Source: Oscillospiraceae bacterium (GTDB taxonomy: Bacteria; Bacillota; Clostridia; Oscillospirales; Ruminococcaceae). From it: a stretch of 60,072 nt of DNA. The notes under the pieces are model-generated. The model was not told the origin of the DNA. It saw nothing but the letters and a program-made list of their open reading frames with translations, and did not search any database. Shown here in pieces: positions 1 through 60,072 of the stretch; the stretch's first letter is position 1; the number at the start of each line of letters is the position of its first letter. Position numbers and translations under genes: made by a program. The DNA lies in contig JALEOL010000049.1 in NCBI GenBank assembly GCA_022766785.1, positions 1-60,072 of the forward strand. The letters are read 5' to 3'.

Positions 1-2559
1 GACAGATACAACATCATCGACCCGGAGGTTTTCCGCATGGCGGCAGGCTCGATGACTGATTCCGGGGTGGAGTATCACTCGGCGGTGTATTCCTGCAAGG
101 CTTACGACGGCGTGACCTATCACCTGCGGCTGGACGTAAAGAACATCTCCCGTGAGGTTTTCGTGGAATGCCTTGACGCAGCGTCCCCATTCGCGATAAA
201 CCGGGATCACCGGGGCTGTTACAACGACGGCGGCGACATAAACTATACCGATACAGTGCCCGATGACGGGGGAGTTACTCTGCCGGAGGGTTATTCTTCG
301 GCGACTGATCACGGTGAGCTTTACCTGAACCGGCTGACCTATTACCCCGGCGGCTGGAACGGCGGCTTCCGCTGGAATGTTGAGAGCAGCGGCAGTCTGG
401 GCAGCACCGATTATTCTCCCGAGGATATGGTGGAGTTCACCGGTCTGGAGGTTCTGGGGAAACTCGATATCCCCATTGAGGACTATTCGGCTCAGATCAG
501 TTACAGTGCCGTTTATGAGGGTATATACTTCCGTGAGGATTTCCCGGGCAGGGGCGCAAATCCGGAGATGCTCCCCGGAGACGACCCGGAGGAATTCGAA
601 CAGGCGCAGGAGCATGTGGTCGGCGTGCATAACTATGATAATAGCGCGGAGGGCACGGACGAAGCCGGCGGCGCTGATTATTCCGGCAGCTGTTACACCA
701 CAGACAAGCTGGATTATTTCGCAGACAAGACCCGTACTGGCGCCTGCTATACCGTGAAGTATTCCGGCGGAGAACAGAGCATTGTGCTCACCGCAACGGA
801 TGACTGGGATCTGCTAAAGGAGCAGACGATGATATTCGGGCGATACCCGGCAAAGGACAGCACGGCGTTCATTTCCGGCGCAGAGGGCTGCGGAAAGCTG
901 TACGCAGGCTTCGGGCGGCTGGAGGGCGACAGGTACTATGCCGCCTGCTTCAAGGTCAACGGGGCGTATGTGGCGATCGAGACGAAGAACCTCAGCGAGA
1001 ACGATTTTGCGGCGTTTGTGGCGCAGATTTATTCCAATGGAGAGGTGGAGATCATTCCGGAGCAGGAACCGGAATGCTACACGAAAACCGCGGCGCTGGG
1101 CACTCTGGAGTTCCAGAGCTTTATCCCCACAACAGCAGCCCACAGTCAGCCCCGGACTGCCGTGGAAGGCGATTGGGAGCAGGCGCTTTCGGGAATGCCG
1201 CCGAAGTATCTCAGAAGCTTACGGGAGAGCGGCGGCGTCCCGGAGTACCTCGGCGATTCGGGACTTCGTGTTACCGTGAGCTTCACAAGCGACAACGGCG
1301 CTGCGGTGATACTGACAGACAGCTCCGGCACACGGCTGGTGAATTTCAGCATATCCCGCAGCCGAAATGATTTCGTTCCGTTACTTCTGTCGGACGGAAG
1401 TTACCTCACCCCGGAGGAGGGGCGGAAAAGCAGTTTTGCGCTGAGCTGGCTTGATTTCGTGGATCCGGAGTGCTTCACCATGGCGGCTGGGGAATACGTT
1501 GACGGTGACGGCGATACATATTATGTGGCGGAATACGACTATGTATCGGCAGGCGTTGGTGATGACGAGGACGCGGTATATCACTGCCGCATAGACGCAG
1601 TTGGGATAACCAGGGAAGAGTTCCTTGACTGCATAGACGACGCGTCCCAGACGTATCTGACTTATGATCACAAGGGCTGGTACAACACCGGGGGAGGTGA
1701 AGTTGACCTGCATGACGCGCGCCTGCCCCAGACCGGGGTAACGCTCCCCGAACCGGTGACAAAGGACACGGAATACGGCACGCTCTCGTTCAACCCGATG
1801 ACCGCTTACTGCGGACATATCCCGGCGGCGAACTGGAATGTCATGGGCAGCAGCGACGATACCGACATTCCGGAGGAGCTTCGGTATACCGTCAGTGACG
1901 CGGCGGAATTCGGCAGAATGGACGTGCTGAACAGTATGTCGGCGCAGAGCATTTTCGGAGTCCACGGCAGCACCAGGGTGGATTATTCGGCGTGGTACAA
2001 GGGTATCACCAATGAGTATAGCATGGACGGAAGGTTCGGCGCAAACCTGGAGATGGCTGAAAACGACGACCCGGAGCAATTCGCCGAGGCGATGAAGTAT
2101 GTCGTTAAGTCCGAGATGACCGTTACCGGGGACGGCAGCACCCATGTCGAAACCTACGGCAGCCATTACAGGACGGATAAGCTGGATTATTTCGACAGAT
2201 ATATCCGGAGGGACGCGTGCTATGAGGTCACATTCAGCACGGAGGACGGAAGTTATGCTCATATCGGGGTGTTCAGCGACTGGGCGCTGTTTGACGGGAT
2301 GGATCATGTTTTCGCGCGGTATCCCGGGGTTGAGAGCAGCGGTTTCGTGCAGGGCGCGGACAATTTCGGCGGATTGTATGTCGGCAGGGGATATGACGCT
2401 TCAGGCAGGCTGCATTATGTGGCAGGCTGGGCGCTGAGCGGTTTCGGCAGCCTTGACCAATACGCTGCCACCCGGTACGCCGTGCTGGATATGTGCGGCA
2501 CCGGCGAGGATACTTTTGTAAGAACGCTGGCGCTGCTTTATTCCAACGGAGAGATGTAA
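1..2559 (+). CDS. Large tandem-repeat protein, 5'-truncated, unknown function
   Basis: The reading frame is open through base 1, so the true start lies upstream. The ATG at 37 is internal: it sits inside a conserved DPEVFRMAAG motif that recurs as DPECFTMAAG at 1462. The visible ~853 codons hold two homologous units about 481 codons apart. Shared blocks in order are DPE.F.MAAG, GVTLPE, RTDKLDYF or its variant TTDKLDYF, an ARYPG-like motif, and a terminal YSNGE. The second unit ends at YSNGEM and the stop, while the first continues through a ~130-residue linker. The protein is acidic and rich in Tyr, Gly and Asp, which suggests a surface or secreted protein, but any signal peptide would be outside the window. 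I do not recognise the family. A strong terminator follows. Confidence 0.8.
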   Translation, partial: DRYNIIDPEVFRMAAGSMTDSGVEYHSAVYSCKAYDGVTYHLRLDVKNISREVFVECLDAASPFAINRDHRGCYNDGGDINYTDTVPDDGGVTLPEGYSSATDHGELYLNRLTYYPGGWNGGFRWNVESSGSLGSTDYSPEDMVEFTGLEVLGKLDIPIEDYSAQISYSAVYEGIYFREDFPGRGANPEMLPGDDPEEFEQAQEHVVGVHNYDNSAEGTDEAGGADYSGSCYTTDKLDYFADKTRTGACYTVKYSGGEQSIVLTATDDWDLLKEQTMIFGRYPAKDSTAFISGAEGCGKLYAGFGRLEGDRYYAACFKVNGAYVAIETKNLSENDFAAFVAQIYSNGEVEIIPEQEPECYTKTAALGTLEFQSFIPTTAAHSQPRTAVEGDWEQALSGMPPKYLRSLRESGGVPEYLGDSGLRVTVSFTSDNGAAVILTDSSGTRLVNFSISRSRNDFVPLLLSDGSYLTPEEGRKSSFALSWLDFVDPECFTMAAGEYVDGDGDTYYVAEYDYVSAGVGDDEDAVYHCRIDAVGITREEFLDCIDDASQTYLTYDHKGWYNTGGGEVDLHDARLPQTGVTLPEPVTKDTEYGTLSFNPMTAYCGHIPAANWNVMGSSDDTDIPEELRYTVSDAAEFGRMDVLNSMSAQSIFGVHGSTRVDYSAWYKGITNEYSMDGRFGANLEMAENDDPEQFAEAMKYVVKSEMTVTGDGSTHVETYGSHYRTDKLDYFDRYIRRDACYEVTFSTEDGSYAHIGVFSDWALFDGMDHVFARYPGVESSGFVQGADNFGGLYVGRGYDASGRLHYVAGWALSGFGSLDQYAATRYAVLDMCGTGEDTFVRTLALLYSNGEM

Positions 2560-2565
2560 ATATTA

Positions 2566-2602
2566 CGGCTGCGATGGGTTATCCTGCCGCAGCCGGTTTT
2601 TT
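2566..2602 (+). terminator. Rho-independent terminator after the repeat protein
   Basis: CGGCTGCG (2566-2573) pairs perfectly with CGCAGCCG (2588-2595) and is followed by a run of T. Confidence 0.85.
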
Positions 2603-2646
2603 ACCGGATTATTTCCGGGGGAGGGCAAAAAATATCAGAATACCCC

Positions 2647-2675
2647 TTGACAAAGTGAGAATTGTGTGGTAAGAT
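2647..2675 (+). promoter_or_regulatory. Sigma-A promoter of the trpX leader
   Basis: TTGACA at 2647-2652 and TAAGAT at 2670-2675 are separated by 17 bp. Transcription should begin near 2682 and run into the T-box leader. Confidence 0.8.
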
Positions 2676-2689
2676 AATAGGGTACATAA

Positions 2690-3010
2690 AAAGCACATAA
2701 ACCGTTGAGCAGGAGTAGTATGGTCTGCCGATGCGCTCCAGAGAGCCGTGCATTTGGTGCGAGCACGGTGCGTAAGCATTCCTGAATGGACCTGCGAGGG
2801 CAAACTGAAACGTTGTCGGCATCTCAGGCGCAGCAATAGAAGCTGTGTCCGCAGTGTGCCGGTATTGCGGATTAGGGGCGACGTGGCTGCACGTTACAGC
2901 AGGAGCGTTTTGCCGAAGTACACGGCAGTGCGCAGGCGAGAGCGTCCGAAAGGGCGAATTTGGGTGGTATCGCAGGTTATCCTGTCCCATGCTGTGGGGC
3001 GGGCTTTTTT
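2690..3010 (+). promoter_or_regulatory. T-box leader, tryptophan specifier (UGG), upstream of trpX
   Basis: The leader shows the T-box order. The stem I AGAGAG motif lies near 2732, and the specifier segment GAA-TGG-ACC has TGG (Trp) at 2787-2789. The T-box sequence is GGGTGGTATCGCAGG near 2962-2976. A terminator hairpin CCTGTCCC (2981-2988) / GGGGCGGG (2996-3003) follows, with six T. Uncharged tRNA-Trp should favour the antiterminator and expression of the importer genes. The tRNA 3'-end-binding tetranucleotide is TGGT, not the TGGC seen at trpE in this window, so the last pair with a G73 tRNA would be a wobble. Confidence 0.9.
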
Positions 3011-3049
3011 ATTTTGCGGATACTTACCATGGAGAAAAGGAGAATAATC

Positions 3050-4054
3050 ATGAAGAAAACAGGTATTGCAAAGATCATTTGCGCCGCGATGGCGCTGACG
3101 CTGGCGCTGACCGGCTGTTCCACCGGAAAGTCCGATGCAACCGAGGCAAAGAAGATAGGCATTTTACAGTACGCTCCGCACCCCTCTCTCGATAACTGCT
3201 ATGAGGGTATCAAGGAAGGACTCATCGCGGCTTACGGCGAGAACGGCGTTATCATCGATCTCCAGAACGGTCAGGGCGACGGTGCGACCTGCGACTCTAT
3301 CTCTGCAAACTTTGTATCCAAGGATTATGACATGATCTATGCTATCGCAACACCGGCGGCTCTTTCCGCGTATGCTGCGGCAAGCAAGTCCAATATCCCT
3401 ATGGTATTCTGCGCAGTTTCCGACCCTGTTGCGGCAGGTCTTACCGACAGCCTTGACGCAGGCATTGAAAACTGCAACGGTACATCGGATATTCTCGATT
3501 TCTCGGCTCAGGTGGATCTTATCATGTCTATTCAGCCTGATGTAAAGAAGATCGGCGTGCTCTACACAAATACCGAGGCAAACTCACTGTCCCAGCTCAA
3601 GTCGTTCAAGGCTGTATGCGAGGAAAAGGGCATCGAGGTCGTTGAGCAGGGCGTGAACAGCGCTGCGGACATTCCTCAGGCTGCCACCACTCTGGCTTCT
3701 CAGGTAGACTGCATCAACAATTTCACCGATAACAACGTTGTAAACAACCTGTCTGTTGTTCTGGAAAAGGCTAATGCTGCAAATATCCCGGTATACGGCT
3801 CTGAGGTCGAGCAGGTAAAGAACGGCTGCATTGCTTCTATCAGCATCGATTATGTTGCTCTCGGCAAAAAGACCGCTGAAATGGGCGTAGAGATACTTGC
3901 AGGTACCGATCCCAAGACCATGGCAGTAGGCACTATCTCCGACGGCACACCCGTTATCAACACCGACGTAATGACACAGTTCGGCTTCACCGTACCCGAC
4001 AAGTACGCAGACGCTGAAAAGGTAACGACAAACTCCGAATCCGAGGCAGCTTGA
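3050..4054 (+). CDS. trpX: ABC transporter substrate-binding lipoprotein, tryptophan/aromatic type (TrpX-like)
   Basis: This is a 334-residue periplasmic-binding-protein-like lipoprotein of the ABC_sub_bind family. Met-Lys-Lys, a hydrophobic stretch and the lipobox LTGC around residues 19-23 mark it for export and lipidation at the outer face of the membrane. The mature part has the two-lobe features of the family (an early ILQYAPHPSLDN, then GVLYTNTEANS). I chose the ATG at 3050 because AAAGGAG lies 6 bp upstream; longer starts run back into the T-box leader. The fused permease-ATPase follows after 37 bp, and the Trp T-box identifies tryptophan as the likely substrate. Tyrosine or another aromatic ligand is not excluded by the protein sequence alone. 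Confidence 0.85.
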   Translation: MKKTGIAKIICAAMALTLALTGCSTGKSDATEAKKIGILQYAPHPSLDNCYEGIKEGLIAAYGENGVIIDLQNGQGDGATCDSISANFVSKDYDMIYAIATPAALSAYAAASKSNIPMVFCAVSDPVAAGLTDSLDAGIENCNGTSDILDFSAQVDLIMSIQPDVKKIGVLYTNTEANSLSQLKSFKAVCEEKGIEVVEQGVNSAADIPQAATTLASQVDCINNFTDNNVVNNLSVVLEKANAANIPVYGSEVEQVKNGCIASISIDYVALGKKTAEMGVEILAGTDPKTMAVGTISDGTPVINTDVMTQFGFTVPDKYADAEKVTTNSESEAA

Positions 4055-4091
4055 TCCGGTTTTGCAACGGCGGTTCGGGAAAGGGTAAGAA

Positions 4092-5810
4092 ATGACACTG
4101 GTAATCAAAATTCTGCTTGACATTCTTAACGAGGGGCTGATGTATGCGCTTCTCGCAATGGGAATGTATATCACATACAGCATACTGGACTTCCCGGATC
4201 TGTCGGTAGACGGCACATTCCCTCTGGGTGCGGCGCTCAGTGGTGTGCTTATCCTTAACGGAGTGAATCCGTGGCTGGCGCTGCTGATATCTTTTGCGGC
4301 AGGAATGGCGGCAGGAGTATTTACGGGGTTAATGCACGTCAAGCTCCATATCACTCCGCTTCTGTGCGGCATCATCATGTACACCGCAATGCTCTCGGTC
4401 AACCTTGTGATACTGAAAGCGGGCAACGACGGAAACGCGCTCGTTTCGTTCGGAAGGAAGGAGACGATATTCAATTCCGGTCTTGCCTCCTTTATCCCGA
4501 AGTCGGTGGGCGAGTTCTACATCAGGACGGCAGTCGTATCGCTGGTGCTGGTCATAGTGTGCAAGCTTCTTCTTGATCTGTATCTCAAAACCAAGCATGG
4601 TCTGCTTCTCCGTGCGACGGGCGCAAACGATAAATACACCATCATGCTGGGCAAGGATCCCGGCACAATAAAGATATTCGGTCTGGCGCTGGGCAACGGT
4701 TTTGCCGCTCTCGCCGGCGGAGTCATCGCACAGAACAAGGGTTCAGCCGATCAGCAGATGGGCGTTGGCATGGTGGTTCTCGGTCTTGCTTCCGTAATAA
4801 TCGGACTCAGCCTTTTCAAGCGCGTTAAGTTCATGAAAGGCACCACAATGGTCATTCTCGGAAGCCTTGTATATAAGGCGGCATATCAGATCGTTCTGTC
4901 GCTGGGACTTCCCACAGATCTCAACAACCTGATGAAAGCGCTGATATTCCTCATTGCGCTGGTTCTCGGCGGCGGCGAGCTGAAAAAGCTGATATCCGCT
5001 CTGGGGAAGAAACCGGAGCCGGTCAAGTCCAGGAGCAGGCTGGCGCTCAGCAATATCACCAAGATATTCAACCGCGGTACTGTGGACGAAAATGTTCTGT
5101 TCGATAAATTCACGCTTGATGTGAATGACGGGGATTTCATCTCGGTGGTAGGCTCCAACGGAAGCGGAAAGACCACCATGCTGAATGTCGTTTGCGGCGG
5201 TGTGGAGCCTGACTCCGGCGCCGTGGTATTCAACGGTCAGAACATCGTCATGACAAAGGAATTCCAGCGCGCAAGGCGAATCGGGCGTGTATTGCAGGAT
5301 CCCAAAATGGGTACCTGCAGCAGCCTGACGATACTGGAAAATCTGGCGCTCGCCGACAACAAGAACAACTCCTATGGACTGACGCCGGCGGTAAATTCCT
5401 CGCGCGTGGAGTATTACAAGGAACTGCTCAGCAGCTGCGGCATGGGGCTTGAAAACCGCATGGGCGTGCTTGCCGGGTCGCTCTCCGGCGGTCAGAGGCA
5501 GGCGCTGGCGCTGATTATCGCCACCATGTCCGATATCGACCTGCTGATACTTGACGAGCACACAGCGGCACTCGACCCGAAATCCTCCGAAACGCTGATG
5601 AAGATCACCGACAAGGTGGTAAAGGAGAAGCACCTCACCACGCTGATGGTAACGCACAACCTGAGGTTCGCGGTGGAGTACGGTTCACGGCTTGTTATGA
5701 TGCACAGCGGCAAGGCGGTAATGGATATCGACGGCGAGGAGAAGCAGAAGCTCGTTGTAGACGATATTCTGGGCAAGTTCAACGAAATAAGCATTGAATG
5801 CGGAAACTGA
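4092..5810 (+). CDS. Fused ABC transporter permease and ATPase (TrpY-TrpZ type)
   Basis: A single 572-residue chain combines two proteins normally encoded separately. Residues 1 to about 300 are a BPD_transp_2/ABC-2-like permease with many hydrophobic helices and the family motif SVDGTFPLGAA near residue 38. Residues ~315-572 are an ABC ATPase with Walker A GSNGSGKTT (354-362), signature LSGGQ (about 464-468), Walker B LLILDE and a switch His in VTHN. The junction (LGKKPEPVKSRSRLALSN) is a short charged linker with no stop or restart signal. It follows trpX directly, so one operon under the Trp T-box encodes a complete importer. A terminator lies 7 bp downstream. Function is well supported; the fusion is the unusual point. 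Confidence 0.88.
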   Translation: MTLVIKILLDILNEGLMYALLAMGMYITYSILDFPDLSVDGTFPLGAALSGVLILNGVNPWLALLISFAAGMAAGVFTGLMHVKLHITPLLCGIIMYTAMLSVNLVILKAGNDGNALVSFGRKETIFNSGLASFIPKSVGEFYIRTAVVSLVLVIVCKLLLDLYLKTKHGLLLRATGANDKYTIMLGKDPGTIKIFGLALGNGFAALAGGVIAQNKGSADQQMGVGMVVLGLASVIIGLSLFKRVKFMKGTTMVILGSLVYKAAYQIVLSLGLPTDLNNLMKALIFLIALVLGGGELKKLISALGKKPEPVKSRSRLALSNITKIFNRGTVDENVLFDKFTLDVNDGDFISVVGSNGSGKTTMLNVVCGGVEPDSGAVVFNGQNIVMTKEFQRARRIGRVLQDPKMGTCSSLTILENLALADNKNNSYGLTPAVNSSRVEYYKELLSSCGMGLENRMGVLAGSLSGGQRQALALIIATMSDIDLLILDEHTAALDPKSSETLMKITDKVVKEKHLTTLMVTHNLRFAVEYGSRLVMMHSGKAVMDIDGEEKQKLVVDDILGKFNEISIECGN

Positions 5811-5817
5811 TATTTGC

Positions 5818-5845
5818 GGGGCGGTGTATTAGCCGCCCTGTTTTT
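5818..5845 (+). terminator. Terminator after the Trp importer operon
   Basis: GGGCGG (5819-5824) and CCGCCC (5833-5838) form a stem, followed by TGTTTTT. It sits just ahead of the recQ Shine-Dalgarno. Confidence 0.8.
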
Positions 5846-5858
5846 CTGAGAGGTACCA

Positions 5859-7697
5859 ATGGACAAGACGGAAATTCTGAAAAGGTATTTCGGGCACAGC
5901 GCATTCCGCCCGGGGCAGGGGGAGATGATCGACCATGTCCTCTCCGGTCAGGACTGCCTGGGGGTAATGCCCACCGGTGCCGGAAAATCCATGTGTTATC
6001 AGATACCGGCGCTGATGCTGGGCGGCACGACTATAGTCATTTCGCCGCTGATATCCCTGATGAAGGATCAGGTGGAGGGGCTGCGGCAGTCCGGCGTCAG
6101 CGCGGCGTATGTGAACAGCTCTCTTACCCAGAGGGAGTATTTCAGCGTTCTTGACAGCGCCGCCGCCGGGGAATACAGCATACTTTATGTCGCACCGGAG
6201 CGGCTTGCTGTGGGGGGATTTCTGGAGATGTGCAGTCGTCTGACCATACCCCTGGTGGCAGTGGACGAGGCGCACTGCGTGTCCCACTGGGGGCAGGATT
6301 TCCGCCCGAGCTATCTCAGAATTGCGGAATTCGTGCAGGCGCTTCCCAAGAGACCTGTGCTTGCGGCGTTCACCGCAACCGCGACGGACATCGTGAAGCA
6401 GGATATCGTGAAGATACTGGGGCTTTTCCAGCCGTATATGCTGACCACCGGTTTTGACCGCGCCAATCTCTATTTCGAGGTAAGACCTACCGAGCAGAAG
6501 AACAAGGACTCCGTGCTGCTGGGAATAGTCCGGGAGCTTAACGGCAGGAGCGGTATCGTTTACTGCTCCACGAGAAAGAATGTGGAATCAGTCGGCTTGT
6601 TCCTTAAACACAACGGCGTGAATGCACGGTGCTATCACGCAGGGCTTCCCGATGACGAACGGCGTGAGGCTCAGGAAGACTTCATCTATGACCGCTGCAG
6701 CGTGATGGTCGCCACCAACGCTTTCGGAATGGGCATAGACAAGTCCGATGTGGCGCTTGTCGTGCATTATAACATGCCAAAGGATCTTGAAAGCTACTAC
6801 CAGGAAGCCGGCAGGGCAGGCAGGGACGGAAGCCCGGCAAGGTGCATTCTGCTGTACAGCAAGGGCGACGTCCGCACGGCGGAGTTCATGATAGATCACG
6901 GGCACGAGGATTCCGGGCTGGAACCGTCGGAGCAGGAGGAGATACGCCGCCGCGACCGTGAGCGCCTTAAACAGATGACGTTCTATTCCACCACGTCGAG
7001 GTGCCTGCGGCATTTTATTCTTAGCTATTTCGGGGAGAACTCGCCGTCTGTTTGCGGTCACTGCGGAAACTGTGACGCGGAGATGGATACGCTGGATATC
7101 ACCGTGGATGCGCAGAAGATACTTTCCTGCATATTCCGGCTGAAGCAGAGGGGGAGAAGCGGCGGAAAGGTGCTCCTGTCAGGTATCCTCTGCGGCAGCG
7201 AGAGCGAGAAGATCAAAGAGAACGGCTACGACACGCTGTCCACCTATGGCATAATGAAGGAGTACACCCAGAGCTATGTCCGGGAGCTTATCGACCACCT
7301 GGAGGAGCAGGGGTATATCCTCACCGAACCGGAATATCACACACTGGCGCTGACTCCGGCGGCTGACGAGCTGGTAAAGTCCCGGAGAACGCTGCTGATG
7401 AAGCGGTCAAAGCGCGCGGCGGCTGTCCAGGCTCCGGCGGTATTCCGGGGCGCGGACGCACAGGAGGACGCGGAGCTGATGAAGCGCCTGAGAGAGCTTC
7501 GGAAAAAGGAAGCCACAATTCTCGGTGTGCCTGCTTATGTGGTGTTCACCGACGCGTCTTTGAGGGAGATGAGCGTGAAGAAGCCCCGGACTATGCAGGA
7601 GTTCCTGAATATATCCGGCGTTGGCAGCAGGAAAGCGGAGCGCTACGGCAGGCAGTTCATGGCGGTCATAGAAAAGTACATCGAAGAAACCAAATAA
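5859..7697 (+). CDS. recQ: ATP-dependent DNA helicase RecQ
   Basis: This 612-residue superfamily 2 helicase unwinds DNA 3' to 5' in recombination and fork repair. Motif I is MPTGAGKS, motif II is the DEAH box in AVDEAHCVSHWG, and motif VI is QEAGRAGRDG. The zinc-binding cysteines follow the helicase core (CLRHF...CGHCGNCD). A winged-helix region and a C-terminal HRDC domain with the helix-hairpin-like SGVGSRKAERYG complete the usual architecture. The length is normal for RecQ. Start is at the ATG 5859 behind GAGAGG. It is separated from the importer by a terminator, and I see no clear promoter in the short gap. It converges on dxs with a shared terminator. Confidence 0.96.
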   Translation: MDKTEILKRYFGHSAFRPGQGEMIDHVLSGQDCLGVMPTGAGKSMCYQIPALMLGGTTIVISPLISLMKDQVEGLRQSGVSAAYVNSSLTQREYFSVLDSAAAGEYSILYVAPERLAVGGFLEMCSRLTIPLVAVDEAHCVSHWGQDFRPSYLRIAEFVQALPKRPVLAAFTATATDIVKQDIVKILGLFQPYMLTTGFDRANLYFEVRPTEQKNKDSVLLGIVRELNGRSGIVYCSTRKNVESVGLFLKHNGVNARCYHAGLPDDERREAQEDFIYDRCSVMVATNAFGMGIDKSDVALVVHYNMPKDLESYYQEAGRAGRDGSPARCILLYSKGDVRTAEFMIDHGHEDSGLEPSEQEEIRRRDRERLKQMTFYSTTSRCLRHFILSYFGENSPSVCGHCGNCDAEMDTLDITVDAQKILSCIFRLKQRGRSGGKVLLSGILCGSESEKIKENGYDTLSTYGIMKEYTQSYVRELIDHLEEQGYILTEPEYHTLALTPAADELVKSRRTLLMKRSKRAAAVQAPAVFRGADAQEDAELMKRLRELRKKEATILGVPAYVVFTDASLREMSVKKPRTMQEFLNISGVGSRKAERYGRQFMAVIEKYIEETK

Positions 7698-7702
7698 ATA
7701 AC

Positions 7703-7737
7703 GGGCTGCCGGGAACTACTCCTGACAGCCCTGATTT
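7703..7737. terminator. Bidirectional terminator between recQ and dxs
   Basis: GGGCTG (7703-7708) pairs with CAGCCC (7726-7731), with an inner CGGGA/TCCTG extension. T-rich tracts exit on both strands between these convergent genes. Confidence 0.8.
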
Positions 7738-9486
7738 TTATTTTGTGAGCCTTTCGGCGGTATCCGCTATCTGCTCCGGGGTAAGCCCGTTTGCACGGAG
7801 AACCTCGTTCGGGTCATAGCGGTCTAGGAACTCTTTTTTAAGCCCCAGGTTAGCGACTTTCATGTCAGAGTCGCCGTAGAACCGTGCTATCTTCTCGCCG
7901 AAGCCGCCGTCAAGAATGCCGTCTTCCAGCGTGATAACAGCCTTGTGTGCTGCCTTGAGGGACTCCAGCAGCTCGCTGTCGATGCCGGTGATGTAAACCG
8001 GGTCGATGAGGGTGGGCTTTACGCCGGTGCGTTTTTCAATAAGCTCCGCAGCCTGCATTCCTATGCCGAAGAACGTGCCCAGTGCGATTATCGCGACATC
8101 GCTGCCCTGCTGGAATATCTCGTATTTGTTGAGTATTCCGTAGTCCTTGGTGGGCTTTTCGGCGTGGACTACACCGCCGGGTACTCTTATCGCAACCGGG
8201 TGCTCGCGCTGGCTCAGGCTCCAGTCAAGCATCGCGATGAACGACTCGTAGGACGTCGCCGCAAGATAGACCAGGTTCGGGATATTTGACATCAGCGGAA
8301 TATCAAAGATGCCCAGATGCGTCACGTCGCTCATTCCCCAGACGGAAGCCGCGTAGGTCAGTATCGTCACGGGATTGCTGTTTATGCACAGATCCTGCTG
8401 GAGCTGGTCGTAGGTTCGCTGGATAAAGCTGCTGTAAACTCCGTACACCGGCTTTCCTCCGTTTGCGGCGATACCGGACGCCATTGCGACTGCGTGTTCC
8501 TCGGCGATGCCTACGTCAATGAACCTGCCGGCGTACTTCTCGCGGCGCTCTTTCCAGAAGCCCATGACCGCCGGAGTGCCGGAGGTTATCGCACACACCG
8601 CCGGGTCGGTGTCCATTTTTGCCATGAGGTACTTTGCGGTGAGGTCGCTGTAATCCTCGCCGCCCTGGAACTTCGTTTCGCCGGTCTTGATGTCGAACGG
8701 CATGTGCCAGTGCCAGCTTTCCTTGTCCTTTACCGCAGGAGCGTAGCCGCGTCCCTTTTCGGTCACGATATGCACCACAACCGGCTTTTCGCTGTCCTTT
8801 ACCCCGGAGAAAGCCGCTATCAGCTGGTCTACATCGTTTCCGTCCTCCACAAAGATATAATCCAGACCCATAGCCCTGAACAGGTTGCATTCCGCCCTGC
8901 CGCCGGTCTCCCGGAGCAGCCGGAGGTTCTCGTAAAGACCGCCGTGGTTCTCGGCGATGGACATTCCGTTGTCGTTCACCACGATGATGAGATTGCTGTT
9001 AAGCTCCGGCGCGAAATCCAGACCCTCCAGCGCTTCGCCGCCGGAAAGAGAGCCGTCCCCGATTATCGCAACGATGTTCTCCTTTCCGCCCAGCAGGTCG
9101 CGTCCCTTCGCAAGTCCGCAGGCAAGGCTTACCGAGGTGGAGGTGTGACCTATCGTGAAGAAATCGTGGGGGCTTTCCTGCTGGCAGGAGTAGCCGGTCA
9201 CGTCGTCGTATTTCGCCTTGTCAAGGAACGCGTCCTTTCTGCCGGTGAGCATCTTGTGGCAGTAGCTCTGGTGGGATACGTCGAACACGAACTTGTCCAC
9301 AGGGGAGTTGAACACATAGTGCAGCGCGATGATCGCTTCCGCCATTCCCAGGTTCGGGCCGCAGTGACCGCCGTGGATACTAAGTTTCTTTATCAGCGCA
9401 GCGCGCATTTCCTCTGCCAGCGCCCTCATTTCATCGGACGAGAGCTTTTTGACGTCCGCAGGTGAGTTTATCTTTTCAAGATACAT
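7738..9486 (-). CDS. dxs: 1-deoxy-D-xylulose-5-phosphate synthase, divergent short form
   Basis: This 582-residue thiamine-diphosphate enzyme is a transketolase-fold relative of DXS, which joins pyruvate and glyceraldehyde 3-phosphate for the MEP isoprenoid pathway. Matching motifs include GGHCGPNLG, DVSHQSYCHKMLTGR, GHTSTS, GDGSLSGG, NDNGMS and the catalytic Glu in DVGIAEEHAV. It is about 40 residues shorter than E. coli DXS. Several usually rigid positions differ: the DGxTHxG motif reads SDVTHLG, GGHLGSNLG reads GGHCGPNLG, and DVGHQAY reads DVSHQSY. I chose the ATG at 9486, behind GGAGG, over an upstream extension. The promoter has a MerR-type layout. It may be a second, inducible DXS, or a DXS-like transketolase with another acceptor. 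Confidence 0.8.
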   Translation of the reverse strand: MYLEKINSPADVKKLSSDEMRALAEEMRAALIKKLSIHGGHCGPNLGMAEAIIALHYVFNSPVDKFVFDVSHQSYCHKMLTGRKDAFLDKAKYDDVTGYSCQQESPHDFFTIGHTSTSVSLACGLAKGRDLLGGKENIVAIIGDGSLSGGEALEGLDFAPELNSNLIIVVNDNGMSIAENHGGLYENLRLLRETGGRAECNLFRAMGLDYIFVEDGNDVDQLIAAFSGVKDSEKPVVVHIVTEKGRGYAPAVKDKESWHWHMPFDIKTGETKFQGGEDYSDLTAKYLMAKMDTDPAVCAITSGTPAVMGFWKERREKYAGRFIDVGIAEEHAVAMASGIAANGGKPVYGVYSSFIQRTYDQLQQDLCINSNPVTILTYAASVWGMSDVTHLGIFDIPLMSNIPNLVYLAATSYESFIAMLDWSLSQREHPVAIRVPGGVVHAEKPTKDYGILNKYEIFQQGSDVAIIALGTFFGIGMQAAELIEKRTGVKPTLIDPVYITGIDSELLESLKAAHKAVITLEDGILDGGFGEKIARFYGDSDMKVANLGLKKEFLDRYDPNEVLRANGLTPEQIADTAERLTK

Positions 9487-9522
9487 CGTTTTTCCTCCGT
9501 TTAATTGGTGTTGTTTTAAATA

Positions 9523-9553
9523 ATTGTAGCACCTGGAGTGCACTCTAAGTCAA
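9523..9553 (-). promoter_or_regulatory. dxs promoter with 19-bp spacer and MerR-type dyad
   Basis: On the minus strand TTGACT (9548-9553) and TACAAT (9523-9528) are 19 bp apart. The spacer is filled by a dyad, ACCTGGAGTG facing CACTCTAAGT (9531-9550), in which 8 of 10 half-site positions are symmetric. Over-long spacers with a central dyad are the hallmark of promoters activated by MerR-family regulators. All the other promoters I list here have 17 bp. Confidence 0.65.
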
Positions 9554-9599
9554 GGGGGAGTGGTCAATTTTCATCAGATTTTCACATTTGAAGTTACTA

Positions 9600-11138
9600 T
9601 CACAGCTCCACGAATGCCGCGGAGCAGCCGCCTATCCGGGTGCCGTTTTCCTTTGCTTCGGCGCTTCCGACGATATAGAGGAATTTGCCCCGGATATCCG
9701 GAACAAGCGCGCTTTCTGCCGACGGGTTGATGATAACGGCGATCGTCTGCCCCTCAGCGGAGCGACTGTACACCAGCGGATAACCGTCGGAGATGAACTC
9801 GATGCTGCCGTTGCTCCGGAGAGCCGGATTTGCCATTCTCACCGCGATAAGGCGCTTTACCTCGCTGCGGAGCGAATTATCATCGGCGCACTGGCTTGCG
9901 GCGTCTGGGCGGTCGGGGGAGCTGTCCTGGGGGATATACAGCATATCCGCCCGTGCGGAGGAAAATCCTGCGTTAAGCCCCTTGTCCCACTGCATGGGAG
10001 AGCGCGAGCCTGTCCTGCCGTAGCCGCCCTCCACCGAGGTCAGACCCTCGACATAGCGCATGCCTATCTCGTCGCCGTAATAGATGAACGGCGCTCCCGG
10101 CATCGACAGCAGGAACGCGAACGCAACGCGCATTTCATCTGTATCAAGACTGCGCGCCAGCCTGTCCATGTCGTGGTTGCCGGAGGGAATGCAGATAAGC
10201 CCCTTGCCGTTGGTCTTTGCGTAGTTTTCCTTGTAGGCTGAGATGAACTCCTTTGCCGAGCCTTTTCCGCGTTTTGAGAAATACGGCTCCGGGCAGCGGA
10301 ACAGGTCGTTGTAGTGCGACGGTCCGAAGTGCAGCAGGAAGTCCATATGGAAGCCGCCCAGAAGCGACTTGTCCGGCTCGCCCCATTCGCTTACCATTGC
10401 GGCGCTGGGGAATTCCCGGTCGAGGAACGCGCGGATATCCTGCCACAGCGCAATGGTGCCCTTTCCGTCCTCATCGTGCTTTACCAGGGAGCCTGCCATA
10501 TCCACCCGGAAGCCGTCGCAGCCTGCACAAAGCCAGAACCTCATGATGTCCTTGAGAGCCTCACGGGTAGCCATAGGGCCCGGTGCGTCCATGGGCTGCT
10601 GCCAGTCACGGTCGGGCTTGTAGAAGCCGTAGTTCAGCGCCGGCTGGTGGGAGAAGAAGTTTACCGCGCAGGAGCCGTCACGGTCGGAAATGCCGCGGAT
10701 ACAGCCCATTCCCTGCGGCTCCTCCCATATGCTGTCAGTCCAGACGTATCGGTCGGTGAATTCGTTGCGCTGCGCTTTCATCGACTGCCTGAACCACTCG
10801 TGGGTAACTGCGGTGTGACCCGGCACCAGGTCGAGTATCACATGCATATCCCTCTTGTGAGCCTCGCTGAAAAGCCGTATCATGTCCTCGTTGGTGCCGT
10901 ATCTCGGCGCTATGGTATAGTAATCCTCCACGTCGTAGCCTGCGTCCCCGAACGGCGACTTGAAGCAGGGGTTTATCCATATCGCGTTGCAGCCAAGCTC
11001 CCGGATATAGTCCAGCTTTTCGGTTATGCCGTTGAGGTCGCCTATGCCGTCGGCGTTGGTGTCGTTGAAGCTCTGGGGGTATATTTCGTAGAATACTGCG
11101 TTGTCAAGCCACTCCGGGCGGTTTTCTGTTGTGCTCAT
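9600..11138 (-). CDS. Glycoside hydrolase family 13 (alpha-glucosidase/alpha-amylase-like)
   Basis: A 512-residue GH13 enzyme that should cleave or transfer alpha-glucosidic bonds in short malto- or isomalto-oligosaccharides. The conserved regions are visible: DLVPGHT (region I), the nucleophile Asp in GFRVDMAGS (II), the acid/base Glu in VSEWGEP (III) and the transition-state Asp in SGNHDMDR (IV). A GRTGSRSPMQW stretch resembles trehalose synthase and oligo-1,6-glucosidase groups. No signal peptide is seen, so it is cytoplasmic. I use the ATG at 11138 behind GGAGGAC and not the longer frame beginning 11207. Its promoter carries a cre-like site, which predicts catabolite repression. Exact substrate is not resolved. 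Confidence 0.88.
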   Translation of the reverse strand: MSTTENRPEWLDNAVFYEIYPQSFNDTNADGIGDLNGITEKLDYIRELGCNAIWINPCFKSPFGDAGYDVEDYYTIAPRYGTNEDMIRLFSEAHKRDMHVILDLVPGHTAVTHEWFRQSMKAQRNEFTDRYVWTDSIWEEPQGMGCIRGISDRDGSCAVNFFSHQPALNYGFYKPDRDWQQPMDAPGPMATREALKDIMRFWLCAGCDGFRVDMAGSLVKHDEDGKGTIALWQDIRAFLDREFPSAAMVSEWGEPDKSLLGGFHMDFLLHFGPSHYNDLFRCPEPYFSKRGKGSAKEFISAYKENYAKTNGKGLICIPSGNHDMDRLARSLDTDEMRVAFAFLLSMPGAPFIYYGDEIGMRYVEGLTSVEGGYGRTGSRSPMQWDKGLNAGFSSARADMLYIPQDSSPDRPDAASQCADDNSLRSEVKRLIAVRMANPALRSNGSIEFISDGYPLVYSRSAEGQTIAVIINPSAESALVPDIRGKFLYIVGSAEAKENGTRIGGCSAAFVEL

Positions 11139-11178
11139 GCTTTGTCCTCCTGTTTGTCTGTGTATTTGCCGATAAATC

Positions 11179-11207
11179 ATTATAGCACGTTTTGTAAACG
11201 ATTTCAA
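11179..11207 (-). promoter_or_regulatory. Promoter of the GH13 gene with embedded cre site
   Basis: On the minus strand TTGAAA (11202-11207) and TATAAT (11179-11184) are 17 bp apart. Between and overlapping them, plus-strand TGTAAACGATTTCA (11193-11206) matches the CcpA cre consensus TGNAANCGNWNNCA at every defined position. Binding would block RNA polymerase. A LacI-type repressor with a similar operator is an alternative. Confidence 0.75.
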
Positions 11208-11260
11208 GCATTTTTTGCCGAAACATGTAACGAAATTTCATTTTGTTCTGTCATAATAAT

Positions 11261-11298
11261 TGTAACCAAACTGTAATTGCATGTAACCGATTTGTAAT
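11261..11298 (+). promoter_or_regulatory. Direct-repeat array TGTAAY x4 upstream of vanW
   Basis: TGTAAC (11261), TGTAAT (11272), TGTAAC (11282) and TGTAAT (11293) recur at steps of 11, 10 and 11 bp. They form two tandem 21-bp units with 18 of 21 identical positions. The last copy runs into the -35 element. A further TGTAAC lies at 11226. Spacing by one helical turn and direct orientation are typical of OmpR/PhoB-family response regulator sites. Confidence 0.6.
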
Positions 11299-11326
11299 TG
11301 CAAAATAAAAAAGACGGTGCTATAAT
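11298..11326 (+). promoter_or_regulatory. Promoter of the vanW-dlt-like operon
   Basis: TTGCAA (11298-11303) and TATAAT (11321-11326) are separated by 17 bp. The -35 element abuts the TGTAAY array. Confidence 0.75.
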
Positions 11327-11350
11327 AAAATCGGAAGGAAAGTGGTAATT

Positions 11351-12196
11351 ATGAAAAAACGAAAGCTGTTCTGCGAGCTTTCACCCACATGTTACAGGAT
11401 ATCTCTCCGGAAGGAATACCTGCTGCGCGACCTGCACGACAGGTTCAGCGGCGAAAAATTCGCCCGGGAGATAAACACGCTGCCGCTCCCGGCTATTGTA
11501 AAGAGCCATACCTCGTCGATACTCCGCCGGCTGGAGGGCGTGGATATGGAGCTTCAGCGAAACAAGGCGGTGAACCTGCGCCTTGCCTGCGCTAAGATAA
11601 ACGGTATCATTATCCGCCCGGGGGAGACGTTCTCGTTCTGGCGTCTGGTGGGCGAGCCGGGGGAGAAGCAGGGCTACCGCGAGGGACTTGTGATAAACGC
11701 CGGGAAGCTGGGCAGGGGGACAGGCGGCGGTCTGTGCCAGCTTGCGAACCTCATTCACTGGCTGGTGCTGAACAGTCCGCTGACGGTGACGGAGCTTGTG
11801 CATCATTCTGACGCGCTGTTCCCGGACTCCGGGAGGAGAGTGCCGTTCGGGACGGGCACCAGCGTATTCTACAAGAACGTGGACTACCGCTTCAGGAACA
11901 CCACTGACCGTGATGTGCAGCTGCTGGTGTGGGTGGACGAAAACGAGCTGTGCGGCGAGCTTCGCGCAACGGATCCATTTCCGTACAAATACCGCATAAC
12001 CGAGGAGAACCAGGGCTTTATAGAGGAGGACGGCGTGTTCTACCGTGTGAGCAGGGTGTTCCGGCTGACGCTTGACCGGGATCGGCATGTGATGCGCCGT
12101 GAGCTTGTGCTGGACAATCATTCCAGGGTGATGTACGACTATTCGCTGATACCCCGGGATCAGATAATCACCCCGGGTCTGAGGAAGCTCACATGA
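11351..12196 (+). CDS. VanW family protein
   Basis: The 281-residue product matches the VanW family, named for an accessory gene of VanB-type vancomycin-resistance clusters and also widespread outside them. Its biochemical role is not firmly established. Visible signatures are RPGETFSFW, the glycine-rich GRGTGGGLCQLANLIHWL with its Cys, and a closing FRNTTDRDVQLLVW strand pair. There is no evident signal peptide or membrane helix, unlike longer VanW proteins. I start at the ATG 11351 (AAGGAA 10 bp upstream); a GTG at 11342 is possible. Its stop overlaps the next start by 4 bp (ATGA), so it is translationally coupled to a DltA-like enzyme. This points to cell-envelope amino-acid chemistry. No resistance ligase genes are nearby. 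Confidence 0.85.
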   Translation: MKKRKLFCELSPTCYRISLRKEYLLRDLHDRFSGEKFAREINTLPLPAIVKSHTSSILRRLEGVDMELQRNKAVNLRLACAKINGIIIRPGETFSFWRLVGEPGEKQGYREGLVINAGKLGRGTGGGLCQLANLIHWLVLNSPLTVTELVHHSDALFPDSGRRVPFGTGTSVFYKNVDYRFRNTTDRDVQLLVWVDENELCGELRATDPFPYKYRITEENQGFIEEDGVFYRVSRVFRLTLDRDRHVMRRELVLDNHSRVMYDYSLIPRDQIITPGLRKLT

Positions 12197-13533
12197 CGAT
12201 TTATTGCAGCGGCACCGGCAGCCTTACCACGGAGCAGCTGGAGATGTATTCCGGCAGGATAGCGGCGTATCTGCAGGGCAGAGATGTGCGCTTTGCAGGG
12301 ATAGTCTGCGGCAAATCTCCTCTTGTTTATGCCGCGATAAGGGCGTGCGCCATGGCACATGTGTGCTTCATTCCAATTGACGAGGCTTTGCCGGGGCAGC
12401 GCCGCAGCGTTATCGCAGAGAATGCGGATATCCTGCTGTATGACGGGACTGTGTTCCCCGGGCAGCCGGGCTGGACTGACCTCAGGGACGTGGTGCTTCA
12501 CCCGGGGACTTTTCAGCCATTGCCGGAGGACGACATCGCCCCGGCTTACCGGATATACACCTCCGGCAGCACCGGCTTCCCCAAGGGTACGCAGGTCAGC
12601 CGGGGAAATCTGCGCAGCTTCCTCACATGGTTCAGCGGAATTCCTGCCATTGCAGAAACAAAGCCGCGCTCGGTGCTTAACCAGGCGATGTTTTCCTTTG
12701 ACCTGTCGGTGGCGGATCTGTGGTACTCCCTCAGCACGGGCGCGCGGCTTACGGTAATGGAGCGCGGACTTTTCGGGGACTTCTCCGCAATGTTCCGGAG
12801 AATGAGTGAGAGCGGCGCGGAGCTTGCGGTGTTCACGCCGTCCTTTGCGGAGCTGTGCATGTGCGACAGCGGCTTCTGCCGGGAGCTTCTGCCGGAGCTT
12901 CGGGTGATATTCTTCTGCGGAGAAACGCTGAGACCTGCGACGGCGGAGAAGCTGTTCCGGCGCTTTCCCGGGGTGCGTATCATCAATGCCTACGGCCCCA
13001 CGGAGACCTGCTGCGCCGTCACAGCCGCCGAAATCACCCCGGAAATGGCGCGGCAGCCCGTGCTCCCGATAGGAGATATGCGGCGCACCGCCGGGGGGAT
13101 ACATATTGTTGACGGAGAAATAGTCATAACCGGGGAGAGCGTGGCGAGGTACACCGGCGGCGTTATAGGGGGCTTTGGGGAACACCGGGGCGAGAGGTGC
13201 TTTCATACCGGGGACGGCGGCGAGATTCGGGACGGAATGCTGTGGTTCAGGGGCAGGCTTGACAGACAGCTGAAGATAATGGGCTACCGCATTGAGCCGG
13301 AGGATATCGAGAACAATCTGCTGAAGCTGCCGGGAGTGACCCAGGCGGTGGTGAGCGTTTCAGGGAAAAACCGCATTACCGCCCATGTCACCGCCAACGC
13401 AACGACCCCGGAGGAGCTGCGCCGTGGGCTGTCGGAGCTTGTCCCGGAGTACATGCTCCCGGGCAGGATAGTTATTGTGGAGCAGCTCCCGGTGGGCGGC
13501 AGCTTCAAGCTCAGACGGGATATTGGAGAATAA
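12193..13533 (+). CDS. DltA-like adenylation enzyme (D-alanine--carrier protein ligase type)
   Basis: A 446-residue AMP-forming adenylation domain, expected to activate an amino acid and load it on a phosphopantetheine carrier. Core motifs are A3 YTSGSTGFPKG (from residue ~121), A5 NAYGPTE, A7/A8 TGDGGEIRDG...GRLDRQLKIMGYRIEPEDIE, and the A10 Lys (K439 in GSFKLRRD). The stretch FTPSFAELCMCDSGF...FFCGE closely resembles true DltA, including the Cys of FCGE associated with D-alanine preference. The protein is shorter than typical DltA (~500). It overlaps vanW by 4 bp and is followed 1 bp later by a carrier gene. dltB and dltD are absent from the neighbourhood, so the acceptor of the activated residue is unknown. 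Confidence 0.85.
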   Translation: MTIYCSGTGSLTTEQLEMYSGRIAAYLQGRDVRFAGIVCGKSPLVYAAIRACAMAHVCFIPIDEALPGQRRSVIAENADILLYDGTVFPGQPGWTDLRDVVLHPGTFQPLPEDDIAPAYRIYTSGSTGFPKGTQVSRGNLRSFLTWFSGIPAIAETKPRSVLNQAMFSFDLSVADLWYSLSTGARLTVMERGLFGDFSAMFRRMSESGAELAVFTPSFAELCMCDSGFCRELLPELRVIFFCGETLRPATAEKLFRRFPGVRIINAYGPTETCCAVTAAEITPEMARQPVLPIGDMRRTAGGIHIVDGEIVITGESVARYTGGVIGGFGEHRGERCFHTGDGGEIRDGMLWFRGRLDRQLKIMGYRIEPEDIENNLLKLPGVTQAVVSVSGKNRITAHVTANATTPEELRRGLSELVPEYMLPGRIVIVEQLPVGGSFKLRRDIGE

Positions 13534-13534
13534 C

Positions 13535-13768
13535 ATGGATATTACAGTTGATGAGATGATCGCCTTTCTTTACGAATTCTGCGAGCCGGAACAGCCGATA
13601 CTCCCGGACACCGAGCTTCTGGAGAGCGGTCTGCTGGACTCTATGGCATTCATAGAGCTGCTTGACGCCCTGGCTGACAGAGGGTGTGAGTTACAGCCCA
13701 CACGCTGCCCCAGAAGCGCATTTTCCACGCCGGAGAGCATAGTAAGGCTTTGCCGGGAGCATTCCTGA
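13535..13768 (+). CDS. Acyl/D-alanyl carrier protein (DltC-like)
   Basis: A 77-residue carrier protein. The attachment motif GLLDSMAF places the phosphopantetheine Ser at residue 36, and the GLLDSM form is shared with DltC. Acidic residues dominate the first helix, as expected for carriers. The start is the ATG at 13535, preceded by TTGGAGAA within the end of the DltA-like gene. It should be the partner that receives the aminoacyl group from the upstream enzyme. No MBOAT acyltransferase or DltD follows; the next gene has its own promoter. Confidence 0.82.
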   Translation: MDITVDEMIAFLYEFCEPEQPILPDTELLESGLLDSMAFIELLDALADRGCELQPTRCPRSAFSTPESIVRLCREHS

Positions 13769-13797
13769 GATTTTTTTGAGAAATCCGGAAAACGGTA

Positions 13798-13826
13798 TTG
13801 CAATTCCGGACAAAATGTTGTATAAT
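13798..13826 (+). promoter_or_regulatory. Promoter of the GH74 gene
   Basis: TTGCAA (13798-13803) and TATAAT (13821-13826) lie 17 bp apart, identical in hexamers and spacing to the vanW promoter. Confidence 0.75.
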
Positions 13827-13832
13827 TATTTA

Positions 13833-13848
13833 GTGTAATCCGTTACAC
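13833..13848 (+). promoter_or_regulatory. Palindromic operator candidate at the GH74 transcription start
   Basis: GTGTAA (13833-13838) and TTACAC (13843-13848) form a perfect 6-bp inverted repeat with a 4-bp centre, placed at about +1 to +16. The size and position suit a LacI- or GntR-type repressor site. Confidence 0.45.
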
Positions 13849-13879
13849 GGGAGATCATCTATAAGGTAAGGAGCAGACA

Positions 13880-16120
13880 ATGAAGCATAAGAGATTATTG
13901 AGCGTATTCCTGGCTGCGGCGACAGCGCTGAGCCTCACTTCCTGCTCGGGAGACGGCGGAAGCTCCGCTGACAGCACCGCGGAAAGCACCGCGCCTGCCG
14001 GCGATACAAGCGTAGTGGAGACCCCTGCGGATACCGGGGTCGCGGAAAGCGGCTGGAAGTTCGGTCAGGTGGCAATGGGCGGCGGCGGATTTGTGTCCGG
14101 AGTATTCGCGACAAGCCAGGAGGGGCTGTATTACGCCCGAACCGACGTTGGCGGAGCATACCGCTACAACAGCGATACACAGCTGTGGGAGTCCCTTTCG
14201 TATGGTATCAGCGAGGACGATCAGGGTTTCCTGGGAGTTGCGGCGCTGGCTTTCGGAGAAAAGGATCCCAACAGGTTGTACATGCTGGTGGGAACAAGCT
14301 ACCTCAGCGGAGGCAGGACTGCACTGTTCAGATCTGACGATTACGGCAGCACGTTCACGCGCACCGAGCTTCCCGATTTCAGGGTAGACGGCAACGGCAT
14401 GGGCAGAGGCAACGGCGAGCGCCTTGCGGTGGATCCAAAGAACAGCGATATCATCTATGCCGGATTCATGAGCAGCGGTGGTATGATAAAGTCCACGGAC
14501 GGCGGCGCTACATACACCATACTCGACCTGGGAACAGACACTCTCACCTCGAACCAGAACGGCATATGCAGTATCGTCATCGACCCGAATTCCGGCGATG
14601 ACAGCAGCTGCTCAACGATCTACGCGGCTATTTCACGCAAGGGCGACTACAATATCTACAAGTCCACCGACGCCGGCGCGACCTGGGCGCCTGTTGAGGA
14701 CGCGCCCCAGGGGCTTATGGTACAGCGAATGAAGTACAACGGCGACGGGAAGATCGTCATCACCTACGCTGATGCCGAGGGCCCGTGGAACAACAACCGT
14801 TCCTCCGGCGGTATCCGCATGCTGAACATGGCGGACGATACATTCACCGACATCACCCCCAAGAAGCAGGCTTACGGCGATGTTGTCATCGACCCCAACG
14901 ATCCCAACAGAATGGCGGCGTGCAGCGAGAATGTCTATGTACCCCAGCCCACCGGGGCATTCGGCGATGAGTTCTATACCACCACTGACGGCGGCAAGAC
15001 CTGGACTCTGCTGAACGACACCATGACCTTTAGTGCGAACGGCGTTGACTGGCTCTCCACCACCTCCATGCACTGGTGCAGCTCCATGGCTATCGACCCT
15101 AACAACACCGACAGGATCATGGTGGTATCAGGAAACGGCATTTACGCCTGCGACAATATCTGGAACGCAGCGCCCGAGTTCTATTTCTTCGCAAAGGGCG
15201 TTGAAGAAACTGTACCTTTTGAGCTGGTGAGCATTCCCGGCGGCGAGCTGGTGACTGTCATCGGAGACTATGACGGATTTTCGCAGGAGAGCGCCGAGGT
15301 TTACGGCAAGGTACACAGCAGCATTGCAGGCTCCATGACCGGCGTTGCTGTAGCAGCGGCGAATACCGATGTCTGGGTAAAGTGCGGCGGCGACAACAAG
15401 ACAAACGGCTTCTGGTACACGCTGGATCGCGGCGAGACCTGGGAGCAGGCTAAGAAATCGCCGCTCTCCACCGGCCCGGCGCATGGCGGTTCTGTTGCGG
15501 TTTCAGCGGACGGAAGCACATTCTACTGGGTACCGGAAAACGGCGGATATGTATTCTGGAGCGATGATCAGGGCAAGAGCTGGAACCAGAGCGAGGGTGG
15601 AATGAATGCAAAGCGTCTCATCGCGGATCAGGTAAATCCGGAATATGTATACGCCGCAAGCGGAAGCTCGTTCTATTACAGCAGCGACCGCGGAAAGACC
15701 TTCACATCCAACAAGGAGCTGTCTGTGTTCGCTTCCACAAGACCGGTAGCTGTACCCGGAGTTGAGGGCAAGATCTACTTCCCGGCAATGGGACTTCAGG
15801 TATCCACTGATCATGGCGAGACTTTCACAAGAATAGACACCGTGTCCAACTGTCAGATGGTGGGCGTTGGAAAGGGCAAGACTGACGATTCCCCCTGCAC
15901 TCTGTTCATCTGGGGACAGCCCACTTCTGATCAGCCTGTGGGATTGTACTGGTCTGAGGACGAGGGCGCGACCTGGGAGCGTATAAATGACGACGCGCAC
16001 CAGTTCGGCGGTACCGGAAACGGAAAGTTCGTCTATGGCGATATGAACAAGTACGGCAGAGTTTACATGAGCTCTCTTGGTCTTGGCGTAATTTACGGCG
16101 ATCTGATCGAATCTGAGTAA
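13880..16120 (+). CDS. GH74-like xyloglucanase, lipoprotein
   Basis: A 746-residue exported lipoprotein: basic N-terminus, hydrophobic core and lipobox LTSC (about residues 20-23), then a Ser/Thr/Ala-rich linker. The body has the GH74 pattern of many Asp-box turns (SDDYGSTF, STDGGATY, TTDGGKTW, SDDQGKSW, SSDRGKTF, STDHGETF, SEDEGATW), consistent with two seven-bladed propellers. YARTDVGGAYR matches the region of the catalytic base and SSMAIDPNN the region of the catalytic acid. Such enzymes cut the beta-glucan backbone of xyloglucan. It stands alone between its own promoter and terminator. A dockerin or carbohydrate-binding module is not visible, so it should act tethered to the cell surface. 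Confidence 0.85.
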   Translation: MKHKRLLSVFLAAATALSLTSCSGDGGSSADSTAESTAPAGDTSVVETPADTGVAESGWKFGQVAMGGGGFVSGVFATSQEGLYYARTDVGGAYRYNSDTQLWESLSYGISEDDQGFLGVAALAFGEKDPNRLYMLVGTSYLSGGRTALFRSDDYGSTFTRTELPDFRVDGNGMGRGNGERLAVDPKNSDIIYAGFMSSGGMIKSTDGGATYTILDLGTDTLTSNQNGICSIVIDPNSGDDSSCSTIYAAISRKGDYNIYKSTDAGATWAPVEDAPQGLMVQRMKYNGDGKIVITYADAEGPWNNNRSSGGIRMLNMADDTFTDITPKKQAYGDVVIDPNDPNRMAACSENVYVPQPTGAFGDEFYTTTDGGKTWTLLNDTMTFSANGVDWLSTTSMHWCSSMAIDPNNTDRIMVVSGNGIYACDNIWNAAPEFYFFAKGVEETVPFELVSIPGGELVTVIGDYDGFSQESAEVYGKVHSSIAGSMTGVAVAAANTDVWVKCGGDNKTNGFWYTLDRGETWEQAKKSPLSTGPAHGGSVAVSADGSTFYWVPENGGYVFWSDDQGKSWNQSEGGMNAKRLIADQVNPEYVYAASGSSFYYSSDRGKTFTSNKELSVFASTRPVAVPGVEGKIYFPAMGLQVSTDHGETFTRIDTVSNCQMVGVGKGKTDDSPCTLFIWGQPTSDQPVGLYWSEDEGATWERINDDAHQFGGTGNGKFVYGDMNKYGRVYMSSLGLGVIYGDLIESE

Positions 16121-16134
16121 TTCATCAACACGAA

Positions 16135-16168
16135 ACGGGAGGGGACAATTCCCTCCCGTATTATTTTG
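16135..16168 (+). terminator. Terminator after the GH74 gene
   Basis: ACGGGAGGG (16135-16143) pairs perfectly with CCCTCCCGT (16151-16159), followed by ATTATTTTG. The stretch 16169-16267 beyond it is AT-rich and shows nothing I can name. Confidence 0.8.
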
Positions 16169-16267
16169 TTATGGGCACTATGGTTTTTAATGAACACTCT
16201 GCCGGTGCATTAGTATAATAATATGCACAAATAGACACCTTAATTTTTCTGCCCGGTGAAATCCGTG

Positions 16268-16313
16268 CAAAAAAAAAGCGCACCGCCTGCGAATAACCGC
16301 ATAACAGTGCGCT
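16268..16313 (-). terminator. Terminator of the tRNA-Lys transcript
   Basis: On the minus strand AGCGCAC and GTGCGCT enclose an inner TGCG/CGCA pair, followed by nine T. It begins a few bases after the tRNA CCA end. Confidence 0.85.
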
Positions 16314-16316
16314 TTC

Positions 16317-16392
16317 TGGTGACTCATCCGGGAATCGAACCCGGGACACCCTGATTAAAAGTCAGGTGCTCTACCGCCTGAGCTAATGGGTC
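16317..16392 (-). tRNA. tRNA-Lys (anticodon TTT)
   Basis: The 76-nt cloverleaf includes an encoded CCA. The anticodon arm CCTGA-CTTTTAA-TCAGG gives TTT, and the T arm is CCGGG-TTCGATT-CCCGG. The D arm reads GCTC...GAGC. The acceptor stem GACCCAT/ATGAGTC has one C-A mismatch at positions 4 and 69. Discriminator is A. Confidence 0.95.
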
Positions 16393-16418
16393 ATGTTATT
16401 GGAATTGACAACAATAGT

Positions 16419-16447
16419 ATTATACCAGAAACGACGGGCTTTGTCAA
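16419..16447 (-). promoter_or_regulatory. Promoter of tRNA-Lys
   Basis: On the minus strand a perfect consensus TTGACA (16442-16447), 17-bp spacer and TATAAT (16419-16424). It points away from the non-coding RNA promoter at 16570. Confidence 0.85.
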
Positions 16448-16569
16448 GGGCTTTCGCTAAAAAAAGTGCGGTAATGCCTAAAGTTTGTTGAGAATTGGTA
16501 AAACATGTGTGCGCAATATGTGCATTTGTTAAAAATCACAAAAAAACGCGGATTTTTTGAAAAATACTA

Positions 16570-16598
16570 TTGACTTTTTATAATTCCTGTGGTAATAT
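16570..16598 (+). promoter_or_regulatory. Promoter of the ~600-nt non-coding RNA
   Basis: TTGACT (16570-16575) and TAATAT (16593-16598) are 17 bp apart. The predicted start is near 16604. The stretch 16448-16569 between the divergent promoters is AT-rich with no feature I can support. Confidence 0.75.
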
Positions 16599-16679
16599 AT
16601 AGTCAAGGAAAGGAAATCAGTACAAGCATCTGAGATGAAGTTTCACCTGACATTCAACCAAGTTCCTGACCTAATCTAC

Positions 16680-17154
16680 GAAAGAGGTAAACTCCGATGA
16701 ATTAAGTTCAAAGCTCAATTCAACAAGTATCGCGAAAGGAAAGTATCCCGATGCACCTCTGACAGAATTTTTCACCATTTTAGCTTTAAGCAGAAAGGAA
16801 GCGAGTCCAGTGGAATTTACGGATCCACAGTGTTCTTCATCTGCGGCTCGTGACAAGGGCTGAGGTATAATTTTCAGGCGACATGCCGCACAGGGTTCTG
16901 TCTGACCCATAAGGTGCAGGCGCTTCGCCAGACAGGGCGTTTAGCCTATTACAAAGCCCGCCCGGAAGCTCCGCAGATGATTTTTACCGCTATATGCGTT
17001 TACATAGATCACCCCATTCAGATCTTTTTGACCTAAAAGCAGGTGGTTCCGGTGAAACACATTATTGTAGCAGGAAAATCTATGAAAGGAACTTAGTCCG
17101 ATGGAAACCTGATCATTTGTTCCAACAAATCTTCTAAGGCGGTACATTCCAATG
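16680..17154 (+). repeat. Six copies of a 20-nt module inside the non-coding RNA
   Basis: Copies span 16680-16699, 16734-16753, 16793-16812, 17035-17054, 17084-17103 and 17135-17154. All are exactly 20 nt. Positions 2-3 are AA, 5 is G, 15-16 are CC and 19-20 are TG in all six; positions 17-18 are always purines. Most can fold as GGA/TCC mini-hairpins flanked by purine-rich GAAA and GATG sides. Confidence 0.75.
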
Positions 17155-17165
17155 AACCAGTAATT

Positions 17166-17204
17166 CAATACAAAACCCCTGCACAACGCAGGGGTTTTGT
17201 ATTG
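17166..17204 (+). terminator. Terminator of the non-coding RNA
   Basis: A perfect 17-bp inverted repeat (17166-17182 and 17188-17204) has a 5-nt loop ACAAC. The right arm contains GGGGTTTTG, so the U-tract is part of the stem. Confidence 0.85.
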
Positions 17205-17280
17205 AAATGATAAAATAATTAAAGGGCATCTCTAAATTGTGATTTAAAAGATTTATGATCAACTGATATCGGAGGGTAAT

Positions 17281-18792
17281 ATGCAGTATGTTGTGACAAA
17301 TTCTCAGATGAAAGAGGCAGAGCGGCGCTGTGACGCGTCCGGCACCAGCTTTTTGCAGATGATGGAGAACGCCGGGGCGCGCTGTGCGGAGTTCCTGCTG
17401 GGGCTGCTGCCCACGGACGCGCGCACGGTGATACTCTGCGGTTCAGGCAATAACGGCGGCGACGGTCTGGTTATCTCGCGGCTTCTCCGGGAGCAGGGCA
17501 GGGAGGTCGCTGTGGTGCTCGCCGGGGCGCAGCCTAAGACAGACTGCGCACGCGCCGAGTTCGCGAAGCTGGGGGATATCCCGGTGCTTTCCGCGGACTG
17601 CGCCGGAGAGGTCATCTGTAACGCGGACTGCGCGGTGGACTGCGTTTATGGCACCGGATTTCACGGGGAGCTTCCAAACGAGGCGGCGGAGCTTTTCGCA
17701 GCGGCGGCGTATTGCAGATACCGGGTGGCGGTGGACGTTCCCAGCGGCGTGAATTCCGACACCGGAGAGCTGGACAGCCGCTGCTTCAAGCCCACCCACA
17801 CCCTTGTTATCGCCGCGATGAAAGCCGGACTGCTGAACGCACCTGCTTCGGATATGCTGGGGGAAGTCACACTGCTGGATATCGGCATCGGCGAGCAGTG
17901 CTACAACGGCAATAACCTTGCGTTCCTGACGGACGACAGCCTGCTCAGACCGTTTCCGGAGCGCGGACGGAATACCCACAAGGGCACCCTCGGGCGGCTG
18001 GTGGGATTTGCCGGGAGCCTGTGCTTTAACGGCGCGGCTTTCATGTGCGCGTCTGCGGCGCTTCACAGCGGTGTGGGGATTTATTTTTCGGCAAGCCCCG
18101 TCAGTGCGGTAAAAGTTATCGCCCCGGCGCTGCATGAGGCGGTTTATGTTCCGCTGCCTGAGACCCCCGATGGATTTGTGAAAACAACGCCTGAAATGCT
18201 TGAGCAGATTGTTTTGCCTAAGCTGGAAATGGCTTCTGCCGCGGTGATAGGCTGCGGTCTGGGGAACAGCGAGGACACACGTTTGCTGACAGAATTCGTC
18301 ATAAAGCACGCGACCTGTCCGGTAATTATCGACGCGGACGGAATAAATTCAATCGCCGGGAATATAGATGTACTGAAGGAGCGGACAGGCGATACTGTCC
18401 TGACGCCGCACCCGCTGGAGTTCAGCAGAATTACCGGGCTGAGGGTTTCGCAGATACAGTCCGAAAGGCTCTCATCTGCCCGGGGATTTGCGCAGAAATA
18501 CGGCGTGACGCTGCTGCTGAAGGGCGCAGATACCGTGATCGCCGCCCCGGACGGCAGAGTGTGCGTGAACGCCCGGGCGTGCAGCGGATTATCCAAGGGC
18601 GGCAGCGGCGATGTCCTGACCGGAATTATCGGCGCGTTCGCGGCGCAGGGCGTGGAGCCGTTCAGGGCTGCCTGCTCCGGGGCTTACTGCCACTGGAAAG
18701 CGGCGGATATCCTGAGCCGGCGAATGCCTGTGGAGAGCATTCTTCCCACGGACATCATCGCGGCGCTGCCGGAGGTCTATTCGCGTGGATAA
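17281..18792 (+). CDS. nnr: Bifunctional NAD(P)H-hydrate epimerase / ADP-dependent NAD(P)H-hydrate dehydratase
   Basis: This 503-residue fusion repairs hydrated NADH and NADPH. The N-terminal YjeF_N epimerase half (1 to about 215) shows MMENAGARCAEF, GSGNNGGDGLV, VDCVYGTGFHGEL and VDVPSGVNSDTG. The C-terminal ribokinase-like dehydratase half shows GCGLGNSEDT, IIDADGIN, LTPHPLEFSRI, LLKGADTVI and the GGSGDVLTGIIGA active-site loop. Length and order are typical. Start ATG 17281 has GGAGGG 5 bp upstream. It is the first gene after the RNA terminator; a clear promoter was not found in 17205-17280. A small lipoprotein gene follows 31 bp later. Confidence 0.95.
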   Translation: MQYVVTNSQMKEAERRCDASGTSFLQMMENAGARCAEFLLGLLPTDARTVILCGSGNNGGDGLVISRLLREQGREVAVVLAGAQPKTDCARAEFAKLGDIPVLSADCAGEVICNADCAVDCVYGTGFHGELPNEAAELFAAAAYCRYRVAVDVPSGVNSDTGELDSRCFKPTHTLVIAAMKAGLLNAPASDMLGEVTLLDIGIGEQCYNGNNLAFLTDDSLLRPFPERGRNTHKGTLGRLVGFAGSLCFNGAAFMCASAALHSGVGIYFSASPVSAVKVIAPALHEAVYVPLPETPDGFVKTTPEMLEQIVLPKLEMASAAVIGCGLGNSEDTRLLTEFVIKHATCPVIIDADGINSIAGNIDVLKERTGDTVLTPHPLEFSRITGLRVSQIQSERLSSARGFAQKYGVTLLLKGADTVIAAPDGRVCVNARACSGLSKGGSGDVLTGIIGAFAAQGVEPFRAACSGAYCHWKAADILSRRMPVESILPTDIIAALPEVYSRG

Positions 18793-18823
18793 CGCTCCTA
18801 ACTGAATACACAGGGGGAGTATT

Positions 18824-19363
18824 ATGCGTAAACTGATTTGTGCGGCGGTTCTGGGTGGAATTGTCCTGATGAGCGGCTGCGGCGGCTCCATGCCGTTTGT
18901 TTCTGAGAAACTGCCGGATCTGAGCGGCGGTTTTTCTTCCACTGCCGAACTGACCTTTGGCAAGCTCACTGCCCAGGCTGAGATCGACCGTATCGAGCCC
19001 GGCTGCTGGGAGTTCACTTTCACCGCGCCAGAGGAGCTGTCCGGTGTGGTAATGACAGTCGATGAGGGGAATATGTCCGCGAGCCTGGGGGAGATCAGCG
19101 TTGAGGACTGCGGCGGAGACCACACGGCGCTGCCGGTCATTATCGCCGGTGCGATAGACGGGCTGAGTGGGCTTTCCAAGGGGGATTTCTCCGAGAAAGA
19201 CGGAGTGCTGACCGCCCACAGCGAGCATTCCGGCTCGCACTGCACGGTGACTATCGACAAGGCGACCGGGGAGATACTGTCGCTGAAGTCCCCGTCTGAC
19301 AAGCTGGCAGTGTATTTCAGCGACATCTCGCCCTACACCGAGGAAGTCGGTCTGGTGGAGTGA
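18824..19363 (+). CDS. Small lipoprotein of unknown function
   Basis: A 179-residue protein with a lipoprotein signal: MRK, hydrophobic core, lipobox LMSGC near residues 15-19. The mature part is beta-rich with a late TVTIDKATGEILSL motif, reminiscent of proteins that bind or sense lipids in a LolA-like fold, but I do not recognise a family. The start at 18824 has GGGGGAG upstream. It is 31 bp after nnr and probably cotranscribed. The following gene is convergent. Confidence 0.75.
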   Translation: MRKLICAAVLGGIVLMSGCGGSMPFVSEKLPDLSGGFSSTAELTFGKLTAQAEIDRIEPGCWEFTFTAPEELSGVVMTVDEGNMSASLGEISVEDCGGDHTALPVIIAGAIDGLSGLSKGDFSEKDGVLTAHSEHSGSHCTVTIDKATGEILSLKSPSDKLAVYFSDISPYTEEVGLVE

Positions 19364-19374
19364 AATAAAACAAC

Positions 19375-19395
19375 GGGGCTGCTAAACACAGCCCC
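19375..19395 (-). terminator. Terminator of the small membrane-protein pair
   Basis: GGGGCTG (19375-19381) and CAGCCCC (19389-19395) form a stem. On the minus strand it is followed by a T-rich GTTGTTTTATTT, so it mainly serves the genes at 19402-20009, with possible action on the lipoprotein transcript. Confidence 0.65.
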
Positions 19396-19401
19396 GGATC
19401 A

Positions 19402-19746
19402 TTAGTTATTAAGGATATCGATGCTCAGTATCACGGAAAGCGCTACATTAAAGGAGTTCGCGATACCGATATATGTGATCCTTGTCTTGCGGTCGGAAAA
19501 ACCGTTGGAGACCAGCCCCAGCCATACGCATGAAACTGCGACTGCGGCTATCAGCACGATCACCCCGGCGATGTCGCTTATCTCTACCCTGAACATTTTA
19601 CCCACGACCGCATATGTGACGAAATACGCCAGCGGAACCAGAGTCAGCGGAAGATTTGCCCACAGCCACTGTATCCGGCGCCTTCGCCAGAATATCATAG
19701 ACATCAGCAGGAATATGCCTGCTATGACCGCGCATTCTATTGACAT
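19402..19746 (-). CDS. Small multi-pass membrane protein, unknown
   Basis: The 114-residue protein has about four hydrophobic segments: IECAVIAGIFLLMSMIFW, a second around LTLVPLAYFVTYAVV, a third VIVLIAAVAVSCVWLGLV and a last near the C-terminus. A cluster of four Arg follows the first segment. ATG 19746 has AAAGGAG upstream. It follows the other small membrane protein after 20 bp, so both are probably one transcript. I do not recognise the family. Confidence 0.7.
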   Translation of the reverse strand: MSIECAVIAGIFLLMSMIFWRRRRIQWLWANLPLTLVPLAYFVTYAVVGKMFRVEISDIAGVIVLIAAVAVSCVWLGLVSNGFSDRKTRITYIGIANSFNVALSVILSIDILNN

Positions 19747-19766
19747 GGTGTGCTCCTTTCCCGTGG

Positions 19767-20009
19767 TTATTCTGCGGAGGACGCCTGGACGGTGATCTCT
19801 GAGGAGACTTCACCCTGCGCGCTCTCGCCGCTCCCGGTTATCGACTCTGACAATGCAGCGGAGCTGTCGTCCGGCGTGGGAAGCTCCCACCCGAGATCCT
19901 TTGCGGACATCGTGAGCGCAAAGACAAGTCCGCATATCCCGAGAAATATCACTATCATGACTATATTCAGCGCAACGATGTAAGGCGGCAGTTTCTGACG
20001 GTCGGACAT
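19767..20009 (-). CDS. Single-pass membrane protein with Ser-rich tail, unknown
   Basis: An 80-residue product from ATG 20009 (GGAGG upstream); the longer frame from 20060 lacks a site. One transmembrane helix, around residues 11-34, is followed by a polar tail rich in Ser and Glu (DDSSAALSESITGSG), likely outside the cell. It has its own promoter at 20068-20096 and leads a two-gene unit of small membrane proteins. Function unknown. Confidence 0.68.
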   Translation of the reverse strand: MSDRQKLPPYIVALNIVMIVIFLGICGLVFALTMSAKDLGWELPTPDDSSAALSESITGSGESAQGEVSSEITVQASSAE

Positions 20010-20067
20010 ATCATTTTCCTCCAATAAGGCAGGCGATCGCAACCGCTGCCGGAAATTCATAATAAAT

Positions 20068-20096
20068 ATTATACACTAATATCCGGAAAAAATCAA
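20068..20096 (-). promoter_or_regulatory. Promoter of the small membrane-protein pair
   Basis: On the minus strand TTGATT (20091-20096) and TATAAT (20068-20073) are 17 bp apart, about 60 bp ahead of the ATG at 20009. Confidence 0.7.
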
Positions 20097-20113
20097 GTGC
20101 AGCGGAAAAGCTG

Positions 20114-20743
20114 TCACTCAAATTCCCGGTCGCCGCTGTAAATGTGCGTCCGGACGATGTTCAGGCGCTTCACCGGCTCGCCGAACTGCGCGGAATACGC
20201 CTCAAACAGCAGCGAGGGGTTGATGTTGAACGAGTTTCCTGCCGGTAAAGTCACCTCGAGAATGTCGCCGGAAAGCTCCACGTCTGTCATCAGCGGTTTG
20301 AGATCCACTGTCGTGCTGCCTTTCTTTGTGCGCTTTTCAACATTGATCTGCTCCTGTGTGCAGAGCGCACGCAGCTTCTCCGGGTCGGCGGAGGACTGTA
20401 TGCGGTATCTCGCGGCGGTGATGTCGGTGTTCTTGTCTTTCGGGACGGTTATCTCAGTCACCCGGATATCCGGCGGAAGCGCGGCGTTCAGGCGGTCGCG
20501 CACCTCGGAGTATGGGACGTCCTCTGTCAGGCGGAAATCCATAGCCTCGTGCAGTCCCTCCTGCCCGAGCGACAGCGGCAGCATGAATGTGACGTAGGTT
20601 CTTGGGTTAAAGCCCTCCGTCTGCCAGATGGGGAGCTTCGTCCGCTTCATGGCGCGGATAACAACGCCGCTGAGGTCGAGGTGCGAAATGTACTTCGCCC
20701 TGCCTGTCTTGGAGAAAAAAGCCCTGGTATTAACGGATGGCAC
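20114..20743 (-). CDS. DUF2344 family protein (TIGR03936), radical SAM partner
   Basis: A 209-residue protein of the DUF2344 family, which in many bacteria is encoded with, or fused to, the large radical SAM protein just upstream. The opening RAFFSKTGRAKYISHLDL and FNPRTYVTFMLPLSLG are characteristic. Function is not established; an RNA- or protein-modifying role alongside its partner is inferred. I prefer the GTG at 20743, which has GGGAGGTG 9 bp upstream; the GTG at 20755 lies inside that site. The gene overlaps the preceding one by 14 bp, implying coupling. Confidence 0.8.
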   Translation of the reverse strand: MPSVNTRAFFSKTGRAKYISHLDLSGVVIRAMKRTKLPIWQTEGFNPRTYVTFMLPLSLGQEGLHEAMDFRLTEDVPYSEVRDRLNAALPPDIRVTEITVPKDKNTDITAARYRIQSSADPEKLRALCTQEQINVEKRTKKGSTTVDLKPLMTDVELSGDILEVTLPAGNSFNINPSLLFEAYSAQFGEPVKRLNIVRTHIYSGDREFE

Positions 20744-22592
20744 GGCAGACGTCACCTCCCACGCATTTTGCTACGCCGCAGTTGGAGCACTTTTCCCGGC
20801 AGTTCGGGGTAGTCAGTCCCAGGTGCGCGCGTTTGTTTTCTTCTATAAGGAACTCGCGGCTTACCAGCATGTCAATGTGGCTCCAGGGCGCGACCTCGTC
20901 ATAGCTGCGGCGGCGGTTGGCATAGAACGCCGGGTCAAGTCCGCACTCCTTTATCGCCTCTATCCATGCGTCAAATTTGAAGTGCTCGTCCCAGCCGTCC
21001 AGCTTGCAGCCTTTCTGCCATGCGAGGTAGACCGCCTTTCCAAGCCGCCTGTCGCCCCGGGCGAGAACTGCTTCGATCAGCGACAGCTCATAGCTCGGGT
21101 AGCTTATCGTTATCTTGCGGTCGGTGTTGATCGTTTTGAGGTAACGCTGACGCTCCCTGACAGAAGCCTCGTCCAGCTGCGGCTCGAACTCGAACGGCGT
21201 GAACGGCTTCGGAATGAACGTTGACAGCGAGACCGCCACCCCGGGACGTCCCTTTGCGTGGTTCGGCGTGGCGTAAAATTCCTCAATCACTGCCCTTGCG
21301 AGGTCATAAACGCCCTTGATGTCCTCCAGCGTTTCTGTGGGAAGTCCCATCATGAAATACAGCTTGATGTTGGTGTAGCCGCCCTCAAACGCCGTGCGCA
21401 CGCTGTCCATGACGTTCTGCTCGGTGACGTTCTTGTTGATGACATCCCGGATACGCTGGGTGCCGCCCTCCGGCGCAAAGGTAAGCCCGGATTTGCGCAC
21501 GTCGGTTATCTTTTTCACCACCTCGTCGCTGAAACGGTCGATACGCAGCGACGGCAGCGAAAGGTTTATTTTCTCGGCGGTGGTGTAATCGGTAAGGTCG
21601 CTCAGCAGTCCGACGATATCCTTGTAATCGCCGGTGGACAGCGACGACAGCGATACCTCGTCATAGCCGGTATTGTCGCACAGCGCCTTTGTGTTGGCAA
21701 GAATGGTGTCTTTATTCTTCTCGCGGTAGGGGCGGTAGATGAACCCTGCCTGACAGAACCTGCACCCCCTGATACAGCCGCGCAGCACCTCGACCACCGC
21801 GCGGTCGTGGACTATCTGGGTAAACGGCACAACAAAATTATCCGGTGTGTAAACCTTGTCGAAGTCCTTTATAATGCGCTTTGTGACCTTTGCCGGCGCG
21901 CCGTCCTTCGGGGTGATTGACTTCACAGTGCCGTCCTGGTTGTAGTCCACATCGTACAGCGACGGGACGTAGATACCCTCTATCTGCGCCGCCCTGCGGA
22001 GGAATTCCTGCCGGGTCGCGCCCTCTTTCTTGCACTGCTCCATGAGCCGCATGAATTCAAGGTTCATTTCCTCGCCCTCGCCGATAGCGAAGAAATCGAA
22101 GAAATCCGCCAGCGGCTCGGGGTTGCACACGCAGGGGCCTCCTGCCATGACAATGGGGGTAAGCCCGGTGCGATCCTTTGCCAGCACGGGCACTCCGGCG
22201 AGATCCAGCATTTCCAGGATATTGGTGTAGCTCATCTCGTATTGCAGCGTGAAGCCGATGAAATCAAAGTCCTTTATCGGGTCAAGGCTCTCCAGCGCGT
22301 ACAGTGGGATATTGCGGCGGCGCATCTGCTCCTCCATATCCGGCAGCGGCATGAATACGCGCTCGCACCAGTAGTTCGGCACGGCGTTTTTCAGCCCGTA
22401 AAGTATCTTCATGCCGAGGTGGGACATGCCTATTTCATAGGTGTCGGGAAAGCAGAACGCAAAGCGGATATCCACCTGCGATCTGTCCTTTATCACCGCG
22501 CCGTGCTCTCCTCCGATATACCGCGAGGGCTTCTGCACCTCCAGCAGGAACTCGTCAAGCCGAGCCATCATCTCTTTGTTTGTATCTGACAT
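20730..22592 (-). CDS. Radical SAM protein, TIGR03960 family, with N-terminal B12-binding-like domain
   Basis: A 620-residue protein. The N-terminal ~200 residues resemble a cobalamin-binding-like region (FCFPDTYEIGMSHLGMKILYGL). The radical SAM core has its 4Fe-4S cysteines in GCIRGCRFC (C-x3-C-x2-C) and downstream motifs such as DEVSLSSLSTGDY. The C-terminus carries a Cys-rich CREKCSNCGVAKC cluster. It acts with the DUF2344 protein; the reaction is unknown. In many Clostridia the pair sits beside rng and rplU, which are not here. Start ATG 22592 has AGGAG. It follows the peptide-binding lipoprotein gene by 34 bp and may share its promoter. Confidence 0.85.
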   Translation of the reverse strand: MSDTNKEMMARLDEFLLEVQKPSRYIGGEHGAVIKDRSQVDIRFAFCFPDTYEIGMSHLGMKILYGLKNAVPNYWCERVFMPLPDMEEQMRRRNIPLYALESLDPIKDFDFIGFTLQYEMSYTNILEMLDLAGVPVLAKDRTGLTPIVMAGGPCVCNPEPLADFFDFFAIGEGEEMNLEFMRLMEQCKKEGATRQEFLRRAAQIEGIYVPSLYDVDYNQDGTVKSITPKDGAPAKVTKRIIKDFDKVYTPDNFVVPFTQIVHDRAVVEVLRGCIRGCRFCQAGFIYRPYREKNKDTILANTKALCDNTGYDEVSLSSLSTGDYKDIVGLLSDLTDYTTAEKINLSLPSLRIDRFSDEVVKKITDVRKSGLTFAPEGGTQRIRDVINKNVTEQNVMDSVRTAFEGGYTNIKLYFMMGLPTETLEDIKGVYDLARAVIEEFYATPNHAKGRPGVAVSLSTFIPKPFTPFEFEPQLDEASVRERQRYLKTINTDRKITISYPSYELSLIEAVLARGDRRLGKAVYLAWQKGCKLDGWDEHFKFDAWIEAIKECGLDPAFYANRRRSYDEVAPWSHIDMLVSREFLIEENKRAHLGLTTPNCREKCSNCGVAKCVGGDVCRAIR

Positions 22593-22626
22593 GTATATCT
22601 CCTGTTATTTTTCGTTCTGATCATAT

Positions 22627-24258
22627 TCAGTATGCTTTCGCCTGGGTGAAGTCTACTGTTTTGTTGAACGGATTGTAGCTTATGTCGGCGAAATCCTCGT
22701 TGATGTAGAAGTATTCGTTTTTGTAGTACAGCGGAATGAATATCGCGTCGTCGATCACTATCTGCTCAGCCTGTTTGTACAGATCAGCGCTGGAATCAAG
22801 GCTCTCGGCTCTTTCGGCGGCGCTTGTCAGCCGCGATACCTCGGGGCTTGCGTAGCCGGAGTAATTACCGGAGCCGCTTTTGGTGAAGCTTTGCAGGTAC
22901 GCTGCCGGGCTGTTGGTGCTTCCGGCGAGATCCTGCACCGCGATCTCAAAATCCCCAGCCGCCAGCCTGGTGTTGTAATCCTCCTCGCTGAGGGTCTCCA
23001 CAACACAGTAAAAGCCGAATTCGCGCTGCCATTCCTGCATTATGACAGAGATCATGGCGGAAGCCGCGCTGTCCTGCTTCATGATTATCCTTGCGCCGGA
23101 GAACAGGCTGCGGTCAAGCTCCGGGAGGATTGCTTTGTAGTACTGCTGCGCCTTTGATACGCTGTATTCCGGGGTGAGCTTTTCGCCGGCGTATTCCCGG
23201 TAGCTTTGATCCAGCAGCGTGACCTCTCCGGGGACTATCGCATATGCCGCCGCATGGTCGCTGACGGTCTGGGAGAGCTTTTCCCGGTCGATGAGGGACG
23301 ACAGCGCCCTGCGGAAGCCAGCCGTCTTAAACAGACCGTAGTCCTTGTTGAACAGCAGTCCCACGGTAATCGCGTCGTATTCCTGCACGGTGTATTTATC
23401 GCCCTTGATAAGCTCGCGCTGATCCTCAGTGACGGCAATGCAGCTTATCACTCCGGACACAAAATCGTCCACGAAATCCTCGTCCCCCTCGATAAAGAAA
23501 TTCAGTCCCGAGGGGTAGACCCTGTTGGTCTCGCTGTTTCTGGCGTTGCGGCGGAGTATCAGGTGGTTGTTGTCGGTTATCGTGTAGGGGTCGTAGTCCC
23601 AGGATTTAAGGTAAAACGCCCCGTTTGACGGGGTGGTGTTCCCTGAAAGCCCGTACCTGCCCTGGGACGCCAGGAAGTATTCCTCATTGCAGGGCATTGC
23701 GGGAGCTTCTGTCAGCAGAGTGGGGAACCGTGGATTCGGGTATTCCAGCGTTATCGTCAGCTCGTGATCGCTGTCGGCGGTGACGCCCAGCCGTGACAAA
23801 TCGGACACAGCGCCGGAGTTTATCGCCCGGGAGTTCTTTATGCAGAAATATTCCGAAGCGCGCGGAGCACGGGTCGCCGGGTCGAACAGCCGCTGAAATC
23901 CGTACACGAAATCCTGAGCGGTGCACACGGCTTCAAATCCGTTCACGTCCGTCCAGTAGCAGCTGCTCCTCAGCTTGAACCGGTATGTAAGTCCGTCGTC
24001 GCTTACGGTGTAGTCCTCGGCAACGCCTGCTCCGAGACTGCCGTCCGGGTTTACCCTGAGCAGCCCTGTGTAAAGGCTGGAGATGATAAGTGTGGACGCG
24101 TCGTCGTCGGCGGTCTGGGGGTCAAGGCTGCCTGGGTTATAGGATATATCGTATTTTATCACGCCGTCGCTGCCGTCCTTTTCAAAGCAGCCGGTCATTG
24201 ATATGATAAAGCAGCAGAGAACTGCCGCTATAATTATTCTGAGTGGTCGCCGTTTCAC
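22627..24258 (-). CDS. Oligopeptide ABC transporter substrate-binding lipoprotein (SBP_bac_5)
   Basis: A 543-residue solute-binding lipoprotein. The signal is MKRRPLR, a hydrophobic core, then the lipobox SMTGC (Cys near residue 24). The mature protein has family-5 motifs: NPGSLDPQTADD, LYTGLLRVNPDG, LTYRFKLR and DFVYGFQRLFDP. It should capture peptides outside the membrane for an Opp-type importer. No permease or ATPase genes adjoin it, so it is an orphan binding protein that must dock to a transporter elsewhere. Start is GTG 24258 with AAAGGACG upstream. A good promoter lies at 24334-24362. Confidence 0.88.
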   Translation of the reverse strand: MKRRPLRIIIAAVLCCFIISMTGCFEKDGSDGVIKYDISYNPGSLDPQTADDDASTLIISSLYTGLLRVNPDGSLGAGVAEDYTVSDDGLTYRFKLRSSCYWTDVNGFEAVCTAQDFVYGFQRLFDPATRAPRASEYFCIKNSRAINSGAVSDLSRLGVTADSDHELTITLEYPNPRFPTLLTEAPAMPCNEEYFLASQGRYGLSGNTTPSNGAFYLKSWDYDPYTITDNNHLILRRNARNSETNRVYPSGLNFFIEGDEDFVDDFVSGVISCIAVTEDQRELIKGDKYTVQEYDAITVGLLFNKDYGLFKTAGFRRALSSLIDREKLSQTVSDHAAAYAIVPGEVTLLDQSYREYAGEKLTPEYSVSKAQQYYKAILPELDRSLFSGARIIMKQDSAASAMISVIMQEWQREFGFYCVVETLSEEDYNTRLAAGDFEIAVQDLAGSTNSPAAYLQSFTKSGSGNYSGYASPEVSRLTSAAERAESLDSSADLYKQAEQIVIDDAIFIPLYYKNEYFYINEDFADISYNPFNKTVDFTQAKAY

Positions 24259-24333
24259 GGTATCGTCCTTTCCGGTGGAATAACAGAGTTGGTGTTATAG
24301 AGCGGCTGCGTTTTTCTTTGGCAGCACACATCT

Positions 24334-24362
24334 ATTATAACATCAACTGCGGATTTATTCAA
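24334..24362 (-). promoter_or_regulatory. Promoter of the oligopeptide-binding lipoprotein gene
   Basis: On the minus strand TTGAAT (24357-24362) and TATAAT (24334-24339) are 17 bp apart. Confidence 0.75.
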
Positions 24363-24411
24363 CCGGTTTCGGGGAATTTATTTATTACAGTTTTGTAATA
24401 TTCTGAGCGTG

Positions 24412-24918
24412 TTACAGGCTGTCATATTCCACGACAGCGCCGCGTTTCAGGGACTCCGGGACGTTTATCAGCCTCTGGTTGGTGCTTCCCCGGAATTTCA
24501 GGGAAAGCGAGCGCTTTGAGATGTCAAATCTCCCGTCCACCAGCACGTCAAGTATTCCCAGCAGCTTTCCGGTGAATTCCTCCTGCTGAGCCTTTTTCAG
24601 CAGCTCTTCGAAAGTCCAGCCGCTGTAGCACATCAGGTGCTTGCCCTCTGCCTTGAAGCGGCTTCCAAGCTCAAACAGCGCCTCCGCCTGGCAGAACGGC
24701 TCGCCCCCGGAAAAGGTGACGCCGCTGCACAACGGATTTTCCATGCACTGCTCATACAGCGCGTCGGTGTCGGTAAGTCTGCCGCCGGAGAAATCGTGAG
24801 TTTCAGGGTTGTGGCAGCCGTCGCAGCGGTGCGGACAGCCCTGTACAAATACAACAAATCTCAGTCCCGGTCCGTCAACTATCGAGTCCTCGACTGTGCC
24901 TGCTATTCTTATTTTCAT
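24412..24918 (-). CDS. nrdG: Anaerobic ribonucleotide reductase activating enzyme NrdG
   Basis: A 168-residue radical SAM activase that installs the glycyl radical on NrdD. VQGCPHRCDGCHN provides the cluster cysteines (C-x3-C-x2-C), preceded by DGPGLRFVVF and followed by TFSGGEPFCQ, the SAM-binding GGE motif. I take ATG 24918 because AAAGGA lies 6 bp upstream; the annotated-length extension to 24984 has no site. It lies 62 bp downstream of nrdD in the same direction, with a small hairpin in between that could lower its expression relative to nrdD. Confidence 0.93.
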   Translation of the reverse strand: MKIRIAGTVEDSIVDGPGLRFVVFVQGCPHRCDGCHNPETHDFSGGRLTDTDALYEQCMENPLCSGVTFSGGEPFCQAEALFELGSRFKAEGKHLMCYSGWTFEELLKKAQQEEFTGKLLGILDVLVDGRFDISKRSLSLKFRGSTNQRLINVPESLKRGAVVEYDSL

Positions 24919-24946
24919 GGCAATTCCTTTCATATGGCAATAAATA

Positions 24947-24968
24947 AGGGAGGAGCAAGCCCCTCCCC
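24947..24968 (-). terminator. Intercistronic hairpin between nrdD and nrdG
   Basis: On the minus strand GGGAGG pairs with CCTCCC, followed by TTATTTATT. It is probably a partial terminator or RNA-processing barrier, as nrdG lacks a separate clear promoter. Confidence 0.45.
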
Positions 24969-24980
24969 TACAGGATAATA

Positions 24981-27311
24981 TCATTCTGTGGTGCCGTGTT
25001 TAACTCGGTCGGCTTCCTCCGCGCGCTTTGCGTTGTTGAAGCGGTCGAGAGTACCTACAAGATAGCCGGTTATGCGGCGGATACGCTCGAATGCAACTTC
25101 CTCCTCCTTGCGGTGGCAGCAGGGGCATTCATCGTCGATTATGCCGGTGAAGCCGCAGCACGGGTCGCGGTCGATCGGGTGATTTATCGCGCCGTAGCCA
25201 ATGCCCTGTTCCTTCATGCAGCGGACTATCTGCTCGAACGCGTCGAGGTTCTTTAGCGGGTCGCCGTCAAGCTCGATGTAGCTGATGTGACCTCCGTTGG
25301 TGAGGGCGTGGTAGGGCGCTTCCAGCTTTATCTTGCGGAACGCACTGATGTTGTAGTATACCGGCACATGGAACGAGTTCGTGTAGTAATCGCGGTCGGT
25401 AATGCCGGGTATCTCTCCGTACTTCTTCTTGTCTATGCGGACAAATCTTCCGGACAGACCCTCCGCCGGGGTGGCAAGCAGGCTGAAATTGAGGTGGGTC
25501 TTTGCGCTCTCGTCGTCCATGCGCTTTCTCATGCGTGTGATGATCTCAAGACCGAGCTTCTGTGCTTCGGGGGATTCGCCGTGGTGTACGCCGATAAGCG
25601 CCTTCAGACACTCCGCCAGACCGATGAATCCCATGGAAAGAGTGCCGTGCTTCAGTATCTCGGCGATACTGTCGTTTTCGGAGAGCTTCTCGGAGTCTAT
25701 CCAGACGCCCTGTCCCATAAGGAACGGGAAATTCTTCACATGCTTGCGGCACTGTATCTTGAAGCGGAACATGAGCTGATCCACGACCATATCCATCATA
25801 TCGTCAAGGGACGAATAGAACTTGTCCAGGTCTCCGTGCGCCTCGATAGCAAGCCGGGGCAGGTTTATCGTGGTGAAGCTGAGATTTCCGCGCCCGGTGA
25901 CGATCTCGCGGCTGGGGTCGTAGACGTTGCCGATGACCCTGGTGCGGCAGCCCATGTAGGCAGCCTCGGTGTGGTAGTCTCCGGGCTTGTAGTACTGGAG
26001 ATTGAACGGCGCGTCAAGGAACGAGAAGTTCGGGAACATGCGCTTTGCGGATACCCGTATAGCCAGCTTGAACAGGTCGTAGTTCGGGTCGCCGGGGTTG
26101 TAGCTGACGCCCTCCTTGACCTTGAATATGTGTATCGGGAAGATCGGCGTCTCTCCGTTGCCGAGACCGTGCTCCTCCGCCAGCATTACGTTGCGGATCA
26201 CCATTCTGCCCTCGGGGGAGGTGTCGGTGCCGTAGTTTATTGAGGAGAACGGGTTCTGCGCTCCGGCTCTGGAATTCATGGTGTTGAGGTTGTGGATAAG
26301 CGCTTCCATCGCCTGGTAGGTCGCGCGGTCGGTCTCGGACTCGGCGAGCTTCTCGGCTCTTTCCTGGAGCTGGCTGAAGCTCTCGCCGTACTTTCCGGAA
26401 ACGCGCTCCCACTCCTTCTCCTTGTATTCGTCGTTGTTCTGGAGCCTGGGGTAAAGCCCGGTCTCTTTCTCAATGTCGGCTTCGGTCTGCTTTAATTCCT
26501 CGAGTATCCCGTTGAAATCGTCAAGCCCCAGGGAGAAGGAGACTGCTTTTGCCAGGTTGTTGATGTACAGTCTGCGGAATGTCTTTTTTACGCCCTCAGA
26601 CATGGCAAAATCGAAATTTGGTACAGACTGACCGCCGTGCTGGTCGTTCTGGTTAGACTGTATCGCGATACAAGCCAGCGCCGCATAGCTGGAGATGTCG
26701 TTCGGCTCGCGCAGGTAGCCGTGACCGGTGGAAAATCCGCCGTGGAACAGCTTTAGCAGGTCTATCTGGCAGCAGGTGGTGGTGAGTGTCAGGAAGTCCA
26801 GGTCGTGGATATGGATATCGCCGTTGATGTGCGCCTGTGAGTGCTTCGGGTCGAGGACGTACATCTCGTTGAACTGCTTTGCGCCCTCGCTGCCGTATTT
26901 CAGCATCGTGCCCATTGCGGTGTCGCCGTCGATGTTGGCGTTCTCGCGCTTGATGTCGCAGTCGCAGGCGGATTTGAAGGTGAGATCCTCATATATCTTC
27001 ATCAGTGTGGAGTCCATCTCACGGGCACGGGTGCGGTCTGCGCGGTAGAGGATATACGCCTTTGCAGTCTTGGCGTGGCCTTCTTCCACCAGCACCTTTT
27101 CCACCATATCCTGTACCTCCTCGACGGAGGGATTGCGCCCGATTATCTCCTCGGAGAGCCGCTGGCAAACCTTGTCGGCAAGCGCCATAGCTTCGCTGTA
27201 ATCCTTTCCGCCGACTGTCTGCGCAGCCTTGAATATAGCGTTCGCTATCTTCTCTATATTGAAAGGCACCTGTCTGCCGTCGCGCTTCTTTATCATTGTT
27301 ATCATTGCCAT
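24981..27311 (-). CDS. nrdD: Anaerobic ribonucleoside-triphosphate reductase NrdD
   Basis: A 776-residue class III reductase that makes dNTPs without oxygen. The N-terminal ~95 residues form an ATP-cone (KKRDGRQVPFNIEKIANAIF), followed by the barrel with INGDIHIHDLDF and the HGGQSVPNFDFAMSEG loop. Near the C-terminus the zinc cysteines appear as DPCCGF and ECPCCHRKEE. The glycyl radical site follows in RRITGYLVGTL. Length is typical for Firmicutes NrdD. ATG 27311 has AAAGGAG about 12 bp upstream. Its promoter carries NrdR-type boxes, and nrdG follows. Confidence 0.97.
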   Translation of the reverse strand: MAMITMIKKRDGRQVPFNIEKIANAIFKAAQTVGGKDYSEAMALADKVCQRLSEEIIGRNPSVEEVQDMVEKVLVEEGHAKTAKAYILYRADRTRAREMDSTLMKIYEDLTFKSACDCDIKRENANIDGDTAMGTMLKYGSEGAKQFNEMYVLDPKHSQAHINGDIHIHDLDFLTLTTTCCQIDLLKLFHGGFSTGHGYLREPNDISSYAALACIAIQSNQNDQHGGQSVPNFDFAMSEGVKKTFRRLYINNLAKAVSFSLGLDDFNGILEELKQTEADIEKETGLYPRLQNNDEYKEKEWERVSGKYGESFSQLQERAEKLAESETDRATYQAMEALIHNLNTMNSRAGAQNPFSSINYGTDTSPEGRMVIRNVMLAEEHGLGNGETPIFPIHIFKVKEGVSYNPGDPNYDLFKLAIRVSAKRMFPNFSFLDAPFNLQYYKPGDYHTEAAYMGCRTRVIGNVYDPSREIVTGRGNLSFTTINLPRLAIEAHGDLDKFYSSLDDMMDMVVDQLMFRFKIQCRKHVKNFPFLMGQGVWIDSEKLSENDSIAEILKHGTLSMGFIGLAECLKALIGVHHGESPEAQKLGLEIITRMRKRMDDESAKTHLNFSLLATPAEGLSGRFVRIDKKKYGEIPGITDRDYYTNSFHVPVYYNISAFRKIKLEAPYHALTNGGHISYIELDGDPLKNLDAFEQIVRCMKEQGIGYGAINHPIDRDPCCGFTGIIDDECPCCHRKEEEVAFERIRRITGYLVGTLDRFNNAKRAEEADRVKHGTTE

Positions 27312-27348
27312 GCTTTTGCTGCTCCTTTTCGTTAAATGAAATAAAATA

Positions 27349-27364
27349 ACACAATATCTTGTAT
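27349..27364 (-). promoter_or_regulatory. NrdR box in the nrdD leader
   Basis: ACACAATATCTTGTAT closely matches the NrdR-box pattern ACACWATATMTTGTGT. A weaker match lies at 27380-27395, exactly 31 bp away and overlapping the -10 element, which is the usual paired arrangement. NrdR with dATP should repress nrdDG. Confidence 0.75.
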
Positions 27365-27383
27365 AAAAAACGCTGATATATCT

Positions 27384-27412
27384 ATTATATAGGCATGTGA
27401 GCTATTTGTCAA
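27384..27412 (-). promoter_or_regulatory. Promoter of nrdDG
   Basis: On the minus strand a perfect TTGACA (27407-27412), 17-bp spacer and TATAAT (27384-27389). Confidence 0.85.
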
Positions 27413-27583
27413 GATATTATGAAATTAAGTTTTGCACAAAATACCCCTGCAAATTTCGTTGAAAATAACAAAAAAATAATTGAAAAAATGGACAGTGCGT
27501 TGCTTATCTCCTGCATTCCGGCACTGCTCAGCGGTTTGTTAAATTGGTGCTCATATGTGTATGATAGGACAGGTGTGCAGTGT

Positions 27584-27612
27584 TTGACTATTGGCTGCTG
27601 ATATGATATAAT
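27584..27612 (+). promoter_or_regulatory. Promoter of the ytqA-like/rlmN operon
   Basis: TTGACT (27584-27589) and TATAAT (27607-27612) are 17 bp apart. The region 27413-27583 between this and the nrdD promoter shows no further feature. Confidence 0.78.
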
Positions 27613-27647
27613 TAACTTGAATTATCCGCACCTGGAGGGGGAGCAGA

Positions 27648-28577
27648 ATGGCGCAGAAATTTCATTATTCCGATGACGGCAGCCGTTATCACACACTGAA
27701 ATACCACAATATGCACACCTGGGGAAAACCTGTCTACAAAGCGGTGGTGGACGCCGGGTTCACCTGCCCGAATATCGACGGGAGCTGCGGCTATGGCGGC
27801 TGTATCTACTGCTCGGGGGGCAGTGGCTGTTTCACATCGCCGGGGCTTTCGGTGAAGCAGCAGATCATCCGCGAGGCCGCCAGGATACGCGAAAAGCACC
27901 CGGGAGCCGGGGTCATAGCTTACTTTCAGGCGCACACCAACACCTACGGCAGCATGGAGCGACTGCGGGAGGTATACGGGCAGGCGCTGGAGTGCGACAT
28001 CTGCGGCATTTCTGCGGCGACCCGCGCGGACTGTATCGACGGTGAGCGCGCCGGATTTCTGGCTTCGCTGCCTGTTCCGGTGACTGTGGAGCTGGGGCTT
28101 CAGACCGCCCACGACAGCACCGCGGAGTTCATCAACCGGGGGCACAGCACAGAGCGGTTCCTGGAGGGCTTCAATACCGCAAAAAAAGCCGGACTGCGCG
28201 TCTGCGTGCATATCATCAACGGACTTCCCGGGGAGACGCCTGAGATGATGCTTCAGACCGCTGAATTCCTCGGAAAGCTACGCCCGGACGGGATCAAAAT
28301 ACATTCGCTGCATGTAATAGAAAACACCGCTCTTGCACAGATGTGGCGTTCCGGGGAATACACCCCGATAGACATGCAGACCTACATCGACACGACAGTC
28401 AAACAGCTGGAGCTGCTTCCGCCGGAGACGGTGATAGAGCGGCTGACCGGGGACGGAGAAAAAAACTCGCTGCTGGCTCCAACGTGGAGTCTGGACAAGC
28501 GCTCGGTGCTGGGCGGTATCATGAAGCGGCAGAAGCAGCTCGACAGCATTCAGGGAATGTGTTTCCGGGAGGGGTAA
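27648..28577 (+). CDS. Radical SAM protein of the YtqA/TIGR01212 family
   Basis: A 309-residue radical SAM protein. The cluster cysteines are in CPNIDGSCGYGGCIYC (C-x7-C-x5-C-x2-C region), followed by HTNTYG and the elongator-like VELGLQTAHDSTAEFINRGH. The family relates to Elp3/MiaB-type tRNA modifiers; a tRNA-modifying role is inferred from the family. ATG 27648 follows GGAGGGGGAG. rlmN begins 1 bp after its stop, so the pair forms an operon of RNA-directed radical SAM enzymes. Confidence 0.87.
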   Translation: MAQKFHYSDDGSRYHTLKYHNMHTWGKPVYKAVVDAGFTCPNIDGSCGYGGCIYCSGGSGCFTSPGLSVKQQIIREAARIREKHPGAGVIAYFQAHTNTYGSMERLREVYGQALECDICGISAATRADCIDGERAGFLASLPVPVTVELGLQTAHDSTAEFINRGHSTERFLEGFNTAKKAGLRVCVHIINGLPGETPEMMLQTAEFLGKLRPDGIKIHSLHVIENTALAQMWRSGEYTPIDMQTYIDTTVKQLELLPPETVIERLTGDGEKNSLLAPTWSLDKRSVLGGIMKRQKQLDSIQGMCFREG

Positions 28578-28578
28578 A

Positions 28579-29592
28579 ATGGACATCTGGTCAATGACAA
28601 GACCGGCGCTGGAGGAGTGGTTCCGGAGCCGCGGAGAAAATCCGGCAAAAGCCGCGATAGTGTTCCGGGAGCTGTATCAGCGCGGCGCGGCGGACTTTTC
28701 GGGGCTGCCGTTTTCCCAGCGTGTGAAGTCGGCGCTGGAGGAGAGTTTCACTGTCGAAATGCCGGAAACAGAGACGGTGAGCGGCGGCGGAGATACCGTG
28801 AAGCTGCTGCTGAAGCTGTCTGACGGTGAATATGTCGAGAGCGTGCTCATGCGGCAGGCGTATGGCGGCAGCGTGTGCGTTTCCACCCAGGTTGGGTGCG
28901 CCATGGGCTGTAAATTCTGCCAGAGCGGCAGGCTGAAAAAGCGCCGAAACCTCACAGCCGGCGAAATGGCGGCACAGGTGATGAAGCTGAGGCGCGAGTA
29001 TTCTCAGCAGATACACAGCGTGACCGTAATGGGCATCGGCGAGCCGTTCGATAATTTCAACGCCGTCCGGGACTTCTGCGATATTCTCACCGATTACAAC
29101 GGGCTGGCGCTGGGAGAGAAGCATGTGACCGTTTCCACCTGCGGCATAGTTCCCGGGATAAAGGCGTGGGGGGAGCTTCCTCACCCGTGCAGCCTGGCGC
29201 TGAGCCTTCATGCGGCGGAGGACGGGCTGCGCAGTGAGCTTATGCCGGTGAACAGGCGGTATCCAGTGCGCGAAGCAGTTGCGGCGGCGCTGGATTTTGC
29301 GGAGCAGCACAATCGCCGGGTAACTCTGGAATACGTCATGCTGAACGGCGTGAACGACAGTCCGGAGCATGCTTTGCAGCTTGCGGAACTTGTTGGGGGC
29401 AGCCGGAGGTTTTATGTGAACATCATTCCGTACAACGGCAACGACAGCGGCTTCACCCGGAGCAGCCGGGAGCGGATAATGGCATTCTACGATGTGCTGA
29501 AAAAGCATGGGGTGTCAGTCACCATGCGCCGGGAGTTCGGGGGAGATATCGCCGCGGCGTGCGGTCAGCTGAGTTCCCGGTTCAGGAAATAA
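28579..29592 (+). CDS. rlmN: 23S rRNA (adenine-2503-C2)/tRNA A37 methyltransferase RlmN
   Basis: A 337-residue radical SAM methyltransferase that methylates C2 of A2503 in 23S rRNA and A37 of some tRNAs. The cluster motif is CVSTQVGCAMGCKFC (C-x3-C-x2-C), followed by VTVMGIGEPFDNF and SLHAAEDGLR. A C-terminal Cys in IAAACGQL matches the methyl-shuttling cysteine region, and an N-terminal accessory domain precedes the core. ATG 28579 follows GGGAGGGG. It ends at a hairpin shared with the convergent tRNA-Leu. Confidence 0.93.
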   Translation: MDIWSMTRPALEEWFRSRGENPAKAAIVFRELYQRGAADFSGLPFSQRVKSALEESFTVEMPETETVSGGGDTVKLLLKLSDGEYVESVLMRQAYGGSVCVSTQVGCAMGCKFCQSGRLKKRRNLTAGEMAAQVMKLRREYSQQIHSVTVMGIGEPFDNFNAVRDFCDILTDYNGLALGEKHVTVSTCGIVPGIKAWGELPHPCSLALSLHAAEDGLRSELMPVNRRYPVREAVAAALDFAEQHNRRVTLEYVMLNGVNDSPEHALQLAELVGGSRRFYVNIIPYNGNDSGFTRSSRERIMAFYDVLKKHGVSVTMRREFGGDIAAACGQLSSRFRK

Positions 29593-29597
29593 AAGAA

Positions 29598-29626
29598 CCG
29601 GGTCAGCATAACACTGACCCGGGGTT
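29598..29626. terminator. Bidirectional terminator between rlmN and tRNA-Leu
   Basis: CCGGGTCAG (29598-29606) and CTGACCCGG (29614-29622) form a 9-bp stem. The minus-strand exit is GGTTCTTTTATTT and the plus-strand exit GGTTATTTAT, so it best serves the tRNA transcript. Confidence 0.75.
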
Positions 29627-29631
29627 ATTTA

Positions 29632-29718
29632 TGGTGCCGGTAGTGGGGGTCGAACCCACACGCCATTGCTGGCAGCGGATTTTGAGTCCGCCTCGTCTGC
29701 CAATTCCAACATACCGGC
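29632..29718 (-). tRNA. tRNA-Leu (anticodon CAA)
   Basis: An 87-nt class II cloverleaf with encoded CCA. The acceptor GCCGGTA/TACCGGC is perfect. The anticodon loop CTCAAAA in GCGGA/TCCGC gives CAA. A long variable arm (GCCA/TGGC) is typical of Leu. The T arm is GTGGG-TTCGACC-CCCAC. Confidence 0.95.
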
Positions 29719-29732
29719 AGGATAACATATTT

Positions 29733-29761
29733 ATTCTATCACACAATGTACTTTTTGTCAA
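29733..29761 (-). promoter_or_regulatory. Promoter of tRNA-Leu
   Basis: On the minus strand TTGACA (29756-29761) and TAGAAT (29733-29738) are 17 bp apart. Confidence 0.8.
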
Positions 29762-29791
29762 CCTGATTTTTGAAAAAATACGTTCCGGGTA

Positions 29792-29820
29792 TTGCAAATA
29801 ATTGTGATCTGTGATATACT
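29792..29820 (+). promoter_or_regulatory. Promoter of prfB
   Basis: TTGCAA (29792-29797) and TATACT (29815-29820) are 17 bp apart. Confidence 0.72.
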
Positions 29821-29892
29821 ATATAGGATAGTGGGTATTTTTGCGAAAAAAGAATACTTTATAATACTAAATTAATTCACACAGGAGAAGCC

Positions 29893-31005
29893 ATGATACA
29901 GTACGATGAAACAAGACTTGCGATGGAAGCGCTCACACCGCAGATAGAGGAATTAAGGGGCGCGCTGAACCTCGACGGCATAAAGATCAAGGTTGACGAG
30001 CTGGAGATGAAGTCCACCGAGCCGAACTTCTGGGACGACCCCGAGAAGGCGCAGGCAGTCCAGCAGCAGATCGGGCAGTATAAGAACACCATTGACAATT
30101 TCAACCGCTTAAAGACCAACCACGACGATGTCCTCGCCATGATAGAGCTTGCGGAGGAGGAGAACGACGAGAGCGCCGTTGACGAGGTAAAGGAGCTTGC
30201 CGAGAAGGTAAAGACCGAGTTTGAGGAGCAGAAGCTAGCCACCCTCATGACCGGCGAGTATGACAGCTCAAACGCAATTCTGACATTCCATGCAGGCGCA
30301 GGCGGAACCGAGGCGCAGGACTGGGTGTCCATGCTGCTGAGAATGTATATGAAGTGGGCTGACCGTCACGGCTTCAAGACCGAGATACTTGATATGCTGG
30401 ACGGCGAGGAAGCCGGCATCAAGAGTGCGTCTATCCACATTCAGGGCTTTAACGCATACGGGTTCCTGAAATCCGAGAACGGCGTGCACAGACTTGTCCG
30501 CGTATCCCCGTTCGACGCACAGGGGCGCAGGCACACCAGCTTCGCCAGCGTTGAGGTAATGCCCGAGATAGAAAAAGACGTTTCCGTTGAGATAAGGGAC
30601 GAGGATATCATCATGGAGGTGTTCCGCGCGAGCGGCGCAGGCGGTCAGCACATCAACAAGACCTCCTCTGCGGTAAGACTTATCCACAAGCCCACCGGCA
30701 TCGTGGTAGCCTGCCAGACCCAGCGTTCGCAGGTGCAGAACCGTGATTTCTGTATGAAAATGCTGATGTCAAAGCTGGTGGAGATCAAGGAGCGCGAGCA
30801 CCTCGAAAAGATAAGCGATATCAAGGGCGAACAGCTCAAGATCGAGTGGGGAAGCCAGATACGCTCGTATGTATTCATGCCGTACACTCTCGCAAAGGAC
30901 ACACGCACCGGCTACGAGAGCGGCAATATCCAGTCGGTAATGGACGGCGATATCGACGGCTTCATCTACGCCTACCTAAAGGCAAAGAGCCTGGGTGAGA
31001 TCTGA
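29893..31005 (+). CDS. prfB: Peptide chain release factor 2, without programmed frameshift
   Basis: A 370-residue class I release factor that reads UGA and UAA. The stop-codon recognition tripeptide SPF is in VSPFDAQGRRHTSF, and the catalytic GGQ is residues 250-252. The usual autoregulatory in-frame UGA near codon 26 is absent: codons 22-28 read R-G-A-L-N-L-D, with AAC at codon 26. An AAGGGG tract (29955-29960), like the stimulatory Shine-Dalgarno of frameshifting genes, is still present upstream. ATG 29893 follows AGGAG. Its stop TGA shares one base with the next start (TGATG), so it is coupled to the RNA methyltransferase. Confidence 0.96.
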   Translation: MIQYDETRLAMEALTPQIEELRGALNLDGIKIKVDELEMKSTEPNFWDDPEKAQAVQQQIGQYKNTIDNFNRLKTNHDDVLAMIELAEEENDESAVDEVKELAEKVKTEFEEQKLATLMTGEYDSSNAILTFHAGAGGTEAQDWVSMLLRMYMKWADRHGFKTEILDMLDGEEAGIKSASIHIQGFNAYGFLKSENGVHRLVRVSPFDAQGRRHTSFASVEVMPEIEKDVSVEIRDEDIIMEVFRASGAGGQHINKTSSAVRLIHKPTGIVVACQTQRSQVQNRDFCMKMLMSKLVEIKEREHLEKISDIKGEQLKIEWGSQIRSYVFMPYTLAKDTRTGYESGNIQSVMDGDIDGFIYAYLKAKSLGEI

Positions 31006-32378
31006 TGCCGCTGGCAAAGAATGACATTGTAACGCTGGAGATAACCGCCCTCACCAACGAGGGGAACGGCGTGGGGCATTACACAGACGGCTGCTCCGAC
31101 GGTAGGGGAATGGCGGTTTTTGTGCCGCTGACCGCAGTCGGGGACGTCGTTTCCTGCCGTATCCTCAAGGTGCTGAAAAGCTACGCTTACGGCAAAATCG
31201 AGGAGATCGTCACTCCCTCCGCCGACCGTATCCAAAGCGGCTGCCCGGCGTATGCCAAGTGCGGCGGCTGCTGTTTCCGGCATATTTCCTATGAGGCGGA
31301 GCTGCGCGCAAAAGAGGGCTTCGTCCGGGACGCGTTCGGGAGGATAGGCGGTCTTTCCCCGGAGCTGCTGCCAATTCGCGGAAGCGAGCATACCGAGGGC
31401 TATCGCAACAAGTTGCAAATGCCGGTCGCGAAGCAGGACGGAAAGACTGTCTGCGGCTTCTTTTCGGAGCGCTCCCACCGGGTCATTCCTACCGAAAAAT
31501 GCGCGCTTCAGCCGGAGCTGTTCGCGGAGATAACACGGTTTGTGACCGAACAGGCGGACAAGCTGCACATCTCGGTGTACAGTGAGGAAAAGCACGAGGG
31601 CGTACTGCGGCATATTTTCCTGCGCCGGGGGCATTACAGCGGAGAGGTCTGCCTGTGCCTTGTTGCAAGGAGGAGGGTGCCGGAGTTCGACAGGCTTGCA
31701 AAAAGCGCTGCAGAACGGTTCCCGGAGATCACCGGGGTGGTGCTGAACATCAACCGGGAGCGCACCAACGTTATTCTCGGCGAGGAGGAGAAGGTGCTTT
31801 ACGGCAGGGCGGAGATAAGCGACACTATGTGCGGCGTCCGGGTGGAGATATCCCCGAAGTCGTTCTATCAGGTGAACACTCCGGCGGCGGAGGCGCTTTA
31901 CCGGCAGGCGGCGGAATTTGCGCAGCCGGAGGGCAAAACGCTGCTAGACCTATACTGCGGTGCCGGGACGATAGGGCTTTCAATGGCGAAGTCCGCGAAA
32001 CGGGTCATAGGCGCTGAGATAGTTCCACAGGCGGTAGAGAACGCAAGATCGAACGCAGAGCGCAATGGAATAAAGAATGCTGAGTTCATCTGCGCCGACG
32101 CAGGGCAGGCGGCAAAGCGGCTGGAGCAGACCGGGGAAAAGCCGGATGTTATCCTGCTCGATCCCCCGAGAAAGGGCTGCGACGAAGCCACACTCACCGC
32201 CTGCGCGGCAATGTCCCCGGAGCGGATAGTGATGATATCCTGCAACCCGGCGACCGCCGCGAGGGACTGCAAAAGGCTTTCGGAGCTGGGATATTCCGTG
32301 CAGAGGGTTCGCCCGTTCGACCTGTTTCCGCGGACTAGCCATGTGGAGTGCGTGGCGCAGTTGAAAAAGTCAGTGTGA
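31005..32378 (+). CDS. rlmD: 23S rRNA (uracil-5-)-methyltransferase, RumA/RlmD family
   Basis: A 457-residue SAM-dependent m5U methyltransferase. The N-terminal ~60 residues form a TRAM-like beta barrel, followed by Fe-S cysteines in CPAYAKCGGC. The SAM-binding motif is DLYCGAGTIGL and the catalytic cysteine lies in MISCNPAT. In Gram-positives this family often covers both U747 and U1939 (RlmCD), so the exact target is open. The start overlaps the prfB stop by one base. A MITE is inserted 5 bp after its stop. Confidence 0.9.
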   Translation: MPLAKNDIVTLEITALTNEGNGVGHYTDGCSDGRGMAVFVPLTAVGDVVSCRILKVLKSYAYGKIEEIVTPSADRIQSGCPAYAKCGGCCFRHISYEAELRAKEGFVRDAFGRIGGLSPELLPIRGSEHTEGYRNKLQMPVAKQDGKTVCGFFSERSHRVIPTEKCALQPELFAEITRFVTEQADKLHISVYSEEKHEGVLRHIFLRRGHYSGEVCLCLVARRRVPEFDRLAKSAAERFPEITGVVLNINRERTNVILGEEEKVLYGRAEISDTMCGVRVEISPKSFYQVNTPAAEALYRQAAEFAQPEGKTLLDLYCGAGTIGLSMAKSAKRVIGAEIVPQAVENARSNAERNGIKNAEFICADAGQAAKRLEQTGEKPDVILLDPPRKGCDEATLTACAAMSPERIVMISCNPATAARDCKRLSELGYSVQRVRPFDLFPRTSHVECVAQLKKSV

Positions 32379-32383
32379 TATAG

Positions 32384-32602
32384 GGCAACACCGCACAATT
32401 ACCGGCTAACGCCTTTGTGAGTGAACGCTTGTTTGCATCTTTTTTGTATTGCACAATCTGACCTTGCAGGGTGTCACTCTTTTTGTACGATCTGACGAAA
32501 AACCGAGTTCAGCACTAACTACCACTTGACCTATAAGCGAAATGTGATATGTTGCGCTGAACTGACAGAGCAATCGCACGACAATAATTATGCGGTGTTG
32601 CC
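32384..32602. mobile_element. 219-bp MITE with 18-bp inverted repeats and ATAG target duplication
   Basis: GGCAACACCGCACAATTA (32384-32401) and the reverse complement of 32585-32602 match at 17 of 18 positions. Flanking ATAG at 32380-32383 and 32603-32606 is a 4-bp direct repeat. The interior has no coding frame but an inner GTTCAGC/GCTGAAC pair. A possible outward promoter (TTGACC at 32526, TATGTT at 32548, 16-bp spacer) points to the next gene. This is a non-autonomous element whose transposase is not in the window. Confidence 0.82.
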
Positions 32603-32692
32603 ATAGATAAAGTGCGCAAACTGCGGCGATAAATGCTGCTGTGTAGAAATAATAATGCGCTTGTGTAGAACAAAAACAAATCTGGAGGCTCT

Positions 32693-33319
32693 ATGCTGGA
32701 GGATATAAAGAAATCAGCACTATCAGGTATACTGATATCGATTGGCGGCTGCGTGCTTCTGGCAAGCACGAAAGCCGGATATATGTGGGCGGGGGCGCTG
32801 CTGTTCTCGCTGGGGCTTTTCGCGATATGCGAGTACGGGTTTAATCTTTATACGGGAAAGGTGGGCTATATCGCCTGCTATTTCCGCAACTGGAGGTACA
32901 TACTTCACGTCCTGCTGATACTGGCGGTCAATCTGGCGGTGACTTTCATTATGGGCTGCCTTGTGAGCCTGTGCCTGCCGGATATCGCCGAGAGCGCCCG
33001 GGATAGCTACGCGGCAAAGCTTTTTGCACAGCCGCAGAAGTGGGTGCTTTCCTCAATACTCTGTGGAATGCTGATGTTTCTTGCAGTGGATCTCTGGAAG
33101 CGGGGTAAGATCATCGGCGTGTTCCTGTGCGTGCCGGTGTTCATTTTCTGCGGCTTCGACCACTCAATAGCGAACTCCTTCTACAACGGCGCCGCGCTGG
33201 GGGAGCAGACCTTTTCCCTGCGAAACGTCCTGTTCGTTACGATAGTGATACTGGGCAACGCACTGGGGGGAATGCTCATTCCCATGCTCACGAGGAAATG
33301 GCGCAGGGACGCAGAATAA
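32693..33319 (+). CDS. Formate/nitrite transporter family (FNT) protein, compact
   Basis: A 208-residue integral membrane protein matching FNT channels, which pass formate, nitrite, hydrosulfide or similar small anions. The hallmark is GFDHSIANSF with the central-pore His (compare GFEHSIAN of FocA), plus an ending LGNALGGML. YTGKVGYI after the second helix corresponds to the usual FTGN region. About six helices are seen. It is 50-70 residues shorter than common FNTs, starting right at helix 1 and with short termini. ATG 32693 follows GGAGG. Substrate cannot be told; it leads a run of envelope genes and its upstream region holds the MITE. Confidence 0.75.
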   Translation: MLEDIKKSALSGILISIGGCVLLASTKAGYMWAGALLFSLGLFAICEYGFNLYTGKVGYIACYFRNWRYILHVLLILAVNLAVTFIMGCLVSLCLPDIAESARDSYAAKLFAQPQKWVLSSILCGMLMFLAVDLWKRGKIIGVFLCVPVFIFCGFDHSIANSFYNGAALGEQTFSLRNVLFVTIVILGNALGGMLIPMLTRKWRRDAE

Positions 33320-33343
33320 GCATACAGAAACGGCGGTGATCGT

Positions 33344-33676
33344 GTGACGTCATTCAGGGTGCTGGTAATTAAAACAGGCTTTGCGGTGCTGTTTCTTATT
33401 GTATTTGCAGTGATGCTGGCGCTGTTGTGTGCGGCGGCGTTCGGTATTCCTGCCGGGATAATGGTGAGTATCTTCGGGTTCGCCGTAAAGCTGTTCCGGG
33501 CGCAGTTCATCGTCACGTCGCTTTCGGCGGAGACAATGCTGTTCGGAGGGCTTGCAGCCGCTTTCGGTGCGGCTTTCTGCGGTATCGCCGCTGTGGAGCT
33601 TGGTTATCTTATTTCCGGGGTGTATCTCAGAGTGCGCAGGAAATGCGATATTCTGCTTGGCTGGAAGCCGCTGTGA
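33344..33676 (+). CDS. Small membrane protein, DUF1700/HAAS-like
   Basis: A 110-residue protein of hydrophobic segments (VLFLIVFAVMLALLCAAAFGIPAGIMVSIFG and a second pair later). The arrangement and the adjoining DUF4097-type gene fit the membrane part of HAAS/DUF1700 proteins, but the N-terminal HAAS helices are missing or very short. Start is GTG 33344 with GGCGG upstream. It lies between the FNT and DUF4097 genes. Function unknown. Confidence 0.6.
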   Translation: MTSFRVLVIKTGFAVLFLIVFAVMLALLCAAAFGIPAGIMVSIFGFAVKLFRAQFIVTSLSAETMLFGGLAAAFGAAFCGIAAVELGYLISGVYLRVRRKCDILLGWKPL

Positions 33677-33692
33677 CGACGGAGGTGTTGGT

Positions 33693-34436
33693 TTGAGACG
33701 TGCTGTTCTTCATCGCTGGCTGATAGTCACAGGGGCGCTGGCGGCGGCATTCACCGCGGCGGCGGTGCTCATTCCCGGCGAGAGCCTCGGCTCGGCAAGG
33801 CAGGGCGACGAGGAATTCCCACTGTGCGAATACATCAGCGTTGACCTGCTCAGAACCCCCGTCACGGTGATACCGTATGAGGGCAAAAAAATACGTTTCC
33901 GGTGGAAAAACGACGTGCCGCTGTCGGCGGAGATTGGGGATAACTCCCTGACGATAACCGAAAGCAGCGATGTCATTGTGTCGCTGTTCGCCGGGGACGC
34001 CGGGGATTATGGAATGTGGCTGTACCTGCCCCGGGAATACTACCGGGATATCGTGATATACACCGCTTCCGGGGACGTTTCCCTGGGCGATATCGACAGC
34101 GACCGCATAACCGTAGTCACCAACAGCGGAAATATCCTGTCGGAGAACACGCGTTCGCTGTGCAGTCTTGCCACGGGCAGCGGAGATATCGACCTTGATT
34201 TCTACAGCGTTATCGACGGAAGCAGCATACAGTCCCGGACGGGCAGCGCAACGCTCACTTTTCCGAGGGGCAGCAGCGTGGCGCTGGATTTCGAGACTGA
34301 CACGGGAGAGCTTAGCACAGAGCTTCTGAGCGGCAGCTTCCCCGGCAGCCATATGTACAGCTTCAACGGCGGCGGACGGCTTATCCATGCGTCGCTGGAG
34401 AGCGGAGTGCTCACCGTGCGTGAAAAGGAGGAATAA
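33693..34436 (+). CDS. DUF4097-family beta-strand repeat protein
   Basis: A 247-residue protein with one N-terminal transmembrane helix (WLIVTGALAAAFTAAAVLI) and an outer domain of repeating beta strands. Motifs such as YTASGDVSLGDIDSDRITVVTNSGNI and TGSGDIDLDF are typical of DUF4097 beta-solenoids. Start is the TTG at 33693, with GGAGGTG 6 bp upstream; the longer ATG frame from 33552 overlaps the previous gene and has no site. Genes like this are often tied to envelope-stress signalling with HAAS partners. Its exact role is unknown. Confidence 0.75.
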   Translation: MRRAVLHRWLIVTGALAAAFTAAAVLIPGESLGSARQGDEEFPLCEYISVDLLRTPVTVIPYEGKKIRFRWKNDVPLSAEIGDNSLTITESSDVIVSLFAGDAGDYGMWLYLPREYYRDIVIYTASGDVSLGDIDSDRITVVTNSGNILSENTRSLCSLATGSGDIDLDFYSVIDGSSIQSRTGSATLTFPRGSSVALDFETDTGELSTELLSGSFPGSHMYSFNGGGRLIHASLESGVLTVREKEE

Positions 34437-34438
34437 AT

Positions 34439-34846
34439 TTGAAAACCTACAGACAGCAGCTTATCATAACCACTGACCAGCCGGAGCAGTTCCTCAATCT
34501 GTCGTATGAGGTGGAGGAGTGCGTCCGCAGGAGCCTGATAAACGACGGGCTGTGCGTTGTGTATTCACAGCACACTACCTCGGCGGTGTTCCTTGAAAAC
34601 GACCGGGAGGAGCTTTATTCCGACTGGCTGAAAATGCTCGGGAAGATAGTCCCGGGGGAGAGCGATTACAAGGTGGATTACTCCAGCGCAGGAGCGGCGC
34701 ACATGAAGCAGATGCTTTTAGGATCCAGCGTGACTGTCCCGATATCGGACGGGCGAATGGAGCTGGGGCCGCGTCAGTACATAATGTATGGCGACTTTGA
34801 CGGCTGCCGTGAGAAAACTGTCATTGTAAAGATAATAGGAGAGTGA
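34439..34846 (+). CDS. YjbQ/UPF0047 family protein
   Basis: A 135-residue member of UPF0047 (YjbQ), small trimeric proteins with a conserved His cluster. Some have been reported to have thiamine-phosphate synthase side activity, but the physiological role is unclear. Visible motifs are VVYSQHTTSAVFLEND and AAHMKQMLLGSSVTVPISDGRMELG. Start is TTG 34439 with AAAAGGAGG 5 bp upstream, 2 bp after the previous stop, so it belongs to the same operon. Confidence 0.85.
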   Translation: MKTYRQQLIITTDQPEQFLNLSYEVEECVRRSLINDGLCVVYSQHTTSAVFLENDREELYSDWLKMLGKIVPGESDYKVDYSSAGAAHMKQMLLGSSVTVPISDGRMELGPRQYIMYGDFDGCREKTVIVKIIGE

Positions 34847-34855
34847 ACTAACGGC

Positions 34856-35809
34856 ATGTTGTCCGTGATAATCCCATCATACAACGAGCATGAAAATATC
34901 AGGCGCACTGCCGGCACTATCGCCGCAATACTCCGCAATGAGAAAATTGACTATGAGCTGATTTTCGTTGACGACGGATCCGTCGATGAAACCTGGTCGG
35001 AGATAACAGATGCAGGACTGTTTGACCCCAACGTCCGGGGCATAGGCTTTTCCCGGAACTTCGGCAAGGAGGGCGCGATATTTGCCGGGCTGAAAAACGC
35101 CCGGGGGGAATGCGCCGTAGTGATAGACTGCGACCTGCAGCACCCACCGGAGCTTATCCCGGAGATGTACCGCCTGTGGCAGGGCGGCGCGGAGGTCGTG
35201 GAGGCGGTAAAGCGCTCCCGGGGCAGGGAGGGGCTGTTCCACAAGCTGTTCGCCCGGAGCTTCTATAAGATGATGAAGTCCTCGTCCGGGATAAATCTCG
35301 ACGGCGCCAGCGACTTCAAGCTGCTGGACAGAAAGGTCATAAACGCCCTGAACGAGCTGCCGGAGCGTATCACGTTCTTCCGGGCGCTGTCAAGCTGGGT
35401 GGGATTTACCACCGAGCGCGTGGAGTTCGACGTGCAGCCCCGTGCCGCCGGCAGGAGCAAATTCAGCATGAAAAGCCTGTTCAGGTTCGCGCTGAATAAT
35501 ATCACGTCATTCACCGACCTGCCCATTCGGCTGATATCATGGGTGGGCGCGGTATTCGGCGTGCTGGCGTTGATACTCGGCGTTCAGACGCTGGTAAAGT
35601 ACTTCTGCGGACATGCAGCAGAGGGCTTTTCAACGGTCATTCTGCTGATACTCATCACCGGCGCCTGCGTCATGCTGGGCGTGGGGGTCATCGGGTATTA
35701 CCTCTCGAAAATATACGAAGAAATCAAACAGCGTCCCAGGTACATAATTTCAAGGACGACCGGCGGAAAGGAGCACGCAGATGGAAAACAGCACGACAGC
35801 AGCGATTAA
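34856..35809 (+). CDS. Polyprenyl-phosphate glycosyltransferase, GT2 (GtrB/CsbB-like)
   Basis: A 317-residue membrane-anchored GT2 enzyme. The catalytic half carries FVDDGSVDETW, FSRNFGKEGAI and DCDLQHPPELIPEM. Two C-terminal transmembrane helices follow (ISWVGAVFGVLALILGVQTLV and VILLILITGACVMLGVGVIGYYL). This layout is that of CsbB/GtrB, which transfer a sugar from a nucleotide to undecaprenyl phosphate at the inner face of the membrane. The YfhO-like gene overlaps its end by 29 bp, the known pairing in lipoteichoic acid glycosylation. Confidence 0.88.
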   Translation: MLSVIIPSYNEHENIRRTAGTIAAILRNEKIDYELIFVDDGSVDETWSEITDAGLFDPNVRGIGFSRNFGKEGAIFAGLKNARGECAVVIDCDLQHPPELIPEMYRLWQGGAEVVEAVKRSRGREGLFHKLFARSFYKMMKSSSGINLDGASDFKLLDRKVINALNELPERITFFRALSSWVGFTTERVEFDVQPRAAGRSKFSMKSLFRFALNNITSFTDLPIRLISWVGAVFGVLALILGVQTLVKYFCGHAAEGFSTVILLILITGACVMLGVGVIGYYLSKIYEEIKQRPRYIISRTTGGKEHADGKQHDSSD

Positions 35810-38555
35810 GCGTGTATCCTGCCGCATAGGAAAGGCGATAGCTGACAGCCGGGCGTACTGGCTGTCTTTTCTGCTGCCTGTGGCGATACTTTTCGTGTCA
35901 TACATCATATTTCAGGTGTGGCCGTTCGGGGAGCGCTCGGTGCTTTCCCTCGACCTTAATGCGCAGTACGTCTACTACTACGACTACATGTATGATGTGT
36001 TCGCCGGTAAGGAGAGCCTGCTGTACAGCTGGAGCAGGAACCTTTCCGGGGAGTTCATGGGGATAATCGGCTACTACCTTGCAAGCCCGTTCAATCTGCT
36101 GGTGTGGATGTTCCCACGGACGATGATAACCGAGGGGCTTATGACGATGATGCTGGCAAAGGCAGGCGCTTCGGGGCTTGCGTGTGCGTTCTTCCTGCGC
36201 AGGCACAGGGAGTGCGGACGAATGACCACCGTCACCTTTTCGGTGATGTGGGCGCTGTGCGGCTTCTTCATCGTGCAGACCATGAACCCCATGTGGCTGG
36301 ACGGTCTGGTGGCTCTGCCGCTTATCGCAATGGGCGTGGAGCGTATCTGCGACAAGCGGAGGTTCCTGCTGTATGTCCTTTCGCTGTTGTATATTTTCGT
36401 TGCGAATTTCTACATCGGTTACATGACCGGGATATTTTCGGCGCTGTACTTTGTCTGGTATCTCGCTTCCGGGAAGAGCCGAAACAGGCATTTCGGGGAA
36501 TACTGCGGCTCGGTGCTGATGTACGGCGCAGGCTCGGTATGCGCTATCCTGATGTCCTGCTTCATGATACTGCCGGTGTACAAGTCGCTTTCCAACGGCA
36601 AATTCGAGTTCTCTGAGCCGGACTATTCCCTGGCGGAGAGCTTTGATATCGCGGATATCTTTATCAAGATGTTCCCGACGGAATACGACACGGTGCGCAT
36701 GGAGGGAATGCCGATACTCTACTGCGGCACACTTGCGCTGGTGTGTGCGGTGATGTACTTCACCTGCCGTAAGTTCACCTCCCGTGAGCGTATCGCGAGC
36801 GGCGTTTTCATCGGGGCTATGGTGCTGTGCATGTATATCAGGCCCGTGGACATGCTGTGGCACGGCGGTCAGATGCCGAACTGGCTTCCTTACCGCTATT
36901 CGTTCATGATAAGCTTCCTGCTGATAGTTTTCGGCGCGCAGACCTTTGACCGGTTAAAAAGCGTCCGGGGCAGGAGCTTCGGCACGGCGTTCGTTATCCT
37001 GCTTGCTATGCTGCTTTTCGCCGACCTCAACAACGACAGCTGGAAGTATGAGCAGGTGCTGACCGTGGGCATTCCGCTGGTGATACTGGCGGCAGTGCTT
37101 ATCCTGGCGTGGGTTTACCGCAAACACGGCGCGAAAAAGCCGGTGTGCGTGGCGCTGGCGGCGTTCGTCTGTGCGGAGGCAGGGCTGAACACGGCTCACT
37201 CGCTGTATCAGATGCACGATGATATCGTGTTTTCCACGCGCGACAGCTACCGGTGGGATATACCGCTCACCCGTGATGTCACGGAGCAGATACATGATAT
37301 GGACGACGGGTTTTACCGCATGGAAAAGACGTTCCACCGCTGCGTCAACGACCCGATAGCACTGAGAATGTACGGCATGAGCCACAGCTCCAGCACGCTC
37401 AACGCAAAGGCTATCTCGCTGCTGAGGTCGCTTGGCTTCGCCGGGAGGGAGCACTATACCAGATACGACGGCGCAACCATGCTCACCGACGATATCTTCG
37501 GCGTGAAGTACATCATGGCGACCAGCGGCAAGACTGTGCCCTACACCGACACTATCCCGGTGGAGACCGATACCGCTATCCAGGTCTACGAAAACAGCGA
37601 TGCACTCGGTATAGCGTACCTCGCGGACAGGGACATTATCGGCTACGACCTGAACGAGTATTCGCCGTTCCAGGCACAGAACAAGCTGGCGACCATGCTT
37701 TCCGGCAACAAGGGAACTACGGTGTTCAGGGCGATAGACGACGTGGAGTTCGACAGTGAGAATATCCGCATAGGCTCCACCACCGACGCGCACTATAGCT
37801 ACAAAAAGACCAACGAGGACGCGGACGCGTGGATAGAATACACCGTGACCGCCCAGGCTGACGGGCCGGTCTACATGTATCTTCCTACGAAGTATGAGCG
37901 TGAAACGCAGCTTTACGTCAACGATATCTACCGCGGAAACTATTTCCTGTATGAGAACCACAGCATAGAGTATCTCGGGACGTTCGAAAAGGGCACGGAA
38001 TTCCGCGTGAAGTTAAAGCTGCTGGATAAGGCGGTTTATTTCACGAATGCGTGGTTTTATTATATCGACTCTGCGGCGCTGGAGAAATTCAACAACACCA
38101 TGCAGCAGATGAATGCGGACACGACCCTTACGCGCACCGGGGGCTGCACCCTGGAGCTTGAGGTGAACGCCGCGGAGGACTGCGCGCTGTTTACGACTAT
38201 CCCCCTGGAGGAGGGCTGGACTGTTACCGTTGACGGCGAGCGGGTCAGCGTAAAGCCCTGTCTTTCAGGGTCGCTGATGTGCATTCCGGTGAGCGCCGGG
38301 AAGCACACTATCGTACTGGACTTCTATCCGGCAGGGCTGAGCAGAGGACTTATCCTTACCGCAGCCGGAATGTTCTGTCTTGCGGTAATGCTGCTGGTCT
38401 GCGACTGGTTAAGGCGCAGGGACAGCCGACAGCCGGTCAGCGATACAGCGGTAGGGAAGGAGCCGCAGACGGAGCTTCACACAGAGGAAAGCTCCAACGA
38501 ACAGGAAATGACAGTTCCGGAAGTCCCCGGAGAAAGCGATGATACCGGTGAATAA
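35781..38555 (+). CDS. YfhO family membrane glycosyltransferase
   Basis: A 924-residue GT-C-like protein. About a dozen hydrophobic helices lie in the first ~480 residues, then a large outer domain, a last helix (LILTAAGMFCLAVMLLVCDWL) and a charged, Glu-rich tail. Early motifs include SLDLNAQYVYYYDYMYDVF and NLSGEFMGIIGYYLASPFN, typical of YfhO. Known YfhO proteins use a lipid-linked sugar made by a CsbB-type partner to decorate lipoteichoic acid outside the cell. The start ATG 35781 has GGAAAGGAG and overlaps the GT2 gene, supporting that partnership. A strong terminator follows. Confidence 0.88.
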   Translation: MENSTTAAIKRVSCRIGKAIADSRAYWLSFLLPVAILFVSYIIFQVWPFGERSVLSLDLNAQYVYYYDYMYDVFAGKESLLYSWSRNLSGEFMGIIGYYLASPFNLLVWMFPRTMITEGLMTMMLAKAGASGLACAFFLRRHRECGRMTTVTFSVMWALCGFFIVQTMNPMWLDGLVALPLIAMGVERICDKRRFLLYVLSLLYIFVANFYIGYMTGIFSALYFVWYLASGKSRNRHFGEYCGSVLMYGAGSVCAILMSCFMILPVYKSLSNGKFEFSEPDYSLAESFDIADIFIKMFPTEYDTVRMEGMPILYCGTLALVCAVMYFTCRKFTSRERIASGVFIGAMVLCMYIRPVDMLWHGGQMPNWLPYRYSFMISFLLIVFGAQTFDRLKSVRGRSFGTAFVILLAMLLFADLNNDSWKYEQVLTVGIPLVILAAVLILAWVYRKHGAKKPVCVALAAFVCAEAGLNTAHSLYQMHDDIVFSTRDSYRWDIPLTRDVTEQIHDMDDGFYRMEKTFHRCVNDPIALRMYGMSHSSSTLNAKAISLLRSLGFAGREHYTRYDGATMLTDDIFGVKYIMATSGKTVPYTDTIPVETDTAIQVYENSDALGIAYLADRDIIGYDLNEYSPFQAQNKLATMLSGNKGTTVFRAIDDVEFDSENIRIGSTTDAHYSYKKTNEDADAWIEYTVTAQADGPVYMYLPTKYERETQLYVNDIYRGNYFLYENHSIEYLGTFEKGTEFRVKLKLLDKAVYFTNAWFYYIDSAALEKFNNTMQQMNADTTLTRTGGCTLELEVNAAEDCALFTTIPLEEGWTVTVDGERVSVKPCLSGSLMCIPVSAGKHTIVLDFYPAGLSRGLILTAAGMFCLAVMLLVCDWLRRRDSRQPVSDTAVGKEPQTELHTEESSNEQEMTVPEVPGESDDTGE

Positions 38556-38560
38556 ACCAG

Positions 38561-38588
38561 ACGGCAGGCGAACAAGAACGCCTGCCGT
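38561..38588. terminator. Bidirectional terminator after the YfhO gene
   Basis: ACGGCAGGCG (38561-38570) pairs perfectly with CGCCTGCCGT (38579-38588), followed by GTTTTATTT. It separates two convergent genes. Confidence 0.85.
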
Positions 38589-38591
38589 GTT

Positions 38592-41153
38592 TTATTTCAG
38601 CGTGGGAATGATACCGATAAGCCCACGGCGGTTCTTCACGCCGAGAGAGCCGTATGTGCGTTTAAGGCTGCTCTTTACGCTGTCAAGGCTCACGCCGAGA
38701 ATATCGCTTATCTCCTGGTTGGAAACGCCGGACACCGCCATTATCGCGTAGGAATATGCCGTCTCGGAAAGCCCCAGCTCCTGCCGCAGCTTTTCCGTGG
38801 AGGACATAAGCTTTTTCAGCGGCGCAAGATAGTGTTCCGAGAAGCTGTTTTCCCGTGGTGCTGAAAGATATGTCAGCTCATAGCTGCGAACCGTTTCCAC
38901 GCCCCGGAGGAACTCGTTTCCGAGGATCATCACGCTGTCGATGAACGGCTGGATATCTTCTCCTAAAAAAGACCTCACCTGTGGCAGAAGGTCGGGACAT
39001 ACAGCGTAGAATTCCGCAGCTATCCCCGGCAGACCGTCCGTGCGTGCGCACTCCAGCGCTTCTCTGGTGTACTCCACAGCGCTGTCCCAGCTTCCAAGGC
39101 AGGACAATGCCCTTGCCGAAAGAAGCCGCAGCACTATCCCGGCGGCGACATTTCCGGCTTTGGCGGCGGTGCTTATGTATTCAGCAGCCTTGTCCGCGAG
39201 GGCGGTGTAATTTCCCGTCCTTACAAGGAAACCGGCGTGCACCATGGCGTAATACGGCGATGTAAAGCGGTTCATGATAGGGTCGGTCTCCCCGGTGCAC
39301 ATGGCGTACCAGACGTCCTCGCTGCCGCCGCCGCGAAGTGTGCGGAGCAGTCCGATGATGAGCCGCGCGCAGTTTCCCTCCTCGCGGCTGGAGTTCATCC
39401 GCTCAATACGAAGCACCGACTGGACGTTCTCAAAGAATTTCCCATGATCCCCGAGAAACAGGCAGCATTTTGCGGCGCAGTAGATCGCAGCAAGACGAGT
39501 GGCAACGCGGTTTGCGCCGGTGCTGAGCGACGCCGCTGCGGACAGCAGCTCCAGCGCCCCGGTGAGATCCCCCTGGGCGAATTTCGCTTCGCCGGCGAAG
39601 ATTATTTCGGTGTACCTGCCATGGTCGATCATCTCGGTGTACATATGCTGATACCGGGTGAACTGTGCGGTCTCGGTGTGCACGGAGTGCCCCCGGCGGT
39701 GTATCAGGAAGAATACCGTGGGGGAATACAGCGTCCAGGCAAACAACGGCGAGTCATACTGCCGCCTGCCCCGGAACATGTCATAGGCGCGTTTTATGCT
39801 GTCGCCCATTCGGTCAAGGTCGTACAGATCCTCGTTGGCTCTCAGGGCGTAGGCGTAGCTCAGCAGTTCCCGGCGCTCAGAGCCGGAATATTCCTGAGAG
39901 GCGGCGATGTGGTCCATTATTTCGGAGCACCTCTCCCGGATAGCAGGTTTTAGGTCGGTCTGCATAAGCATCGCTCCCACGCGGAGCATTCGGGGGATAG
40001 CCTGCTTGCAGGTCAGGGGGCAGTTCATGATGAAATTCCTCAGCAGACCGCTGCTTTTTTTCAGCATTGAGTAGGTTATGCACTCGTTGTTGTATATCTG
40101 CGAGGCAAGTTCGTATTCCCCGGCGATGAAGAACTCACAGAATGCGAAAAAATCCTTGCGGTCGCGGAGGTATTCCCTGCCGAAGCATATCCTGAGGTCG
40201 TGCCGGACGTTTTCCGGGAAAGTCGTGAATACGCGGTAGATCGCCTGTCTCAGCAGCTGGTGGAACTTCACGGAGCGACGGCGCAGGTTTATTTCCAGCA
40301 GCGGTATCTTTCTGCGTAGCATGACAAGCTCGCTGAACACCGCGTCAGGGTACAGCAGATCGTCGCCGAAGAACTCTCTTATCGGATCAAAGGAACGCAG
40401 ATCCCGGCAGAATTCCTGGGATACGCCGCCGAACGCCGAGGCGAACGCCAGCGCCCCGTGGATACGCACGGATTTGTCCTCCAGCAGGGCGTGTATTATT
40501 CTTCCCACAGGGGTAAGCGCGGCGAAATCGCTTCCCTGGCTTGCCAGCATAAAGCACAGCCTTGTCCCCAGAAACCCGCCACGGCAGGCGTTGTAAACCG
40601 CGTCCACGCTTATTCTCACATTGCAGCGACATGCGTACTCCGCGACCTCCTCCGGGGTCATGGAGATCATGTCCCGGTCTAACACCGTAAAGTTCATATG
40701 ATCCGCAAGGCGGCGGTAATACGATCCCAGCGAGCTGCACAGGAATATGAAATTCGCGCAGCCACATTCCGACAGGAGCTTCGCGGTGCGCTGATTTCCC
40801 AGCAGGGTGTCCGCCGCATAGTCGCAGTCCACTATCAGTATCAGCCGGTCCTCCCTGGAAAGCTCCCTGAAATGCTGCCGCAGACCGGCGGCTTCGCTGT
40901 CGGAGACCGGCTCGCTGAACGACTTCCCGGCAACGTTCATGCATATCTGCGAGAAGCAGCTGCCGGTGCTGTCCGCCGAGGTTATGAAGCGTATTGAAGC
41001 TCCGCGCGGACGCGTCCTGCCGGTGAATTCCCGCAGCAGGGTGGATTTCCCGGTGCCGTCCGGTGCGCAGACCACCGTCACCCTGTCCGTGTAGATACGG
41101 CGGAGCAGTGCGCTTATTCTTTTCGGAATGAAAATGCTGTTGATATCCGGCAT
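38592..41153 (-). CDS. MalT/LuxR-type ATP-dependent transcriptional regulator
   Basis: An 853-residue STAND-type regulator. Near the N-terminus the P-loop is APDGTGKSTLL and Walker B is LILIVDCD. The middle ~500 residues are helical repeats resembling TPR units. The C-terminal ~65 residues form a LuxR helix-turn-helix (VSGVSNQEISDILGVSLDSVKSSLKRTYGSLGVKNR). Proteins of this shape bind an inducer, hydrolyse ATP and activate promoters; MalT with maltotriose is the model. It lies directly downstream of the alpha-galactosidase gene on the same strand, so its inducer may be a galactoside, but this is inference. ATG 41153 follows GGAGGG. Confidence 0.85.
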   Translation of the reverse strand: MPDINSIFIPKRISALLRRIYTDRVTVVCAPDGTGKSTLLREFTGRTRPRGASIRFITSADSTGSCFSQICMNVAGKSFSEPVSDSEAAGLRQHFRELSREDRLILIVDCDYAADTLLGNQRTAKLLSECGCANFIFLCSSLGSYYRRLADHMNFTVLDRDMISMTPEEVAEYACRCNVRISVDAVYNACRGGFLGTRLCFMLASQGSDFAALTPVGRIIHALLEDKSVRIHGALAFASAFGGVSQEFCRDLRSFDPIREFFGDDLLYPDAVFSELVMLRRKIPLLEINLRRRSVKFHQLLRQAIYRVFTTFPENVRHDLRICFGREYLRDRKDFFAFCEFFIAGEYELASQIYNNECITYSMLKKSSGLLRNFIMNCPLTCKQAIPRMLRVGAMLMQTDLKPAIRERCSEIMDHIAASQEYSGSERRELLSYAYALRANEDLYDLDRMGDSIKRAYDMFRGRRQYDSPLFAWTLYSPTVFFLIHRRGHSVHTETAQFTRYQHMYTEMIDHGRYTEIIFAGEAKFAQGDLTGALELLSAAASLSTGANRVATRLAAIYCAAKCCLFLGDHGKFFENVQSVLRIERMNSSREEGNCARLIIGLLRTLRGGGSEDVWYAMCTGETDPIMNRFTSPYYAMVHAGFLVRTGNYTALADKAAEYISTAAKAGNVAAGIVLRLLSARALSCLGSWDSAVEYTREALECARTDGLPGIAAEFYAVCPDLLPQVRSFLGEDIQPFIDSVMILGNEFLRGVETVRSYELTYLSAPRENSFSEHYLAPLKKLMSSTEKLRQELGLSETAYSYAIMAVSGVSNQEISDILGVSLDSVKSSLKRTYGSLGVKNRRGLIGIIPTLK

Positions 41154-41174
41154 TCTGTTCCCTCCGTATCACAA

Positions 41175-41280
41175 AAGCGCCCGGGCGCAGCCTATACTAA
41201 TCTTCAACCGCCCTATAGACATCTTTTCGAAAATCTTGTCTATAGTTCGATTGAATATTAGTATTACGCCGCGGGCGCTT
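41175..41280. repeat. 106-nt near-perfect palindrome between GH36 and regulator genes
   Basis: AAGCGCCCG (41175-41183) faces CGGGCGCTT (41272-41280). Inside, ATACTAAT pairs with ATTAGTAT, TTCAA with TTGAA, CTATAGACA with TGTCTATAG (with one offset base), down to a TTTTCGAAAA centre. On the minus strand it begins 4 bp after the GH36 stop and exits into CTTTTG, so it may terminate or attenuate. Its size and symmetry also suit a small inverted-repeat element, though I see no target duplication. Confidence 0.75.
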
Positions 41281-41284
41281 CGTT

Positions 41285-43483
41285 TTACTTTTCTATCCTG
41301 ATGAAATGCGCGATATAGCTCTGGAAGTCGCCCCACAGCGAGGGAATGTCAAAGCCGCTGTTCATCAGCACTTCCGCACTGTAAACTCTGCCAGTCTCCT
41401 CATGGCGGTAGAAGCAGCCCTTTTCAAGTCCGGCAAGGCGCACTCTGTGCAGGAACACGCTGGGTTCTTTCAGCACCTGAACATACTCCAGCAGAGCCTC
41501 GCTCTTGTCCTTTGCAACGAATTCCCACGCGTCGAAGCGGTCGCTGCTGAACGGGTCGCCCAGGCGGTAATAGTCACCGGTGCGCACCAGGGGATTGTAC
41601 TTGTTGAATTCCTCTATCTGCTTTTTTATCTCCCATTTGTCGTCGTCAGATATCTTCGTGATATCCAGCTCATAGCCGAATGTTCCCACCATTGCGACAT
41701 GACCCCTTGTCTTGAACGGAGTTATCCTGCCCACGCAGTGATTGGGGCTGTCGGAAACGTGCGCTCCGAAGCAGGAGCAGGGATAGCACAGGGAAGTTCC
41801 GTACTGTATTTTAAGCCTTTCTATCGCGTCAGTGTCATCGGAGCACCATATCTGCGGCGAGTAATATAGCATACCTGCGTCAAACCGCGAACCGCCGCCG
41901 GCGCAGTTTTCAAGCAGCAGATCGGGGAAATCGGTGAGCAGCCGCTCCTGGATCTCGTAAACGCCGAGGACGTATCTGTGCCATATTTCACGCTGCCTTT
42001 CCGGGGGGAGTACCTCGTTTCCGACCTCGCAGAGCTGGCGGTTCATGTCCCACTTGACATACTCGATATTCGCCGAGGACAGTATCTTGTACATCTGCTC
42101 GTAGATGTAGTCGCGCACGTCTTTTCGGGAGAAGTCTATGACAAGCTGCGAACGGCAGGTGGTGCGCGGTCTGCCGGGGATATGTATGCACCAGTCGGGG
42201 TGCGCCTTGTACAGCTCGCTGTCCGGAGAGATCATCTCCGGCTCGAACCAGATGCCGAATTTCAGCCCCAGCTTGTTCACCTCGTCCACCAGGTATTTCA
42301 GACCACCCTTTATTTTGTCCTCGTTCACGAACCAGTCGCCCAGACTTGACTTGTCGTCATTCCTGTGTCCGAACCACCCGTCGTCCATGACCAGCATTTC
42401 AATTCCGGCTTTCGCGGATTCTCTTGCGATGTCAAGCAGCTTCTCGGTGTCAAAGTTGAAGTAGGTGGCTTCCCAGTTGTTGATGAGGATAGGACGGCGG
42501 ATATCCTTCCACTTCCCCCGGGTGAGGTTATTGCGCATTACATCATGGAAAGTGCGGCTCATTGCGCCGATACCCTCCGCCGAGAACACCATGATCACCT
42601 CCGGCGCCTGGAATTCCTCGCCCAGGTCAAGGTGCCAACTGAAATCGTATGGGTTTATGCCGGAGAACACACGGGTCTTTTCGTACTGGTTGACCTCGCA
42701 GCCTGCCACGAAGCTGCCGGAATAGCACAGCGCGAAGCCATAGCAGTCGCCGTAATCCTCGGTAGCCCTGCGGTCTACTATCGCGATAAAGTTATTGTGG
42801 GCATGGCTGGTTGAGCCGCGGCAGGAGTCCACAAGCTGCTTGCCGAAGTGCAGGGGATTGCGCTGAACATGGCGCTCCCTCGCCCATGTGCCGTAGAGAG
42901 TTATCATGTCGTAGTCCTTGCTGTCAAGCTCCACGCAGGTGGAAAGCAGCCGCCGCAGCTCGATAGGATCAGCGCCGCCGTTCTTTACCTTGACTGAACG
43001 GGTGATAACGTCCAGCTTCTCGAAAACGCTGTACTGCAGGGTTATCTGAAGACCGTTGTGGGGGTCGCGGCAGTAGACCTCAAGGCTGGTCACCTCGTCG
43101 TCGCTGTTAGCAAAGGTCGCCGGCAGACCCTGGAGCTTTTTCTTGCCGGGGAATATCGCGTAGCTGTCGAAATAGCACTCGCAGGCGGACATGCCGTACT
43201 TATCCATAAGCTGCATACACGGTTCCCGGAAGTCCGCAACGCCGCTTGTGGGGAACTCCAGGGCGGCACAGTCGAAGCTGTGCGGCCCCATTCCGTCATG
43301 GGTCGCAGGAACAAACGGTTCGTCGTTCGGGATACGGAGCATGTGGGTGATGTCGGTTTCGGGAATAGACGCGCCGTAGTACAGGTGCAGCAGGTGATTT
43401 GAGCCAGTCACATGGAATGCGTAGGTGGTATTCGGGGTGTCGAGCTTGAAAACGCGCTTTTTTTCATCGTAGATTATCGGCAT
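41285..43483 (-). CDS. Alpha-galactosidase, GH36
   Basis: A 732-residue enzyme that should release terminal alpha-galactose from raffinose-family sugars or galactomannan fragments. The catalytic nucleophile lies in YVKWDMNRQ and the acid/base in the WCSDDTDA region. MLVMDDGWFGHR, FGIWFEPEMISPDS and LLENCAGGGSRFD are classic GH36 motifs. The length is typical of group I GH36. There is no signal peptide, so it acts in the cytoplasm on imported oligosaccharides. I start at ATG 43483 (AGAGAGG upstream); the longer frame to 43540 reaches into the promoter region. Confidence 0.95.
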   Translation of the reverse strand: MPIIYDEKKRVFKLDTPNTTYAFHVTGSNHLLHLYYGASIPETDITHMLRIPNDEPFVPATHDGMGPHSFDCAALEFPTSGVADFREPCMQLMDKYGMSACECYFDSYAIFPGKKKLQGLPATFANSDDEVTSLEVYCRDPHNGLQITLQYSVFEKLDVITRSVKVKNGGADPIELRRLLSTCVELDSKDYDMITLYGTWARERHVQRNPLHFGKQLVDSCRGSTSHAHNNFIAIVDRRATEDYGDCYGFALCYSGSFVAGCEVNQYEKTRVFSGINPYDFSWHLDLGEEFQAPEVIMVFSAEGIGAMSRTFHDVMRNNLTRGKWKDIRRPILINNWEATYFNFDTEKLLDIARESAKAGIEMLVMDDGWFGHRNDDKSSLGDWFVNEDKIKGGLKYLVDEVNKLGLKFGIWFEPEMISPDSELYKAHPDWCIHIPGRPRTTCRSQLVIDFSRKDVRDYIYEQMYKILSSANIEYVKWDMNRQLCEVGNEVLPPERQREIWHRYVLGVYEIQERLLTDFPDLLLENCAGGGSRFDAGMLYYSPQIWCSDDTDAIERLKIQYGTSLCYPCSCFGAHVSDSPNHCVGRITPFKTRGHVAMVGTFGYELDITKISDDDKWEIKKQIEEFNKYNPLVRTGDYYRLGDPFSSDRFDAWEFVAKDKSEALLEYVQVLKEPSVFLHRVRLAGLEKGCFYRHEETGRVYSAEVLMNSGFDIPSLWGDFQSYIAHFIRIEK

Positions 43484-43530
43484 GGGATTACCTCTCTGGT
43501 GTGATTTTCCGTTAAATTTGGAATAAGTAC

Positions 43531-43559
43531 AGTATAGCATATCCGCCTGGATTTTTCAA
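43531..43559 (-). promoter_or_regulatory. Promoter of the GH36 gene
   Basis: On the minus strand TTGAAA (43554-43559) and TATACT (43531-43536) are 17 bp apart. The stretch 43560-43770 between this and the proS promoter shows no gene or clear structure. Confidence 0.75.
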
Positions 43560-43772
43560 GAGCAATTTTGTTCATGCTCCAAATATGCAGGTTTGTCAAT
43601 GATTTTGTACACGATAGCCGGAAAGAAATTCAACGGGAGATAACAAACACACAGGGCGCATAGGACGGTCGTTTTGAATGATCAGCCAAAGATCAGACCA
43701 TGCTGTCCCACCTTGCTTTCCATTATCTATTGCAGCACTATAAATGATGACAATGCTTTTTTTATTCATCTC

Positions 43773-43801
43773 TTGACAATTCGCGCAAATCGTGCTATAA
43801 T
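43773..43801 (+). promoter_or_regulatory. Promoter of the proS leader
   Basis: Perfect TTGACA (43773-43778) and TATAAT (43796-43801), 17 bp apart. Confidence 0.88.
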
Positions 43802-43809
43802 CAAAATAT

Positions 43810-44072
43810 TGAATACGAAAAGCTGTGACAAGAAACAGTAAGCATTCCTGATATCCCAGAGAAACGGCGGTAGGTGCGAGCCGTTATTGATGAAATGCCG
43901 AACCCGTCTTTGAGCTGCGCCCGGAACCTGCATTTTGCAGAAGTAAGCGGTGCCGGTGCCTCCCGTTAGCGAGGAAGCGTTGTATGACGTGAAGTGCGGG
44001 ATCTTCCCGAATTCAGGTGGTAACACGGACTCTGTACAGTTCGCCCTGAGCAGAAATGCTCGGGGTTTTTTG
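43810..44072 (+). promoter_or_regulatory. T-box leader, proline specifier, upstream of proS
   Basis: A stem I AGAGAAACGG segment precedes the specifier segment GAA-CCC-G, with CCC (Pro) at 43903-43905. The T-box sequence CAGGTGGTAACACGG is near 44014-44028, with TGGT suited to an A73 tRNA. A terminator CCCTGAGCA / TGCTCGGGG with six T lies at 44044-44071. Uncharged tRNA-Pro should turn on proS. Confidence 0.9.
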
Positions 44073-44109
44073 TATTCTCGAGAAACAAATCATCGAAAGG
44101 AAGAAAAAC

Positions 44110-45834
44110 ATGAAACTTGAAAAGCTAGTAGGCGACCGCTTCAAGCAGCGCCCCTCCGACTGCCAGATCGACAGCCACGCCCTGATGATCCGCGGCGGCT
44201 ACATGAAGTACGTTGCAAACGGAATATTCTCCAGCTATATGCCGTTAAAGCGCATCACTAGGAAGATCGAGCAGATAATCCGCGAGGAAATGGACGCTAT
44301 TGACGGTCAGGAGGTAATGTTCCCGGTAGTTATGCCTGCGACACTGTGGGAGGAATCCGGCAGATACAGCAGCATCGGCAGCGAGCTGCTGCGCTTCACC
44401 GACCGCAACAAGGCGCAGATGGTTCTTGGCATGACCCATGAGGAAGCTGCCGTTCAGCTTGTGCGTGAATACGCAAACAGCTACACGAAATATCCGTTCA
44501 TGATCTACCAGATACAGACGAAATTCCGTGACGAAGCGCGCCCCAGGGGTGGTCTTATCCGCGTGCGCGAGTTCACCATGAAGGACGCGTACTCCTTCCA
44601 CACCTCGCAGGAGGATCTGGAGGAATACTACATGCGCTGCCATAAAGCATACGAGCGCATCTATGCCCGTGCAGGCATTCCCGAGGTCATCTCCGTCAAG
44701 TCCGACTCCGGCATGATGGGCGGCAGCGTTTCCCACGAGTTCATGCTGCTCACCCCTATCGGCGAGGACTCTATCGCAATTTGTAAGGAATGCGGCTTCC
44801 GTGCGAATATGGAGGCTGCGGAGAGCATTATTGAGAACACCCGCGACCCCGAGAGCCAGCCACTCACCGAGGTCTACACCCCGGACGTCCACACCATTGA
44901 GGACATCTGCAATTTCCTGAAAACCCCGACCGAAAAGAGCTGCAAGGCGGTGGTTTACCAGAGAAACCAGGACGACAGCTACGTTGTGGTATTTATCCGC
45001 GGCGACCTCGACATCAACGAGACTAAGCTGACGAACTACCTGGGCTGCGACATTCACCCGGCGGTAATTACCCCGGAATGCGGTCTGAACGCAGGATATA
45101 TCGGGCCTGTGGGACTTCCCGAGGGAATGACCGTGCTGTTCGACAAGTCCCTCCAGAACACCAACAACCTCTCCTGCGGCGCAAACAAGGAGGAATACCA
45201 CTTCACCGGGCTTGACATCAGCCGTGATGTCCCGGGAGCAGAGTACCACGATTTTGCGAAGATAATCGAGGGCGGTATCTGCCCCAAGTGCGGCAAAAAG
45301 CACATCACTATCTCCCGTGGCATTGAGGTCGGCAACATCTTCCAGCTCGGCACAAAGTACACCAAGAGCATGGGCATGACCTATCTCGACAAGGACGGCA
45401 ACGCCCAGACTCCGATCATGGGCTGCTATGGTATCGGCGTGGGCAGACTTGCGGCTTCTGTCTGCGAGGTACACCACGATGATTACGGCCCGATCTGGCC
45501 TATGGCTATCGCTCCGTGGCAGGTGCACCTCTGCGCTGTGCGTTCAGACGACGCCGAGGTCAAGGAAAAGGCTGACGCACTCTATGACGAGCTTCAGAAG
45601 CGCGGCGTTGAGGTGATCTATGACGACCGCTCCGTCAGCGCCGGAGTTATGTTCTCTGACGCAGACCTGCTGGGCGTTCCGCTGCGCGTTATCGTAAGCC
45701 CCCGTAACCTCAAGGACGGCGTTATCGAGATATCCGCCCGGGACAAGAGCTTCAGCGAAAAGCTCGCCCCTGCCGATGTCGCAGACAGAGTTCAGCAGAA
45801 GATCGCCGAAATGATGCAGTTCAACGTGGACTGA
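44110..45834 (+). CDS. proS: Prolyl-tRNA synthetase, bacterial type
   Basis: A 574-residue class II synthetase that charges tRNA-Pro. It has the bacterial layout: catalytic core with motif 2 FRDEARPRGGLIRVREFTMKDAYSFH, then an insertion (editing) domain around residues 225-400 that begins at DIC.FLKTP, motif 3 GCYGIGVGRL, and a C-terminal anticodon-binding domain. ATG 44110 follows AAAGGAAG; the longer frame from 44056 runs into the T-box terminator. The gene stands alone with a T-box before it and a terminator after it. Confidence 0.97.
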   Translation: MKLEKLVGDRFKQRPSDCQIDSHALMIRGGYMKYVANGIFSSYMPLKRITRKIEQIIREEMDAIDGQEVMFPVVMPATLWEESGRYSSIGSELLRFTDRNKAQMVLGMTHEEAAVQLVREYANSYTKYPFMIYQIQTKFRDEARPRGGLIRVREFTMKDAYSFHTSQEDLEEYYMRCHKAYERIYARAGIPEVISVKSDSGMMGGSVSHEFMLLTPIGEDSIAICKECGFRANMEAAESIIENTRDPESQPLTEVYTPDVHTIEDICNFLKTPTEKSCKAVVYQRNQDDSYVVVFIRGDLDINETKLTNYLGCDIHPAVITPECGLNAGYIGPVGLPEGMTVLFDKSLQNTNNLSCGANKEEYHFTGLDISRDVPGAEYHDFAKIIEGGICPKCGKKHITISRGIEVGNIFQLGTKYTKSMGMTYLDKDGNAQTPIMGCYGIGVGRLAASVCEVHHDDYGPIWPMAIAPWQVHLCAVRSDDAEVKEKADALYDELQKRGVEVIYDDRSVSAGVMFSDADLLGVPLRVIVSPRNLKDGVIEISARDKSFSEKLAPADVADRVQQKIAEMMQFNVD

Positions 45835-45861
45835 CATTTCGTATATCAACACAAATAAATA

Positions 45862-45904
45862 ACACCGGGCTGCTTTTTGGGGGCAGCCCGGTGTATTAAT
45901 TTTC
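45862..45904 (+). terminator. Terminator after proS
   Basis: ACACCGGGCTGC (45862-45873) pairs perfectly with GCAGCCCGGTGT (45883-45894), followed by ATTAATTTT. Confidence 0.8.
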
Positions 45905-45991
45905 CGAAAATAATCAAGGGGCAGATAAAGCGATCCGCCCCCAAAATTTGAAATCCATCGTCAAAGCCGATACATTAATTCCGAATGTGCT

Positions 45992-47653
45992 TTAGTTATT
46001 TGCGCTGAGCAGCAGCCTATCAAATTCCTCCTGCGAGACCGGCTTGGAGTAATAGAACCCCTGTGCGGAGTCGCAGCCGCAGTCGCTGAGGAACTGAGCC
46101 TGCTCCTTTGTTTCAACGCCCTCTGCGATAATGTCCAGACCGATATCCCGGGACATTGAGATCGTGTGCGAGATTATCTTCCTGCCTCTGCCGCTTTCCA
46201 TGAACTTTGACAGGAACCCGCGGTCGATCTTGAGCACATCGAACTGCGTGGTTTTCAGCATGTTGAGGGACGAATAGCCGGAACCAAAGTCGTCCATCAG
46301 CATGGTAAACCCGGCGTCCTTCATTTTCTGAACGACGTCAGAAACTCCCTGCGCGTCCGTGGTCTCGGTGATCTCAAGCTCCAGCAGCTTTATCGGGACG
46401 TCGTACTTTTTCACAAGCTCCAGCAGATAGCCCACGACATCAAACGTGTGTATGTATTCCCTCGAAATATTCACCGATACCGGCACCGGCTGGATACCTC
46501 TGTCAATCCAGTCGCGGAGCTTGCGGCAGGCGCTGTCCCAGATGATCTGATCCAGCTTGAGGATAAAGCCGTTTTCCTCGAACACCGGAATGAACTCGGC
46601 AGGGGAGATCATTCCCTTTTCCGGGTGTATCCACCTTGCAAGAGCCTCCGCGCCGATTATCCTGTTGGTGGAAATACTGTATTTCGGCTGGAGGAACATC
46701 ACGAACTGGTTGTCCAGAAGCGCCGCCTGCATGTTCTCCTCGATGAGCTGTTTCTTTTGCAGCTCGCTCCTCATTCTGCCGTTGAAGAAGCCAATGTTGT
46801 TCAGCGCGCTGCCCTTGACGGACTGCCTTGCGATAGTCGCGTTGTCGCCGTGCCTTCTTGTGTGCAGAGTCCTGTCCTCAGCGATCGCCACGCCGAATAT
46901 CAGCCGGTACTCCATACCCTTGAACCCAGACAGCAGGCTTTCCAGGCGGTGTATGAAATCCAGCAGGTGCTGATCGCTGTCAAAGGTGGTCACTATCATG
47001 AATACGTCTGCGGTAAGCCGGCAGTAGGGCTGTTCTTCGTTGCAGATGATACCCAGCGTCTGCGTCAGGAAAGCAAGCAGCTCGTCCCCGGTTTCAACGC
47101 CGTAATTCTCGTTGATGAGCTTGAAGCGCTCCACATCAAACTGAATGAACGCTATTTCCTCGTCCGGGTGCCGCGCCATCATCTCCGCGACCTCCTGACC
47201 GTATATCTGCGGCGCTCTGTCAGAGGAGAAAGTGGTGATTATCTTCTTGTTTGCGACTTCTTTCTGGGAATAAGGCCGGATCGTCCCGTGGACAGCAAGC
47301 ACCTTTCCGCTTTCGTCCCTGAGCAGATGCGCGTAAAAGCCGCAAAGCTCATAATCGGCGCCGGGTGTGAATTTCATGAGGATATCCACGCTGAGACTGC
47401 TGCGGTTTATCCCGGAGATCACGCCCTCCTCAAGCCTGGCTGTGAATACATTGAACTGCGGCATGGACTGCTCATCAATTAGTCCGCTTTCCCGGAGGAA
47501 ATCCAGAGGATCTCCCGTGACATTTTCGAAAAGGGCGCTGCCTGCCGTGGTGACAGTACCGGCTGTGCAGTCCCACAAAAAGTGAAGGGAATGCTTGTCC
47601 TGATCCAGCATGTTATAAAACAGATCTATATCCTTTTTTGAGATCTTACACAT
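45992..47653 (-). CDS. Cyclic-di-GMP phosphodiesterase with degenerate GGDEF and intact EAL
   Basis: A 553-residue signalling protein with no membrane helix. A PAS-like sensor covers the first ~140 residues. The GGDEF domain keeps its fold (FDVERFKLINENYG, TGDELL) but the signature reads TADVF, so it should not make c-di-GMP. The EAL domain retains its metal and catalytic residues: EALARW, VNISREY, ELEITET, MDDFGSGYSSL, LKIDRGFL, AEGVET and QGFYYSKP. I prefer ATG 47653 because AGGTGGTGG is 5-6 bp upstream; ATG 47677 lies against a MITE-like element. No diguanylate cyclase is nearby. Confidence 0.9.
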   Translation of the reverse strand: MCKISKKDIDLFYNMLDQDKHSLHFLWDCTAGTVTTAGSALFENVTGDPLDFLRESGLIDEQSMPQFNVFTARLEEGVISGINRSSLSVDILMKFTPGADYELCGFYAHLLRDESGKVLAVHGTIRPYSQKEVANKKIITTFSSDRAPQIYGQEVAEMMARHPDEEIAFIQFDVERFKLINENYGVETGDELLAFLTQTLGIICNEEQPYCRLTADVFMIVTTFDSDQHLLDFIHRLESLLSGFKGMEYRLIFGVAIAEDRTLHTRRHGDNATIARQSVKGSALNNIGFFNGRMRSELQKKQLIEENMQAALLDNQFVMFLQPKYSISTNRIIGAEALARWIHPEKGMISPAEFIPVFEENGFILKLDQIIWDSACRKLRDWIDRGIQPVPVSVNISREYIHTFDVVGYLLELVKKYDVPIKLLELEITETTDAQGVSDVVQKMKDAGFTMLMDDFGSGYSSLNMLKTTQFDVLKIDRGFLSKFMESGRGRKIISHTISMSRDIGLDIIAEGVETKEQAQFLSDCGCDSAQGFYYSKPVSQEEFDRLLLSANN

Positions 47654-47680
47654 TTTATCCACCACCTGATCATGCATTTA

Positions 47681-47772
47681 AGGACACGCTGATCAAAGCG
47701 CAGCGTAGCAAATTCAGCCGCGTGAGTATGTTCGTTTGAACGGGGCGAATTTGATTTAATCAGCGTTTTCCT
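47681..47772. mobile_element. 92-bp MITE-like element in the EAL gene leader
   Basis: AGGACACGCTGATCAAA at the left end and, on the other strand, AGGAAAACGCTGATTAAA at the right end form imperfect terminal inverted repeats. Inner AAATTC and GAATTT also pair, so the whole can fold as one long hairpin. No open frame exists. It sits between the EAL promoter (47788-47816) and its start, so it is transcribed as part of the 5' leader. A clear target duplication is not visible. Confidence 0.6.
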
Positions 47773-47787
47773 AATACTTTTTATACA

Positions 47788-47816
47788 ATTATACCACACT
47801 TTTTCACAAAATGCAA
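47788..47816 (-). promoter_or_regulatory. Promoter of the EAL gene, within a dyad
   Basis: On the minus strand TTGCAT (47811-47816) and TATAAT (47788-47793) are 17 bp apart. The -35 and spacer overlap a 14-bp inverted repeat (47797-47811 and 47821-47834, with one bulged T). Confidence 0.65.
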
Positions 47817-47857
47817 GTGCTTTTGTGAAAAGTGCTGTGATAAAACTGCTGATCCGT

Positions 47858-48646
47858 TTAAGCGAAATTCTCCGGCGTTCCGCTGACGCTCTTGAAATAA
47901 TCCAGCGCGGTAAAGGAACGCTCCGTCCGGGAAAGGAAATAGTGCTCCGTGACTCTGGCGAGCATGGCGGCGCTGCTGTCCGGAATGCTGAACCTGAACG
48001 CCCTGTCCAGCTTTGCATAGACGATATTCCGCATAGCCGCCAGTATTTCCGGCGACAGCACGAAATAACGCCCCCGGTAATCCCGGTCGAAGCAGCCGCC
48101 GCAGATAAGCTCTCCGCTGTCCGGCAGGAAAAACATTTCCTGGTGCTCGAACTCTCCGCAGTTGCAGCAGCCCCGAAGGTCGGGCAGGTACCCAAGCATA
48201 CAGGAATACCGCAGCTCGAACGCCGCCTTTACAACACAAAGCCGCTCCGCCGATTTTGCGGTCTCGGCTTCATACAGCGCAATTGCGAAAAATCTCACCA
48301 GGCTGTCCGAATTAGCGGTATGCTGCGCCTGTTCCTGAGGCGTGCAGAATCTTACCGCCTGTGCGAAATATGAGCCGAGCGCCAGCTTTTCGATATCGCT
48401 GCCAAGCTCGTGGAAGCTGCGTTTTGGCTTCGCGGAGTTGACGGAATAGCGCAGCTTTGTCTTGTTCAGGCAGAAAGTGGCATAGGAAAACAGCCCGCAT
48501 GAACCAAGCAGCGAGCTGTTCATTTTTTTCACACCGTGCGCGGTCGCCTCGATTATTCCCTGCTCATCGGTGAGGATATCGAGAAAACAGCTGTTTTCTC
48601 CGATCTCACGCCGCCCGACAACAATACCGTCGAAGGTGAATAACAT
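47858..48646 (-). CDS. recO: DNA repair protein RecO
   Basis: A 262-residue RecO, which helps load RecA on SSB-coated single-stranded DNA. The N-terminal OB-fold begins DGIVVGRREIGENSCFLDILTDEQG, and a zinc site is visible as GCCNCGEFEHQEMFF...ICGGCF. Length is normal. ATG 48646 follows GGAGGAG. It lies 45 bp after trpA with no terminator between, so trp operon read-through into recO is likely. After its stop comes a dyad that overlaps the EAL promoter. Confidence 0.93.
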   Translation of the reverse strand: MLFTFDGIVVGRREIGENSCFLDILTDEQGIIEATAHGVKKMNSSLLGSCGLFSYATFCLNKTKLRYSVNSAKPKRSFHELGSDIEKLALGSYFAQAVRFCTPQEQAQHTANSDSLVRFFAIALYEAETAKSAERLCVVKAAFELRYSCMLGYLPDLRGCCNCGEFEHQEMFFLPDSGELICGGCFDRDYRGRYFVLSPEILAAMRNIVYAKLDRAFRFSIPDSSAAMLARVTEHYFLSRTERSFTALDYFKSVSGTPENFA

Positions 48647-48691
48647 ACGACTCCTCCAGAAAAGGAATTTGAGATCTGTAATAATGCGAAA

Positions 48692-49462
48692 TTATCTGAT
48701 CGCGTCCTTCATAGACTTCACATACTCATAGATATGCTCCGGGGCTTCGCTGCCGTACTTCTCGACCAGCTTCACAATTGCGCTGCCAACGATAACCCCG
48801 TCTGAGATAGCAGCCATTTTCTGCGCCTGCTCCGGCTTGTTTATTCCGAAGCCTATTGCCGCAGGGACTTTAGCGTACTTCTTCACGCTTTCCATGATGT
48901 GGTCAAGGTCGGTCTTTATTTCACTGCGCATTCCGGTGACGCCCATTGATGAAACGATGTAAATAAAGCCCTCTGCGTCCTCCGCGATCATCTTTATGCG
49001 CTCCTCGCTGGTGGGAGCTATCAGCGATATCACCGAAATATCGTACTTCTTCGCAACGTCAGAAGCCTCGTGCTTCTCCTCAAACGGCATATCCGGCACG
49101 ATAAGCCCGTCAACCCCTATCGACTGGCAGCGCTCAAAAAACCTGTCATAGCCGTACTTATACACCGGATTCAGATAGGTCATGAAGCATATCGGGATAT
49201 CCGTCTGGCTGCGAACCTTTTCCGCAAGCTCAAAAGCCCGGTCGGTAGTCATTCCCTTGCCCAGTGCGCGGACATTCGCGTTCTGGATAACTATTCCCTC
49301 TGCGATAGGGTCGGAAAACGGAATGCCTATCTCGATAAGGTCTGCGCCGGCTCTCACCATTGCCATGATATTGTTGAAGCTGTCCTCAAAGGTAGGGTCG
49401 CCTGCCGTCAGGAAGCCGATAAATGCCTTTTTATTCTCAAATGCGTTTCTTATCTTATTCAT
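48692..49462 (-). CDS. trpA: Tryptophan synthase alpha subunit
   Basis: A 256-residue TIM-barrel enzyme that cleaves indole-3-glycerol phosphate to indole for Trp[13 protein letters not shown] and [16 protein letters not shown] contain the catalytic Glu and Asp region, and GVTGMRSE and GFGINKPEQ form the phosphate site. Length is typical. It overlaps the end of trpB by 8 bp, so the subunits are translationally coupled. It is the last trp gene in the operon. Confidence 0.97.
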
Positions 49463-50639
49463 GAAGATCGATCCCCCTGTATCTTGCTATTGCCGCAACG
49501 TCCTTATCGCCGCGCCCGGACAGGCAGCAGATTATGATATCGTCCTTGCTCATGGTAGGCGCTATCTTCATCATGTGAGCGACTGCATGCGCGCTCTCTA
49601 TCGCGCAGATAATGCCCTCTGTTCTCGCTATGTACTCGAATGCGTTCACTGCCTCGTCGTCTGTTACCGGAACATACTCCGCTCTGCCTATCGAGTGCAG
49701 ATAAGCGTGCTCCGGGCCTATTCCGGGGTAGTCAAGTCCTGCCGAAATTGAATAAACCGGCGCTATCTGTCCGTATTCATTCTGGCAGAACAGCGACTTC
49801 ATGCCGTGGAATACACCCATTGTTCCGGTGGCGATAGTCGCAGCGGTCTCTCCGGTGTCAACGCCGCGTCCTGCCGCTTCGCAGCCGATAAGCCTTACGT
49901 CCTTGTCGCCTATGAAGTTGTAGAACATACCCATTGCATTCGAGCCGCCGCCTACGCAAGCCATTACCGCGGTGGGGAGCTTGCCCTCTTTTTCAAGTAT
50001 CTGCTCTCTTGCTTCCTTTGAGATAACGCTCTGGAAGTCCCTTACTATCATCGGGAACGGGTGCGGCCCCATTACCGAGCCGAGAACATACAGCGTGTCG
50101 TCCACTCGGGTAGTCCAGTCGCGCATTGCTTCGTTCACAGCGTCCTTGAGGGTCATCGTGCCGGTGGTGACAGGGTTCACCTTTGCGCCGAGAAGCTCCA
50201 TGCGGTAGACGTTCAGTGCCTGACGTATCGTGTCCTCCTTGCCCATGAATATCTCGCATTCCAGCCCCAGCAGAGCCGCCGCAGTAGCCGCCGCAACTCC
50301 GTGCTGACCTGCGCCGGTCTCTGCGATTATTCTGGTCTTGCCCATTTTCTTCGCAAGCAGCGCCTGACCGAGCACGTTATTTATCTTGTGAGAGCCGGTG
50401 TGGTTTAAGTCCTCGCGCTTGAAATATATCTTCGCGCCGCCTAAGTCCTTTGTCATCTTCTCCGCATAGTAGAGCAGGGAAGGTCTGCCGGCGTATTCAC
50501 GCAGCAGTGTGTTCAGCTCGTCGTTGAAGTCCTTGTCGTTCTTGTAGAACTCGTAGGCTTCCTCCAGCCTGTGTATCTCATTCATCAGCGTTTCGGGGAT
50601 ATACTGTCCGCCGAACTCGCCGTAACGTCCGTTTGACAT
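49455..50639 (-). CDS. trpB: Tryptophan synthase beta subunit
   Basis: A 394-residue PLP enzyme that condenses indole with serine. The PLP lysine lies in [14 protein letters not shown], the phosphate loop is [12 protein letters not shown], and [11 protein letters not shown] is the TrpB1 active-site loop. ATG 50639 has GGAAAGGAAT upstream, located in the 3' end of the EFR1-like gene; the longer frame to 50684 is not supported. The gap to the preceding gene is 4 bp. Confidence 0.97.
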
Positions 50640-50643
50640 AGTT

Positions 50644-51414
50644 TTATTCCTTTCCTGAATAATCATTGAAATTATATTGAACAATTACCTTTTTTCCGAT
50701 AATTGTTATTGCTTTCTTCGGGCATAACGAAAAGCACCGGTAACACATCGTGCATTTATTCCCGGGAACTGCCTTTCCGTCAGCAATGTGAATATTCCTC
50801 ATCGGACAAAGCTTCTCGCATTTTCCGCAGCCAACGCATTTCTCGGCACTGATTTTGGGATTACGGGTGTAATGCTTTGTCTTTCCGCTGAAATACAGAC
50901 GCTGTCCGAACAATCCTGCGAGGTGATAAAAAATATTCAGCCCCTCCCGCGGAGGTTTTCCGAGGGGATAATTCTTCGCGGCTTTATCGATCTTTTCTTT
51001 CGCCGAAGCAATGATCCGTCTGTTCTCATCGGGAGATTTTTTCAGAGCCTTTACATCTCCGATGCAGTCGGGCATTTTTATGTGAAGTCCACCGGTAATT
51101 TCTGCCCCGTATTTTCGGAAAAGCCTTGCGGAAACTCCCGCGCCGTCGCCGCTGAACGCGCCCATCGTGGCAATGATAAAAATGCGCTTGCCACGCCACA
51201 AGTCTTTATTATTTACAATAAAATCACCGACGATCTTCGGCAGACTGCTGTAATAAACCGGATAAGCAAACAGGATCTCCTCAGCTCCGGAAATCTCCGA
51301 TACCGCCGCGCTGTCCTCGATAGAAAGCAGTCTGTGTTCACCCTCGATGCCGGACAGAAACCGTGATATGCAGAATTTGGTGTTTCCCGTGCCGCTGAAA
51401 TAAATGCCAGTCAA
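50644..51414 (-). CDS. EFR1-type flavodoxin/ferredoxin fusion inserted in the trp operon
   Basis: A 256-residue protein with an N-terminal flavodoxin-like domain ([10 protein letters not shown] at the FMN phosphate loop) and a C-terminal pair of 4Fe-4S motifs, [12 protein letters not shown] and [12 protein letters not shown]. This matches the EFR1 group of putative electron carriers. No tryptophan biosynthetic step needs such a protein. It sits between trpF and trpB, reads in the same direction and is visibly more AT-rich than its neighbours, which suggests later insertion. Start appears to be TTG 51414 with GGGAGG 9 bp upstream. Its 3' end supplies the trpB ribosome site. Confidence 0.85.
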
Positions 51415-51456
51415 GATCGCAAGCCTCCCTTATGACGTCCGCCGGACAAGCGGATC

Positions 51457-52068
51457 TCACCCGTACCGTACAGCCCTCACCGCCGCCAGCATTTTCTCCC
51501 TGTCCTTTACCCGGTCGGTTTCTATGCCGCTGGATAAGTCCACGCAGTAGGGTCGGATATCAAGCGCCGCCTGCCGCAGATTATCCGGGGTCAGTCCCCC
51601 GGCAAGGAAGAACGGCTGACGTATCTCCACGCCGCTGATAAGCGAGTGGTCGAAGCTCTGCCCTGTGCCTGTGCCGTTGTCCAGAAGCAGGAAGTCAGCG
51701 CCGAGGGTCTGCGCCTGCGTGATGTCATCGGCGCTGCGGACTTTGACCGCCTTGATTATCGGCGCTTTGGTAAGCCTGCGAAGCCGTTTGATGTACTCTG
51801 CGTCCTCGCCGCCGTGAAGCTGTATCAAGTCTATTATACCACAATTTGCATACTCTGCGCAAGTGGTTTCCGGAGAATTCACAAAAACTCCGACAGACTT
51901 TATTTCCGGCGAGAGCCTTTTTTTCAGCCGGAGGGCAGTTTCCCGGTCAATGCTGCGGTGGCTTTTCGGGAATTCCAGCACAAACCCGATATAATCCGGC
52001 ATAGCTTCATTTGCATAGTCTATATCGCAGTCCCGGAACATTCCGCACAGCTTTATCTTCACGCTCAT
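51457..52068 (-). CDS. trpF: Phosphoribosylanthranilate isomerase
   Basis: A 203-residue TIM-barrel enzyme for the Amadori step before TrpC. The catalytic Cys is in IKLCGMFRD, the usual form being KICG. The motif LIQLHGGEDAEYI, the catalytic Asp in FLLDNGTGTGQSFDH and the phosphate-binding LAGGLTPDN and VDLSSGIE are all present. The start overlaps trpC by 4 bp. Confidence 0.95.
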   Translation of the reverse strand: MSVKIKLCGMFRDCDIDYANEAMPDYIGFVLEFPKSHRSIDRETALRLKKRLSPEIKSVGVFVNSPETTCAEYANCGIIDLIQLHGGEDAEYIKRLRRLTKAPIIKAVKVRSADDITQAQTLGADFLLLDNGTGTGQSFDHSLISGVEIRQPFFLAGGLTPDNLRQAALDIRPYCVDLSSGIETDRVKDREKMLAAVRAVRYG

Positions 52069-52850
52069 GCCCCGGTACCCCGAAGCTGAGCCAGCGCCGC
52101 TTTCTTGTCCGGGCTTCTCATAAGCGTTTCGCCGATAAGCACCGCATTTGTGCCGTTCTGCCGGAGCGCCGCAATATCCTGAGCTGTCTTTATTCCGCTT
52201 TCCGACACGAACAGTATCTCCGGCGGCACCAGTTTACGCAGCCGTGCGGAATTGTTTATATCCACCGTAAAGGTTTTCAGGTCGCGGTTATTCACGCCGA
52301 TTATCCCCACGCCGACTGAAACCGCAGTCTTGACCTCATCCTCGTCATGGGCTTCGACCAGTGCCGAAAGCCCCAGAGAATGAGCAATTTCAAGGTACTC
52401 CGCAAGCTGCTCCTTACTCAAAATCGAGCAGATAAGAAGCACCGCCGAAGCCCCCAGCGTTTTCGCCTGATATATCATGTATTCGTCCACGGTGAAGTCC
52501 TTGCGAAGCACCGGAATATTCACCGCCGCCGCTATCTCCTGCAAATACCTGTCGCTGCCCTTGAACCAGAACGGCTCAGTCAGGCAGGATATCGCCGCAG
52601 CCCCAGCCGCTTCATAATCCCGTGCAATATCAAGATACGGGAAGTCCTCTGCGATCATTCCCTTTGAGGGAGAAGCGCGCTTGACCTCGCAGATAAACGA
52701 GATATCAGCCGTGCTCAGCGCCTTTTTGAACGGAAACCCTGTATCTGGGTTTAATTCCTGCGCGCGCTTTTTCATCTCCGACAGCGGCAGGGCGGCTTTT
52801 TCCTCTGCCACCCGAAGCCGGGTCTTTTCTGCAATTTCCTGTAAAATCAT
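52065..52850 (-). CDS. trpC: Indole-3-glycerol-phosphate synthase
   Basis: A 261-residue TIM-barrel enzyme that closes the indole ring. FICEVKRASPSKGMI contains the catalytic Lys and phosphate region. VLRKDFTVDEYMIYQA, ALVEAHDEDEV, GVNNRDLKTF and FVSESGI follow in the family order. It overlaps trpD by 4 bp and trpF by 4 bp. The domain is separate from TrpF here, unlike the fused enterobacterial protein. Confidence 0.96.
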   Translation of the reverse strand: MILQEIAEKTRLRVAEEKAALPLSEMKKRAQELNPDTGFPFKKALSTADISFICEVKRASPSKGMIAEDFPYLDIARDYEAAGAAAISCLTEPFWFKGSDRYLQEIAAAVNIPVLRKDFTVDEYMIYQAKTLGASAVLLICSILSKEQLAEYLEIAHSLGLSALVEAHDEDEVKTAVSVGVGIIGVNNRDLKTFTVDINNSARLRKLVPPEILFVSESGIKTAQDIAALRQNGTNAVLIGETLMRSPDKKAALAQLRGTGA

Positions 52851-53860
52851 GCCTTGACCTCGTTTGAAACGGCGATGTATTTTTCAAGGGTGGAGAGCGC
52901 CGCGCCGCTGTCTATCGTTTCTGCGGCAAGCTTTATGCCCTCTTCTATCGTGATACCCCGTGCGATATGAAGCGCCGCGCCTGCGTTCAGAAGAACTGCG
53001 TCCCTGCCTGCGCCCTTTTCGCCGGAGAGTATCTTCCGTGCGGCTTCTGCGTTTTTCGCAGGAGTGCCGCCCTGAAGCTCCGACTTTTCGTGCCGTGTGA
53101 AGCCGAATTGCTCCGGGGTTATCTCGTATTCCTTGTACTCGTCGCCGCTGAACTCAACTACCTTTGTGGCTGCGCTGACGGATATCTCGTCCAGCTTATC
53201 CTTGCCGTAAACTGCCATTCCGTGCTTTACGCCGAGCTTTGTCAGCGCCTTTGCCATAGGCATGAGTAGCTCCGGCTTGTATACGCCGAGAAGCTGCAAA
53301 TTCGCATGAGCCGGGTTGGTCAATGGCCCCAGTATGTTAAACACCGTGGGAATGCCGATCTCTTTGCGGACAGGACCGACGCACTTCATTGCGCTGTGGT
53401 ACTTCTGCGCGAACAGGAAGCACATTCCCACCTCGTCAAGCAGCCTTTCGCTTCCGGCAGGTTCGGTGGTAATATTTACCCCGAGCGCTTCAAGGCAGTC
53501 GGCAGTGCCGCACTTGCTGGAAGCCGCACGGTTGCCGTGCTTTGCGACCTTTGCTCCGGCTGCGGCGCAGACAATAGCAGAGATAGTGGAAACGTTGATA
53601 GAATTTGAACCGTCGCCGCCGGTGCCGACTATCTCCAGCACATCGCCGGGATAATTCACCCGTAACGCACAGTCGCGCATTACATAGGCACTGGCGGAGA
53701 TCTCATCAATACTCTCGCCCTTGATGTGGAGTGCTGTGAGATATGTGGCGGTCTGTGCCGGAGAGGTGTTTCCGGTCATTATTTCTCTCGTTACCTCTGC
53801 GGCTTCTTCGTATGACAGGTCAACGCCGTTTGTAACCTTGATTATTGCTTCCTTTATCAT
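52847..53860 (-). CDS. trpD: Anthranilate phosphoribosyltransferase
   Basis: A 337-residue enzyme that transfers phosphoribose from PRPP to anthranilate. GTGGDGSNSINVST is the PRPP loop, followed by KHGNRAASSKCGTADCLEALG, NILGPLTNPA and VYGKDKLDEIS. It is not fused to TrpG. It overlaps trpG and trpC by 4 bp each, giving tight translational coupling. Confidence 0.97.
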   Translation of the reverse strand: MIKEAIIKVTNGVDLSYEEAAEVTREIMTGNTSPAQTATYLTALHIKGESIDEISASAYVMRDCALRVNYPGDVLEIVGTGGDGSNSINVSTISAIVCAAAGAKVAKHGNRAASSKCGTADCLEALGVNITTEPAGSERLLDEVGMCFLFAQKYHSAMKCVGPVRKEIGIPTVFNILGPLTNPAHANLQLLGVYKPELLMPMAKALTKLGVKHGMAVYGKDKLDEISVSAATKVVEFSGDEYKEYEITPEQFGFTRHEKSELQGGTPAKNAEAARKILSGEKGAGRDAVLLNAGAALHIARGITIEEGIKLAAETIDSGAALSTLEKYIAVSNEVKA

Positions 53861-54429
53861 ATACTAACCTCCAGAAAATTCTCAGCCATTTTTCTTCCAT
53901 GCTGTGTAAGTATCGACTCCGGGTGGAACTGCACCCCAAAAATGGGGTATTCCATATGCTCCACCGCCATTATCTCGCCATCGTCAGTGCGCGCCGTGAC
54001 CTTCAGGCACTCCGGGAAGCCGTTCTCCGAAGCCGCAAGCGAATGGTACCGTGCGACCTCGCACATATCGGGAAGCCCCGTGAAAAGCCTGCTCCCGGTA
54101 TCCAGCTCCGTCACCGACTTCTTGCCGTGCATGAGCCGCTTTGCGTAGGTTATTTCTGCGCCAAAGGTCTCGCAGATAGCCTGATGTCCAAGGCACACGC
54201 CCAGAACCGGTATCTTTCCGGCGGCGGCTCTTATCACGTCCTCGCAGACGCCTGCGTCGCAGGGTCTGCCGGGACCGGGGCTGATTATTATGTGAGAGGG
54301 CTTCAGCGCAAGTATCTCCTCAACAGAAAGCTCATCATTGCGTATCACCTTTATGTCGGGGTCAATGCCGCCGATAAGCTGATAAAGGTTATATGAAAAG
54401 CTGTCGTAATTGTCTATCAGAAGTATCAT
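53857..54429 (-). CDS. trpG: Anthranilate synthase component II, glutamine amidotransferase
   Basis: A 190-residue class I amidotransferase that gives ammonia to TrpE. The catalytic Cys is in PVLGVCLGHQAI and the His-Glu pair in FGVQFHPESI. The opening is ILLIDNYDSFSYNL. ATG 54429 lies inside the trpE end with a 4-bp overlap; the longer frame to 54489 is out of context. It may also serve para-aminobenzoate synthesis if no separate PabA exists. Confidence 0.96.
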   Translation of the reverse strand: MILLIDNYDSFSYNLYQLIGGIDPDIKVIRNDELSVEEILALKPSHIIISPGPGRPCDAGVCEDVIRAAAGKIPVLGVCLGHQAICETFGAEITYAKRLMHGKKSVTELDTGSRLFTGLPDMCEVARYHSLAASENGFPECLKVTARTDDGEIMAVEHMEYPIFGVQFHPESILTQHGRKMAENFLEVSI

Positions 54430-55898
54430 AAGCTGTCCTCCTGTGCAGCGGAAAGCGCGTTCATGACCGCTTTCGCCTTGTTTATGCATTCTTTGAATTC
54501 ATTCTCGGGAACGCTGTCTGCGACTATTCCTGCGCCGCTTCTCACAAACACCCTGCCGTTCTTCCTGAACGCAAGCCGTATCGCAATGCAGGTGTCCAGA
54601 TTGCCGCGGAAATCAATGTAACCCACCGCGCCGCCGTAAACGCCGCGCTTGTTGTTTTCAAGCTCGTTGATTATCTCGCAGGCGCGTATCTTCGGCGCAC
54701 CGGAGAGCGTTCCTGCCGGGAGGATAGCGTCAACAGCGTCAAGTGCGGACTTGCTGTCGAGTATCTCGCCGCGCACCGTTGAGCCGATATGCATAACGTG
54801 GGAATACCGCTCTATGCTCATGTATTTCTCCACCTCAACGCTGCCGAATTTGCTGATTTTGCCGATGTCGTTTCTGCCGAGGTCTACCAGCATATTGTGT
54901 TCGGACAGTTCCTTTTCGTCTTTGAGAAGCTCCGCTTCAAGCTGCTTGTCTATTTCGTCAGTCGCGCCCCGGGGTCTTGTTCCGGCGAGGGGGAAGGTAT
55001 GCAGAACGCCGTTTTCCAGTTTCACCAATGTTTCTGGAGAAGCGCCGGCTATCTCCATATCGTCGCTGGAGAAGAAGAACATATAGGGCGAAGGGTTCGT
55101 GGTCCGAAGCACTCTGTAAGCGTCCAGCAGGCTGCCGTCAAAATCCGCGTCAAGCCTGTTGGAGAGCACCACCTGGAAGATATCGCCCTCGAAGATGTAG
55201 CGCTTTGCTTTCTCCACCATCTCGCAGTACTGCTCCTTGCTGAACAGCTTGCGGAACTCGGAGGTGAGCTTACCGTGGGGTATCTCCGCCGGCTTTCCGT
55301 ACCTGATGAGCCGCTCCATTTCCGCAAGCTCCTTTTCGGCTTTTGCGTATCCTGCGTCAATATCTTCAGCTGAAATGTTGGTTATCAGCATGATCTTCTG
55401 GTGGATATTGTCGAATGCGATGACCTTATCAAACAGCATGAGGTCAACGTCCTTGAAATGCTCCTCGTCCTTTGCGTCGAGGTTCAGCGTAGGCTCGCTG
55501 TATTTGATGTAATCGTAGGAAAAGTACCCCACAAGCCCTCCGGTGAATGACGGGAAACCCTCTATCTTCGGGCTGCTGTAGCCTGACATCAGCTTTATGA
55601 TGTAGTCCGCCGGGTGGGACTGCTTTGAGGTCTCCACCGTGCCGGTGAGTACGTTCTTCACGGTAAGCTCGCCGTTAATGCAGGTTATCTCCATCTTCGG
55701 GTTATAGCCGAGGAAGGTGTATCTGCCCCACTTCTCCTGGTTCTCCACGCTCTCGAGGATATACACATGGCGGCTCACGGCACGCAGCTTTTTCAGCACC
55801 TCAATGGGTGTGGTGAAGTCCGAGAGTATCTCACGGCACACCGGGATAACGCTGTACCCGGAAAGTTCCTTTGCCTGTTCAAGTGTAGGTTTCAGCAT
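54426..55898 (-). CDS. trpE: Anthranilate synthase component I
   Basis: A 490-residue chorismate-utilising enzyme and first gene of the trp operon. The N-terminal YILESVE segment is part of the tryptophan feedback site. Catalytic motifs are GDIFQVVLSNR, GASPETLVKL, GTRPRGATDEID, HNMLVDLGRNDIGK, LPAGTLSGAPKIRA and VRSGAGIVADS. ATG 55898 follows GAAAGGAG. The leader upstream is a Trp T-box, so transcription responds to tRNA-Trp charging and the enzyme to tryptophan itself. Confidence 0.97.
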   Translation of the reverse strand: MLKPTLEQAKELSGYSVIPVCREILSDFTTPIEVLKKLRAVSRHVYILESVENQEKWGRYTFLGYNPKMEITCINGELTVKNVLTGTVETSKQSHPADYIIKLMSGYSSPKIEGFPSFTGGLVGYFSYDYIKYSEPTLNLDAKDEEHFKDVDLMLFDKVIAFDNIHQKIMLITNISAEDIDAGYAKAEKELAEMERLIRYGKPAEIPHGKLTSEFRKLFSKEQYCEMVEKAKRYIFEGDIFQVVLSNRLDADFDGSLLDAYRVLRTTNPSPYMFFFSSDDMEIAGASPETLVKLENGVLHTFPLAGTRPRGATDEIDKQLEAELLKDEKELSEHNMLVDLGRNDIGKISKFGSVEVEKYMSIERYSHVMHIGSTVRGEILDSKSALDAVDAILPAGTLSGAPKIRACEIINELENNKRGVYGGAVGYIDFRGNLDTCIAIRLAFRKNGRVFVRSGAGIVADSVPENEFKECINKAKAVMNALSAAQEDSL

Positions 55899-55915
55899 TT
55901 TTCTGCTCCTTTCAG

Positions 55916-56290
55916 CAAAACAAAAACTCCGCCCTTAAACGCAGAACTCATCTGCTTCTAAGGACGGAGTGTATAAAGCTATACTACACCGTGGTGCCAC
56001 CTTAATTTCCGGCAATAATGCCGAACGCTCACCGGATACCAACATATCCCTGCAATTAACGCTTGCATGACGTCGCGGAATACTCAGCGGTTTTGGACAC
56101 CGCCTTTGACCGCGCCCTCAGTGGTCCATTTGATATGCTCTGCGTTCTGCGACATTCTCAGCTGACGGGAACTACCCCGACTAGTCGCTCTCTGGGAGTG
56201 CACAAACATTTTTATCTCCACTTCACTGGTTTGTAAGGGCGTATTCAATTTTAAAGCCCGGGCGGTTTGGACGCCGCCGAACTTATTTAT
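55916..56290 (-). promoter_or_regulatory. T-box leader, tryptophan specifier (UGG), upstream of trpE
   Basis: On the minus strand the leader shows a stem I AGAGAG element near 56190 and a specifier segment AAA-TGG-ACC with TGG at 56126-56128. The T-box AAGGTGGCACCACGG is at 55989-56003, and its TGGC fits the G73 of tRNA-Trp. The terminator ACTCCGTCCTTA / TAAGGGCGGAGT followed by TTTTTG is at 55921-55970. An extra ~60-nt 5' segment begins with a GGCGG/CCGCC hairpin (56261-56278). It controls trpEGDCF-EFR1-BA. Confidence 0.92.
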
Positions 56291-56297
56291 TGATGAT

Positions 56298-56326
56298 ATG
56301 ATACCACAAATTTTCCCCTTTGTCAA
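56298..56326 (-). promoter_or_regulatory. Promoter of the trp operon
   Basis: On the minus strand TTGACA (56321-56326) and TATCAT (56298-56303) are 17 bp apart. Confidence 0.82.
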
Positions 56327-56427
56327 GAGCTTTTCTGAAATTTTTCGCCGACATTCCTGCAAAAAATACCGGATCAAAAGTATTTGAATTGTTCCGAACG
56401 GTTTTTCTGATTTTTTGCGGTCACCAC

Positions 56428-56456
56428 TTGAAATAATTATGATTATGTGGTAGAAT
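56428..56456 (+). promoter_or_regulatory. Promoter of the GNAT gene
   Basis: TTGAAA (56428-56433) and TAGAAT (56451-56456) are 17 bp apart, divergent from the trp promoter. Confidence 0.72.
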
Positions 56457-56487
56457 GTATAGTGTATATGCAGAAAGGGGCGACGGC

Positions 56488-56919
56488 ATGATCAGAGAAG
56501 TGCATATTGACGAGTATCAGCAGCTTATGGAGCTGTATCTTCACCTGCATGAGACCGAGATACCCCCGGCGGAGCTTACAAAAGACCTGTGGGAGCGGCT
56601 GGTGAACGACCCGGAATACCACCTTATCGCAGCAGAGGAGGACGGCAGACTGGTCGCGACCTGTACCTGCGTGATAATACCGAACCTTACCCACGGACCG
56701 CGTCCTTATGCCTGGGTAGAGAACGTGGTCACTCACCCGGACTATCGGGGGAGAGGACTGGCGACAGCCTGCCTTGACTTTGCAAAGCAGATAGCTATTC
56801 GTGAGAACTGCTACCGGCTGGTGCTGATGACCGGCTCAAAGCTTCCCGGCACTCTGCGGTTTTACGAACGCGCCGGATATAACCGCACAGATAAGACAGG
56901 CTTCATTCAATGGCTTTAA
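56488..56919 (+). CDS. GNAT family N-acetyltransferase
   Basis: A 143-residue acetyl-CoA-dependent acetyltransferase. The acetyl-CoA loop is VVTHPDYRGRGLATACL, and FYERAGYNRTDKTGF is the usual C-terminal motif. Substrate is unknown. ATG 56488 has AAAGGGG upstream; the longer start at 56455 overlaps the -10 element. It lies 96 bp before hisS. Confidence 0.87.
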   Translation: MIREVHIDEYQQLMELYLHLHETEIPPAELTKDLWERLVNDPEYHLIAAEEDGRLVATCTCVIIPNLTHGPRPYAWVENVVTHPDYRGRGLATACLDFAKQIAIRENCYRLVLMTGSKLPGTLRFYERAGYNRTDKTGFIQWL

Positions 56920-56930
56920 TAAAATTCGGA

Positions 56931-56957
56931 ATTCGGAATGCGGAATTCGGAATTATT
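56931..56957. repeat. Short tandem GGAATTC/GGAATGC-type repeats before hisS
   Basis: The heptamer CGGAATT or CGGAATG recurs four times in ~27 bp. It is a simple-sequence tract of unknown role; no promoter for hisS is clear nearby. Confidence 0.5.
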
Positions 56958-57015
56958 TCTGCTGAGTCGCGGCTTTAATGAATTTTAATGGAATAAAAGA
57001 AAGGAATACAAAACG

Positions 57016-58242
57016 ATGAACATAAAACCACAGAAGGGTATGCAGGAATTTCTTCCGGAAGCTGCCGCACAGCGCGACAGACTGATGAATATTATCCTTG
57101 AAACCTACACGAAAAGCGGCTTCACGAGAATTTACACCCCGGCTATCGAAAGCGCCGAGAACCTTGACAAGAGCGACGGCGGCGACAACCTGAACCTCAT
57201 CTTCCGCATAATGAAGCGCGGCGACAAGCTGTCGGAGGCTCTCGCAAAGTCCCCGGTGGACGAAAAGGAGCTGTGCGACCTCGGTCTGCGGTATGACCTC
57301 ACTCTGCCGCTGTCGAGATACTACGCTAACAACCGCAACAGCCTGCCCAGCCCGTTCAAGGTGATACAGATAGACAAGGTTTATCGTGCGGAAAGACCTC
57401 AGCGCGGCAGACTGCGCGAATTTGTGCAGTGCGATATTGATATTCTAGGCTCGGACAGCTATTGCTGCGAGATCGAGCTTATCTCCGTCACTGCAAAGGC
57501 GCTGTCTAAGATAGGCATCGGTGAATTCACCGTGCGCGTGAACGACAGACGGGTGCTGAGAAACTCGCTGCTCACAATGGGATTTCCGGAGGAGTCGCTG
57601 GACACCGTTTCTGTCAGCTTCGACAAGCTGGACAAGATCGGTGCACAGGGAGTTGCCGCGGAGCTTCGGGAAAAGGGAATGCCGGAGAATGCGGTTGAGA
57701 GCCTTACAGCGCTGCTTGCAAAGGGCAGACTTACCCTTGACGATATGGCGCAGTATTGCTCGGAGGACGCAAAGGAAACTCTGGAGCAGCTTCGCACTAT
57801 CATTGAAACAGCGGACAAGCTGTCGGACAGCTACACCGTTGAGTTCGACCCGTCCCTTGTAAGAGGTCAGGGCTACTACACCGGAACGGTTTTCGAGGTT
57901 CAGAGCAAGCAGTTCGGCGGAACAGTCGCAGGCGGCGGAAGATATGATAACCTTATCGGCAGATTTACCGGGGATACAGTGCCGGCAGTCGGCTTCTCGA
58001 TCGGGTTTGAGCGTATCTTCTCTATCGTCACCGAGAACAATATTCAGCTCGCCGGCAGCAGAAAAAAGGTCGCGGTTCTGCACAGCCCGGAGGCTATCCT
58101 TGAAGCTATCGCGAAATCGGACGAATTGCAGGCGGACAGCGACGTTACCCTTATCGCCGCAGCTAACCGGAAGAAAGCGGACAAGGCTTATTCAAAGGCG
58201 AAGTCGCAGGGCTTTGACGAGATAATCAAGATCGGGCTTTAA
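57016..58242 (+). CDS. hisS: Histidyl-tRNA synthetase, with shortened C-terminal domain
   Basis: A 408-residue class II synthetase. Motif 2 is YRAERPQRGRLREFVQCDID, the histidine-binding loop is LVRGQGYYTGTVFE and motif 3 is VGFSIGFERIF. The C-terminal part after the core is only about 60 residues (RKKVAVLHSP... to FDEIIKIGL), so the second half of the usual anticodon-binding domain is missing. HisZ, the regulatory paralogue of histidine biosynthesis, is an alternative, but no his genes are near and the catalytic motifs are well kept. ATG 57016 follows AAAGGAAT. rimM follows after 11 bp. Confidence 0.85.
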   Translation: MNIKPQKGMQEFLPEAAAQRDRLMNIILETYTKSGFTRIYTPAIESAENLDKSDGGDNLNLIFRIMKRGDKLSEALAKSPVDEKELCDLGLRYDLTLPLSRYYANNRNSLPSPFKVIQIDKVYRAERPQRGRLREFVQCDIDILGSDSYCCEIELISVTAKALSKIGIGEFTVRVNDRRVLRNSLLTMGFPEESLDTVSVSFDKLDKIGAQGVAAELREKGMPENAVESLTALLAKGRLTLDDMAQYCSEDAKETLEQLRTIIETADKLSDSYTVEFDPSLVRGQGYYTGTVFEVQSKQFGGTVAGGGRYDNLIGRFTGDTVPAVGFSIGFERIFSIVTENNIQLAGSRKKVAVLHSPEAILEAIAKSDELQADSDVTLIAAANRKKADKAYSKAKSQGFDEIIKIGL

Positions 58243-58253
58243 CAGGTGCTTTT

Positions 58254-58775
58254 ATGAAAAAACAATTTCTTGAAATAGGCAAGATAGTTGCTACCCAGGG
58301 TATACGGGGCGAAGTACGGGTGCAGTATTACTGCGACAGCGCGGAGGTGCTGTGCGATTTCGACACGCTGTATCTTGACAAGGGAAAAACTGCAATTGAG
58401 GTCGCAAGGGCATTCCCCCACAAAAATATCGTTGTGATGAAGTTCGAGGGCATCGACAAGATAGAGCAGGCGCAGCCGCTTATAGGCAAGCTGCTGTATC
58501 TTGACCGTGACGACGCGGAGCTTGAGGAGGGTCTGTACTTCATTCAGGATATAATCGGGCTGACGGTAAAGGACGCGGACACCGGCGAGGTCTACGGCAA
58601 AATAACAGACGTATACCAGAACGGCGCAAGCGACGTGTATTCTATCCGCAAAGAGGACGGCAGAGAGCTGATGTTCCCCTGCATCGACGAGGTAGTGATA
58701 AGCACCGATATCGACGCAGGAGAAATGATAATACGTCCGCTGCCGGGGCTGTTTGAGGATGGGGACAACGAATGA
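58254..58775 (+). CDS. rimM: Ribosome maturation factor RimM
   Basis: A 173-residue 30S maturation factor that binds S19. The N-terminal barrel begins EIGKIVATQGIRGEVRV, and the PRC-barrel part holds GLYFIQDIIGLTV and the closing FPCIDEVV...GEMIIRPLPGL. Length is typical. ATG 58254 follows CAGGTG. It overlaps trmD by 4 bp, the usual rimM-trmD coupling. Confidence 0.95.
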   Translation: MKKQFLEIGKIVATQGIRGEVRVQYYCDSAEVLCDFDTLYLDKGKTAIEVARAFPHKNIVVMKFEGIDKIEQAQPLIGKLLYLDRDDAELEEGLYFIQDIIGLTVKDADTGEVYGKITDVYQNGASDVYSIRKEDGRELMFPCIDEVVISTDIDAGEMIIRPLPGLFEDGDNE

Positions 58776-59926
58776 GGATAGACATCGCCACCCTGTTCAC
58801 GGACATGTGTAACAGCGTTATTCATGAGAGCATAGTCGGCAGGGGGATAAAAAACGGACACATTGAGATATATTCCCACGATATCCGCGAATACACCGAG
58901 AACAAGCACCGCCGGGTTGACGATAAGCCCTACGGCGGCGGCACCGGAATGGTCATGCAGGCACAGCCCGTTTTTGACTGCGTTGAAGCTATCCGCAGCC
59001 AGCATGAGGGAACGCCGCGCATCATCTACATGTCGCCCCAGGGGGAGACCCTCACCCAGAAAAAGGTGCAGGAGCTTGCCGCAGAGCCGTGGCTCATTCT
59101 GCTGTGCGGACATTACGAGGGAGTTGACCAGCGTGTGCTGGACGAGCTGGAATGCGAGGAGCTTTCCGTCGGGGATTATGTCCTGACCGGGGGGGAGCTG
59201 CCGGCGCTTATCGTTGCGGACGCAGTGGCGAGATTACAGCCCAGGGTGCTTCCAAACGAGGACGCTTACAGTATCGAGAGCCACTACAACGGGCTTCTGG
59301 AATATCCTCAGTACACCCGTCCGGAGGAATGGCACGGGCGTAAAGTACCTGAAACGCTGCTCACCGGCGACCACAGGACGGTCACGGAATGGCAGCGGCG
59401 CGAGGCTCTCAGAGTTACCGCCCGAAAGCGTCCGGAAATGCACCGGGCTTACCTTGACAGAGAGGTGTCGGAGTTCTGGCATGAATTTCTCACAGCAAAG
59501 CAGCTTCCGGAAGATACCAGGTACAGTGAGGTGTTCCACTTTGAGATGTCGGAATACTGGGCTAACGCGCTGCTGAGATTAGTCATGCGCGGAAAAAAGC
59601 GCGCGACCTCCAGCAGTCTGTTGGGTTACGAAATAGAGGGCGACAAGCTGCCGGTCAGGGGGCAGTACAGCATAGTTACCGACTGGGACGGAATTCCGAG
59701 GTGCGTCATTAAGACCACTGCGGTAAAGGTGCTGCCGTTTAAGGACGTCACCTTTGAGCTGGCTGTCAGGGAGGGCGAGGACGCTTCTCTGGAGGATTGG
59801 CAGAAAAGCCATGTCAGCTTCTTCACCGAGGAGGGAAAAGAGCTGGGCTATGAATTTACATGGGATATGCCGGTGATATTTGAAGAATTCCGGCTGGAAT
59901 ATAAGGGGCGCAAGGAAGAAAAGTAA
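58772..59926 (+). CDS. trmD: tRNA (guanine-37-N1)-methyltransferase fused to an ASCH domain
   Basis: A 384-residue fusion. Residues 1-225 are a complete TrmD, the SPOUT-fold enzyme making m1G37: [35 protein letters not shown] and [13 protein letters not shown] form the trefoil knot, with the C-terminal helical domain ending near [10 protein letters not shown]. Residues ~228-378 match ASCH proteins: [42 protein letters not shown] and [12 protein letters not shown]. The frame is continuous with no internal restart, so one chain is made. ASCH domains are linked to RNA binding or small nucleophilic hydrolysis of modified nucleosides. The stop shares one base with the era start. Confidence 0.93.
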
Positions 59927-60072
59927 TGACTAAAAACGCATTTATTGCAATAACAGGACGGGCGAACGCCGGGAAATCCTCGCTGACAAATCTGCTTGTT
60001 GGCGAAAAGGTCTCTATTGTCAGCGAGAAGCCCCAGACCACCCGAAACCGCATAAACGGCGTGCTCACCAAG
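59926..60072 (+). CDS. era: GTPase Era, 3'-truncated by the window edge
   Basis: The first 49 codons are visible. [12 protein letters not shown] is the P-loop (G1) and [17 protein letters not shown] is the G2 region that distinguishes Era, a GTPase acting in 16S rRNA maturation. The start overlaps the trmD stop by one base (TAATG). The rest lies beyond 60072. Confidence 0.9.

Follow-up and report, generated by a model that had tools for sequence, protein, structure and literature searches.

The window that we analyzed, 60,072 nucleotides of contig JALEOL010000049.1 from an Oscillospiraceae bacterium, contains a stretch of about 600 nt in which no ordinary protein is encoded. A sequence-only reading had taken it for a discrete, large structured RNA gene and had proposed a ROOL/GOLLD-like identity, with a new large RNA class as the fallback. 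This raises the question of what kind of RNA is made here, and what it might do. The features that delimit the gene are as follows.

16317–16392, − strand: tRNA-Lys (ttt), a neighbor outside the RNA (tRNA annotation)
16570–16598, + strand: promoter-like site TTGACT-17-TAATAT (sequence pattern, 9/12 consensus positions)
16604–17206, + strand: predicted transcript of ~600 nt (promoter and terminator; relatives aligned in alignment A1)
17164–17206, + strand: terminator with a 19-bp perfect stem (inverted repeat of 17164–17182 with 17188–17206)

The RNA gene at 16604–17206 is real, and the claim of a discrete structured RNA is borne out by the promoter-like site, the perfect terminator stem and folding that is better than that of 20 dinucleotide shuffles (z −3.9, with the terminator counted in). 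The promoter is present as claimed; an alternative promoter-like TTGAAA-16-TATAAT at 16557–16584 scores 11/12, and there are six promoter-like sites in 1.3 kb, compared to 2.9 in shuffles. The RNA starts with an SD-like CAAGGAAAGG. The terminator stem is 100% complementary, as the reading had stated, but is 19 bp long rather than 17 bp. Its inverted repeat is symmetrical, and the stem tail could serve the opposite strand too. Upstream of the RNA lie the tRNA-Lys on the opposite strand and a protein with BNR/Vps10-type repeats, and the neighbor on the 3′ side is a chromosomal repair gene whose product has NAD(P)H-hydrate dehydratase and YjeF domains. Elsewhere in the window, a T-box leader is located on the + strand at 43816–44051, with a long ORF (44056–45834) directly after it.

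The repeated modules that the reading had mentioned are present as well, but what it overlooked is that they are Shine-Dalgarno (SD) sites ending in TCC-N-ATG, mostly with an in-frame stop. The statement that there is no plausible protein frame therefore holds for ordinary proteins only, since each such module is an SD, a start codon and an in-frame stop, kept across species.

Identity and distribution of the RNA

ROOL RNAs are phage and prophage encoded, often near tRNA islands, and their stems P1–P19 fold into a cage of eight chains (PMC12286853). The proposal that the RNA in the window belongs with ROOL, GOLLD or comparable ornate phage RNAs and would form a protein-free particle draws on its similar length, its structure and the nearby tRNA. 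The Rfam search that the reading had called for returned no match to ROOL, GOLLD, OLE or HEARO: the segment has no match at gathering scores, the four families are not among its matches even at E ≤ 10, and 19 relatives scanned at E ≤ 1 give tRNA, 6S and weak miscellaneous matches, with none of the four and no other ornate large RNA. The weak matches of the segment itself mostly sit on the terminator inverted repeat. OLE and HEARO were rejected for want of a match to their covariance models, and GOLLD for want of a match to the covariance model with its conserved 3′ domain. The phage collection holds no DNA similar to the RNA, and 13 IMG/VR contigs carry the central motif described below once each, a number not compared with chance, and none carries an array; together with the chromosomal 3′ neighbor, these results led us to reject a phage origin. 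Nor was a phage or prophage context at tRNA islands found: the proximity to tRNA-Lys holds in the window, but it is local, involving a single tRNA-Lys in the window and three relatives (L025–L027) only. The selected reading frames within the modules (see below) also speak against this identity. The likeness to ROOL and GOLLD is that of a large structured RNA; unlike them, it matches neither model, they are phage and prophage encoded, and no minigene array is described for them in the available part of PMC12286853. We consider membership in this group extremely improbable, and the fallback of a new large RNA class is supported. As far as Rfam and the literature searched go, the RNA is new, though it may be, unnamed, among the thousands of candidates reported in PMC8040213.

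A plain DNA search across the family gave matches in 8 of 297 genomes, its own included. Among the seven others, L004–L007 are true relatives, whole RNAs of the same build, and L008–L010 were rejected, the central motif being absent. This motif, AAAGGRAGCGAGTCCRRTGGAA, occurs with ≤3 mismatches in 34 of the 43 genus genomes, compared to 4 for its reversed control. At the same threshold a family-wide pattern search marks 56 of 297 genomes, a figure that includes chance matches and is not used as a prevalence. A close form of the motif occurs in 41 stretches of the named genome collection, all from metagenome-assembled genomes; their titles read Oscillospiraceae, Ruminococcus, Ruminiclostridium, Clostridia and, once, Lachnospiraceae. 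The central motif with its codon-5 extension was looked for in a sample of 394 genomes of the order: 6 of the 42 genomes from this family have it, compared to 0 of the 352 from other families. The window's own copy, with its GTG start, falls outside this extended pattern.

The neighbor of the RNA in many other genera is a DUF1292 gene in back-to-back orientation. All 10 neighbor proteins tested are PF06949, a family that matches 126 of 127 genomes of the order, and 50 PF06949 loci were used for a motif-independent test in which modules were sought upstream of the gene, on its opposite strand. At least two modules are found at 6 of the 9 loci of this family; these six (L169, L170, L173–L176) belong to three genera, and none had previously been found there by motif. 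L177 and L178 have one central-type module each and correspond to RNAs already known. L172, from the window's own genome (contig C95), is a DUF1292 locus without modules, the RNA being at tRNA-Lys instead, as in L025–L027; the RNA gene seems to have moved in this lineage. At the DUF1292 loci of other families, 0 of 41 have two modules (one locus is cut at 1,043 bases), and single matches occur in 4 of the 41, each with 14 or more codons before a stop. The four pattern matches on the DUF1292 strand of L155, from another family, were rejected as an unrelated 143-nt tandem repeat. The lack of arrays at these loci supports the notion that, for modules of this form, the RNA is so far confined to one bacterial family. 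Near the DUF1292 gene and the RNA, 14 of the 19 relatives scanned (L004, L005, L006, L036 and others) have a 6S-like RNA, with two of the matches (L006, L036) passing the family threshold.

The repeated modules

The modules follow the form Shine-Dalgarno AAGGAGGTGAGTCC-N-ATG, with variation, and where the start codon is present it is mostly at a distance from the SD that is usual for initiation. Those in the window are listed here with their basis.

16680–16705, + strand: module 1, SD, TCC-N-ATG and mini-ORF ATG AAT TAA (sequence)
16734–16762, + strand: module 2, SD, TCCCG-ATG, one base more than the consensus, and mini-ORF ATG CAC CTC TGA, identical in L025–L027 (sequence)
16793–16863, + strand: module 3 (central), SD AAAGGAAGCGAGTCC and 17-codon ORF with its stop at 16861–16863; the start is GTG in the window and ATG in most relatives (sequence, relatives)
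17036–17096, + strand: module 4, SD, TTCC-N-GTG and 14-codon ORF, its stop (17094–17096) immediately preceding the start of module 5 (sequence)
17084–17112, + strand: module 5, SD, GTCC-N-ATG and mini-ORF ATG GAA ACC TGA (sequence, relatives)
17137–17163, + strand: module 6, SD, TTCC-N-ATG and mini-ORF ATG AAC CAG TAA, which is ATGTAA in most of the genus (sequence, relatives)

Of the loci found in pattern searches, the 55 with a TTGAC..TATAAT-like promoter followed by CAAGGAAAG were counted. False matches (e.g., L041–L046, L083), two Hsp20 leaders (L075, L082) and duplicates were left out, as were some probable members that lacked a promoter match or ran into a contig end (e.g., L060, L062, L072, L089). 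Rough dereplication by shared 12-mers gave 42 RNAs, with near pairs such as L065/L068 retained. These 42 RNAs (30,466 nt) contain 145 modules, compared to 1.9 (sd 1.6) in 20 shuffles.

The module definition includes GG, TCC and ATG; stops are not part of it. Yet in-frame stops follow the module starts, as ATGTAA, ATGAACTAA, ATGAACTAG, ATGAACTGA, ATGGGTTGCTGA, ATGGGTAGATAA, ATGGCTTGA and others; in close relatives the stop codon differs and still remains in frame (ATGAACTAA, ATGAACTAG and ATGAACTGA). An in-frame stop within two codons is seen in 76 of 108 distinct non-central modules; the other two frames have 14 and 22, and shuffling the downstream DNA 400 times yields 21.3 (sd 4.2, maximum 36). 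Within the genus the figure is 57/77 short modules (other frames 9 and 18), and in other genera 20/32 (other frames 5 and 4). Module sequences share descent and the trials are not independent, but the other frames serve as an equally related control, and by that measure a stop near an SD-led start occurs in frame beyond chance.

The central module behaves differently. None of 36 has an in-frame stop in the first 12 codons (other frames 21/36 and 26/36), and 34 of 36 have one by codon 22 (other frames 28/36 and 30/36; shuffles 24.2, sd 2.9, maximum 32). The central ORF is 15–22 codons long in all but L054 (33 codons) and L032, which is cut by the contig end. As the loci were found via the SD and first codons of this module, those letters are no evidence, and it is the open stretch and the stop that count. 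The avoidance of stops in 36/36 cases, together with first residues that are alike across genera and mostly read M[ED]xxE, would fit a polycistronic mRNA for bioactive small peptides, above all a central M[ED]xxE peptide of 16–23 residues. Against this, species differ in the frame used for the latter half of the central peptide, with a stop still following, and most other modules encode 1–3 residues. We regard a peptide product as quite unlikely.

Neighboring modules also tend to be set apart by a similar distance. Among successive-module distances in 46 RNAs, 61 of 144 fall at 46–62 nt, compared to 12.6 (sd 3.3, maximum 23) for random placement, and only 5 of 144 at 20–45 nt; the count includes start-less sites, and related RNAs are counted together. 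When SD-GA[GT]TCC sites are collected regardless of the start codon (n = 108), 78 have ATG, 7 have GTG and 23 have neither. Two of these 23 look like spacing exceptions or accident, and ∼21 look real. Start-less SD + GAGTCC sites (L064, L073, L169, L175 and others) often have TTAAG, TTTAG or CTTAG within ∼15 nt. The retention of SD and TCC at start-less sites could mean that the modules bind some other factor, starts and stops being by-products of a conserved RNA motif, and we know of no role for TCC in initiation. The stops, however, come at differing codons by module and species and are nevertheless in frame, while the other two frames are without pattern, which makes a different ligand very unlikely. 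Taken as a whole, we are confident that the minigene array is real and selected.

The modules may also be compared with the 3′ tail of 16S rRNA. In the one relative in which the 16S end was read (L195) it is GGCTGGATCACCTCCTTTCT, and the module consensus resembles the complement of GGCTGGATCACCTCCTTTCT plus one extra G. The usual end, TTGGATCACCTCCTTT, was found in only 1 of 7 genomes, and a T/C difference accounts for this in the single genome whose 16S end was read. An end altered so as to fit the module perfectly was sought and rejected (0/10 genomes). With the tail as read, 140 modules have a predicted duplex energy of −14.7 kcal/mol; masking TCC changes the value to −10.8, and 630 other 24-mers from these RNAs give −8.3. 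Ordinary window genes (31) average −9.9, with a 16S tail that differs by one base, and module SDs are normal to strong in predicted pairing. Since TCC defined the set, it is only a suggestion that TCC adds pairing to the 16S tail. None of the 31 window genes has TCC at the module position, SD energy without fixed spacing separated starts only partly, and a module-internal hairpin is weak (−2.3 vs −1.8 kcal/mol shuffled). GGN7TCCNATG was rejected as a general start signature of the genome, with 58 places vs 66 for the reversed control.

The structured core

Between and overlapping the modules is a core with the following elements.

16837–16846, + strand: 5′ strand of the long-range helix, within the module 3 ORF (complementarity, covariation test)
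16971–16980, + strand: 3′ strand of the long-range helix (complementarity, covariation test)
16888–16917, + strand: hairpin GCAC..GTGC (the matching hairpin covaries among relatives)
16996–17009, + strand: conserved GCGTTTACATAGAT (alignment; predicted weak pairing with AAGCG of module 3)

The 10-bp long-range helix of the sequence-only reading was found, its position being one base off the one given there. The reading had suggested that covariation of its helices be examined among homologues, and both-side changes are indeed above shuffles among 26 relatives. Alignments A1 and A2 each rest on 26 sequences of the genus, and the test used the core alignment A2 and covered three helices with 20 pairs in all. 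Two of the 26 tested sequences had served for drawing the structure, which favors it somewhat. Paired cells amount to 87.8%, vs 81.3 shuffled. Both sides change in 12 of 20 pairs (8.0 shuffled) and in 58 cells; shuffling gives 25.2 (sd 5.6) such cells and sliding 3–14. In further pair types these 26 sequences do not exceed the shuffles (23 vs 23.9). In the long-range helix, 6 of 10 pairs are invariant and 3 have changes on both sides; the three outermost pairs are those that change on both sides in some sequences, and the two outermost form in about half of the sequences. The GCAC..GTGC hairpin has two of its outer pairs mismatched in the window copy, and the predicted GCGTTTACATAGAT/AAGCG pairs hardly vary among relatives. 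Two core helices covary, as expected of a structured RNA.

The location of one helix strand within the central ORF brings up the possibility of a translation sensor, in which ribosomes on the central 15–22 codon ORF would melt the 5′ strand of the long helix, the RNA thereby reading out translation activity as a two-state switch. In its favor, the ORF covers that strand and ends soon after, and its length is kept while its peptide is not. Modules of 0–2 codons would be left unexplained, however, and there is no candidate for a downstream gene or other output, such that we consider this reading improbable.

Proposed ribosome docking and its alternatives

As the repeated modules combine a landing site for ribosomes with start and stop codons, the RNA probably binds ribosomes, and for many SD-start-stop sites at a set pitch the simplest use would be to have ribosomes on the RNA without translating it. 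We tentatively take as our first choice, at somewhat less than even confidence, that ribosomes dock on the RNA and are kept busy there with futile starts and stops. The stand-alone RNA gene would be a rack of ribosome landing sites on which 30S subunits, and then 70S ribosomes with initiator tRNA, load at several modules of one RNA. Loaded ribosomes would run futile start-stop rounds or pause at start-stop codons, and any on the central ORF would unwind the long helix as well. In this manner the RNA could sequester, in trans, some of the cell's ribosomes, initiator tRNA and short peptidyl-tRNAs, comparable to what 6S RNA does with RNA polymerase. That a trans-acting RNA of this kind parks several ribosomes at a pitch of ∼53 nt, as a 6S counterpart setting the number of ribosomes free for mRNA, is conceivable but doubtful, and we are just as hesitant about the part of the same reading by which such parking minigenes are modeled on the complement of the 16S tail. 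The likeness to 6S RNA is a functional analogy only, in that an RNA acting in trans would imitate the template used by a central machine; the machine is a different one and there is no sequence relation.

Minigenes of two to six codons are known from leaders, lambda bar being one of them. Others are those of axe-txe, ycbK and LEE4, and strong-SD two-codon minigenes can deplete tRNA and slow growth, the UAA-ending ones most (PMC8708949). Like these, the modules described here have an SD, a start and an almost immediate stop, with ribosome occupancy mattering over the peptide. Leader minigenes, as far as PMC8708949 describes them, number one or two in a given leader and affect the following gene in cis, whereas here 1–8 are detected per RNA, with their own promoter and terminator and no conserved downstream gene. 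GOLLD has been reported to bind ribosomes in pull-downs (PMC12286853), and ribosome contact by a large RNA is therefore not without parallel. We found no description of a minigene-array RNA in the open-licence literature searched, and to our knowledge the minigene array as a stand-alone RNA is without precedent.

Several observations speak against docking and a sink. Some sites are start-less, the starts of modules 1 and 2 are lost in some species (L018, L020, L038, L040), and some RNAs have a single module under the strict definition (three RNAs, with L007 and L070 among those listed). A trans effect is further opposed by the minigenes in the available text of PMC8708949, which act in cis only. 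The start-less sites speak instead for protection in cis, a close second that we hold possible though uncertain. Here the core would have the real job, ribosomes on the landing sites would shield untranslated RNA from decay, and quick stops would keep them out of the folded core. In Bacilli, a ribosome binding site near the 5′ end stabilizes long downstream RNA, also when untranslated (PMC3997798), and in E. coli the SD of a mini-ORF is protective for a leader (cited in PMC8708949); the RNA here starts with the SD-like sequence noted above and has core helices that covary. The resemblance to STAB-SD or ribosome-protected leaders of Bacilli lies in an SD that may hold a ribosome on hardly translated RNA, but those leaders, as presented in the available part of PMC3997798, have a single site near the mRNA 5′ end, with no array and no stops. 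Indeed, for protection one site near the 5′ end should suffice, while the modules are distributed along the RNA, a few of them directly ahead of the terminator. An additional reason would also be required for in-frame stops and a set spacing. The trans sink stays our first choice.

Bacterial RNAs are filed as coding or non-coding, and this RNA seems to be selected for many ribosome starts while encoding almost nothing. If ribosomes dock, it would represent a new control of the free-ribosome pool, or protection of a long RNA, and a natural system for testing the effects of tandem minigenes. Reading-frame filters can hide a class of RNA genes.

Finally, related sequences occur elsewhere in the family. 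Hsp20 (PF00011) leaders in two genomes have one module each with a mini-ORF (L075:2251–2332 and L082:2117–2234; mini-ORFs ATGGAATCGAATGAATTTTAA and ATGGAAAAGTAA), the module being downstream of a TTAGCACTC-type repeat. Most of these RNAs also share ACAATTGAATA (AAATTGAATA), which the window's own copy lacks; it is located in A1 columns 970–985, at the 3′ end of the genus RNAs, and inside the RNA in L058, L066 and L169. A relative carries the same ACAATTGAATA ahead of its 23S rRNA gene and the reverse complement behind that gene (L195, L201), and in six genomes AAATTGAATA occurs at 57 places, compared to 25 for the reversed control.
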